Source: Myxococcota bacterium (GTDB lineage: Bacteria > Myxococcota_C > UBA6777). Taken from it: a DNA stretch of 36,733 nt. Under the pieces are notes generated by a model. The model was not told the origin of the DNA. It saw only the letters and a list, made by a program, of their open reading frames with translations, and ran no database searches. The stretch covers positions 1-36,733 of the forward strand of contig JAKLKB010000059.1 of NCBI GenBank assembly GCA_023150835.1, in the 5' to 3' direction. Both the position numbers and the translations under genes were made by a program. Within the stretch, counting starts at the first letter, position 1, and the number at the start of each line of letters is the position of its first letter. Below, piece after piece: positions 1-36,733 of this stretch.

Positions 1-57
1 AAGGGGATTGAGGGGGGGCGAACAAAAGAAAAGGTGATCAAGACCGACTCTACGAGG

Positions 58-95
58 TTTCCACCTTAACAAGGCGCGTATGGGGGCTGCCCCTA
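58..95. terminator. Twin-hairpin module C, copy 1 (3' of TonB receptor)
   Basis: About 60 bases past the stop of the minus-strand TonB receptor gene there are two adjacent inverted repeats: CCTTAACAAGG, then GGGGCTGCCCC. Nearly the same arrangement recurs at 24559-24597 between two convergent genes. The position after gene ends suggests a bidirectional terminator or a small mobile repeat. Neither copy has a long T-run, so intrinsic termination is inferred only. Confidence 0.4.
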
Positions 96-151
96 CACCT
101 TTACAAGCACACAACGAGCGGATATCGTGCGATACGTGCCAACAGACGGGG

Positions 152-2653
152 CTAATAGTTGCCGTGTATGCCTCCGATAAACTGGCGGAACATCCCGGGC
201 ATAATGCCTTGGGGGCGGCGCGACGCGATGTAGCGGGCATCTGTGAGGTTCTTTCCTTCAAAAAAGACCCCCACACTCCAATGCGACATCTGGTAGGTGT
301 AAGCGATCCGCGCATCCAACAAGAAACGCCCCTCGATGCGGCCCACCAAGCCGTCCATGCTGGCTTGAACCGTCATCGCGTTATCAGCAAACTGCTCGCT
401 CATGTAATGAGCCGTCACCGAAGCGGAAAAACCGAAAGGATGGAAGAATCCAAGATTTGCAGAGACCAGATGTTCGGGGGCGTAAGGAAGGCGATTGTTG
501 TAATACTTGGTTCCGGGTTCTGCAAAGATCGCCAACGGAACCCACGTGTAAGTGAGGGTCAGCGGCAAGCGAAATCCCCAACGCATCGCCTCTGCGAGAT
601 CGAACATTGCGGAAGCTTCGAGACCTGCGTGCAAAGTACGCCCTGCGTTGACAAAGGGCTTGCCTTGGTTGGCGGGATCGTTGGCGACCGCGCCGCTGGC
701 TTCGGCGGGCGGGATCACTTGGTTTTGGAAGTCCATCAAAAAGCCCGTCAACTCGGCTTGGAAGAACCGTTTGATCCGCGAGCGCAAACCGATTTCATAA
801 TTCCACGAGAACTCTGCATCGATCTCAATGCTCGAACCACCCGCTGTAATCGCATCTTTGATCCGAGGCGGCGCATACCCACGATGAACCCCTCCAAAGA
901 TCGAGAGGCCGTTGATGGGTTGATACGAGATACCAAGACCGGGGATCGGCGTCGCCGTAAAGCTATTTGCAAGACGATCTACATCGGTGGGAACGTCTTT
1001 TCCGTTGGCGTCTTTGACTCGTGTGCGCAAGATGTGTCGCTCGTTACGAAGCATCTCCACTCGGATCCCCGGGGTGATCTGCAAGCGTTTGTCTAAAAAC
1101 ATAAACTTGTTTTGCAAAAACAACGCGCTCGCAAAAGCCCAACGCCGCTCATCATCGCGCACATCGCCGCTCGGTGAGTTTTCGCGCTCTCCGTTGATAT
1201 GCTGTTCATTTGCAGCCTCAACGTGCAAACGCACGCCTGCGGAAAGCTCGTTGTCTACGACCTTTCCAAAGCTGAAGTTGACGACATAACGAGTTTCCAA
1301 CCCAGCGTTGTGAAACAACCGATCTCGGTTTCCTGTAGATCGGCGAAAATACAGCGTACTTCCATCTTTGCTATCGCTGCTTGCGACGACTTGGTTGTTT
1401 CCATCGACGATCCGCTCGTAGTTTGCGCCTTTGTTTTCACGATCAAAGTCTTGACGCATCCAGTCGCGCTCGATCTGATAGGCATAAAAGGTCGTCTGAA
1501 GGCTCCCCGCTGTCTCGAAAAAATGCTTGTGTGTGGCGGAGATCGCATAACGACGCACCAAGAAGCGGTCGTGGATCGCAGGGCTGGCGGCTGCGTTGTT
1601 TTCGTACTGTGGAGTCGTCAAACCAAGGTAAGTCGAGCGAGAGCTTTCGTCGTAAAAATGCAGCTTTATCCCAAAGACGCTGCGAGGCGAGATCTGGATA
1701 CGAAACTTGGCGCTCACATCGGTCTGTGCAAGCCCGAGATTGCGATGCCCATCAAAACGCTTGTGGGCGGCCTCGAACAAATAACCAAAGGCTCCCACCG
1801 TGTCGCCCACAAAGGCTTGCGCAAGAAAGTAATTATAGCTCCCATACGCCGCACGTGCGCCGATCGTCAAACGCTTCGGAGGTTCGCGGGTGATAAAGTT
1901 CACGACCCCTCCCACCGTTTGCGGCCCCCAAAGGATCGAACCGCTGCCTTTGAGGATCTCGATGCGCTCTACACGCTCGATCATCGGGGTATAATAAGCC
2001 TCAGGCTCCCCGTACACTCCCATCGACAGCGGCACACCATCCTCAAGCAAAAGCACACGACGCGAGCGATTCGGATCAAGGCCACGTATCCCGATATTCA
2101 GGCGCAAGCCTTGGCCTTCTTCGGACGTCACATTGAGTCCGGGAGTCGTGCGCAACATCTCTTCGATGTGAGCAGGGCCTCTGTTTTGGATCTCTTGCGG
2201 CGTAATCACCGTCCCTGACCCCGGTACACTGTCCAATGCAGAACGGCGACGACCGATCACGTCGATCTGCGGCACAAGGATCTCCTCCGAGCGCTCGCGT
2301 AATTTCGGTTCTGTAGGTGGATTGAATTGCGCCATTCGTCCCGATTGACGGTCTTTTTTCGCTGGTGGCTTTTCGGCAACTGCTGCTGTCTTTTTTGAAA
2401 CAGGTGTCGACATCATCTTCGCCGATGGTTCGGAGATCATTCGCTCAGAAGGCTTCGACGTCGTTTTGACCGATGGTTTCGACGTCGTTTTGACCGATGG
2501 CTTCGACGTCGTGTTCGCCGCTGGAGCGGTCGGTGGGGAGTCAGCAAACACAGGCCAAGACAAAAAAAGCACGCTGAACACAGCGCACACACGGGCAAAA
2601 AAGGCAGGGGTGGCGCATTTATGGGTCGCAAAGCGCCGAGCGTGAGCAAACAT
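152..2653 (-). CDS. TonB-dependent receptor, FecA-like
   Basis: Outer-membrane beta-barrel receptor that would import a chelated metal or similar substrate using TonB energy. The 833-residue protein has a signal peptide ending near VFADS (about residue 37), then a periplasmic stretch with Thr/Ser/Lys/Pro repeats (KPSVKTTS units), a TonB-box-like segment around EEILVPQIDVIG, a plug domain (NIGIRGLDPNRSRRVLLLEDG, then VERIEILKGSGSILWGPQTVGG), and a long barrel ending in an aromatic-rich strand. The plug is most like the FecA/Fe(3+)-dicitrate group; the substrate is not readable from sequence. I chose the ATG at 2653 because GGAGG lies 7 bases upstream and the signal peptide begins there; a longer in-frame extension lacks both. 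It is transcribed alone, with a promoter candidate at 2717-2745. Confidence 0.92.
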   Translation of the reverse strand: MFAHARRFATHKCATPAFFARVCAVFSVLFLSWPVFADSPPTAPAANTTSKPSVKTTSKPSVKTTSKPSERMISEPSAKMMSTPVSKKTAAVAEKPPAKKDRQSGRMAQFNPPTEPKLRERSEEILVPQIDVIGRRRSALDSVPGSGTVITPQEIQNRGPAHIEEMLRTTPGLNVTSEEGQGLRLNIGIRGLDPNRSRRVLLLEDGVPLSMGVYGEPEAYYTPMIERVERIEILKGSGSILWGPQTVGGVVNFITREPPKRLTIGARAAYGSYNYFLAQAFVGDTVGAFGYLFEAAHKRFDGHRNLGLAQTDVSAKFRIQISPRSVFGIKLHFYDESSRSTYLGLTTPQYENNAAASPAIHDRFLVRRYAISATHKHFFETAGSLQTTFYAYQIERDWMRQDFDRENKGANYERIVDGNNQVVASSDSKDGSTLYFRRSTGNRDRLFHNAGLETRYVVNFSFGKVVDNELSAGVRLHVEAANEQHINGERENSPSGDVRDDERRWAFASALFLQNKFMFLDKRLQITPGIRVEMLRNERHILRTRVKDANGKDVPTDVDRLANSFTATPIPGLGISYQPINGLSIFGGVHRGYAPPRIKDAITAGGSSIEIDAEFSWNYEIGLRSRIKRFFQAELTGFLMDFQNQVIPPAEASGAVANDPANQGKPFVNAGRTLHAGLEASAMFDLAEAMRWGFRLPLTLTYTWVPLAIFAEPGTKYYNNRLPYAPEHLVSANLGFFHPFGFSASVTAHYMSEQFADNAMTVQASMDGLVGRIEGRFLLDARIAYTYQMSHWSVGVFFEGKNLTDARYIASRRPQGIMPGMFRQFIGGIHGNY

Positions 2654-2716
2654 AACAAACCTCCACAAAAGCAGAGCCATGCGCTGAGATCGCGCATCCT
2701 CAAGTGATCGGGAGGC

Positions 2717-2745
2717 GTTGTAATCAAGGCCCAAATGCCCGTCAA
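2717..2745 (-). promoter_or_regulatory. Candidate sigma70 promoter for TonB receptor
   Basis: On the minus strand TTGACG and TACAAC are separated by exactly 17 bases, about 60 bases upstream of the receptor start. The match is 5/6 and 4/6 to consensus. No Fur box was recognised. Confidence 0.4.
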
Positions 2746-2904
2746 GCCGATTTTTTCGGCCTGTACTGCGACGTCTTGAAACACATCCTCGCGCAAAGAT
2801 CGATGTTGTTGTTTGTTGTTTGATTTGTGGAAGGTCTACACCCAAAACAGCCAGCCCGATTTCGAGTGGAGTCGATCATCTTTTTTTGAGGCAGGCGTCA
2901 CTTG

Positions 2905-3003
2905 TTGGATCGTTTTTGCGGGATTCCACCCCACACCTTGGATCGTTTTTGCGGGATTCCACTCCACGCCTTGGATCGTTTTTGCGGGGTTCCACCCCGC
3001 ACC
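2905..3003. repeat. Three tandem 33-bp units
   Basis: Three head-to-tail 33-bp units begin at 2905, 2938 and 2971, each starting TTGGATCGTTTTTGCGGG and differing at a few positions. The last unit runs into the first hairpin of module A copy 1, so it looks as if the left edge of that element was amplified. No gene is present here; short ORFs across it are translations of the repeat. Confidence 0.85.
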
Positions 3004-3107
3004 CCGCAAGGGAACTTTGTCCCCTTGACCCCGTATTGGCGAAGAGATCACAGATTTTTCACACAGACGACTCTGTCGCTTGAACCTTCACGAACACGGG
3101 GTTTTTT
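2984..3107 (+). repeat. Intergenic hairpin repeat, module A copy 1
   Basis: Begins with the perfect stem GCGGGG-TTCCA-CCCCGC, followed by a CAAGGG...CCCTTG stem, the core TTGACCCCGTATTGGCGAAG, a TTTTTCA segment, GTCGCTTGAA and a terminal CGAACACGGGG plus T-run. The same order of blocks recurs six more times in the window. It lies between the DUF971 gene and the TonB receptor gene. Confidence 0.85.
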
Positions 3108-3133
3108 GGCGGATGCGACGCTTCAAGAAGAAG

Positions 3134-3460
3134 TCAATTTGAGGAGGAAAGAGGCATCGGCCTTTGCAGGGCTTTTTCAAAAAGGCTCCACAAGCGATCA
3201 AAGCTATAGATGCAAGGACCGTAACCATCGGACCAATGCAACTCAATGGCATAATGTCCAACAGGCGTCCAACGCAACAGATGGATCGTGCGCAGCGCTT
3301 CAAGCGAACGGCGGGCTTCTTCGGAGTGGATCGCTTCAAACTGCGCACTCGCGCAATGTTTCCGCAACGCCAACAGATCGTACATCGCGATCTGCCCGTC
3401 ATCCCAACGGATCATCAATTGTTTTTGATCAAAGCGGATATCTTGTGCCGTCGGTGGCAT
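3134..3460 (-). CDS. DUF971 (GBBH-like N-terminal) domain protein
   Basis: A 108-residue protein made almost entirely of a DUF971 domain, the fold found at the N-terminus of gamma-butyrobetaine hydroxylases and in small stand-alone bacterial proteins. Signature blocks are visible: LMIRWDDGQIAMYDLLALRKHC near residues 15-36 and the pair PVGHYAIELHWSDGYGPCIYSFDRL near residues 65-90. The exact role of the stand-alone form is not settled; links to iron-sulfur cluster metabolism have been proposed for the family. The ATG at 3460 has AGGG 6 bases upstream; a TTG two codons earlier would touch that site and is less likely. It is the last gene of the purK-purE run, 51 bases after the preceding gene. 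Confidence 0.8.
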   Translation of the reverse strand: MPPTAQDIRFDQKQLMIRWDDGQIAMYDLLALRKHCASAQFEAIHSEEARRSLEALRTIHLLRWTPVGHYAIELHWSDGYGPCIYSFDRLWSLFEKALQRPMPLSSSN

Positions 3461-3511
3461 GGCCAACCCTGAGTGTGAGAGGATGTTGCACTGGCGCAGG
3501 AAAATATCGTC

Positions 3512-4189
3512 TTATTTGCGGAGATACGCGAGGATGCGCAGCAATTCGCTTTGTTGGGTTTGTACGTATTTGGGTTGAAGAGAGCGATCTTTTCGGGCTT
3601 GAAGGTAGAGGTTGAACAAGATCTTCTCTTGTTTTCCATAGGTTTCTTTCTGTGTGGACCAGTTTTCGCGCATATCTTGGCATCGTTCAGCTTTGACGCC
3701 TTGGGCTTTTGTGGCGAGCGTAAAGACTTGGCAATAAAAGGCTTTGGGGCCAAAGTCCGCGCAGACCAACTTACGGAGTTTTCGACAAGCATGGGGATCG
3801 GCTTGCGCGTTGGATTGCATCCCGATCATCTGGGCGAGGATGTTGTCGGATATCTTCTGACGGAAGGCTTCGACACGCGCTTCGCCGGCACTACCGTAGT
3901 TTTCAGCCATCTTTTCAAGCGACTGCATATTGGTCTCTTGTTTGCGTAGATAGGCTTCCCACGCGGTCCATTGTTCATTCATGCGCTCGGAGCAGATCTT
4001 GTGCGAGGCACTTGGATGGCGTGCAACACGCTCATGCACACGACAAGCGAAGCTCAAAAAGCCAAAGGTTTGACAGACTTTTTTGCTCAGTTGAACGCAA
4101 GACTTGTTTGCGTGTGCATAATTGGGTTGAGAAAAGCTGCACAAAGATCCAAAGATCAGGGCGGATACACCGACAAACACGCTTCGCAT
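3512..4189 (-). CDS. Secreted protein with duplicated four-Cys domain
   Basis: A 225-residue exported protein of unknown function. A signal peptide (residues 1 to about 27, ending NYAHA) is followed by two copies of a roughly 55-residue alpha-helical domain. Copy 1 starts SCVQLSKKVCQTFGFLSFAC and copy 2 ACRKLRKLVCADFGPKAFYC; each continues to another Cys and an E/D-x-W-x-x-(Q/K)ETY-like helix (residues about 30-88 and 132-190). The spacing C-x7-C-x9-C-x(16-18)-C is shared, suggesting two disulfides per copy. The ATG at 4189 has AAAGGAG 7 bases upstream. It lies 72 bases after purE and 51 before the DUF971 gene, so co-transcription with pur genes is likely. I do not recognise the family. Confidence 0.75.
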   Translation of the reverse strand: MRSVFVGVSALIFGSLCSFSQPNYAHANKSCVQLSKKVCQTFGFLSFACRVHERVARHPSASHKICSERMNEQWTAWEAYLRKQETNMQSLEKMAENYGSAGEARVEAFRQKISDNILAQMIGMQSNAQADPHACRKLRKLVCADFGPKAFYCQVFTLATKAQGVKAERCQDMRENWSTQKETYGKQEKILFNLYLQARKDRSLQPKYVQTQQSELLRILAYLRK

Positions 4190-4261
4190 CGTGGACTCCT
4201 TTACGGTTGAAGACAGGCAGCATACCAAGATATACGCGCAGCAGGGAAAACAAAAGGCATC

Positions 4262-4795
4262 TCAAGAGGTGGGCTTTGAGGATTCGGCGAGATAAGCGCG
4301 ATAACCGAGGGTTTCGAGCTTGTGGGCTTTTTCCAAAACAGCCTCTTCCATGCGAGCGCGCAGATCACGCAAGCGCATACGGATGGCAGGAGAAAAAGCC
4401 GCCAAGATCCGCGCAGCAAGAAGGCCAGCATTTCGTGCGTTTTGGATCGCGACTGTGGCGACAGGGATCCCGCTCGGCATCTGCACGATGGAGAGTAAAG
4501 AATCGAGTCCTTGAAGCGCAGCCGACTGGATCGGCACTCCGATCACGGGCAGATCGGTCATGGAAGCCACCATGCCGGGCAGATGGGCCGCACCACCCGC
4601 CCCTGCGATGATCACGCAAAGCCCTCTTGATTCGGCGCTTTGGGCATACGCCACCATACGCTCGGGAGTGCGGTGGGCCGAAACCACCGTGATCTCGTAA
4701 GGGATCGCAAGCTCATCAAGAGCTTTTGCAGCTTCTTGCATCACAGGCAGATCGGAGTCACTGCCCATGATGATCCCGACCATCGCTTCGGTCAT
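4262..4795 (-). CDS. purE: N5-carboxyaminoimidazole ribonucleotide mutase PurE
   Basis: Converts N5-CAIR to CAIR in de novo purine synthesis, downstream of PurK. The 177-residue protein is of normal class I PurE length and shows the family signatures [10 protein letters not shown] (residues 10-19) and [11 protein letters not shown] (37-47, with the catalytic His), plus [14 protein letters not shown] for the phosphate/nucleotide site. Its ATG overlaps the purK stop as ATGA (4792-4795), so translation is coupled to purK. The presence of purK beside it indicates the two-step class I route rather than the single-step class II enzyme. Confidence 0.97.
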
Positions 4796-5970
4796 GCGGG
4801 CGCTCCTTTGTGTTTTTCAGCCTGAGACATGGAGATGATCTGGATGATCTGACGGGCTTTTTGGGCTTTTTCACGCGCTCGATGAACATCGTGATCGACG
4901 ATCGTAATATGGCCCATCTTTCGGAAAGGCCGTGTTTCGGCTTTTCCGTAAAGATGAAAAGATAGACCCGAGATATCCATCGCTTCGCGCATCCCAAGGA
5001 TCAGCGGCGGTCCGTAAGCGTCGGGCGCACCGAGAAGATTGACCATCACGGCGGGGATCAAGAGATCCGTTTCACCCAGTGGCAGCCCCGCAATGGCCCG
5101 TAGATGCTGTTCAAATTGATCTGTAATGCAGGCTTCGATGGTGTAATGCCCTGAGTTGTGGGTGCGGGGCGCGATCTCGTTGAGCAAAATCCGCCCATCT
5201 TGGGCCAAAAACATCTCAACGCCAAAGATCCCGACGCCTTCGAGCGCTTGGATGGCATCTGAGGCGATCTGGATGGCGCGCTCTGCGATGTGTTTTTCCA
5301 CAAGGGCGGGAGCCATCACCACATCGCAGATATTGGCCGCAGGATCAAAGACCATCTCGACAAGCGGATGGCAACGGATCTGGCCGCTGGCATTGCGCGC
5401 CACCATCACCGCAAGCTCTTTGTGGATAGCGATTTTTTCTTCGATCAGACTGGGGCCTTGCAGCGCACGCGGCAAATCCCGCGCATCCTCGATCACCATC
5501 ACGCCGCGCCCATCATACCCGCCCCGCCGCAGTTTCTGCACTAAGGGAAATCCAAAAGCCTCACAAGTCGCCTCATCCAACACATCGGCCTCTCGAAAAC
5601 GAGGAACAGGAATTCCTTTCGCTGCGAGATATCGTTTTTGGGTCAGCTTGTCTTGGATGATCTGCAAGATGCGCGGAGAAGGCGCGATCGCATGGCCTTC
5701 AGCTTCCAGCGCAGCAAGGGCCTGCGCATCGATCTCTTCGAGATCGTAGGTGGTGATATCGCAAGCATCGACGATTTCTCGCAGCTTACGGATATCGTGG
5801 TAGCTTCCGAGGATATGCGTATCGGCGATCAGCGCCGCAGGTGCATGGGGGGAAGGATCAAGGATGCTCACATGAAACCCCATCGCCTTGGCTTGGAGTG
5901 CCAACATCTTACCAAGCTGACCGCCACCGATGATCCCCACCCGCATCAGGTAATGGTAACGCAGTGCCAT
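4792..5970 (-). CDS. purK: N5-carboxyaminoimidazole ribonucleotide synthase PurK
   Basis: ATP-grasp enzyme that carboxylates AIR with bicarbonate and ATP to give N5-CAIR. The 392-residue protein has the N-terminal [12 protein letters not shown] nucleotide-binding start, the [10 protein letters not shown]-like block ([14 protein letters not shown]), the ATP-grasp metal-binding stretch [18 protein letters not shown], and the C-terminal domain [15 protein letters not shown] chose the ATG at 5970, which has GGAGGAG 6 bases upstream; an internal ATG at 5946 lacks a ribosome site. It is first in the purK-purE-secreted protein-DUF971 run and has a candidate promoter at 6040-6069. Confidence 0.96.
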
Positions 5971-6039
5971 CGCCATCTCCTCCATCGTATCGCTCTCTTG
6001 GGCCATCCAAACAAAAACACATCTTAGAAAAGGCGGGCG

Positions 6040-6069
6040 ATTAGTGCAATCCGCGCAAACGTTTGTCAA
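6040..6069 (-). promoter_or_regulatory. Candidate sigma70 promoter for purK operon
   Basis: A perfect TTGACA on the minus strand (6069-6064) is followed after 18 bases by ACTAAT, about 70 bases before the purK start. No PurR-type palindrome or purine riboswitch was seen. Confidence 0.45.
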
Positions 6070-6097
6070 TGGGATAAGATCGACACAATTCGATGAT

Positions 6098-6222
6098 GTG
6101 GGACTCTGCCCCACACCCCGCGCCCTTAGCGCGGCTCCCTTGACCCCGTATCAGCGAAAAGATCACAGGTTTTTCAAAAAAATAGCTCCGTCGCTTGAAG
6201 TGTCGCGAACACGGCTTTTTTT
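6098..6222 (+). repeat. Intergenic hairpin repeat, module A copy 2
   Basis: Carries the blocks GTGGGACTCTGCCCCAC, a GCGCCCTTAGCGCGGC variant of the second stem, CCCTTGACCCCGTATCAGCGAA, TTTTTCAAA, GTCGCTTGAA and CGAACACGGC plus T-run. It shares the variant second stem with copy 3, which suggests that these two are a subfamily. It lies between purK and the split hydrolase. Confidence 0.85.
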
Positions 6223-6227
6223 GATTT

Positions 6228-6352
6228 ATACGAAATCCGCAGGGTGTGTGAGCGTAAAAATGTAGGGGCAGTCCCCCTGTGGCTGCCTAACCACAGGGCT
6301 TTCACAACGGATCGCATCGGCCCTTCGTGTACGCTTCTCACGGATATCGTCT
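6228..6352 (+). repeat. MITE-like element, module B copy 1
   Basis: About 120 bp starting ATACGAAATCCGC and ending CGGATATCGT, an imperfect terminal inverted repeat. The interior has GTAGGGGCAGTCCCC and TGTGGCTGCCTAACCACAGGG hairpin-like blocks. Its right end reaches the stop codon of the hydrolase C-terminal fragment. It follows module A copy 2 by only a few bases. Confidence 0.75.
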
Positions 6353-6588
6353 TAGCGTATAGGAACAGCGGGGGTGGGCGAAGCAGGTGCAACAGAGGTT
6401 TTGGGCAGAAGAGGCTTAAGAAACCCCATCACAGCGTCAAAAAGGACGGGAGTGGTACGAGGAGAAAGGATGTCCCCCGCGAGAACATGCGAGGCTGGAT
6501 CGCTGGAAGTGTCCAAGACAAGGAGCTTTTTGTGTGGACTCCCTAACAACGCAAAGCGCGACTCGATCAGTCGGGGATCGAGGACTTG
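6352..6588 (-). pseudogene. Alpha/beta hydrolase, C-terminal fragment
   Basis: The minus-strand frame reads QVLDPRLIESRFALLGSP, then a strand, then DPASHVLAGDILSPRTTPVLFDAVMGFLKPL. This is the C-terminal end of an alpha/beta hydrolase: the segment after the acid residue and the catalytic His region (SHVLAGDILSP). It has no start of its own and abuts the IscB element; the last seven or so codons of iscB are read in another frame of this same DNA. The matching N-terminal fragment is at 8210-8617 on the other side of the element. The fragment ends at TAA 6352 inside a MITE-like repeat. Confidence 0.75.
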
Positions 6589-7943
6589 GCGAGGGGGGAT
6601 TGATCGCCGTCATGTCTTCGTGTGTAGGCGTATCCATCGGTGTGTTGAAGGAGACGACAATGTTTGTAAGAAATGCCTTGTGTGGTGCCACTTCGGGTTT
6701 TGATGTTGAAACTGCCCGTGCTTCGCACCGCCACCCGTCCGACGTATCGGCCTGCTTTCTTTCCCTTCGGAACCACCGCTTCCACCATGTCTCCTGTTTG
6801 AAAACCGTACACTTTCTTCTGTCTCGCTTTCGCCCCTGTTCGGGGGAAGACGACCCTTGGGAGTCTCGCGCTTCGCAAACCGTACTGATCCACGCTACAC
6901 ATCTGCCGACTTCCCCGTCCCATCGCTCTGATCTCCAGCACTTCTTGCGCGAAGTCCACGCGCACATTTTCTCCCGACACGCCCACACACACCGCATCCA
7001 GCCAATGTGTTTTCCGATATTCTTGCACACTTCGGTTGTACTTCGTTTGCCCACCGCTTCCCACTTCCAAGGGTACATCCAACCCACACAACCGCTCTCG
7101 CGATGCCAGTCGGGTGCTGTTGACCGCCGCCGCATCCGACAGCGATGCCTTCGCTTTGGCCATCAACGCCTTGTATTTCTCCGGCTGCTTGGCCAGAAAC
7201 GTCTTTGCGTTTTGGTTGCCCTTCTCTTGGTTGCACCTCGCACACGCCAACGTCAGGTTGCTCACACGATCCGTCCCGTTCTTCGAGCGGGGCACGATAT
7301 GGTCGATTTGCAAAGGAATTTCTGTGGCGTCACAATAGAAACACTTTCGTTTCCACTTTTCGAGCAGATATTCCCGCACTTCGTAGCCACACAAGGTGCC
7401 TTGTTGGTATTCCACACCCTCGATCTCTGGATTCTCTAAGCGTTGCATATCAAAACGCACCGATTCCATCGAGAGAGCGGTCAAAGGCATCCAACGCCTC
7501 AGTCGTTTGGCCCATTGCACCACGTTTTGCACACGACTTTCCAAACTGGGGGCCAGCCAGCCTTTTCTTCGTTTTCGGTGCTGAAAGCGCGGTTTGCGAT
7601 AACGTGTGTGCCGGTACCTTCGCGAACGCCGAACACCGCGACGTTTTTGCAAGGCTTCTTTGATCGCCTGACCGCGATGTTGGAGTTCCGCTGCAAACAC
7701 ACAGGTTTGTCCACGTTTGAATGTGGCGACGACCGCGAGTCCAGAGGTGCGACTGCCGGGATCGACCTTCAAACGCAGGGGCTGTGCATGAGAGGTGGTG
7801 GGTTGTGTGAGGACGATGGTGAAGGGAAAGCGCCGCCACACCGCAGCATGGCCTTGGGAAAGCAGTTGGCGAGCGCGTGCAGGATGACACGGCATCAACG
7901 GCTCTTTCTTCTCGCTGAGTACCAAGACTCTGTTTTGTGCCAT
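6567..7943 (-). CDS. iscB: IscB RNA-guided nuclease (RuvC-HNH)
   Basis: IscB proteins are RNA-guided DNA endonucleases of IS200/IS605-type elements and relatives of the ancestor of Cas9. The 458-residue protein has every expected part: the N-terminal PLMP motif (residues 15-18) followed by the RARQLL...GRA-like helix, RuvC-I DPGSRTSG with D61, an Arg-rich bridge helix (101-127), RuvC-II SMESVRFD with E160, an HNH domain (201-241) with C201/C204, D214-H215 and C234/C237 ligands, and RuvC-III HWLDAVCVG with H313 and D316. All catalytic residues are intact, so activity is plausible. The start at 7943 follows the conserved 3' hairpin of the omega-RNA directly. No TnpA transposase lies nearby, so the element would move only in trans. 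The C-terminal few residues appear to be encoded by host hydrolase DNA. Confidence 0.95.
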   Translation of the reverse strand: MAQNRVLVLSEKKEPLMPCHPARARQLLSQGHAAVWRRFPFTIVLTQPTTSHAQPLRLKVDPGSRTSGLAVVATFKRGQTCVFAAELQHRGQAIKEALQKRRGVRRSRRYRHTRYRKPRFQHRKRRKGWLAPSLESRVQNVVQWAKRLRRWMPLTALSMESVRFDMQRLENPEIEGVEYQQGTLCGYEVREYLLEKWKRKCFYCDATEIPLQIDHIVPRSKNGTDRVSNLTLACARCNQEKGNQNAKTFLAKQPEKYKALMAKAKASLSDAAAVNSTRLASRERLCGLDVPLEVGSGGQTKYNRSVQEYRKTHWLDAVCVGVSGENVRVDFAQEVLEIRAMGRGSRQMCSVDQYGLRSARLPRVVFPRTGAKARQKKVYGFQTGDMVEAVVPKGKKAGRYVGRVAVRSTGSFNIKTRSGTTQGISYKHCRLLQHTDGYAYTRRHDGDQSPLAKSSIPD

Positions 7944-8209
7944 GAAGACGTTACCTTTCCCCGTATTGACGGGGTGTTCTCGAAACGTGCGTTTCGGTAA
8001 AGTTCTCCTTGCCCGGTTGGACGAGAGGTTTTGAAGACACCGCACAGTCTTACCCAAGAACTGTTTGAAGTGTCGCGCAGATGCGTCGGACTGGAGAAGC
8101 ATCCGACTGTGCCTATTTATTCTCTCCCAACGTTTCCTTTCCTTACGAAAAGGGGGCGGGTCAACGGGGCTTACCGAAGCAAGCCCGCCCCTTCAGGGGT
8201 GGGTCGTTG
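6585..8209 (-). mobile_element. IscB insertion element (no transposase)
   Basis: The element consists of the omega-RNA region and iscB and splits an alpha/beta hydrolase gene. The left boundary is placed near 8209, where the hydrolase reading frame loses family similarity after AWAQDAR, and the right boundary is near 6585-6600, where it resumes at QVLDPRLIE. Elements of this type do not make long target duplications. Neither tnpA nor tnpB is present. Boundaries are estimated to within about 15 bases. Confidence 0.7.
7944..8209 (-). ncRNA. Omega-RNA (HEARO-type) of the IscB element
   Basis: This 266-base stretch between iscB and the hydrolase fragment holds no ORF with support but is full of pairing. 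On the minus strand these include CCCCGTCAATACGGGG (7974-7959) near the iscB start, GAAAC-GCAC-GTTTC (7981-7996), GTCGGA/TCCGAC (8085-8107), the long-range pair GCACAGTC/GACTGTGC (8042-8049 with 8105-8112), GGGGCGGG/CCCGCCCC (8153-8160 with 8184-8191), and a CCCC-TGAA-GGGG hairpin at the outer edge. Several pairings overlap, which fits pseudoknots. HEARO/omega-RNAs are known to sit directly 5' of iscB with the guide at their 5' end, so the guide here would come from hydrolase DNA just beyond 8209. The exact RNA ends are inferred. Confidence 0.8.
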
Positions 8210-8617
8210 ACGGGCATCTTGCGCCCATGCTTGCACGCTCGCCTCTGCAAGAGCATCTCCCGAACGCCCATGCCCACGCAGCCGAGGGAAAAACACATTC
8301 GCTTGTAAAGCATCCGCCAACTTGGAACAGAGCGGCTCCACTTCCATGCGGCTCCCTGAAAATCCATGAAAAAACACGATAGAAACGGGCGTTTGGGCTT
8401 TGGTCTTTGGATGATACCAGCGGATCATCTTTTGCGTTTGGGGCCGAATATCGGAGAAACGCGCCTCTTGCTTTCTGAGCAAGGCATCCAGATCGCTTTC
8501 CAGCATCACAGGCTGGGTCGTGGTGTTTGTATCGACACGTGGCCCCAAGGCCACCACAACGCCCAAGACCACAACCATCCCAAATCCCCACATCGCCGCT
8601 TTTTTCACCCACTGCAC
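8210..8617 (-). pseudogene. Alpha/beta hydrolase, N-terminal fragment
   Basis: Reads an N-terminal membrane anchor (AAMWGFGMVVVLGVVVALG), then IVFFHGFSGSRMEVEPL (oxyanion-hole strand) and FFPRLRGHGRSGDALAEASVQAWAQDAR, typical of alpha/beta hydrolases before the nucleophile elbow. The frame then enters the IscB element and stops at 8171. The C-terminal fragment is at 6352-6588. The nucleophile Ser motif and roughly 100-150 residues of the middle are absent from both pieces, so a deletion accompanied or followed the insertion. A GTG at 8617 with GGAGTGAGG upstream is the likeliest start; a TTG at 8731 would lie within a module A repeat. Confidence 0.75.
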
Positions 8618-8707
8618 CGATGCACCCTCACTCCAAAGAGCTTTCTCTCGCGTTCGAGAACGTACCGCAACTTCGTTGATTCTTTGAGCCGTGGCACGCT
8701 TGACGAA

Positions 8708-8828
8708 ATCCCCGTGTTCGTGGGCGTACAAGCGACACCGCTGTGCGTTTGAAAAACCTGTACTCGCATCGCCGATACGGGGTCAAGGGGGCCGCGCTAA
8801 GGGCGCGGGGCGTGGGGCAGAGTCCCAC
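8708..8828 (-). repeat. Intergenic hairpin repeat, module A copy 3
   Basis: Reverse-oriented copy with CCCCGTGTTCG, AAGCGACA, GTTTGAAAAAC, CATCGCCGATACGGGGTCAAGGG, the GCCGCGCTAAGGGCGCGG stem variant and a closing GTGGGGCAGAGTCCCAC. It lies upstream of the split hydrolase and downstream of the next gene. Confidence 0.85.
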
Positions 8829-8855
8829 AAAAGCCATGCAACCGCACAAAGCGAA

Positions 8856-9280
8856 TTATTGTTCAAGAAGAGCGCGCACCAATTCATCGATCATGGCGTT
8901 CATACCGCGAGGTTCGCCTTCCAATCGCCAAACGCCACTCCAGCCGAAACGTAGCGTTTGTTGGGTTGTATGCACAAGCACCTGTTGGACACGTGTTTCG
9001 ATGCGAGCGACTTTTTCCACGTCGCCTTGAGCGGCTTTGACAGCGACCTTGCACAAATGATCGGCCAACCACTCTTCGTCTGCGGGTGCAAGGACCGCTT
9101 CACGAAAGATGTCGCGCAATTGTTTTCGCATCTCTTCGCGCAAAGAATCCGAAAAAAGCCCATGAAACTGAGCGTCTTGAGGGGCCGCAACCCGTCGACG
9201 CAACATCACCCCCGCTCCCATCGACTGGATATCCCCTGTCCTCAAAGCTTCCACACGACAAATCCGTTTGCTCTCCAACA

Positions 9281-9281
<1 letters not shown>
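8856..9281 (-). CDS. Hypothetical protein, 141 residues
   Basis: Soluble-looking, charged, mainly helical protein with no signal peptide or membrane segment. Visible blocks are an N-terminal MLESKRICRVEALRTGDIQS, a central helix SDSLREEMRKQLRDIFREAVLAPADEEWL, and a C-terminal TLRFGWSGVWRLEGEPRGMNAMIDELVRALLEQ. I do not recognise a family. The ATG at 9281 has GGAGG 6 bases upstream and overlaps the stop of a small upstream ORF as TGATG, so it may be translationally coupled to it and to the DUF433 gene. Confidence 0.65.
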
Positions 9282-10664
<1,383 letters not shown>

Positions 10665-10800
10665 GATACGTCTCCCTCAAAACTTATACAGGTGTGTCTC
10701 GGTCAACCCCCACCCCGTCTCTAAGGACCCGACCTGACAAACTGAGCCGAGAAAAAAACCTCCGAAACTTCTACGGCTACGCAGAAGTGACGCAGTTGGC

Positions 10801-10929
10801 CCCGAAAAACTCGTGTACGCGCCTCTCCAAGCGACAGAGTCGTTGGTTTGAAAAACAATGATCGCTTCGCCGATATGGGGTCAAGGGGCGACAGTCTATG
10901 GCGGGGTTTGGGGTTCCAACCCCACAAAC
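10801..10929 (-). repeat. Intergenic hairpin repeat, module A copy 4
   Basis: Reverse-oriented copy: CCCGAAAAACTCGTGTACG, AAGCGACAGAGTCGTTGGTTTG, CTTCGCCGATATGGGGTCAAGGGG, then the CGACAGTCTATGGCGGGG variant and a GGGGTTCCAACCCC stem. It shares the CGACAGTCTAT block with copy 6, marking a second subfamily. It lies between the TPR gene and the hydrolase gene. Confidence 0.85.
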
Positions 10930-10954
10930 CCCAACCAACCGCGTAAGCCCTATT

Positions 10955-12523
10955 CTATATCCCCTCACGATGTTTTGCAGCGTTATTTCGGCGGATCTTT
11001 TTGGCGCGCTGGGTCCAACGCTCTGCGCGATCGAAGTCGCCTGTTTGGTGCAACAACGCTGCGTGATTTTCCAAGATCCCCGCTACATCGAGATGATCAC
11101 GACCGAAGACTTTTTCGGCAACAGAAAGCGCTCGTTGATAAGCTTGTTCAGCTTCTCCGTATTGTCCGTTGGTTGTGCATATCCCACCGAGGTTGTTGAG
11201 GATCGCGGGAATCGACGGATGTTGGGGGTGAGCCGCATCAAGAGAACGCAGCGCCAAACGATACAGCGCTCCTGCCTGATCCAGACGCCCTTGGGCGTGG
11301 TAGATCGACGCAAGATTGTTGCGGAGTACCGACACATCGGGATGCGTGTCTCCCTTGATCGCCTGCTGCCACTCTAAAGCCTCGATGTATGCGGCTTCCG
11401 CTTTCTCTGCTTGGTCCGTGTGGCGGTAAGCATCCCCCAATGCAGCAAGCCAGCCGCCGATCGCTTCTTTGTCAGCCTCCAACAGATCCTTACGCAGCCT
11501 TGCGATGGCTTCTTCGTACAACGGGATCGCCTCGGCCTGTTTGCCCTCTGCTTGGAACCAAGCCCCAAGACGAGACAGATCTCGCGCAAAGCCCGATTCG
11601 ACGGTGTGTTGGCCTTGTGTCAAGTGCGCGGTACTTTCTCTCCAAAGCCTCAAGGCTTGTTCAAGCGCAACACGCGCTTCTTGCTTTTTGTTGGTTTGGC
11701 GAGACAGCAACGCGCTTTGTAAAGAAAAAGCCTCGGCACGATCTCGCAGCACCGTAGGTTCGGAAGAATCAGGCAGAAGCAACAACGGTTCAAGCATCTG
11801 CAACGCTGTTTCGTCTTGGTCTTGCAACGCCAACAGATCGGCGATTTCGAGACGGATCGTGTGGGCCTGTTTTGACTCGGAATGCTCGGCGTGGGCTTCC
11901 ATCACACGCAACGCCTCTTCAAAGTACACGACGTTCCCTCGATCTCCTCTTCCCACCAAGAGCGGAACTTCCATCACACGCAACGCCTCTTCAAAGTACA
12001 CGACCGCACGTTGAGGTTGATCGAGACGCAGCGATATCCGCCCCAACAAGACCTTGGTTCGAGCGCCCTCCATCGCAGACGCCGATGGAGACGACGATTG
12101 GATCGCCATCGCCCGCAGCGCGAGCGCCTCGGCTTCTCGAAAAGCATGGCCTTCAAAAGCCAAAGCCGCACTCAAGCTGTGCAGCTCCGCCGATTCAAGA
12201 CTCTGTTCGCCATATCGAGCCTCCGCGATCCACAAGGCTTGTTTGGCGGCTTGCCGCGCTTGTTCGATCTGCCCCTTGCGTCGGTACAGATCGATCGCAA
12301 AGCGCCAGATCTGACCCACACGCACACCACCCTCCCCATAGCGCCGCACCGCTTCGTTCAAGGCTTCTTGAAGATGGCGCTCTGCGGTCTCCAGATCTCC
12401 GCTGTCTGCTTCGCGTTGCGCAGCCCCCAACATCACCCGCCAACGGTAAACCCATAACACCCATCCCATCGAAAAAAACAACACCAACGCTCCAACAGCA
12501 CTCCCGAACAACCACCATCCCAT
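10955..12523 (-). CDS. Membrane-anchored TPR-repeat protein
   Basis: A 522-residue protein with a single N-terminal membrane segment (WWLFGSAVGALVLFFSMGWVLWVYRW, residues 2-27) followed by about ten tetratricopeptide repeats, including ETAERHLQEALNEAVRRYG, AEAIPLYEEAIARLRKDL and GEAEQAYQRALSVAEKVFG. The C-terminal repeats have the kinesin-light-chain style spacing (HPDVSVLRNNLASIYHAQGRLDQAG). TPR arrays are protein-binding scaffolds; the partner is unknown. The ATG at 12523 has AAGGGGAT 5 bases upstream. A 24-codon segment is duplicated in frame (AVVYFEEALRVME and NVVYFEEALRVME). It is divergent from the Smr gene. Confidence 0.88.
   Translation of the reverse strand: MGWWLFGSAVGALVLFFSMGWVLWVYRWRVMLGAAQREADSGDLETAERHLQEALNEAVRRYGEGGVRVGQIWRFAIDLYRRKGQIEQARQAAKQALWIAEARYGEQSLESAELHSLSAALAFEGHAFREAEALALRAMAIQSSSPSASAMEGARTKVLLGRISLRLDQPQRAVVYFEEALRVMEVPLLVGRGDRGNVVYFEEALRVMEAHAEHSESKQAHTIRLEIADLLALQDQDETALQMLEPLLLLPDSSEPTVLRDRAEAFSLQSALLSRQTNKKQEARVALEQALRLWRESTAHLTQGQHTVESGFARDLSRLGAWFQAEGKQAEAIPLYEEAIARLRKDLLEADKEAIGGWLAALGDAYRHTDQAEKAEAAYIEALEWQQAIKGDTHPDVSVLRNNLASIYHAQGRLDQAGALYRLALRSLDAAHPQHPSIPAILNNLGGICTTNGQYGEAEQAYQRALSVAEKVFGRDHLDVAGILENHAALLHQTGDFDRAERWTQRAKKIRRNNAAKHREGI
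11896..12004. repeat. In-frame 72-bp duplication inside TPR gene
   Basis: A 37-base sequence (from CTTCCATCACACGCAACG) occurs identically at 11896-11932 and 11968-12004. The 72-bp offset adds exactly 24 codons, so one repeat helix (YFEEALRVME) is doubled with a short linker PLLVGRGDRGN between. Identity of the copies suggests a recent event. Confidence 0.85.
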
Positions 12524-12557
12524 GCAGATCCCCTTCGTTCTTGTGTGTGCTTTGACT

Positions 12558-12673
12558 CCCAAGAGGCCGCGCCTGCTCTGACGCCCAAGAGGCCGCACCT
12601 CATCGGGCCTTCGCTGCGATCAATCGGCCATTTGTGTTGCAGTGCATCCTTCGGCTCCCAAGATGCCGCACCT
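12558..12673. repeat. Three 17-bp repeats between divergent TPR and Smr genes
   Basis: CCCAAGAGGCCGCRCCT occurs at 12558-12574 and 12584-12600, and with one more change (AAGATGCC) at 12657-12673. They lie in the 292-base divergent intergenic region and could be operator sites or simple local duplication. No other gene is seen in this gap. Confidence 0.5.
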
Positions 12674-12815
12674 TTCGGATGTACGAAGCATCGAAATTGT
12701 GGCGCTTTTTCCTTGCGCTCGACAAGCCCCTTTGTGTCTTGTGCTTGCACTTCCGAAGCGAGCGCGCTACCTTGCCAGACCAACCGAGTCCACCCACCGC
12801 AGCGCAGAGGACGCC

Positions 12816-13493
12816 ATGCACCGCCAACCCAAAAAACAAGGCTTCAAGCATCTGCCTTTTCTACAAAAAAAGCAGGGGCTTCCCGATCCCGCGTCCCTCC
12901 CGCCCTCGATGGACAAACCCCCTCCCCCCACCGATATACCCGCCCAAGTGGACGATGAAGAACTCTTCGCCGCAGTCATGGCCGACGTGACGCCACTTCC
13001 TGAAAAGCCGATCCTTCCGCCTGATCTAGATCCCCCTCCCCTTTCTTCTTTCGCTCTCAACGAAGAACGCCTTGTGGTGCGCGAACTGGAAGATATCGTC
13101 GAAGGGCGCGCTCCCTTTGATATCATCTTTGGCGATGAGTTTATGGAAGGCTCCGTCCAAGGGCTGGATCCGCGTATCCTTCAACGGCTCAGGCGCGGAA
13201 AATACGCATGGCAAGGGCATATCGATCTACACGGTCTTCGGGTCGACGAGGCCCGCGACGACCTGCTGCAGTTTATCGACGAACATCGCAAAAAAGGCCA
13301 TCGCTGCTTGCTTATTGTTCACGGTCGCGGCAACCACTCTCCAGACGGCGAGCCTGTCCTCAAACGCCGCCTGATCTCTTGGCTAACCCAAGGGTTTCTA
13401 CAAAAAGAGATCCTCGCCTTTGCCACCGCTCGCCCGCACGACGGCGGGACGGGAGCCACCTACGTCTTGCTCCGACGCACACGCGGAGCCTAG
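12816..13493 (+). CDS. Smr-domain protein (putative endonuclease)
   Basis: A 225-residue cytoplasmic protein. The N-terminal ~80 residues are Pro-rich and probably disordered; residues about 135-222 form a Smr (MutS2 C-terminal) domain with the signature IDLHGL (DLHG 137-140), VHGRGNHSP (HGRG 169-172) and the terminal ARPHDGGTGATYVLL block. Stand-alone Smr proteins are nicking or RNA endonucleases acting on branched DNA or stalled-ribosome mRNA; which applies here is unclear. The ATG at 12816 has AGAGG upstream; upstream in-frame codons lack support. Confidence 0.88.
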   Translation: MHRQPKKQGFKHLPFLQKKQGLPDPASLPPSMDKPPPPTDIPAQVDDEELFAAVMADVTPLPEKPILPPDLDPPPLSSFALNEERLVVRELEDIVEGRAPFDIIFGDEFMEGSVQGLDPRILQRLRRGKYAWQGHIDLHGLRVDEARDDLLQFIDEHRKKGHRCLLIVHGRGNHSPDGEPVLKRRLISWLTQGFLQKEILAFATARPHDGGTGATYVLLRRTRGA

Positions 13494-13618
13494 CTCGCCT
13501 TTTGCAAGCTCGCGCAGCGTGAGCGCCTTGTTGTGAGGCACACGCGAAGCCGAGAAGATCCGTCGTATCGAGGGGAACGCCGCACCAAAAGTTCCGAGGC
13601 ACCCCCAAAGTCCAGCGA

Positions 13619-13647
13619 TTGACAGCGCTCCCCCCCTCGCCTATCCT
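13619..13647 (+). promoter_or_regulatory. Sigma70-type promoter for MopE/WD40 lipoprotein gene
   Basis: A perfect TTGACA (13619-13624) is followed after exactly 17 bases by TATCCT (13642-13647), giving an untranslated leader of about 110 bases before the ATG at 13763. This is the best promoter match in the window. The rest of the 13494-13762 gap holds nothing I recognise. Confidence 0.65.
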
Positions 13648-13762
13648 GTCTTGGCGCGGGGCTTTTTTGGCCTTTTGCTGCCTGTTCTGCTGTCTTGCCT
13701 CGCCGCACACACAGTCCCCCGTATGTCCGCCCTTGTAAGCCTTCAGATGATCGGAGGTTTGG

Positions 13763-15940
13763 ATGATTCGCCGCCCGTTTGTATATGGTACTTATTGCTT
13801 TTTGCTTGTGTTCTCTGTGCTGTTTCCTGCTTGCGTCTGCACACCTCCCACATTTCGGACGACGTGCAGCAGCGATGCCGATTGCCCCGTCTCGATGCGT
13901 TGCGATTTTACCACCGCACGCTGCGTCACCAACAAGATCAATCCCACTTGCACAGCCAACAAAGACTGTCCTCTTGGACAATCCTGCATCTCAGGTCAAT
14001 GCACCATCCAATCTTGTGCGGATAACGAAACCATCGCTTGCGTTATCGGCGGCCAAACCGGCCCTTGCTCGGTCGGACAACGCACTTGCCGAAATGCTAT
14101 CTGGTCGGGCTGCGAACCCAAAAACGCCACAGGCGTCCCCGAGACCTGCAATGGCCTCGACGATGATTGCGACGGTCAAGTCGATGAAGACTTCAAAGGA
14201 AAGTTCGAAGCCTGCGAAGTACCCGGGAAACTCGGCCCATGCCGCCTCGGAGTGCAAAGCCGCTGTGTTGCCGCCAAGATCCTTTGCGAGTCGACCTACA
14301 ACCCGATCACCGAATCCATCAACAGCGCCAATTGCAACGACGGCATCGACAACGATTGTAACGGCCTGACCGACAAAGACGACCCCAAGTGCCAAACCAT
14401 CACATGCAAAGCGGGAGACACCCGCCCTTGCTACGATGGACCCGTCGGCACCGAAGGCATCGGAGCCTGCAAAGGCGGCATCCAGTCTTGCATCAACGGC
14501 GTCTTTGGCCCCTGCCAAGGCCAAGTCCTCCCCACCAAGGAGCTCTGCAACAACCGCATCGACGAAGATTGCAACGGTCTTGCAGACGACAAGTGCGGCC
14601 AAACTTGCACCGCAGGACAACAACGCGAATGTTACTCGGGCCCCGAAAGCACCCGCAACGTCGGCATCTGCAAAGTCGGCTCACAGTTCTGCGTCAACGG
14701 CGAATGGTCCGATTGCCAAGGCCAAGTCCTCCCCACCAAAGAGATCTGCGAAGACAAGCTCGACAACGACTGCAACGGCAAGATCGACGATTGCCTCAAC
14801 CCCAACCAATGTAAACTCGGCGAGGTACGGCCTTGCTACACAGCAGCTTCGGGCTGCAAGGCCGATGCAGCAGGCCAATACACTTGCCAAGGCGCGTGCA
14901 AAGCTGGAATGCAAAACTGCGGACCCAACCTAACGTGGGATCCATGCAAAGGAGAGGTCGGTCCTTCGGCGGAGATCTGCAACGACAGCATCGACAACGA
15001 TTGTGACGGAAAGGTCGATGGTTGCGTCGCCCGTGATGAACTACTCTCCGCGAGTTGGGACAGCCTTTCTCCGATCAAACGATGGGACACCAAAACCCCC
15101 AAAGAGCTGCGCAGTTATACGGGCGGCCACACCGATATCGTCTACAGCGTGCGTATCAGCGCAGACGGAAAATACATCGTCACAGGCGGCCAAGACCAGC
15201 GCGTGATCTTTTGGGAAGTCGACACCGGCAAGCTGCTTTGGAGCGGGACCGACCATAACGCCTCGATCTTTTCCACCGCCATCGACACCAAGGGCCAGAT
15301 CATCGCTTCGGGCGCTTCCGACGGAAAGATCTTTTTGTGGAATCCCACCACAGGAAAAGTCGATCGCCGTATCAACGCCAACACAGGCGGCGTTTATGCC
15401 CTTGCCATCGACCGCACCGACCGTTGGCTTGTCTCTGGTGGGGCCGATGCCAAGGTCCAGATCCGCGACTTTGCCGCATCCAATCCCAACGCCGTCAACA
15501 CGCTTTCGGGCCACACCCTCGATATCTACGCCATCGCCATCGATCCAAAAAGCCGATGGATCGCTTCGGGAGGCCGCGATGCCAAGCCGATGATCTGGGA
15601 TCTCAACAACCCCAAACTGCTCTACACGCTCGCAGGACCCACCCTCGGGATCACATCGCTCGCCTTCTCAGAAGATGGAAACACCCTTGCTGTCGGGAGT
15701 TCCGACTATACCATCACCCTCTGGAACATGACCACTTCTCCTCCCACACAGCGCGCCAAACTCACCGCTCCCAACAGCGATCCCGTCTACGCCGTCGCCT
15801 TCCACCCGCTAGGAAACATCCTTGCATCCGGCACTTACAACAGTCACATCATCCTCTGGAACCTCACCACCCAAACCATCCAATCCACCCTCACCAACGC
15901 ACACAACGGCACCGTCTCTTCCCTGATCTTCCGCCCGTAA
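13763..15940 (+). CDS. Lipoprotein with MopE-like metal-binding repeats and WD40 propeller
   Basis: A 725-residue surface or periplasmic lipoprotein. The signal peptide ends in a lipobox-like LFPAC (Cys24). Two short CxxDxDCPxGxxC modules follow (about 34-80), then five MopE-like repeats between about 120 and 430, each with CNxxDxDCxGxxD (for example ETCNGLDDDCDGQVDED, EICNDSIDNDCDGKVDG), which resemble EF-hand-like metal loops. The C-terminal ~285 residues form a WD40 propeller of about seven blades (GGHTDIVYSVRISADGKYIVTGGQDQ and so on), the last closing with TVSSLIFRP. MopE-like repeats are frequent in Myxococcota. CGGAGG lies 6 bases before the ATG. The function is unknown; a calcium- or metal-stabilised binding protein is likely. 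Confidence 0.9.
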   Translation: MIRRPFVYGTYCFLLVFSVLFPACVCTPPTFRTTCSSDADCPVSMRCDFTTARCVTNKINPTCTANKDCPLGQSCISGQCTIQSCADNETIACVIGGQTGPCSVGQRTCRNAIWSGCEPKNATGVPETCNGLDDDCDGQVDEDFKGKFEACEVPGKLGPCRLGVQSRCVAAKILCESTYNPITESINSANCNDGIDNDCNGLTDKDDPKCQTITCKAGDTRPCYDGPVGTEGIGACKGGIQSCINGVFGPCQGQVLPTKELCNNRIDEDCNGLADDKCGQTCTAGQQRECYSGPESTRNVGICKVGSQFCVNGEWSDCQGQVLPTKEICEDKLDNDCNGKIDDCLNPNQCKLGEVRPCYTAASGCKADAAGQYTCQGACKAGMQNCGPNLTWDPCKGEVGPSAEICNDSIDNDCDGKVDGCVARDELLSASWDSLSPIKRWDTKTPKELRSYTGGHTDIVYSVRISADGKYIVTGGQDQRVIFWEVDTGKLLWSGTDHNASIFSTAIDTKGQIIASGASDGKIFLWNPTTGKVDRRINANTGGVYALAIDRTDRWLVSGGADAKVQIRDFAASNPNAVNTLSGHTLDIYAIAIDPKSRWIASGGRDAKPMIWDLNNPKLLYTLAGPTLGITSLAFSEDGNTLAVGSSDYTITLWNMTTSPPTQRAKLTAPNSDPVYAVAFHPLGNILASGTYNSHIILWNLTTQTIQSTLTNAHNGTVSSLIFRP

Positions 15941-16002
15941 ACTCGACCCGACCGCTCCAACCTTGTTTACTTGATTTCTCAGGTGCGCAGTTCGCTTGTG
16001 TT

Positions 16003-16126
16003 GTGGGGTTTCACCCCACGCCCCACAAGGGAGCTTTGCCCCCTTGACCCCGTATCGGCGAAGAGAACATCACTTTTCAAACCAACGGCTATGTCGCTTG
16101 AGCGTGTACGAACACAGGGGGCTTCT
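16003..16126 (+). repeat. Intergenic hairpin repeat, module A copy 5
   Basis: Opens with the perfect stem GTGGGG-TTTCA-CCCCAC, then CAAGGGAGCTTTGCCCCCTTG, ACCCCGTATCGGCGAAGAG, TTTTCAAACCAACGGC, GTCGCTTGAGCGTGTACGAACACAGGGGG. Compared with copy 1 the outer stem pair G-C is replaced by T-A, a compensatory change. It lies 60 bases after the MopE/WD40 gene and may act as its terminator. Confidence 0.88.
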
Positions 16127-16138
16127 TGTCCACGTACC

Positions 16139-16258
16139 ATACGAAATCCGCCCACAGTGCGCTAACATATAGGGGCAGCCACAGGAGGATGCCCAACAAC
16201 AGGGCGTCTACAGCGGATCACACCTATCCTTCGATCACACTTCTCTTGCAGATCGTAT
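16139..16258 (+). repeat. MITE-like element, module B copy 2
   Basis: Starts ATACGAAATCCGC 13 bases after module A copy 5 and ends GCAGATCGTAT. The interior keeps the order TATAGGGGCAGCC, GATGCCCAACAACAGGGCGT, CGGATCACACC, CCTTCGATCACACTTCTC seen in copy 1 (6228). The right terminal repeat is more decayed than in the other copies. The remaining gap to 16537 shows no gene; it contains an inverted repeat GGAACGAA...TTCGGTTCC near 16360. Confidence 0.7.
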
Positions 16259-16537
16259 CACGCCAGCACGAAAAGAGAGCGTCTTGAGGTGCTTCGTGTG
16301 GAGAAGGCCCAGAGAACAGGCTTGACAACAAAACGGGTGGCTCCTACTCTCTGCGCACTCGGAACGAAATGGGTTCGGTTCCTAAGCCTCCCACCTTGTG
16401 TCGCGACAATCAACAGCCCGATCTTTGCGCCCCAAACGCATCTCACAACCGAGCCGATCGAACCTCACCACCACGCACGAAGAAAGGACGGCGCTTCCTC
16501 CCCCTCCAAAGAAGGGGGTTTCCACGCCGAAGAGTCG

Positions 16538-16834
16538 ATGAACACTTCTCACCGCTTGGAAGAAGCCCTTGGCCTGTTGGAATGTGCGAGCTACACAGCC
16601 GCTCTCGCAGCGTCCGATGCGATGCTCAAAGCCTACACAATCGAGTTTTTGGGACTGGAAGATATCGGAAGTGGCACGATCACCACAAAGATCTGGGGCG
16701 ATGTCGAACAAGTCCAGAAAGCCATCGAGATCGGCGTTGAGATGGCCGAACAGGTCGGCGAAGTCATCAGCCTACACGTGATCGCTTCCCCTCATCCTTC
16801 GCTGCGCAAATACCTACGAAAAGAGTCTCTCTAA
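16538..16834 (+). CDS. Bacterial microcompartment hexamer shell protein (BMC-H)
   Basis: A 98-residue single-BMC-domain protein. BMC-H hexamers tile the facets of carboxysomes and metabolosomes. It aligns along its length with PduA/EutM-type proteins: EALGLLECASYTAALAASDAMLKAY, then GLEDIGSGTITT with the central-pore GSG loop, GDVEQVQKAIEIG, and VGEVISLHVIASPH. The edge Lys after DAM is kept, but the usual VIPRPH edge motif reads VIASPH, so the edge Arg is lost. No pentamer (BMC-P) or trimer gene lies nearby. A weak GAAGAG precedes the ATG, so the start is less sure than the family. The next gene, 206 bases on, is an aldolase/dehydrogenase fusion that could be cargo. Confidence 0.85.
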   Translation: MNTSHRLEEALGLLECASYTAALAASDAMLKAYTIEFLGLEDIGSGTITTKIWGDVEQVQKAIEIGVEMAEQVGEVISLHVIASPHPSLRKYLRKESL

Positions 16835-16891
16835 TATTCTCTGAGCGCCAACGTTTCGACCCCGAGGACCCTAGGGGCGACACAGAAGACA

Positions 16892-17013
16892 AAAGCCCCC
16901 GTGTTCGGGCAACAACAAGCGACAGCATCGTTGGTTTGAAAGACCTCTGCTCTCTTCGCCGATACGGGGTCAAGGGGCGACAGTCTATAGCGGGGTGTGG
17001 TATCTCGCCCCAC
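16892..17013 (-). repeat. Intergenic hairpin repeat, module A copy 6
   Basis: Reverse-oriented copy starting AAGCCCCCGTGTTCGGGC (itself a CCCG-TGTT-CGGG hairpin), then AAGCGACAGCATCGTTGGTTTG, CTTCGCCGATACGGGGTCAAGGGG, CGACAGTCTATAGCGGGG and a GGTATCTCGCCCCAC end. It separates the BMC-H gene from the aldolase fusion and ends only 28 bases before the aldolase start, so it lies in that gene's leader. Confidence 0.85.
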
Positions 17014-17040
17014 AAAACTTATCACAAGAAAGGAACGCGG

Positions 17041-19086
17041 ATGCAAACAAGATGGTCGGATCAAGCCGCAAAAGAGGCGATCCAACACTACGCCGCCCAC
17101 AACGAAGATATCGCCCTGCGCGTTTACACTTCCCGTCTGATCGGCCAAGAAGACGCGCTGGTCTTACACGGAGGCGGAAACACCTCTGTCAAGACGGTGG
17201 TCCGCAACAAACTCGGCGAAGAGATCGAAGTCCTCGCCGTCAAAGGCAGCGGCTGGGATCTCAAGACCATCGAACCCCAAGGCTTTCCTTGCGTTGATCT
17301 GAACCATTGTCGCAAACTTCGCGCTCTTCCCGCTCTCTCCGACGAAGAGATGGTCAACGAGCTACGAACCCACCTACTCGACTTCAACGCGCCCAACCCT
17401 TCGGTCGAAGCGCTGCTGCATGCGTTCCTTCCACACAAGTTTATCGATCATTCCCATGCAGACGCCATCCTCGCCATCGTCGACCAAGAAGACGCCGTGA
17501 CGATCTGCAAACAGATCTACGGTGACTCCCTTGTCATCGTCGACTACATCATGCCCGGCTTTGCGCTGTCCAAAAAAGCCGCCGAAGCCTACGAAGCCAA
17601 CCCCCATGTCAAGGGACTTTTGCTGCTCAAACACGGGCTGTTCACCTTCGGCGACACCGCTCAAGAAAGCTACGAACGCCACATCGAAGCAGTCACTCTC
17701 GCCGAAACCTACATCCAAAAATCCCAACGCCGCGCCCTCACGATCCCCCATCCCCAAGCACTACCCGAACAGATCATCGAACAGCTTTATCCGATACTGC
17801 GGAGTTTGTATCACGAACTAAGCGGAAAGCCTTGGGTGATCCACACCCGCAACACCGAAGCCACGCGCCAATTTTCCTCCAGCACCGAAGCCCTGTCTTG
17901 GACGCAGTTCGGTCCGATCACTCCCGATCATGTGATCCGCACCAAAGCCACCCCCTGCGTCATCCACGATATCCCCCATGAACCCGAAGCCTTGCGTATG
18001 CACCTTCGCAACGAGATCATCGCCTACCAAGAACGTTACCACGCTTATTTCACGCGCCAACAAACACGCGCAAAGACCGCCAAAACCGAACTCGACCGCC
18101 TGCCGCGTGTGTTTTTGATCGCGGGCCTCGGCCTCGTGACGATCGCTCCCCAAGAAAAAGCCGCCCAGATCGCCGCCGATATCTACGAACACACCCTCGA
18201 AACCATCCAAGACGCGATGGCGATTGGCCGATATCAGCCCGTCAGCGAAGCTGATATCTTTGAGATGGAGTACTGGTCGCTCGAACAAGCCAAGCTCGGC
18301 AAAAGCAGCGCTCCCCCTCTCCAAGGCCATGTCGCCTACATCACAGGAGCGGCCTCAGGGATCGGACTCGCCTGTGCAAAAACCTTCGCCAAAGCGGGCG
18401 CTCACCTCTACCTCGTCGATATCCAAGCCGAGCGCCTCCAAGAAGCCGCCACACAGATCCGCCGTTCGGGCGCATCAGTCGAATGGCAGATGGTCGACGT
18501 CACCGATGCCAACGCCGTCCGCGCCTCTGTCTCCCGTTGTGTCCATCGCTTCGGCGGAATCGACCTCGTCCTCTCCAACGCAGGAGCCGCCTTCCAATCC
18601 CTGATGGCCGATTGCGAAGACGATCTCTTACAACGCAGCTTTGCCCTCAACTTCTTCTCCCACCAGTCCCTCGCCCAAGCCGCCACACAGATCATGCGAC
18701 GTCAACGATACGGCGGCGCTTTGTTGTTCAACGTCTCCAAAGCCGCCCTCGATCCCGGCCCTCAGTTCGGCCCCTATGCCACCGCAAAAGCCGCAACAAT
18801 GGCCCTGATGAAGCAATACGCCCTCGAAGGAGCCCCCCACAAGATCCGCGCCAACGCCGTCAACGCGGATCGTATCCGAACAGGCCTCTTTACCGAAGAG
18901 TTCGTCCAACAACGCGCCGCTGCGCGTGGCCTCGCTCCCGAAGCCTACTTCCGCGCAAACCTCCTTGGTGTCGAAGTCTACGCCGAAGATGTCGCGCAAG
19001 CCTTCCTGCATCTTGCACTTGCAGAAAAAACCACCGCCACGATCTTGACCGTCGATGGCGGAAATATCGCAGCCAGCCCACGTTAA
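17041..19086 (+). CDS. Class II aldolase / short-chain dehydrogenase fusion
   Basis: A 681-residue bifunctional enzyme of the RhaD-aldolase/alcohol-dehydrogenase fusion type. Residues about 1-400 are a class II aldolase/adducin domain with GGGNTSVK, a HSHADA metal-binding pair, and LLLKHGLFTFG. Residues about 425-681 are an SDR domain with the TGAASGIG NAD(P) loop (VAYITGAASGIGLACAKTF), VDVTD, SNAGA, the catalytic YATAK, and ILTVDGG near the end. In relatives the aldolase cleaves a deoxyhexulose phosphate (rhamnulose-1-phosphate) and the SDR acts on the lactaldehyde product; the substrate here is inferred from family only. AAAGGA lies 7 bases before the ATG at 17041. It is followed after 39 bases by a universal stress protein gene. 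Confidence 0.93.
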   Translation: MQTRWSDQAAKEAIQHYAAHNEDIALRVYTSRLIGQEDALVLHGGGNTSVKTVVRNKLGEEIEVLAVKGSGWDLKTIEPQGFPCVDLNHCRKLRALPALSDEEMVNELRTHLLDFNAPNPSVEALLHAFLPHKFIDHSHADAILAIVDQEDAVTICKQIYGDSLVIVDYIMPGFALSKKAAEAYEANPHVKGLLLLKHGLFTFGDTAQESYERHIEAVTLAETYIQKSQRRALTIPHPQALPEQIIEQLYPILRSLYHELSGKPWVIHTRNTEATRQFSSSTEALSWTQFGPITPDHVIRTKATPCVIHDIPHEPEALRMHLRNEIIAYQERYHAYFTRQQTRAKTAKTELDRLPRVFLIAGLGLVTIAPQEKAAQIAADIYEHTLETIQDAMAIGRYQPVSEADIFEMEYWSLEQAKLGKSSAPPLQGHVAYITGAASGIGLACAKTFAKAGAHLYLVDIQAERLQEAATQIRRSGASVEWQMVDVTDANAVRASVSRCVHRFGGIDLVLSNAGAAFQSLMADCEDDLLQRSFALNFFSHQSLAQAATQIMRRQRYGGALLFNVSKAALDPGPQFGPYATAKAATMALMKQYALEGAPHKIRANAVNADRIRTGLFTEEFVQQRAAARGLAPEAYFRANLLGVEVYAEDVAQAFLHLALAEKTTATILTVDGGNIAASPR

Positions 19087-19125
19087 ACGGCCTCATCCCG
19101 GCCTTCAAAGCACACAGGATCTCCC

Positions 19126-20025
19126 ATGACCACCAAGATCTTTGAACACATCGTTATCGGCTACGACTTTTCCGAGTCTTGCCGCATCGCACTCCACGAA
19201 GCTGTCCGCCTCGCACAGCGCCACCACGCCAAACTCACCCTCTTTCACGCCATCGACGACCTTCTGCTCCAATACAACCACCTGATGACCCTCTCCCCGC
19301 CCGAACTCGAAGCCGCCATCCACGCAGAAGCCAAAAAAGATATCGATGCACTACTTCAAAAAGTCGGTGGATCGGTGATCTACGAAGTCCACATCTGTAG
19401 CGGAAAACCTTACAAGGAACTGTTGGCCTTTTGCCAAAAAGACGATGTGAGCTTGCTCGTCATCGGAAAAACAGGCGCATCCGCCCTTGAGCGCATCCTG
19501 CTCGGCAGCACTGCCGAACGCCTGCTCCGTCATGCCGATGTGCCCGTCCTGCTCGTTCGCCCCGACAAAGAACCCGGCTTCCAAAAGATCCTTGTTCCCG
19601 TCGACTTCTCCGAGCTTTCACAGATGGCGCTCAAAGAAGCCTTCGCACTCGCGATCCACGAAGGCGCCAGCCTCGAAGTCCTCCACATCGTCGAGTTTGG
19701 CACTCTTCCGCTGCCCGCTGGTGTCGGTGCGTTTGAAGAAGCCCTCAATCTTCCCTTGGTCATGCAGGACCAAGCACGCGAAGAGATGGCCCGCTTTATC
19801 GCTGACTTTGACTTTGGCGATATCCACGTCCACACCCACCTGACTGTCGGTGCGCCCGATCAAGAGATCACCCGTTATGCCGAAGAAAATAGCTGCGATC
19901 TGATCGTCATGGGTTCCGTCGGTCGTACAGGACTCCAAGGCTTTTTGCTCGGCAACACCGCTGATCGCGTGTCCCGCCGCGCACAATGTTCCCTCCTCAC
20001 CCTCAAGCCACCCCGCCTCACCTGA
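19126..20025 (+). CDS. Tandem-domain universal stress protein
   Basis: A 299-residue cytoplasmic protein with two USP domains. Domain 1 begins FEHIVIGYDFSE and ends with GKTGASALERILLGSTAERLL; domain 2 begins FQKILVPVDFSE and ends with GSVGRTGLQGFLLGNTADRVS. Both keep the G-x2-G-x9-G-(S/T) nucleotide-binding signature, so both probably bind ATP. The gene follows the aldolase fusion by 39 bases and is probably in its operon. It is convergent with the gene at 20036, with only 10 bases between stops. Confidence 0.93.
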   Translation: MTTKIFEHIVIGYDFSESCRIALHEAVRLAQRHHAKLTLFHAIDDLLLQYNHLMTLSPPELEAAIHAEAKKDIDALLQKVGGSVIYEVHICSGKPYKELLAFCQKDDVSLLVIGKTGASALERILLGSTAERLLRHADVPVLLVRPDKEPGFQKILVPVDFSELSQMALKEAFALAIHEGASLEVLHIVEFGTLPLPAGVGAFEEALNLPLVMQDQAREEMARFIADFDFGDIHVHTHLTVGAPDQEITRYAEENSCDLIVMGSVGRTGLQGFLLGNTADRVSRRAQCSLLTLKPPRLT

Positions 20026-20035
20026 GACCTCTCGA

Positions 20036-20668
20036 CTAATTCCAGCTTTTACCGTCTGCCTCGCCCACAGCCAACATCGGGAAGGTGTGGTGGATCATCG
20101 CGATATCATCCGATGCAAGGGGACCACGCCATTCTTTGTGCGTAAGGATATCGGTGGTACGCGCTTCAAGACACACAGCAGGGTAAGGCAACATCGCGAC
20201 ATCGTGGCCGATGACTGCACACAAACGGCGTGACAACTCGACAGCATCGATCTCACGGTTGAGTTCTTCGACCACAAGATCCGCGACTTCGCTCAACTTG
20301 CCATAACGCAAGCCGTACAGTTCCCACGTTGCATCTTGTTCGATGTGTGCGGCGTGATGAGCAAGAGCTTGTTCAAGCGCAGCCTGAAAACGCGGTGGCA
20401 AGGGGCGATAGATCTGACGCAGTTCGTGTTGGATGCGAAAGCGCACAGGCAGGCCGCGAAAGACTTGAAGATAGACTTCCACGCAGCCCATCGCATCGTG
20501 CATCGCTTCTTTGCTTTTCAGATCGCTTTGCGGCCCCAACACGATGCTGGTGTTTTGCAACTCGACCACACCCATCTCAGGATGCGGCCACGATGGACAA
20601 ACCAGACCAACCCGCGCTACCGAAGGGACGAAGGCTTCTTCAAAACGACGGCTCACTTGCATACACAT
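20036..20668 (-). CDS. Hypothetical protein, 210 residues
   Basis: A soluble protein of unknown function. It has no signal peptide or membrane segment. Visible blocks are RVGLVCPSWPHPEMGVVELQNTSIVLG near the N-terminus, a helical middle VYLQVFRGLPVRFRIQHELRQIYRPLPPRFQAALEQALAHHAAHIEQ, and a C-terminal HHTFPMLAVGEADGKSWN. AGAGAGG precedes the ATG at 20668 by 8 bases. The long leader (to about 20800) contains a candidate terminator hairpin. I do not recognise the family. Confidence 0.65.
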   Translation of the reverse strand: MCMQVSRRFEEAFVPSVARVGLVCPSWPHPEMGVVELQNTSIVLGPQSDLKSKEAMHDAMGCVEVYLQVFRGLPVRFRIQHELRQIYRPLPPRFQAALEQALAHHAAHIEQDATWELYGLRYGKLSEVADLVVEELNREIDAVELSRRLCAVIGHDVAMLPYPAVCLEARTTDILTHKEWRGPLASDDIAMIHHTFPMLAVGEADGKSWN

Positions 20669-20733
20669 GACAAAACCTCTCTGCTCGGGATAACCCGAAA
20701 AAACGTATCGAGTAAGGAGAAAATGGATCTATA

Positions 20734-20752
20734 AAAAAAGCGGAACGCTTTA
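20734..20752 (-). terminator. Leader terminator-like hairpin before the 20668 gene
   Basis: Read on the minus strand: AAAGCG-TTC-CGCTTT followed by an unbroken T-run of seven. It lies between a candidate promoter (TTGACT at 20832-20827, 17 bases, TACTGT) and the gene at 20668, where it could attenuate transcription. The stem is only six base pairs. Confidence 0.35.
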
Positions 20753-20951
20753 AAAAGGCGATGGATACGGTGGGATGACCAAACCGTCTTGAAACGCGGC
20801 GGGACAGTAACGCAAGTTCAAAGAAAAGTCAAGCAGAAATATTACACGCAAGAAAAAAGTTTGAAACAATGTCCTTCACCAAGAAAACCAAGGCACTCCC
20901 CACACAAACAGACTTGATTTCATACCAATACAGTAAGAAAGGAGTAACGCG

Positions 20952-21116
20952 ATGATCCGAAAGAAGTCCGTTCGAACCTTCGTGCGCCCCTTCAAGGGCT
21001 ATCGATCTCTTTTTGGAGGGCAGCCCCCGGGTTGGGCAGAAAGCTATCGAGACGGATCTGGATCTTGGTGGCGGTGGTGGTGGGTTTTGGGATCGCCCAA
21101 CTGGAGATCAAGTTGA
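20952..21116 (+). CDS. Doubtful small ORF with strong ribosome site
   Basis: The 20669-20991 gap is AT-richer than its neighbours and otherwise shows no gene. At its end AAGAAAGGAG stands 6 bases before an ATG that opens a 54-residue frame (MIRKKSVRTFVRPFKGYRS...). Its second half is antisense to the lipoprotein gene and is Trp/Gly-rich, which argues against a real protein; the first ~18 residues could be the stub of a lost gene. Confidence 0.18.
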   Translation: MIRKKSVRTFVRPFKGYRSLFGGQPPGWAESYRDGSGSWWRWWWVLGSPNWRSS

Positions 21117-21447
21117 GTGTGGTGCCTTGTTGCTTGTTGATCTGTTGATCAAAACAGCGTTCAGCGTGCGCAAAAGATTCTTCGGGCTTTTGCGCAAACC
21201 ACGACACGCGCACACAAAAGCGATCTTCCCCATCTCCGACACTGCCGATCCAAGCGGCTGTTCCTGTGTTTTTGATCTCGACTTTGATCAACACGCGGTC
21301 ATCTTGCAGACGCTCCGATGTCACCGATGCGATCGACAAGATCGGCTGCGCACAACCCACCAACCAACTCGCCAAAAAGATCACCCCCATCAAACCGATC
21401 GCCCCATCCAAGGCAAACCAACGACGCACCTGTCTCCACCTTTTCAC
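20992..21447 (-). CDS. Small putative lipoprotein
   Basis: A 151-residue protein with a GTG start (21447) preceded by AGGAG at 7 bases. Residues about 13-32 form a hydrophobic signal segment ending LVGC, a lipobox (Cys32). The mature part reads ASVTSERLQDDRVLIKVEIKNTGTAAWIGSVGDGEDRFCVRVSWFAQ, which looks like a beta-sandwich of the kind that carries NTG motifs, as in CARDB/FxLD-type domains, with two Cys that could pair. The function is unknown. The plus-strand APH gene starts 177 bases away, divergently. Confidence 0.75.
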   Translation of the reverse strand: MKRWRQVRRWFALDGAIGLMGVIFLASWLVGCAQPILSIASVTSERLQDDRVLIKVEIKNTGTAAWIGSVGDGEDRFCVRVSWFAQKPEESFAHAERCFDQQINKQQGTTLNLISSWAIPKPTTTATKIQIRLDSFLPNPGAALQKEIDSP

Positions 21448-21623
21448 CGAAAACTCCTATACACCGAGCGGATCAAAACAACGCCCCCACGAATACGCGA
21501 GGCTGCTCTTTCAAGACAAGCTGCAAAGACTCCAAACAACCGCAACAGCTTGACACAACGACCAAGATCGCACAACAAACAACCTTTGCCAACCTGCAAA
21601 ACCAAGTGCAAGGAGATCGATCG

Positions 21624-22709
21624 ATGACCGTCGATGTACGCAAAGAAGCCATCCAACAATACCTCGAACAAGCCTTTGAAGAACCCGTCACCCTCGAAGG
21701 GATCGGCCCGATCGGAGACTTGAGCGAACAAGGGATCAAGGGATTTGGTTATGGTAAGCCGCTGTTGTTGCGTTATCGGCGGGGTAAAGATATCGAAGAG
21801 GCCGTTCTTTCGGTGATGAAAGGAGATGCTTATGGCCACCAATTTTTTTGGGATCGCGCCGCTGTCTTGCTTTTTCAATACGCCACCGAAGCCAATATGG
21901 AGAAGCATGTCCGTCCCAAAGGCATCGGATACATCGACGAGACAGGAAAGATGATCCCAGTTCGTCGCCCTCAAGAGTTTTTTATCTTGCATGAAAAGCT
22001 CGAAGGGTACGACTATTTCAAAGATCTCGTCCGCATCCAAAAAGGCGACTATCGCAGCACAGATCGGCGACTGGTCGAAGACTTTGCGCGGTGGTTGGCC
22101 CGCGTCCATGCCCACAAACACACCGCACCCGATCTTTACCATCGCCGAATCCGCGAGCTGATCGGCAGTTCGGAGTGCATCTACGGCCTGATCGACGGTT
22201 ATCCCCATCCTTACGAGGACTTTGCTCCTAAACGGTTCCAAGCGCTCGAACATACCTTGGTGGATTGGCGTTGGCGTTTGCGCGGGTATCCGCATCGTTT
22301 GGCTGCGGTACATGGCGACTTTCATCCTTGGAATGTGCTGGTCACCGAAGAAGGGGCGTTTATGACGCTGGATCGCAGCCGTGGCGAATGGGGCGAGCCT
22401 GCCGACGATATCGCCACGATGACCGCCAATTATCTGCTGTTCGGACTCTCCGATGCCTCGACGCTCAAGGGGCCTTTTTGGGAGATGTATCTTGCTTTTT
22501 GGGAGACGTATCTCGAAGCGACGCAAGATCGCGAGATCTGCGAGGTGATCGCCCCCTTTTATGTCTTTCGTGGCCTTGTGATCGCCTCGCCGCAGTGGTA
22601 TCCCACGCATCCTCCCGCCCTGCGCCGAAGCCTCTTGCATTTTCTCGAAGCTGTCCTCCAAGAGTCACACTTCGATTACCGCGAGATCAACCGCTACCTC
22701 AAAGGCTGA
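21624..22709 (+). CDS. APH-fold phosphotransferase family protein
   Basis: A 361-residue kinase-like protein of the aminoglycoside phosphotransferase/choline kinase superfamily. The catalytic loop VHGDFHPWNVLV is at residues 229-240 (HGDFHPWN 230-237) and the metal-binding segment is LDRSRGEWGEPADDIA (D250, D261). The usual I-D-F/W after the loop reads LDRSRGEWG, which is atypical but keeps Asp. The substrate is not evident and antibiotic resistance should not be assumed. AAGGAG lies 8 bases before the ATG at 21624. It precedes an adenylylsulfate kinase-like gene by 142 bases; the pair may act on the same small molecule. Confidence 0.85.
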   Translation: MTVDVRKEAIQQYLEQAFEEPVTLEGIGPIGDLSEQGIKGFGYGKPLLLRYRRGKDIEEAVLSVMKGDAYGHQFFWDRAAVLLFQYATEANMEKHVRPKGIGYIDETGKMIPVRRPQEFFILHEKLEGYDYFKDLVRIQKGDYRSTDRRLVEDFARWLARVHAHKHTAPDLYHRRIRELIGSSECIYGLIDGYPHPYEDFAPKRFQALEHTLVDWRWRLRGYPHRLAAVHGDFHPWNVLVTEEGAFMTLDRSRGEWGEPADDIATMTANYLLFGLSDASTLKGPFWEMYLAFWETYLEATQDREICEVIAPFYVFRGLVIASPQWYPTHPPALRRSLLHFLEAVLQESHFDYREINRYLKG

Positions 22710-22808
22710 GACGGTGGGACTCGCGCTGCGGCTTCGTCCTTTGGAATCGGCTATCTACGTCGATACATGGAACATCAAAGGCTGAGACGAGGGAACTCGC
22801 GCTGCGGC
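22699..22808. repeat. Direct repeat at 3' end of phosphotransferase gene
   Basis: TCAAAGGCTGAGACG followed by GGGACTCGCGCTGCGGC occurs at 22699-22732, including the gene's stop, and again at 22775-22808 with few changes (offset 76 bp). The second copy is followed by CCCCCGTGTTCGGG, the terminal hairpin of module A. Confidence 0.75.
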
Positions 22809-22851
22809 CCCCGTGTTCGGGTAGGTATTCCCCATGCTTTCGGGAGTGTTG

Positions 22852-23508
22852 ATGACTGCACACAAAACGAACAACCAGACACCAAAAAACACCGAAGGAT
22901 GGGCGCTGTGGTTTGTGGGTCTGCCGGGTTCTGGCAAAAGCACCATCGCTCGCTGCGTCTTTGAAGCGCTACATCCGCAGGAGCCGCGACTTGTGTTGTT
23001 GCAGATGGATGCGTGGCGCAAGCTGCACTTGCCAGACAGCGGCTACACCCGAGAAGAGCGCGAATCTGCGTACCGCGCATTTGCCCAGATGGCCGCCGAG
23101 CGCGTCCATGCGGGCGATCGCCTCTTGCTTGATGGAACCGCCTACCGCCAAACGATGCGCCGATATGCACGTGACAAGATCGTTCGATTTGCCGAGATCT
23201 ACGTGACGTGTCCATTGGAGATCGCGATGCAGCGGGAGTCATCACGCCCTCAAGGTCTTGTGATGGCCGAGATGTACCGCAAGGCCCTCTGGCGCAAACA
23301 AACAGGACAGACGGTCCCTGATCTGGGCGAAGTCATCGGCGTGGATATCGAATTTGAGATCGATCCTTGCGCCGAATGTGTCCTTGATAGCAGTCAACTC
23401 TCCCCACAACAGGCTTGTGATCGCATCGTGGCTTGGCTCGAACAAAGCGGTTGGCTGTCTGATGCTGTTGAAAACGTCCGTCAATCCGTCCAAAAGGGTT
23501 TCATCTGA
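22852..23508 (+). CDS. cysC: Adenylylsulfate kinase (APS kinase) family
   Basis: P-loop kinase that would phosphorylate adenylylsulfate (APS) to PAPS, the activated sulfate used for sulfation or assimilation. The 218-residue protein has WFVGLPGSGKST (Walker A, residues 23-31), QMDAWRKL, the APS-kinase helix YTREERESAYRAFAQMA, a DGTAYRQTMRRYARD block and VIGVDIEFEIDPCAECVLDSSQ. It matches CysC in layout but some sequence blocks differ from classical CysC, so a related sugar or alcohol kinase is possible. The ATG at 22852 has GGGAG 6 bases upstream; a possible earlier ATG at 22834 is weaker. It follows the APH-fold gene and is 50 bases from the next hydrolase. Confidence 0.78.
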   Translation: MTAHKTNNQTPKNTEGWALWFVGLPGSGKSTIARCVFEALHPQEPRLVLLQMDAWRKLHLPDSGYTREERESAYRAFAQMAAERVHAGDRLLLDGTAYRQTMRRYARDKIVRFAEIYVTCPLEIAMQRESSRPQGLVMAEMYRKALWRKQTGQTVPDLGEVIGVDIEFEIDPCAECVLDSSQLSPQQACDRIVAWLEQSGWLSDAVENVRQSVQKGFI

Positions 23509-23603
23509 CCACAAGCACCGAGGCTTCCCTCTGTTCTTTTCGTTTTGAAGGGTTTCACATGACCGCAACCACCGAGGCTTCCTTCTCGTCTTTTCGTTTT
23601 TCT
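23496..23603. repeat. 54-bp tandem duplication at cysC/hydrolase junction
   Basis: Two adjacent copies of about 54 bp (23496-23549 and 23550-23603), each starting GGGTTTCA and containing ACCGAGGCTTCC and TCTTTTCGTTTT. The first holds the cysC stop; the second holds the ATG of the following hydrolase. The start codon of one gene therefore lies in a copy of the end of the previous gene. Confidence 0.8.
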
Positions 23604-24506
23604 CGAATCTTCCGCCTTGTGTCGATCTTTTTCGGATCGTTTGTTCTGCTGTTGTTTGGGGTGGGTTGGTATTTTTCCTCGATGTTGATGTATCCCGGCC
23701 CCCCGCGTTGTTGGGCAGAGAGTTTTGTCTTTTGCCAAACCCCCAAAGAACGGGGTCTTTCCTACGAAGAGATCGCCTTTTCCTCGGCAGACGGGACACG
23801 TCTTCATGGGTGGTGGATTCCTGCACCCAAAGCGACAAGGGCGATCATCTTTTCGCATGGTCGAGGCGGAGATCGCCGTGCTTCGTTGCGCTTGTTGCCT
23901 GCGCTTCATCGGGCCGGTTTTCACGTCATGGCCTTGGACTACCGAAACTGCGGTCAAAACCAGCGCAGTTTCAACAGCATGGGAGGACTCGAACGCCAAG
24001 ACCTCCGCGCCGCCATCGACTTTGTTGAAAAAACCAAACGTATCCATCGCATCGGCTTATTCGGAGAGTCCTTGGGTGCGGCCATCAGCATCCAAATCAT
24101 GGCAAGCGATCCACGTGTCGCCACCGGCATCTTTGAAGGAGGGTTCGCATCCGTCAAGGACGTCGTCGCACAACGCGCCCACGAACTCTACGGGCTCCCG
24201 CGTTGGCCGCTTTTGCCTATCGTCTTTTGGCTGTACAACTTGCGAACGGGCGTAGACTTCGACGCGATCAACCCCGAAACCCACATCGCTCGCATCGCCC
24301 CCCGCCCGATCTTGTTGATCCACGGCGACGCGGATCGTGTAGTCTTTCCATCCCACGCCCATCGACTCTTTCGTGCTGCCCGAGATCCCAAGACGCTCTG
24401 GATCGTCAAAGGCGGAAAACATACGCAAACTTGGCAACAGCAACGCAAAACCTTTGAAGAACGTGTCGTCCATTTTTATCAGAACACGCTACCCGCTTCT
24501 CCCTAA
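23559..24506 (+). CDS. Membrane-anchored alpha/beta hydrolase (Bem46/YqkD-like)
   Basis: A 315-residue protein with an N-terminal membrane anchor (RLVSIFFGSFVLLLFGVGWYFSSML, residues 19-43) and a catalytic alpha/beta hydrolase domain. It has GTRLHGWWIPAP, IIFSHGRGGDRR (oxyanion), the nucleophile elbow FGESLGAA with S171, the acid in IHGDADRVVFPSH and the base in VKGGKHTQTW. This arrangement matches the Bem46/YqkD group of unknown-substrate hydrolases. GAAGGG precedes the ATG at 23559 by 7 bases; the first ~15 codons lie in the tandem duplication shared with the end of cysC, so the N-terminus may have been remodelled. It is convergent with the Ser/Thr kinase gene. Confidence 0.88.
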   Translation: MTATTEASFSSFRFSRIFRLVSIFFGSFVLLLFGVGWYFSSMLMYPGPPRCWAESFVFCQTPKERGLSYEEIAFSSADGTRLHGWWIPAPKATRAIIFSHGRGGDRRASLRLLPALHRAGFHVMALDYRNCGQNQRSFNSMGGLERQDLRAAIDFVEKTKRIHRIGLFGESLGAAISIQIMASDPRVATGIFEGGFASVKDVVAQRAHELYGLPRWPLLPIVFWLYNLRTGVDFDAINPETHIARIAPRPILLIHGDADRVVFPSHAHRLFRAARDPKTLWIVKGGKHTQTWQQQRKTFEERVVHFYQNTLPASP

Positions 24507-24558
24507 AAAACCTTCACTTCTTTTTAAAAGAAAGAGCGATCCTCCTCGACTCTCCGGT

Positions 24559-24597
24559 ATTTCCGCCTTAACAAGGCGCGTATGGGGCAGCGCCCCC
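24559..24597. terminator. Twin-hairpin module C, copy 2 (convergent gene ends)
   Basis: CGCCTT-AAC-AAGGCG (24564-24578) followed by GGGGC-AGC-GCCCC (24584-24596) and an A-run lies between the convergent hydrolase and kinase genes. The order and much of the sequence match copy 1 at 58-95. A bidirectional terminator is the simplest reading. Confidence 0.5.
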
Positions 24598-24644
24598 AAA
24601 AAACCGTTTTACTGCGTAAGTCCAGAACGCTTACGAACACCATC

Positions 24645-27600
24645 CTAGCGCGGTGATTTGGGGAGAAGCAGCGCGGGTTCACGCAAGAGATGGAGTCCCA
24701 ACAACGAGCGCTGCGCACAGACGTGTTCGACGCCAGCGTCAAGGTCGGCCCGAACAGCGTCACGAAACAACAAGCGAGCTTCTCGACGAAGACGCGCATC
24801 TATTTCGGCAAAATGCTTCCGTTGAACAGGCGTCAGACGATGCCCAAACAACGCACTGTCCAAGAAACCACGTATACGCCAAGACAACCAAGCCTTGGTT
24901 TGTGCTCCACGAAAGCGCGCACAAGACGACCACAGCGGCTGCTCTAAGGGAATGATCTGCTGTAGGCTTGCTGCCGTTTCGTTTGACAAACGCGATATCT
25001 CTTCGAGACCTTGGGACGGTTCCTTGTCAAAGTTTTCTTCCCATGCGAACTGCAAGATTTGACGCATACCCCGCAAAGAATGGAGATAGTAGGCGCTCGC
25101 CAAAAACTCCCGAATGTTCGCCTTTTTTTTGGGTTCTTCGATGGCGCTCAGGCGGTCTTTTTGCGCGAGAACACACAACACCGCAGCGTTTAACACGCTG
25201 TCTTCTGCGCCTGTTCGCAACAACAAAAACATCCTTGCTGCGCAAGATTCAAGACGCAACAACGCCGCATCGACCGATTTTTCTTGCGTCAGGCTGACCG
25301 AAGGAGGGGCATCCGAAGCAGAGACGGGCAGATCAGACAAGGCCACCCACCGCTGCGAAAAAGGGAGGAAGTAACGTAGGGCGTGTTTTTGTGTCGTGGT
25401 TTCGGTGCGTTGGGGATGTTGTGGAAAAAGGAACGCTTCAAACAACCGATGTTGGGCGTGAAAACGTTCATGAGCGCGGCGACTCTTGTGGCTTGGCCGC
25501 TCCAAAGCCCCGCCAAGAGGGAGTGTCGGAGACGGCAGCAACGCACCCTCTCGCTTTTCGGGAGATGGCGCAGAGCGAGAGGGTTCGGTCGTTTGTTGTG
25601 AAGCATTCGATGGACAGGGAAGATTCGGCGATCGAGTAGAAGCCGAGCAAGGCGTAGGCAACGGAAGATTCGGGTGAGCCTTTGGGGACGTTGGCACATG
25701 AGGAGCCGAGGCATCGGGGTTGTTGGCGGTGGGGGCGGTCGCTTTGTTGGCGGTAGGGGTGGTTGCTTTGTTGGCGTTGGGAAGGATGTTTTGTTGGGTA
25801 GGAAAGATCAGGCGCACCAATTGTTGCGGGATTAAGGGAAGAATGCGCATCCCCGCCATCACAGAAAGCCCCAACACAGGTGATTTAGAAGAAAAAGATG
25901 TTTGTGCAGAAACGATCGGTGGATGTTGTTGCGGCGATGGGGAAGATGAGCCGCTGTGCGAAGGGTGCGGGTTGTCATGCGTAGAAGCAGCGACAACCGC
26001 CTTGACACCGTTTTTGCTCTTCAAAGCAACGTTTGTTTTTTGTGCATTTGCGACGGCGGTTGGTTGTGGATTGCCTGCTGCGTTGGGTTGTGAAGCTCCC
26101 GCATCAAGGGGTTTTGGGCTACGTGCTAAGGCTGGTTGTGTTTGCGCTGATGTGGGAGAAGGCGATTTACTCGGTGGCTCGTGCTTGTTTGGAGTGGCTG
26201 GGATCGCTGGATGCGAAGCAGAGTTTGCAACAACGACAGGAGAAGCGATGCGGGGAGTGGGCGGAGCTTCTGGTTGAGTAGGAAGCTCCGCAGAAGTCGG
26301 AGAGTTGGGCTTTTTGGTGATGAGAGTGGGAGAGGATTCGGGTTCTTTATGCGTGAGTTTAACAGCTTTTTTGCAAGGGGCTTTTGCTGATCCGCAAGGT
26401 GTTTCTGGATCGGTTTGAAGGGATGGGTGATCGTGCGACGAAGAGGGCAAGATCGGTTGCGCGCTCACGCGGGCACGAGAAGCGGACGGAGATATCGAAG
26501 GCGACGCGCCGTCTTTCAAAGCAGAAGGGGCTTCTACGATACGCAGCGCGACAGGGCGAAGAGACGGCGTAGATGAAGAAGGGAGACGGATAGGCGTGGT
26601 GTCTTTGGCTGGGATGCTCGGAACAACGGAAGGGGCGTTCTCGATCGTGCGAACCAAACGCGGGATATCTTCGGTGGGTGGCTGTTGTGCGTTTGGGATC
26701 TTTGTCTCATGGTCTGACGGCACAACAGAGCGCGGGCGCGAGGCTGGCTCGGCCTGCTGTGTGGTGGGCTTGGGTCGATCAAGCGAGGCGGAAGCGACGG
26801 AGCGCGCTCGCCGCTTACGGACAGCACGCGCTCGCCGAGCCATGCGTGTTTTGATGGAACTTGGTGGGGGGGTGTGTTGTGGCTCAGCAAGATGTTTCAC
26901 GCCCCGAAGTGACGGGGACTCTGGGCGGCGAGGAACTCTTGATGGATTGGCGTGGATTGCAGCGAGGGGACTTGTGCGTGCTGTGGGCTTTTTCCCTTGC
27001 GGTTGTGCGACAAGCGCCTTAGGTGGGGGTGCGACAAAAGGCGAGGTGGGGAAAACCCAAGAAGGCACCCAAGGTACGGATGTTTTGATGTTGCGAGCTT
27101 GCATCTCCCACCAAGATCGGCCTTCAGGAGCGAGGCTCCACATCGACGCTCCCGCACACGTCCCCAAAAACAACATCAACCAGCCAGAGATCCAGCGCGG
27201 GCGTTGTGAGGGTTCATAGCGGTGGACGCACACGCGAACGGCAGCAGGGACTTCAGGTTCCACCACAAGAGGCTCCACGAACGCACGATCCGAGGGCATC
27301 ACTTCTGCTTCGGCGTGGGTTTGAGGCGGCCTGTCTTCGCTCAAAAGCATCGCAGGCGTAGTGGCTTCGCCTTCAAAGATCGGTGTTTGGGCCAAAGCAG
27401 ACCACAACTCTTCTGCGCGAGCAAACCGATCTTCGGGCGCTTTGGCCAGCAGCTTCATGACCACACGATCCAGATCTTCGGCAAAACCACGATCAGGACA
27501 AGCCACACGCAACGGTTCGGGAGGGACAGACACATGCGCGTGCAAAGTCGTAAACAAAGAAGACGCGATATCTTCGGGCTTTTCACCAAACGGCCATCGT

Positions 27601-28331
27601 TGCGCCAACAGCTCGTATAAGATCACACCAAGGGCATACAGATCACTGCGCACAGCCACTTCTTGATTCAGGCATTGCTCTGGTGACAGGTAATAGGGCG
27701 ATCCGACCACGCCTTGCGTAAAGTCCCCGCCATCGCTGCCTGCGTTGGGCTTTGCCAGCCCAAAATCCAGCAGCTTGATCACGAGGCTCTCTGTTTCTGG
27801 GGAAAGCACAAAGATATTGTTGGGTTGCAGATCTCGATGAACCCCGCCCCCCCGATGCAGCGCCTCCAACGCTTGGCAAAGTTGAAAAACCAAAGAAAAC
27901 AATTGTTTGGGCGTAGGGCTGGGGTATTCAGTCAGCCATTCCCGCAGGGTGCGCCCTTCCAGATGTTCCATCACAAAAAAAGGCCCCAACACGGGATCTT
28001 GGTGGAGATGGCGATCCATCCACACGATCTGCGAACAATCAGCCGCAACACCGTTGATCTTCGCTAAGTCTTCACGGATACGTTCTTCGCTGCCCTCGCG
28101 AGTCCAAAGCGAAGGATGGGGAAATTTGAGAACACAAGGGTGAGGTAGATCCGAATCCTTGGGTGGAGAAGCGAGATACAGCGAACTCATCGCTGTCTTT
28201 AACAACAGCTTTTCAAGTACAAACCCGCCTTCTACGGGATCGAGAGGAAAGCGGCAAACTGGACAAAAGCGGCTGTGGGCCGCGATCTGCTCCAGCGGGG
28301 CATGACAATGACTGCACTCTGTGTGACGCAT
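24645..28331 (-). CDS. Atypical transmembrane Ser/Thr protein kinase with long low-complexity tail
   Basis: A 1229-residue protein. Residues 6-26 form a C-x2-C...C-x2-C zinc ribbon; 37-310 form a Hanks-type kinase domain with VLKF (K69), the catalytic loop HRDLQPNN (D167, N172), DFG 189-191 and GSPYYLSPEQ. The glycine-rich loop is degenerate (KTAMSSLY) and the normal Lys of HRDLKP is Gln169, so activity may be altered. A membrane segment lies at about 381-400, followed by ~500 residues rich in Pro, Ser and Ala with the repeat NKAT-PTA, and a C-terminal globular part (from about RWVALSDLPVS) of unknown fold with helices and several Cys. The ATG at 28331 has AAGGA 7 bases upstream. The kinase would sit in the cytoplasm with the tail outside the membrane. 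Confidence 0.9.
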   Translation of the reverse strand: MRHTECSHCHAPLEQIAAHSRFCPVCRFPLDPVEGGFVLEKLLLKTAMSSLYLASPPKDSDLPHPCVLKFPHPSLWTREGSEERIREDLAKINGVAADCSQIVWMDRHLHQDPVLGPFFVMEHLEGRTLREWLTEYPSPTPKQLFSLVFQLCQALEALHRGGGVHRDLQPNNIFVLSPETESLVIKLLDFGLAKPNAGSDGGDFTQGVVGSPYYLSPEQCLNQEVAVRSDLYALGVILYELLAQRWPFGEKPEDIASSLFTTLHAHVSVPPEPLRVACPDRGFAEDLDRVVMKLLAKAPEDRFARAEELWSALAQTPIFEGEATTPAMLLSEDRPPQTHAEAEVMPSDRAFVEPLVVEPEVPAAVRVCVHRYEPSQRPRWISGWLMLFLGTCAGASMWSLAPEGRSWWEMQARNIKTSVPWVPSWVFPTSPFVAPPPKALVAQPQGKKPTARTSPLAAIHANPSRVPRRPESPSLRGVKHLAEPQHTPPPSSIKTRMARRARAVRKRRARSVASASLDRPKPTTQQAEPASRPRSVVPSDHETKIPNAQQPPTEDIPRLVRTIENAPSVVPSIPAKDTTPIRLPSSSTPSLRPVALRIVEAPSALKDGASPSISPSASRARVSAQPILPSSSHDHPSLQTDPETPCGSAKAPCKKAVKLTHKEPESSPTLITKKPNSPTSAELPTQPEAPPTPRIASPVVVANSASHPAIPATPNKHEPPSKSPSPTSAQTQPALARSPKPLDAGASQPNAAGNPQPTAVANAQKTNVALKSKNGVKAVVAASTHDNPHPSHSGSSSPSPQQHPPIVSAQTSFSSKSPVLGLSVMAGMRILPLIPQQLVRLIFPTQQNILPNANKATTPTANKATAPTANNPDASAPHVPTSPKAHPNLPLPTPCSASTRSPNLPCPSNASQQTTEPSRSAPSPEKREGALLPSPTLPLGGALERPSHKSRRAHERFHAQHRLFEAFLFPQHPQRTETTTQKHALRYFLPFSQRWVALSDLPVSASDAPPSVSLTQEKSVDAALLRLESCAARMFLLLRTGAEDSVLNAAVLCVLAQKDRLSAIEEPKKKANIREFLASAYYLHSLRGMRQILQFAWEENFDKEPSQGLEEISRLSNETAASLQQIIPLEQPLWSSCARFRGAQTKAWLSWRIRGFLDSALFGHRLTPVQRKHFAEIDARLRREARLLFRDAVRADLDAGVEHVCAQRSLLGLHLLREPALLLPKSPR

Positions 28332-28431
28332 CCACACATCCTTCAAGCAAGACCGAAAAAAGATCGCGATGGCTCTCGTTTTCCGACAAAAACACAAACT
28401 CATGCACGAAACGACGACGCCGTTTCTCACC

Positions 28432-28483
28432 AGAACATCCAGCACCTTCAACGGGCGAGAACATCTAGCACATCCAACGAGTT
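28432..28483. repeat. Two 26-bp direct repeats upstream of kinase gene
   Basis: AGAACATCCAGCACCTTCAA and AGAACATCTAGCACATCCAA lead two adjacent 26-bp units (28432-28457, 28458-28483), about 100 bases before the kinase start and within the 517-base divergent region 28332-28848. They could be an operator. Nothing else with coding support was seen in that gap. Confidence 0.45.
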
Positions 28484-28848
28484 GCCTTTATGCGCTTAAT
28501 ACCATCGAAAACCTCGGTCAATGGACAAGAAAGTTGACTTACACAACGGATCGCTGTTTACGATCCGAGCGAGTACCGCGACAAAGAGGTCACATCACAA
28601 CGCAAGATCACGAACTTTCCGAGAACATCCACAAAACAACAAACCCTACACATCAAGATATCGGCGTATCGACCGATCTGTCCTGCTTTTTTCTCTTTGG
28701 CTTGACCAGCCCACTTTGGCCTATACTACACATCACAAACGCCCGCAAGCAGCTTTGCGTCCTACATCCTCTCCCAAAAAGACACGACACCTCCATCGCA
28801 TCGCTGCATCACAACACAAAAACGACCAACAGAACGGAGATTTCAACC

Positions 28849-29568
28849 ATGACGCTCCCCCATGCCTTTCCTCTCCTAGCTCCCTCACCCAAAGCACACC
28901 CCTTGTGGCTTGTTTTCTTCTTCTGCGTCTTCTGCATCCCAAACAGCCTCCATGCCCAACTCCAACGCCTCGATATCCTTGCGGGTGGGCAGATCATCGG
29001 TGCTTCGTTGGCGTTGCCGATCTCCCATCGTGCCGAACTCTTCCTTAACAAACGTTGGAACGTTCACGCGATGCGGGTGTACCTCTCGCACGCCACGCTC
29101 CGCGTCCATCCACACGGCCAAGTCCACCTCGAAGCCACACGCACTCACCCCCGATTCGCCTTGCGCTACGATCTCCAACGCCGACTCCAGCGCATCGATC
29201 GCTACACGCTCGAATACAACGACCTCGGGCGGATCCAACGCATCGGAAAAATACAGTTCACCTACGATAAGTTCGGTCGCATCGAACAGATCGACACACT
29301 ACAACTGCGCTACGATATCAACGCACGCCTCACTCACCTCGGAACGCTTCTCCTACGCTACGGGAACAACCAAAAACCCCAACAGATCGGCGACATCAAA
29401 CTCACTTATGACGACCAAGACCGACTTCAACAGATCGACACCCAACGCCTTCGCTACGATGGCCTTAACGCCCAGATCATCTCCATCCAAGGACACCTCG
29501 AATCTCCCCGATTGATCGTGCATTGGGATCTCAAAGAAACAGGAAGGCGCCTACAATACGGCGACTAG
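28849..29568 (+). CDS. Secreted YD/RHS-like repeat protein
   Basis: A 239-residue exported protein. The signal peptide runs to about residue 36 (WLVFFFCVFCIPNSLHA). From about residue 95 there are tandem ~21-residue units of the form LxYDxxxRLxxIxxxxLxY (for example RYDLQRRLQRIDRYTLEYND, TYDKFGRIEQIDTLQLRYD, TYDDQDRLQQIDTQRLRYD), about seven in all. The units resemble YD repeats of RHS proteins in wording but are shorter and lack a toxin domain, so a beta-helix or beta-solenoid is likely. CGGAGA lies 8 bases before the ATG at 28849. The function is unknown. Confidence 0.8.
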   Translation: MTLPHAFPLLAPSPKAHPLWLVFFFCVFCIPNSLHAQLQRLDILAGGQIIGASLALPISHRAELFLNKRWNVHAMRVYLSHATLRVHPHGQVHLEATRTHPRFALRYDLQRRLQRIDRYTLEYNDLGRIQRIGKIQFTYDKFGRIEQIDTLQLRYDINARLTHLGTLLLRYGNNQKPQQIGDIKLTYDDQDRLQQIDTQRLRYDGLNAQIISIQGHLESPRLIVHWDLKETGRRLQYGD

Positions 29569-29782
29569 TACACGCCTCAAACAAAACCGCTCGTGGAATG
29601 TCGCGGCCCCTGCACAACGAAAAACCATTCGCCCCTTGACTACTCTCACTTGAAACGTAACCTTTGCCGTCGCTCAACGGCTGCCTCGGATGCTCCCGCT
29701 GGATGCGCAATTTTGCACCGCACCTCGAAACGCAAGGCGGCTGGTCATTCCCCACAAACAGAAACACAGAAAGGTTCGCCCC

Positions 29783-30214
29783 GTGAACAAAACACAAAAA
29801 AATCGCGCCATCTTGATCGAAAAACTCAACCAGATCTTGGCTTGGGAGAAACGCGCCGAAGCGATGTATTCGCACTACGCCGCGTATGTGAAAGGACTCC
29901 ATCGCTTGCACCTCAAGCCCTTCTTTGAAGGCGAAGCCAACGAATCCACCCTCCATGCTCGCCAAGTCCGCGAAGCCATCGTCCACCTTGGCGGTGTCGC
30001 CATCACCGAACAAGATCCCACCGCGATCAAGCACACCACCAACTACCGCGAGATGTTGGCCGAAGCCTTGGAAACCGAAAAGCGCGCTGGAGCGGGATAC
30101 GCAGGACTGCTCGAACACATCGATGAAAATGACGAACTCTACGATGTGTTGCAACAGATCCACTTCGCCGAAGAACGCAGCCTGATCGAACTCAACCACC
30201 TCCTCGACGGCTGA
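29783..30214 (+). CDS. Ferritin-like diiron-type protein
   Basis: A 143-residue four-helix protein resembling bacterioferritin/Dps-type ferritin-like domains. Helix 1 has AWEKRAEAMYSHY (E22, E26), helix 2 EGEANESTLHARQ (E54, H58), helix 3 EALETEKRAGAGY (E99) and helix 4 HFAEERSLIELNHLL (E130/E131). The spacing of the second ligand pair is unusual and the second ExxH appears as ExxS, so iron binding may differ from classical ferritins. The GTG at 29783 is preceded by AAAGG at 8 bases; an upstream frame lacks support. Its last 24 codons are duplicated just downstream. It is likely involved in iron or redox storage, but this is inferred from fold. Confidence 0.75.
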   Translation: MNKTQKNRAILIEKLNQILAWEKRAEAMYSHYAAYVKGLHRLHLKPFFEGEANESTLHARQVREAIVHLGGVAITEQDPTAIKHTTNYREMLAEALETEKRAGAGYAGLLEHIDENDELYDVLQQIHFAEERSLIELNHLLDG

Positions 30215-30295
30215 TTTTACGATGTGTTGCAATCGCTCCACTTCGCCGAAGAACGCAGCCTGATCGAACTCAACCACCTCCTCGACGGCTGAGAC
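30140..30295. repeat. 78-bp duplication of ferritin-like gene 3' end
   Basis: Two near-identical 78-bp units (30140-30217 and 30218-30295) each begin TACGATGTGTTGCAA and include the final helix codons and stop of the ferritin-like gene. The 78-bp offset is 26 codons, so the second unit is in frame; it is separated from the gene only by the TGA at 30212. Read-through would add another copy of the last helix. Confidence 0.9.
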
Positions 30296-30361
30296 GAGAT
30301 CATCCCCGACCTCCGCATACATCCACCGACCTTCCCATCCCCCATCCCCAAAAGGCCGAGA

Positions 30362-32863
30362 TCAACGCACCTTATCGAAGAACATCAAGACAGATTTGAC
30401 GCGACCAAAAGCAGGGATACGCACTTTGCCTTGTTTTGCACCTTGGATCAGCTCACACACCGAAAGATGGGCTGTTTGGCCGATCTGTTGGACATCCGGA
30501 TCGCGTCGCATCCCGATCCCCACGCGGATCGGTAAAAATGGCACGCGCACGCTTTGATCGACAGAAAGATTTAGCCCCACCGAAAAGTCCGACACTTCGA
30601 GCGTAAACGTCGTGTCTTGTCGGATCGGGATCAATCGATGGCTTTGATAGATGGCCTTAAGGCGATGGTGCGCAACAGGCGTCTCAAGCTTTTGACTTCC
30701 CAACCAAACCGTCAAAAACGGTGAAGGCAGTTTCATTGAGCCGATCCCTGTATGCCAAGGTTTCCCATCAGCGCGGGTCTCCGTCACATCGACCTCTGCG
30801 ATACGCACGCGATACACACCTTCGCAGCGCGGATCACTGACCACTTGTTGTAAGGGTTCGATCTTGAGTTCCAACATCTCAACTTGACCGAACGACCGCA
30901 AGATCAAACGCCCCCCCTCCACAAACACCCGAGGAAGATGCGGTGTTGAAAAACGCCCGATCGGATCTTCGGCCCACCGCTGGATCAGTTCTCGCGTCGA
31001 GCGATACGTCCCCAAAAAGTCGTGTGCCACGGTCTCATCATCATCCGTCACCGTCACCGTGAGCGGCTCGTTGCCTCGAATACGAAAGACGTGCGAGGCA
31101 TTCCACTCCGGATGAACCGTGTTGTTGAGCGTTGGTGTAATGAACACATCGTAATCGCCAAGCTGGATCTTCACCCGAGGATCAGGCGCACGACGGCCTT
31201 CGCTCAACCTCTTGAAATCTTCGTTTTGCGTGTAGATCGAGATATCTTGCAGCCCGCGTGGTGGAAGACTCGGCGTACCCGCCCCCGGACAACCATCCCA
31301 ACAATCGCCTTTTTCGTTGAGCGGCCACAAGCGGGCTTTTACCACCGTCACCCGCACAAATTGCACAGAAGGCGGGATCGCAAAAGGCTTTTGCGTGATC
31401 GGCAAATTCGCCTCAAACTGCTTCAAACGCTCCATATGCACAAACACCCGCTCGACTTGCCCGAATGTCGGGATCTCCCAAACTCCGCCATCTTCCCAAA
31501 CCGCCGCAGGAAGGCCATGTCCGCGATAGACACCGATCTCTTCCGAAGAAAAGGCGTCCTTGTCAAGCAATCTGATCTCGATCCGATCATCCTTCCCAAG
31601 ACGCACAAACTCGGGCTTTTTCCACACAGGCTGCAAGGTATCTTGGCGCACATCCGTTTTCCACGCATGGCCGCCCATCTTGATCTCCGCCCACGGATCA
31701 GGCGCTCCTGCGCCCGAGGCCACCTCCCGAAAACTTGGCTGCGTATAATACGGCGTAAACTCACGCAAACCACGCGGCGGAAGCTCCTTCACTTTCCCCC
31801 AACAATCCCAACACTGTTGCGATACTTTCACCGGCCAGATCTGCGCACGGATCATCGAGATCCGAAACAATCGCTTGGGTTGCGCTACAGGCCGCATCTC
31901 TTCCGTACGTGCGGTCTTTTCAGCTACAGCCTTTTTGGTTTCGCTCTTTTCGGCTTTTGTGTCGGTGGCCTTAGGAGATGCTGTAATCTTCGAGACATCC
32001 GTCTTTTGTGCAGTCTCTTTGGGAGTTTGTTTCGCGATCTCTTTGGGCGTTTGCTTCGTGGTCTGTTTGGGCGTTTCTTGCGCGGTCTTTTTGGCAGTCA
32101 GTTCATGGGCGAGAGTCCTTGGCACAGGCGCAACACTCGGTGAATTGGGCTTGTTCTTGTCTTGTGCAGAGGTTGAGGGCGAGTTGGGTTCTGTTCCACG
32201 CGCATACACCACTGCCCCTGAAGGCTCGGCCAGCTTTAACGCGGCCATCGGCATCACAGAAGGGCTTCTCGCGATCTTGCTCTCTTTCTTTTCGACGTTC
32301 AAACGAACGATCTTGAATTCGATCGACTCCACTTGCATTACTTTGCGCAAGATCAGCCGCCCACCTTCCAATATCTCGCGTGGAAGGCGTTCTTCTTCGA
32401 CGCGTCCGATCCGATCGCTTCCCCAAGCGTCCACGTCCTCGACCTGCACCTCAAAGCGATCGGTGGGTTTTACCCGCAATAACTTTGTGACCTCCCAAGT
32501 TGGTTGCGTGGTGTTTTTGACGACAGGTGTCACGATCTGATGCGGTCCGATGCGCAAAATCACCCGAACATCGGGCGCTTTCCAGCCTGTCGTCATCTGG
32601 CGGAAACCTGTATGCCGCAGATAATGGGCGTAGGGATGAAACCCCCGCTCAGGCAACGATATCTTGCCCCACCCACAGGCATCCCAACACTCGCCTGTCG
32701 CTTTCACCGGCCAGATCTTCGCTCCCACGATCGAAAGGCGCACCCAAACCCCTTCTTCTTCTATCGGCTTGGCCCCCACAGGCAAGGGAACAGATATCCC
32801 CAAAAAGCCGAACAATCCAAGCAAAAACAACCCGATCTTGTTTTGTTTTGAGTGGTTCGACAT
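30362..32863 (-). CDS. Secreted protein with repeated C2-like modules
   Basis: An 833-residue exported protein with a signal peptide ending near LPVGA (residue 31). Three C2-like modules (about 38-190, 331-480, 490-655) each begin with A-x-(I/L)-WP and contain a short Cys-Trp insertion (ECWDACGWGK, QCWDCWGK, DCWDGCPGAG) followed by LPxRG, then an APDPxVxIxLG strand and an NTxxPxW turn typical of C2 calcium/lipid domains. A fourth, more divergent module closes the protein. A Thr/Lys/Gln-rich linker (about 255-330) separates module 1 from module 2. The CWD insertion is not a standard C2 feature. GGAGG lies 6 bases before the ATG at 32863. A role at the cell surface is inferred. Confidence 0.8.
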   Translation of the reverse strand: MSNHSKQNKIGLFLLGLFGFLGISVPLPVGAKPIEEEGVWVRLSIVGAKIWPVKATGECWDACGWGKISLPERGFHPYAHYLRHTGFRQMTTGWKAPDVRVILRIGPHQIVTPVVKNTTQPTWEVTKLLRVKPTDRFEVQVEDVDAWGSDRIGRVEEERLPREILEGGRLILRKVMQVESIEFKIVRLNVEKKESKIARSPSVMPMAALKLAEPSGAVVYARGTEPNSPSTSAQDKNKPNSPSVAPVPRTLAHELTAKKTAQETPKQTTKQTPKEIAKQTPKETAQKTDVSKITASPKATDTKAEKSETKKAVAEKTARTEEMRPVAQPKRLFRISMIRAQIWPVKVSQQCWDCWGKVKELPPRGLREFTPYYTQPSFREVASGAGAPDPWAEIKMGGHAWKTDVRQDTLQPVWKKPEFVRLGKDDRIEIRLLDKDAFSSEEIGVYRGHGLPAAVWEDGGVWEIPTFGQVERVFVHMERLKQFEANLPITQKPFAIPPSVQFVRVTVVKARLWPLNEKGDCWDGCPGAGTPSLPPRGLQDISIYTQNEDFKRLSEGRRAPDPRVKIQLGDYDVFITPTLNNTVHPEWNASHVFRIRGNEPLTVTVTDDDETVAHDFLGTYRSTRELIQRWAEDPIGRFSTPHLPRVFVEGGRLILRSFGQVEMLELKIEPLQQVVSDPRCEGVYRVRIAEVDVTETRADGKPWHTGIGSMKLPSPFLTVWLGSQKLETPVAHHRLKAIYQSHRLIPIRQDTTFTLEVSDFSVGLNLSVDQSVRVPFLPIRVGIGMRRDPDVQQIGQTAHLSVCELIQGAKQGKVRIPAFGRVKSVLMFFDKVR

Positions 32864-33075
32864 GTGCAACCTCCTCTCTGCTTTGCGCTTCCCCTGCGTC
32901 ACCGCTGTGTCCGGTCAAGCCCTTGATCACCAAGAACCGCCAAAAAGCGCCTACTCCTCTCGCAACATAAGACCGGCCCCACACCCCCGCAATCCGCCCC
33001 TTCACTTGCTCGCTTCTCCCACCCACTTCTCGCACCGCTTCTCCCACCGCGATCGTATGGTTTTTCGGATCGCGA

Positions 33076-34911
33076 TCAGCCTGTCGGTGGTGATTTTTCT
33101 TCGATCTCCCCTCGAAAAAAATGGCTCCCTTCATAGCGTGAGAGGGCCTCTCTCAAAAACACCTTGACCACCGCAGCCATCGGCACAGCCAACAAGATCC
33201 CCACGATCCCAAACAACTTCCCCCCCACCAAGATCGCGATCATCACGACCAGTTCAGACATCCCTGTGTGTTCTCCCACGACTTTTGGCGTGAACACAAA
33301 CACGTCGCACATGTGGATCGTAAACATCCCGATCAACACAATAAAAAATTGCCACTGCAATTGAAATTGAATCAAAGCAACCGTCAGCGCGATCAAATAG
33401 GTGATAAAAAAGCCAAGGTAAGGGATGACGTTAATCAGCGCACCGAGCAACGCAATAGCCGGAGCCATCGGCACTTGTACAGCGGAAAGCACGATCATAT
33501 AGCACGAACCAACGATCATTGAGACCGTGATCTGCCCACGAATAAATCCCGATATCATCTGATCGATCTCACGCAAACGGCCCAACGCCCAACCCCGCAT
33601 ACGCGGGGGAATCGATTTGACCACCCTTTCCTCTACATGTTTGTAATCTTTGAGAAAATAAAATGTGAACAGCGGAATAAACAGAAAGTTGAAAAGGGCG
33701 ATCAACAGCGTCACACCGCTCAAAAAGATCGACGAAAAAAACTGCGTGAGCGGCTTGACCATGCTTGGGACGTATTTTTGGATCTGTTCGCCCCATTGTG
33801 TGATCGCTTCGGTGAAATTTTTGGGAAAATGGAATTTGAAATTGACTTCCGCCCACACTTTAAGTTTGTTTAGCGCGGTCGGAAGTTGCTGCATCAAGCG
33901 CGCAAACTCATCAAACGAGTGCGATAACGCCGGCAACAACAGCAACACCACTGACACCAACAGCACCACCAACAACAACACAAACATCGAGATCGCCGCG
34001 CTTCGGCTGATCCCGAGCTTTTCCATCCGCACCACCAACGGGTTCAACAGATACGCCACGCCCAAAGAAAACAAGATCGGCGTCAACACAGGACTCAAGT
34101 AATAGGTCATAAACAACAAAAAGATCAGCAACAACGCGATTACAAACGTGCGGATGTACACCATCTCCGAGATCTGCAACGACAGCGGCAACACTCCGTG
34201 ATCACGAACGCCCGCCCGCAAACGAATCGGACCCATCCCAAGCCCCGAGCCATCGACTGATTGCGTAAAAACGATCTCTTCCAACTCGACTTCTTCAGGA
34301 GGCCGCAACGGTGAAATATTGTGTTTTTTGATCGTCACCAACGGTCGCCCCGCTGCCGACAGTCCGTCTATCGAACGTCCCGAATACATCGGGCCATACA
34401 AATCTTCCTCCGCCTCGACGCTCTCTTTCGTATCTCCGTCAACATCCCCACCAACATTCTCCTCGGCCTCTGCGTCGGTATCCTCTGTTTTCTCTTTTTT
34501 GCGTTGCTCGGCTTGTGACGACGCTTCCGCCTCGATCTGCTCCTTGATGCGCTCCTCCCACAGATCGGTCTCTGGCGATGCCCCCGCATCGAACGTCACA
34601 TCCACGCCCAATACCTCACCCACCTCTTCTTTCTTCGATGCCTGTGCGGTGTGAGCGGTCGTTTCGAGACGAACGGGATCTTTGGTTGGAGGAGATATCT
34701 CTCTTTGATTTTTTGCGATATCGACCGAGCGTGCGGCGTATTCTGCTGCGCTTCCCGATCTGTGGAGAGAGGAAGGGGCTGTTGTTTTGGAAACAGGCGG
34801 TCGAGGCGATTCGGGATCTCCCGCAAGTGCATCGGCTGTTGTTTTGGGGCGTGGTGGCTCGTGCTGTTTTTGAGAAGCAGGCGGCGCAGACTTATTCTTT
34901 TTACGACCCAT
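33076..34911 (-). CDS. AI-2E/PerM family membrane protein with long acidic N-terminus
   Basis: A 611-residue inner-membrane protein of the AI-2E transporter (UPF0118/PerM) family. The first ~245 residues are hydrophilic, Pro/Glu/Ser-rich and probably disordered cytoplasm. The rest has about eight membrane spans, starting FVIALLLIFLLFMTYYLSPV and including the family features LNPLVVRMEKLGISR, PPRMRGWALGRLREIDQMISGFIRGQ and the LxxxxxxxxIPYLG block. Members export small molecules or ions (Na+/H+ exchange in some), and the substrate is unknown here. AGAGAGG precedes the ATG at 34911 by 8 bases. The extended N-terminus is longer than usual for the family. Confidence 0.92.
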   Translation of the reverse strand: MGRKKNKSAPPASQKQHEPPRPKTTADALAGDPESPRPPVSKTTAPSSLHRSGSAAEYAARSVDIAKNQREISPPTKDPVRLETTAHTAQASKKEEVGEVLGVDVTFDAGASPETDLWEERIKEQIEAEASSQAEQRKKEKTEDTDAEAEENVGGDVDGDTKESVEAEEDLYGPMYSGRSIDGLSAAGRPLVTIKKHNISPLRPPEEVELEEIVFTQSVDGSGLGMGPIRLRAGVRDHGVLPLSLQISEMVYIRTFVIALLLIFLLFMTYYLSPVLTPILFSLGVAYLLNPLVVRMEKLGISRSAAISMFVLLLVVLLVSVVLLLLPALSHSFDEFARLMQQLPTALNKLKVWAEVNFKFHFPKNFTEAITQWGEQIQKYVPSMVKPLTQFFSSIFLSGVTLLIALFNFLFIPLFTFYFLKDYKHVEERVVKSIPPRMRGWALGRLREIDQMISGFIRGQITVSMIVGSCYMIVLSAVQVPMAPAIALLGALINVIPYLGFFITYLIALTVALIQFQLQWQFFIVLIGMFTIHMCDVFVFTPKVVGEHTGMSELVVMIAILVGGKLFGIVGILLAVPMAAVVKVFLREALSRYEGSHFFRGEIEEKSPPTG

Positions 34912-35028
34912 CGGATGACCTCTCTTTTGTTTCCGTCAAGGCGTTTTAACACAACAAAGCTTGTGCGCCAAAAGCAACACAAGCCTCGACCCGAAACAGC
35001 CCTTGCCCCCGATCAGAAAAACGCTGTT

Positions 35029-35514
35029 TTAGTTGCAAGTCGGACAGCTTGATTGGCAAGCAAAAGTCCAGCGCGTCTTGTCTTGTTCGCAAGTTCGGAT
35101 GCCATCTTGGGTTTCTTTGAGGCAGCTTTTGAGTGCTTCGCCGAGAGGGGTTTGGCAGGTTGCGTAGCACTTTTCTTTGATCGTTCCGCAACCTTCTCTG
35201 TTGTAGCAGAGCACAGGATCATTTTTGTCTTTGCAGTTCGCGTAGCACTTGTCAGCATCCGAACATTCGAGTTTTCGAACGCAACGACGCCCATTTTTGT
35301 GGGCTTCCTTGATACATCGGTGACGTCGCTTCAACACGTCTTTTCGACACTTTCGCTCACGCACAGCCGCTTTCGCAAGGCAGCGCTTCTTGCATGTATC
35401 GCGTTTGCGCAAACATCGTTGCGTTTGATTCGGCTTGGCCGCAACCTCCGTCCTCCAACAACCCCAACACACCACGAACACCAACCAACCACTCAACAGA
35501 TAACGTCCTCGCAT
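35029..35514 (-). CDS. Secreted protein with 18 cysteines
   Basis: A 161-residue protein with a signal peptide (YLLSGWLVFVVCWGCWRTEVAA) and a mature region holding 18 Cys, an even number that suits nine disulfides. Lys and Arg are very common in the first half (KKRCLAKAAVRERKCRKDV). No known family was recognised. GAAGGGAAG precedes the ATG at 35514. It could be a small extracellular or periplasmic protein stabilised by disulfides; a toxin-like or antimicrobial role is possible but not shown. Confidence 0.75.
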   Translation of the reverse strand: MRGRYLLSGWLVFVVCWGCWRTEVAAKPNQTQRCLRKRDTCKKRCLAKAAVRERKCRKDVLKRRHRCIKEAHKNGRRCVRKLECSDADKCYANCKDKNDPVLCYNREGCGTIKEKCYATCQTPLGEALKSCLKETQDGIRTCEQDKTRWTFACQSSCPTCN

Positions 35515-35657
35515 CGACTTCCCTTCTTCTTTCCTTTGGGTGCAGCATCCCTCGTGAAGCTCTACATGGAACTTTCGGCAGCATAACGAAAAGCACAAAC
35601 GGATGCAACAATACGATCCATTTCACCCACCCAGCCCCGCCCCTGCGGATCACAACC

Positions 35658-36404
35658 TCACCTCTCCCCAGCGATAAAATTAAACATCCGCCCGCAACGC
35701 CCGCCGCTTGCACGGTGCGAAAAAAAACGAGACGAAACATCCGAGACGGTGCAGCCATGAACGTGATCGATCTGTTCCCTCGGAACTCCCGCACGCTCTA
35801 GCTGCGCGACCAACGCACCGCGCAGATCGACCAGATGCCGACCTTCTGCGCTTGGATCAGGACGTGCGGCTTCTGCAAAATGCGCCGCCACCTCGTCCCC
35901 GACTTGGAAGACCTCGGCGCTGATATGCGGGCCGATCGCCACAAAGATATCGGGGGACGATACCCGCGCACGCAAACGCTCGATCACCCGCACCGCGATC
36001 TCAGACACCACACCCCGCCAACCCGCATGGATCGCCGCAACGGCTCGACTTTTTCGCTCCGCCAGCAACAACGGCACACAGTCCGCTGTTTTGACCCCCA
36101 CCACCAGCCCCGACACAAACGACAACAGCGCATCCGCCTGTTCGTTGGCCGTCGGTTGTTCTGCTTCTTCACAAAGCACCACACGATCCGAATGGATCTG
36201 CGTCACACTTCGGATCTGTTCGCGTTGCACTTCCAAACGCGAAGCGAGCAAGCGAAGATTCTCTTCGACAGCATCGGCTCGATCACCCGTCGATGTCGAA
36301 AAATTCCAAGAAGCATACGCCCCTTCGCTCACTCCGCCTGCTCGCGTTGTAAAACCGTGTTTGGGAAAACCGACTTCTTCCAAAAGGGATGAACGCAACC
36401 ACAT
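35658..36404 (-). CDS. pgeF: PgeF/YfiH-family enzyme (laccase-domain, purine nucleoside-acting)
   Basis: A 248-residue cytosolic enzyme of the YfiH/PgeF (Cu/Zn-binding polyphenol-oxidase-like) family, which includes purine nucleoside phosphorylases and peptidoglycan-editing factors. The metal site is complete: QIHSDRV (H71), KTADCVPLLL (C109) and AAIHAGWRG (H126), followed by GPHISAEVFQVGDEV and the C-terminal FFSHRASGGRCGRMFNFI. The ATG at 36404 has GAGG 5 bases upstream. It lies upstream of the cysteine-rich gene with 143 bases between, and next to module A and B repeats. Confidence 0.93.
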   Translation of the reverse strand: MWLRSSLLEEVGFPKHGFTTRAGGVSEGAYASWNFSTSTGDRADAVEENLRLLASRLEVQREQIRSVTQIHSDRVVLCEEAEQPTANEQADALLSFVSGLVVGVKTADCVPLLLAERKSRAVAAIHAGWRGVVSEIAVRVIERLRARVSSPDIFVAIGPHISAEVFQVGDEVAAHFAEAARPDPSAEGRHLVDLRGALVAQLERAGVPREQIDHVHGCTVSDVSSRFFSHRASGGRCGRMFNFIAGER

Positions 36405-36452
36405 GATGCCTCACACAACGTTTTCCATGATCGGAAGTGATCTGCTTGGAGA

Positions 36453-36568
36453 ATACGAAATCCGCCTGTCGTGTGATCGTAAAGATGCAGGGACAGACAG
36501 GTGTGGCTGCCCGATCACAGGGTGTCTCCGCGCCCATCTTCGATAACACGTCTCGCGGATTTCGTGTA
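36453..36568 (+). repeat. MITE-like element, module B copy 3
   Basis: The best preserved copy: ATACGAAATCCGC at one end and GCGGATTTCGTGTA at the other form an inverted repeat of about 12 bases. The interior has GTAAAGATGCAGGGACAG, GTGGCTGCCCGATCACAGGGTGTCTCCG and CCCATCTTCGATAACACGTCTC. Here it precedes module A, unlike copies 1 and 2, which follow it. Confidence 0.8.
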
Positions 36569-36574
36569 AGTTTC

Positions 36575-36692
36575 GTGGGGCTTTGCCCCACACCCCACAA
36601 GGGAGTCCGCTCCCTTGACCCCGTGTTTGGCGGAACGAACAGATGTTTTTCAAACAAACAACGGCTCCGCTTGGACGAGCCCGAACACGGGA
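36575..36692 (+). repeat. Intergenic hairpin repeat, module A copy 7
   Basis: Begins with the perfect stem GTGGGG-CTTTG-CCCCAC, then CAAGGGAGTCCGCTCCCTTG, ACCCCGTGTTTGGCGGAACG, TTTTTCAAACAAACAACGGC and GCCCGAACACGGGAG. The second stem keeps full pairing despite several differences from copies 1 and 5. Confidence 0.88.
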
Positions 36693-36733
36693 GTTGTTGA
36701 TAGGGGGAAGATTTGTCGTTCTCACGTATGCTT

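What the first reader, a model, noticed from the sequence alone, without database searches (positions are those of the whole stretch)
6352..8617. IscB/omega-RNA element inserted in an alpha/beta hydrolase gene, with loss of its catalytic middle
The N-terminal piece (to AWAQDAR, 8210) and C-terminal piece (from QVLDPRLIE, about 6588) belong to one hydrolase family, but the nucleophile elbow and about 100-150 residues are in neither. This means the IscB element came with, or was followed by, a deletion. The element has all IscB active-site residues and no transposase. The guide, read from DNA just outside the element's left end, would be hydrolase sequence, so the complex would target an uninterrupted allele, a homing-like arrangement.
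Basis: partly seen in the sequence, partly recalled or inferred. Interest (0 to 1): 0.85.

Follow-up and report, generated by a model that had tools for sequence, protein, structure and literature searches.

The report
Truncated IscB element in hydrolase pseudogene
A mobile gene for an RNA-guided DNA-cutting enzyme (IscB, a relative of Cas9's ancestors) sits inside a broken hydrolase gene, and a deletion took both the heart of the hydrolase and the element's own right end; the element is an ordinary member of a known family, but the comparison with an unbroken copy in a sister species is unusually clean.

Summary
Window 6589-8211(-) is an IscB/omega-RNA (HEARO) element inside an alpha/beta-hydrolase gene. 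HEARO RNA is at 7997-8211 (96.7 bits) and IscB at 6567-7943 (428 bits), with RuvC, HNH and PLMP residues in place. A congener (Myxococcota MAG KLAP109) has the uninterrupted 340-aa gene. About 380 nt, with the GSSTG nucleophile, are absent from the window and not found elsewhere in its genome.

Comparison with sibling copies changes the interpretation. Intact copies start GTCAAC and end in a hairpin plus ...CG, inserted 5' of [AG]TGA, the TAM type known for the related IsrB. The window copy stops inside that right-end hairpin. So the deletion (about 29 nt of element plus about 380 nt of hydrolase) most likely struck an inserted copy, which has probably lost its mobility. No full-length Y1 transposase was found in either genus member.

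The guide is hydrolase sequence, and 28 nt upstream of the insertion match the congener's intact allele perfectly, but that allele carries GCGA where NTGA is expected. Targeting of that allele is therefore doubtful. Homing-like retention is the published model for this family, not shown here. It is a new member of a known kind, with some comparative value.

The parts
8212..8608 (-). 5' fragment of the alpha/beta-hydrolase gene (HGFSGSR oxyanion region, GHG), ending AWAQDA; its last 13-16 nt (8212-8227) are the omega-RNA guide TGGGCGCAAGATGCCC
   Evidence: blastn and alignment to the intact congener gene L014, 92% nt identity over 450 nt; dN/dS 0.07
7997..8211 (-). omega RNA (HEARO) scaffold; left end of the element, GTCAACGACCC
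   Evidence: Rfam RF02033, 96.7 bits; the same left end in 22 other copies, nearly all with unrelated flanks
6567..7943 (-). IscB (RRXRR/RuvC with HNH), 458 aa from MAQNRV; the last residues and the stop codon are read from hydrolase DNA past the deletion junction
   Evidence: NCBIfam guided_IscB, Pfam, alignment with 3 relatives, PDB IscB matches; dN/dS 0.23 against the C172 copy
6589..6615 (-). truncated right end: only the 5' arm and loop of the right-end hairpin (GGCGATCAATCCCCCCTCGCC) are left; the 3' arm and terminus (AAGGGGG..CGCGCC..CG) are missing
   Evidence: comparison with right ends of C135, C172, C68, C193, C87, g1C14 and NP119 copies; DNA folds
6352..6588 (-). 3' fragment of the hydrolase gene (QVLDPRLIE..., with the catalytic-His motif SHVLAGD), stop at 6352
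   Evidence: 88% nt identity to L014 2278-2505 over 228 nt; in frame with the congener protein

Best explanation
It is an IscB/omega-RNA (HEARO, ISC-type) insertion element of the IS200/IS605 style, one of several copies in this myxococcotal genus. It inserted in the sense direction inside a hydrolase gene, most likely 5' of a GTGA tetranucleotide (CGT GAA, synonymous with the CGC GAA of the congener). A later or repair-linked deletion of about 410 nt then removed the element's right-end hairpin arm and terminus together with about 126 codons of the hydrolase, including the nucleophile. The remaining copy still has an intact IscB frame and omega RNA. The omega RNA would take its guide from the hydrolase DNA just upstream (TGGGCGCAAGATGCCC) and direct IscB to hydrolase alleles that lack the element and have NTGA next to the guide match. 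Having lost its right end, this copy probably cannot be excised by a TnpA, so it is a stranded but possibly still nuclease-competent copy. Shown by sequence: element identity, both junctions, the intact congener allele, the missing right end, the guide sequence, purifying selection on IscB. Inferred: the GTGA target, deletion after insertion, present activity, and mobilisation in trans by a Y1 TnpA.
For: IscB and HEARO assignments. Intact syntenic allele in the congener. Left end the same in 22 other copies. Right ends of sibling copies continue through a hairpin to CG|[AG]TGA while the window copy stops in the hairpin. Clean insertions elsewhere: C193 joined flanks give one 175-aa frame, and the empty sites of g1C139, g1C178 and g1C114 in this genome continue with ATGA right after the insertion point. 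Same end rule in Vreelandella copies. IscB dN/dS 0.23. NTGA-type TAM measured for the related IsrB (PMC9581776).
Against: The original 3' flank is gone, so the GTGA target is inferred and the congener reads GCGA. No full-length TnpA was found in G000 or G001, so the mobiliser is unidentified. The host genome is fragmented (239 contigs); a local assembly error at a GC-rich hairpin cannot be excluded without reads. The 4 clustered base changes in the left hairpin arm (GCTTCC to GATCAA) are not explained by a simple deletion.
Confidence: 0.8

Rival explanations
1. Insertion and deletion were one event: the element integrated by an unusual or one-ended route that joined a truncated right end to hydrolase DNA about 380 nt downstream.
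For: The deletion begins inside the element's right end and runs straight into the flank, with no remnant of the terminus or of the adjacent target DNA.
Against: Other copies that can be checked are clean: C193 restores one frame, and three empty sites place the insertion point exactly before ATGA. Both ends of the family are otherwise constant.
Confidence: 0.12
2. Scar of a failed copy-back: IscB cut an element-free sister allele, repair copied the element from the left flank, stalled at the right-end hairpin and was joined to the resected right side. (A special case of the repair-linked deletion in the best explanation.)
For: Precise left junction, break in the loop of the right-end hairpin, loss of DNA only on the TAM side, and a patch GATCAA in the left arm that also occurs at the far edge of the deletion in the congener. 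The copy-back model is published for IS200/IS605 TnpB (PMC11870625).
Against: GATCAA occurs in 2.4% of random 36-nt stretches, so the patch is weak evidence. An ordinary deletion at a hairpin gives the same picture. No activity data.
Confidence: 0.12
3. Assembly artefact: the repeat family and the GC-rich hairpin caused a false join.
For: Genome of 239 contigs; in the congener MAG many HEARO copies sit at contig ends, so the repeat does disturb assembly.
Against: Both flanks are the two halves of one syntenic gene, in order and orientation. The junction region has its own diverged bases (GATCAA), which a collapsed repeat would not make.
Confidence: 0.05

Closest known systems
IscB/omega-RNA (OMEGA) systems, e.g. 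OgeuIscB; HEARO RNA RF02033
   Same: Protein domain order PLMP - RuvC/bridge (RRXRR) - HNH, catalytic residues, and omega RNA upstream of the ORF with the guide taken from 5' flanking DNA
   Different: Right end deleted; a 10-aa insertion (LRSARLPRVV) before FPRTG, shared with the relic copy C68; IscB tail and stop codon come from host DNA
IS200/IS605-type elements (ISC group) mobilised by Y1 TnpA
   Same: Right-end hairpin; insertion next to a fixed tetranucleotide ([AG]TGA, i.e. TCAY on the other strand) that equals the TAM type; no target duplication at the sites read
   Different: No tnpA in the element or full-length in the two genus genomes held; a published survey also found only a few HEARO nucleases next to tnpA (PMC9755519)
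TnpB 'homing-like' retention or gene drive
   Same: Guide recorded from the insertion site, so an element-free allele is the expected target (PMC11870625)
   Different: Not tested here; this copy has lost the right end, and the only element-free allele known lacks the expected TAM

Membership tests
IscB (RNA-guided endonuclease) | Split RuvC with inserted HNH, PLMP N-terminus, Arg-rich bridge | tested here: met
   guided_IscB 428.5 bits (cut-off 175); RRXRR 234 bits; HNH 47.5 bits; PLMPCHPARAR motif; D61, E160, HNH H215 and HWLD 313-316 conserved with relatives
IscB (RNA-guided endonuclease) | omega RNA directly upstream of the ORF | tested here: met
   RF02033 over the full model 1-211, 96.7 bits, ending about 50 nt before the ATG
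IscB (RNA-guided endonuclease) | RNA-guided cleavage of a target next to a TAM | not testable with these tools
   needs in vitro cleavage; sequence only gives the candidate guide and the [AG]TGA motif of sibling copies
IS200/IS605-type mobile element | defined ends with hairpin, insertion next to a fixed tetranucleotide (element family) | tested here: met
   met for the sibling copies: GTCAAC left end, right hairpin and CG|[AG]TGA
IS200/IS605-type mobile element | intact right end in the window copy | tested here: not met
   the copy stops within the hairpin; 3' arm and terminus absent
IS200/IS605-type mobile element | Y1 (HUH) transposase TnpA, in cis or in trans | tested here: inconclusive
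   none in the element; only two weak hits in G000, one of them a 28-residue match upstream of a tnpB-like frame; none in G001; full-length in G002-G004; G000 is 93% and G001 86% complete
Homing endonuclease-like drive | cuts the element-free allele and is copied into it | tested here: inconclusive
   guide matches the congener allele perfectly, but the adjacent tetranucleotide is GCGA, not NTGA; no activity test possible

The most novel reading that the evidence does not exclude
The locus is a natural record of IscB-driven conflict. The truncated copy is the scar of an aborted copy-back repair, and the congener's intact alleles are escape alleles. At both intragenic sites checked (this hydrolase and the gene holding C193) the guide match is perfect and the expected TAM T is a C, a synonymous codon. 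At three further sites the differences fall in the guide's last 13 bases. All five element-free alleles would be poor targets (chance from local divergence about 0.035, computed post hoc).
Probability: 0.1. Interest if true: 0.65.

Novelty: new member of a known kind. Interest (0 to 1): 0.36.

Why it matters
The genus gives a matched set of filled and empty IscB sites with both alleles readable, which lets target-site choice, TAM and possible escape be studied directly. The window copy shows how such an element can become stranded by losing its right end while IscB and the omega RNA stay intact, and it makes a natural knock-out of the hydrolase.

Tried and rejected
Hydrolase fragments alone give no Pfam hit; the congener gene was needed. 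The first idea, that the element ended exactly at the hydrolase junction, was rejected once sibling right ends were read on. The idea that the 10-aa insertion in IscB is decay was rejected: relic C68 carries it too. Domestication as a nuclease-dead regulator was considered and rejected: catalytic residues intact and dN/dS 0.23. L015/L016 do not tell whether the ancestral codon was CGT or CGC, since other codons stand there. The GATCAA patch as proof of templated repair was judged too weak (2.4% by chance). Three primary papers on HEARO/ISC/IscB biology are not held in the library, so whether the start-codon preference is already described could not be settled. No structure prediction was run, since family membership was already clear from sequence.

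Full report
What is there. On the minus strand, window 8212-8608 and 6352-6588 are the two ends of one alpha/beta-hydrolase gene, and between them lies an IscB/omega-RNA element, 6589-8211. The omega RNA matches Rfam HEARO over the whole model (8211-7997, 96.7 bits). IscB runs from MAQNRV (about 7943) to a stop at 6567-6569 and matches NCBIfam guided_IscB with 428.5 bits, Pfam RRXRR and HNH, and solved IscB structures. The catalytic residues line up with relatives.

The intact allele. The host is G000, a 7.56-Mb, 239-contig genome. A member of the same genus, identified by its records as Myxococcota MAG KLAP109, has the locus without the element (L014). It carries a 340-aa hydrolase with GSSTG, flanked by the same genes. 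The window keeps everything up to L014 1898 and resumes at 2278; 379 nt lie between. These hold the nucleophile serine and, by position, the charge-relay aspartate; the histidine motif SHVLAGD is kept. More distant homologues L015 and L016 have the segment too, and it was not found elsewhere in the host genome (that search had no positive control). So the segment was lost, not absent from the start. The N-terminal fragment still shows dN/dS 0.07 against the congener, which suggests that the loss is recent.

The element's ends. All 22 other copies examined start at GTCAAC or a one-base variant, nearly all with unrelated sequence upstream (one shared site, C172, is ancestral to both species). 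On the right, intact copies in this genome (C172, C193, C87, C135; C68 on its right side), in the congener and in NP119 run through a hairpin, (G)GCGCTTCCTCCCCCCTC...AAGGGGG..CGCGCC, to a terminal CG, and the host DNA then begins with ATGA or GTGA. Vreelandella copies show the same rule. The window copy stops after CCCCCCTCGCC, in the loop of that hairpin, and goes straight to hydrolase DNA. About 29 nt of element and the adjacent target are therefore missing together with the hydrolase segment.

Insertions are otherwise clean. Joining the flanks of C193 restores one 175-aa frame. Three congener insertions have element-free alleles in this genome, and in each the host DNA after the insertion point begins with ATGA, the start codon of the next gene. 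The tetranucleotide is of the type measured as the TAM of the related IsrB (NTGA; PMC9581776).

Guide and target. Bases just outside the left end are hydrolase sequence, guide TGGGCGCAAGATGCCC. The congener's allele matches perfectly over the last 28 nt before the insertion point, but reads GCGA where [AG]TGA is expected. In this genome that tetranucleotide is deleted; GTGA is a synonymous codon and is the simplest inference. At the C193 site the congener likewise has a perfect guide match and ACGA instead of ATGA. At the three other sites the empty alleles keep ATGA but differ from the guide in its last 13 nt, about the effective guide length reported for IscB (PMC13180657). Given local divergence, the chance that all five differ somewhere in these 16 positions is about 0.035. 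This was computed after the fact and may mean nothing; it is recorded as a lead.

Mobility. No full-length Y1 transposase was found in G000 or G001, while three other family members have one. A 28-residue Y1 match lies upstream of a tnpB-like frame on C42. A survey found only a few HEARO nucleases next to tnpA (PMC9755519). Mobilisation in trans is the usual assumption. Losing the right end should strand this copy, but IscB shows purifying selection (dN/dS 0.23 against C172), so the nuclease was probably functional over most of its recent history.

Mechanism and verdict. The best explanation is a standard IscB element that inserted 5' of GTGA in the hydrolase gene and then suffered an adjacent deletion with one breakpoint in its right-end hairpin. 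Published work explains what the guide is for: cutting element-free copies of the site so that repair restores the element (PMC11870625). That step is established for related TnpB elements and was not tested here. The system is a new member of a known kind.

Noticed in passing
L022 (G000:C193) and L127 (G001:C326): Two independent IscB-type insertions in the same gene, about 40 nt apart, in two species of the genus; the G001 copy sits at ATGAACGCC, the G000 copy at ATGAAGATC.
   Followed up: partly
right flanks of 19 copies in G000, NP119 and Vreelandella loci: Insertion often falls exactly before a gene's start codon (ATGA), so the guide would cover the ribosome-binding site: 8 of 19 start-like against 6% of [AG]TGA tetranucleotides, binomial 7e-6.
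   Followed up: partly
L023 (C135), L025 (C68), L065 (G001:C14), L026 (C180), L024 (C37): Copies with omega RNA or element ends but without a full IscB gene: internally deleted, truncated or short forms, possibly using IscB in trans.
   Followed up: partly
window 6086-6225, 8712-8829, 3022-3108, 10805-10887, 16038-16115, 16899-16976, 36575-36701: Dispersed intergenic repeat of about 80-140 nt (CCCTTGACCCCGTATC...), in both orientations, also in other contigs of both genus members; two copies flank the hydrolase gene as an inverted pair.
   Followed up: no
L028 / L011 (G000:C42): A tnpB-like open frame with a 28-residue Y1 TnpA match just upstream: a decayed IS200/IS605 element.
   Followed up: no
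window IscB near residue 356; L025 (C68): A 10-aa insertion LRSARLPRVV before FPRTG, absent in C172 and NP119 copies but present in relic C68, so a marker of a sublineage.
   Followed up: partly
L065 (G001:C14) against L021 (G000:C172) and L066 (G001:C211): The right flank of g1C14 is orthologous to that of C172 while the left flank of C172 is on g1C211; g1C14 has a different left flank, so either recombination between copies or a mis-assembly.
   Followed up: no

Follow-up and report, generated by a model that had tools for sequence, protein, structure and literature searches.

A stand-alone BMC-H protein of a small bacterial phylum and its class II aldolase/dehydrogenase neighbour

Gene content of the locus

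The window, i.e. the whole stretch of 36,733 nt that was analysed, belongs to the assembly G000 of a Myxococcota bacterium (7.56 Mb in 239 contigs, 93% complete). The following features lie at the locus:

16001..16100, no strand assigned: dispersed repeat, inverted copy 5' of the BMC-H gene
16538..16834, plus strand: BMC-H, 98 aa (ATG at 16538, stop codon ends at 16834; Pfam PF00936)
16835..17040, no strand assigned: gap of 206 nt between the BMC-H and aldolase genes, holding a copy of the dispersed repeat (16877-17000)
17041..19086, plus strand: class II aldolase/short-chain dehydrogenase (SDR) fusion, RhaEW-like, 681 aa (NF006192, active-site alignment)
19126..20025, plus strand: tandem universal stress protein 3' of the pair (Pfam PF00582)

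The PF00936 domain of the BMC-H protein is a single full-length copy (1-75 of 75) and scores 71.8 bits against a cut-off of 24.5. The AlphaFold model of the monomer (pLDDT 91.3) has the BMC fold, and its best match in the PDB is PduA (Z 17.0, rmsd 1.3 Å). A preliminary description of the window had called this gene a complete BMC-H, which is borne out by the open reading frame, the full domain and the model.

An intergenic repeat of about 85-120 nt is dispersed in both orientations (3014-3121, 6097-6223, 8706-8829, 10805-10911, 16001-16100, 16877-17000 and 36573-36699); six matches to its core CCCCTTGACCCCGTATCGGCGAAGAGA were counted versus none in shuffled sequences. The repeat looks like an element of the REP/MITE type, and two mutually inverted copies flank the BMC-H gene. 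Elsewhere in the window, 13763-15940 encodes a predicted lipoprotein that combines MopE-type motifs for metal binding with a WD40 propeller. A 75-nt tandem duplication (96% identical) lies at 30140-30292, and each of its copies ends in a stop codon. A promoter and terminator scan of the window gave no signal above chance.

The aldolase/dehydrogenase fusion

The start of the fusion was placed at the ATG at 17041, which follows the Shine-Dalgarno-like stretch AAAGGA; the open reading frame opens with a TTG at 16936. Its domains are Aldolase_II and adh_short, just as the next gene had been described before. The protein scores 858 bits with NF006192, exceeding the cut-off of 639, and 471 bits with the RhaD-type model TIGR02632, which is under the cut-off of 567.75. 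The catalytic residues are intact, namely HSHADA and the third His (metal ligands), TGxxxGIG, and S...YxxxK (SDR site).

RhaEW of Chloroflexus and Bacillus converts L-rhamnulose-1-phosphate to DHAP and L-lactate in a single protein, and the product is absent when NAD is omitted (PMC3870299). The fusion has the same domain order and catalytic residues but differs from RhaEW in that TIGR02632 stays under its cut-off, NF006192 fits better and the gene lies outside a rha gene cluster; its neighbours are the WD40 lipoprotein, the universal stress protein, PF13769, APH and APS kinase. By analogy, the fusion would most likely split a 6-deoxyketose-1-phosphate into DHAP and lactaldehyde and then oxidise the lactaldehyde to lactate. 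Since the aldehyde would be made and oxidised in one polypeptide, a shell would not be needed to contain it.

The preliminary description had proposed to look for an encapsulation peptide on the aldolase. Aligned to its homologues, the fusion is not extended at the N- or C-terminus, and thus no encapsulation peptide is present at either end. Among 389 sampled genomes, NF006192 exceeded its cut-off in nine, seven of which are unrelated to the phylum and are all without a BMC gene. Because of the missing peptide and these seven unrelated BMC-free genomes, the fusion is not evidently shell cargo as judged from its sequence; the cargo reading was rejected as neither terminus carries an encapsulation peptide. 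A PF00596 aldolase also stands beside a shell gene in the PVM, GRM5 and ACI microcompartments, but these have full shells and the ACI aldolase has an encapsulation peptide (PMC8217296), neither of which is found here.

Search for further shell genes

The BMC-H gene had been described as lone, which holds for the entire G000 assembly: a profile search gave one PF00936 match and no match to BMC-P (PF03319) across the 7.56 Mb. The proposed search for BMC-P, BMC-T and PduP-type dehydrogenase genes was also run on G000 and found no other BMC, BMC-P or PduP-like gene, so the suggested satellite of a microcompartment locus elsewhere in the genome is not supported.

The phylum was sampled with five genomes from three genera (G000 and its sister species G001; G003; G002 and G004), which are draft assemblies of 86-94% completeness, three of them with 6% contamination. 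One BMC-H orthologue per genome was found in all five. Further BMC domains and PF03319 are absent from G000, G001, G003 and G004, and a PduP-type aldehyde dehydrogenase, searched with a query from G002, is absent from the same four at E ≤ 1e-30. Without another shell gene, a normal closed organelle is therefore not buildable in these four genomes. G002 is the single genome of the five with PF03319; apart from its orthologue, a full microcompartment locus is found on its contig C330 (L025, 8473-18389), with three BMC-P, two BMC-T, BMC-H, AldDh, DeoC and a class II aldolase. The C-terminal stretch of this aldolase resembles an encapsulation peptide. As G002 has 6% contamination, the locus may be foreign.

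BMC matches exceed the cut-off in 93 of the 389 sampled genomes, three from the phylum and 90 from outside. A single strong BMC match is found in eight of these 90, six of which have BMC-P, leaving two (G319 and G381). Nearly all other loci from the genome scan have BMC-P and/or more BMC genes nearby; L083 and L112 end at a contig edge, so the surroundings of their BMC genes cannot be judged. The lone BMC protein of G381 (L141:1123-1845; genome 100% complete, without BMC-P) has 240 aa, a proline-rich linker, a C-terminal tail and Gln in place of Lys26. The one of G319 (L142:1441-1767; 108 aa, genome without BMC-P) adjoins two membrane proteins. Both were considered as kin of the phylum proteins and rejected, since they group apart in the tree. 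No description of a stand-alone BMC-H protein was found in the open-access papers that were searched.

Phylogeny, selection and edge residues

The BMC-H tree was built from 100 columns and leaves many forks unresolved. The five phylum orthologues form one clade with a support of 99/99 and a long stem, and the BMC-H of the full locus in G002 falls elsewhere. The dN/dS between G000 and G001 is 0.10 for BMC-H and similar for the aldolase fusion (0.093); the BMC-H orthologues are under purifying selection.

For the comparison of residues, the five orthologues were set against 97 related shell BMC-H proteins. The core residues A5, G7, E10, D22, K26, G49, G69, H75 and I77 are kept, as is the pore GxG in all five; K26 is Lys in 5/5 (K31 in the G000 protein). 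Arg79, present in 99% of the 97 shell proteins, is replaced by Ser, Ser, Asn, Asn and Asp. The G000 protein has Ser at this position and Thr at the equivalent of N29, and the alignment of edge residues confirmed the earlier reading of VIASPH in place of VIPRPH. Position 29 of the orthologues is Thr or Pro, neither of which occurs there in the shell set, and positions 52, 56 and 60 hold residues absent from it as well. Position 83 is Ser, Thr or Ala and is followed by an HPxL C-terminal signature. In PduA, position 83 is said to anchor Arg79 (PMC10109471); the edge triad N29-R79-K26 was studied by alanine scanning, according to a citation in the same paper.

At the interface positions listed in PMC10109471, about 8 of 21 are changed, compared with 22 of 72 elsewhere in the protein. 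A loss of the interface along the whole edge was rejected, as changes are not clearly enriched at interfacial positions, and stress is therefore laid only on Arg79 and the changes at 29, 82, 83 and 85. When PduA R79A is expressed by itself, it assembles into stacked flat sheets and no tubes, and neither PduA K26D nor PduA V51D forms any structure (PMC4139245). The R79A mutant is still incorporated into Pdu compartments and R79A-like mutants still assemble (PMC10109471); the lost Arg79 is thus no proof of lost tiling. That the protein may not tile normally, as had been suggested, is no more than plausible, given that R79A PduA still forms sheets and loses only the tubes. From the aligned residues we conclude that the edge is to be called altered rather than unable to tile, because R79A PduA forms sheets and enters compartments.

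The phylum protein resembles the PduA and HO-5815 hexamers in fold, with Z 15-17 to PDB entries, and has their pore loop, Lys26, Asp22 and length. It differs from them in the lost Arg79, in Thr/Pro at position 29, in Ser/Thr/Ala instead of Asn/Glu/Asp at position 83, in the HPxL signature and in a genome without other shell genes.

Conservation of the gene neighbourhood

The orthologous pair, with order and strand unchanged, is also present in the sister species G001 and in G003 from another genus. The aldolase orthologue directly 3' of BMC-H is 97% identical in G001 and 64% in G003, and the gap between the genes is 206 nt in G000, 140 nt in G001 and 48 nt in G003. Because the pair recurs in a sister species and in another genus, it is more than chance. 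Every phylum genome with this aldolase subfamily has it directly 3' of BMC-H. The orthologue is absent from G002 and G004, where the best match (about 40%) lies elsewhere in the genome. The link to the aldolase is real but partial, being adjacent in two of the three genera and absent in the third; the conservation check proposed earlier had this divided outcome. The preliminary description had named two findings that together would speak against its reading, of which the first (no other BMC gene) is true in G000 and the second (pair not conserved) is false. Remnants of synteny between the window and G003 extend beyond the pair, hence the adjacency may be inherited and not selected. The universal stress protein gene is kept in the sister species and is not beside the pair in the other genera.

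Directly upstream of BMC-H, a gene for a multi-pass TPR/HEAT membrane protein of about 2000 aa is found in G002, G003 and G004 (two of three genera), at a distance of 117, 82 and 15 nt, respectively:

L023:3766-9894, L022:10028-16069 and L021:9720-12563: TPR/HEAT/NACHT-like membrane protein gene beside BMC-H in three genomes

In G002, the contig ends within this gene. The protein of G004 has a weak P-loop NACHT/AAA match below the Pfam cut-off. In the genus of the window, this gene and BMC-H are on different contigs, the former on C16 in G000 and on C303 in G001. A defence system with a NACHT-like neighbour was considered and rejected, since PADLOC recognised none. As G003 has both neighbours, TPR/HEAT - BMC-H - aldolase is a possible ancestral order.

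Explanations considered

With somewhat better than even confidence, we favour a BMC-H hexamer that was handed down within the small phylum and has a function outside closed microcompartments. The phylum-wide BMC-H stands alone and is neither a satellite nor a decaying remnant, because there are no further shell genes in four of five genomes, the orthologues form one clade under purifying selection, and fold and pore are kept. The free-standing hexamer with another job, one of the readings offered at the outset, is supported by the orthologue in 5/5 genomes, the absence of BMC-P in 4/5, the loss of Arg79 in 5/5 and the purifying selection.

A satellite of a microcompartment locus in an unassembled part of the genome would fit the 93% completeness of G000 and the full locus in G002, but four assemblies of 86-94% completeness all lack BMC-P, more BMC domains and a PduP-type dehydrogenase, a joint absence so improbable that we give this explanation hardly any weight. 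Known satellite and satellite-like loci likewise have a shell gene with no complete shell set nearby (Axen 2014, PMC4207490; Sutter 2021, PMC8217296). Satellite loci, however, have a main locus elsewhere, and for the phylum BMC-H there is none in four of five genomes. It might be classified as 'satellite-like', a term for loci predicted to be structurally incomplete BMCs (PMC8217296; PMC4207490). The FRAG BMCs also have shell genes scattered apart from the enzymes, but their genomes have a BMC-P triplet (PMC8217296), and G000 is without BMC-P. A decaying remnant of a lost microcompartment, retained by chance, is very unlikely: the long stem of the clade, the lost edge residues and the full locus still present in G002 point that way, but the gene is intact with a dN/dS of 0.10, is kept with invariant core and pore in five genomes of three genera, and the BMC-H of the G002 locus is not sister to the orthologues.

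Two explanations tie the protein to a single neighbour. In the first, BMC-H is devoted to the aldolase/dehydrogenase and would hold the enzyme or channel lactaldehyde as an open sheet or ring, the microcompartment being cut down to a single tile and a single enzyme. The adjacency on the same strand in G000, G001 and G003, and the invariable place of this subfamily directly 3' of BMC-H within the phylum (48 nt away in G003), speak for it. G002 and G004, however, keep BMC-H without this aldolase, the fusion lacks an encapsulation peptide, its subfamily exists without BMC genes, a RhaEW fusion already couples formation and oxidation of the aldehyde (PMC3870299), and with leftover synteny around the pair the adjacency could be plain inheritance. 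This partnership is thus unlikely. The metabolic reading first proposed is right by half: the neighbour is RhaEW-like, but it has no encapsulation peptide, belongs to a subfamily found in BMC-free genomes and is not paired with BMC-H in one of the three genera. Still less likely is a signalling role, in which the hexamer would assemble with the TPR/HEAT (NACHT-like) membrane protein and be its multivalent adaptor or sensor. The place of that gene directly upstream of BMC-H in three genomes and the weak P-loop match in G004 agree with it, but the gene is on other contigs in the genus of the window, the NACHT match is under the Pfam cut-off and PADLOC recognises no system.

For the favoured hexamer outside a closed shell, the following can be proposed. 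The protein would still form hexamers with an open central pore, and these would either remain free or assemble as flat sheets, not curved shells. It would serve partners encoded beside it as an open scaffold or a small-molecule-binding ring, these partners being the aldolase/dehydrogenase in two genera and, likewise in two, the large membrane protein with TPR/HEAT regions. More tentatively, and with less confidence than in the hexamer itself, the whole phylum may have made a free hexamer, used as adaptor or sensor, out of a shell tile, with the pore intact, partners differing by genus and no organelle.

Meaning for BMC-H proteins

BMC-H proteins are known as the tiles of closed shells. To our knowledge, the use of BMC hexamers outside a shell is mainly that of engineered scaffolds. 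A BMC-H match alone, even next to an aldolase, is no proof of an organelle. The phylum BMC-H probably does another job than that of an organelle wall; conserved in the absence of pentamers, it combines an altered edge with the retained pore and is a natural test of what the hexamer is able to do outside a shell.
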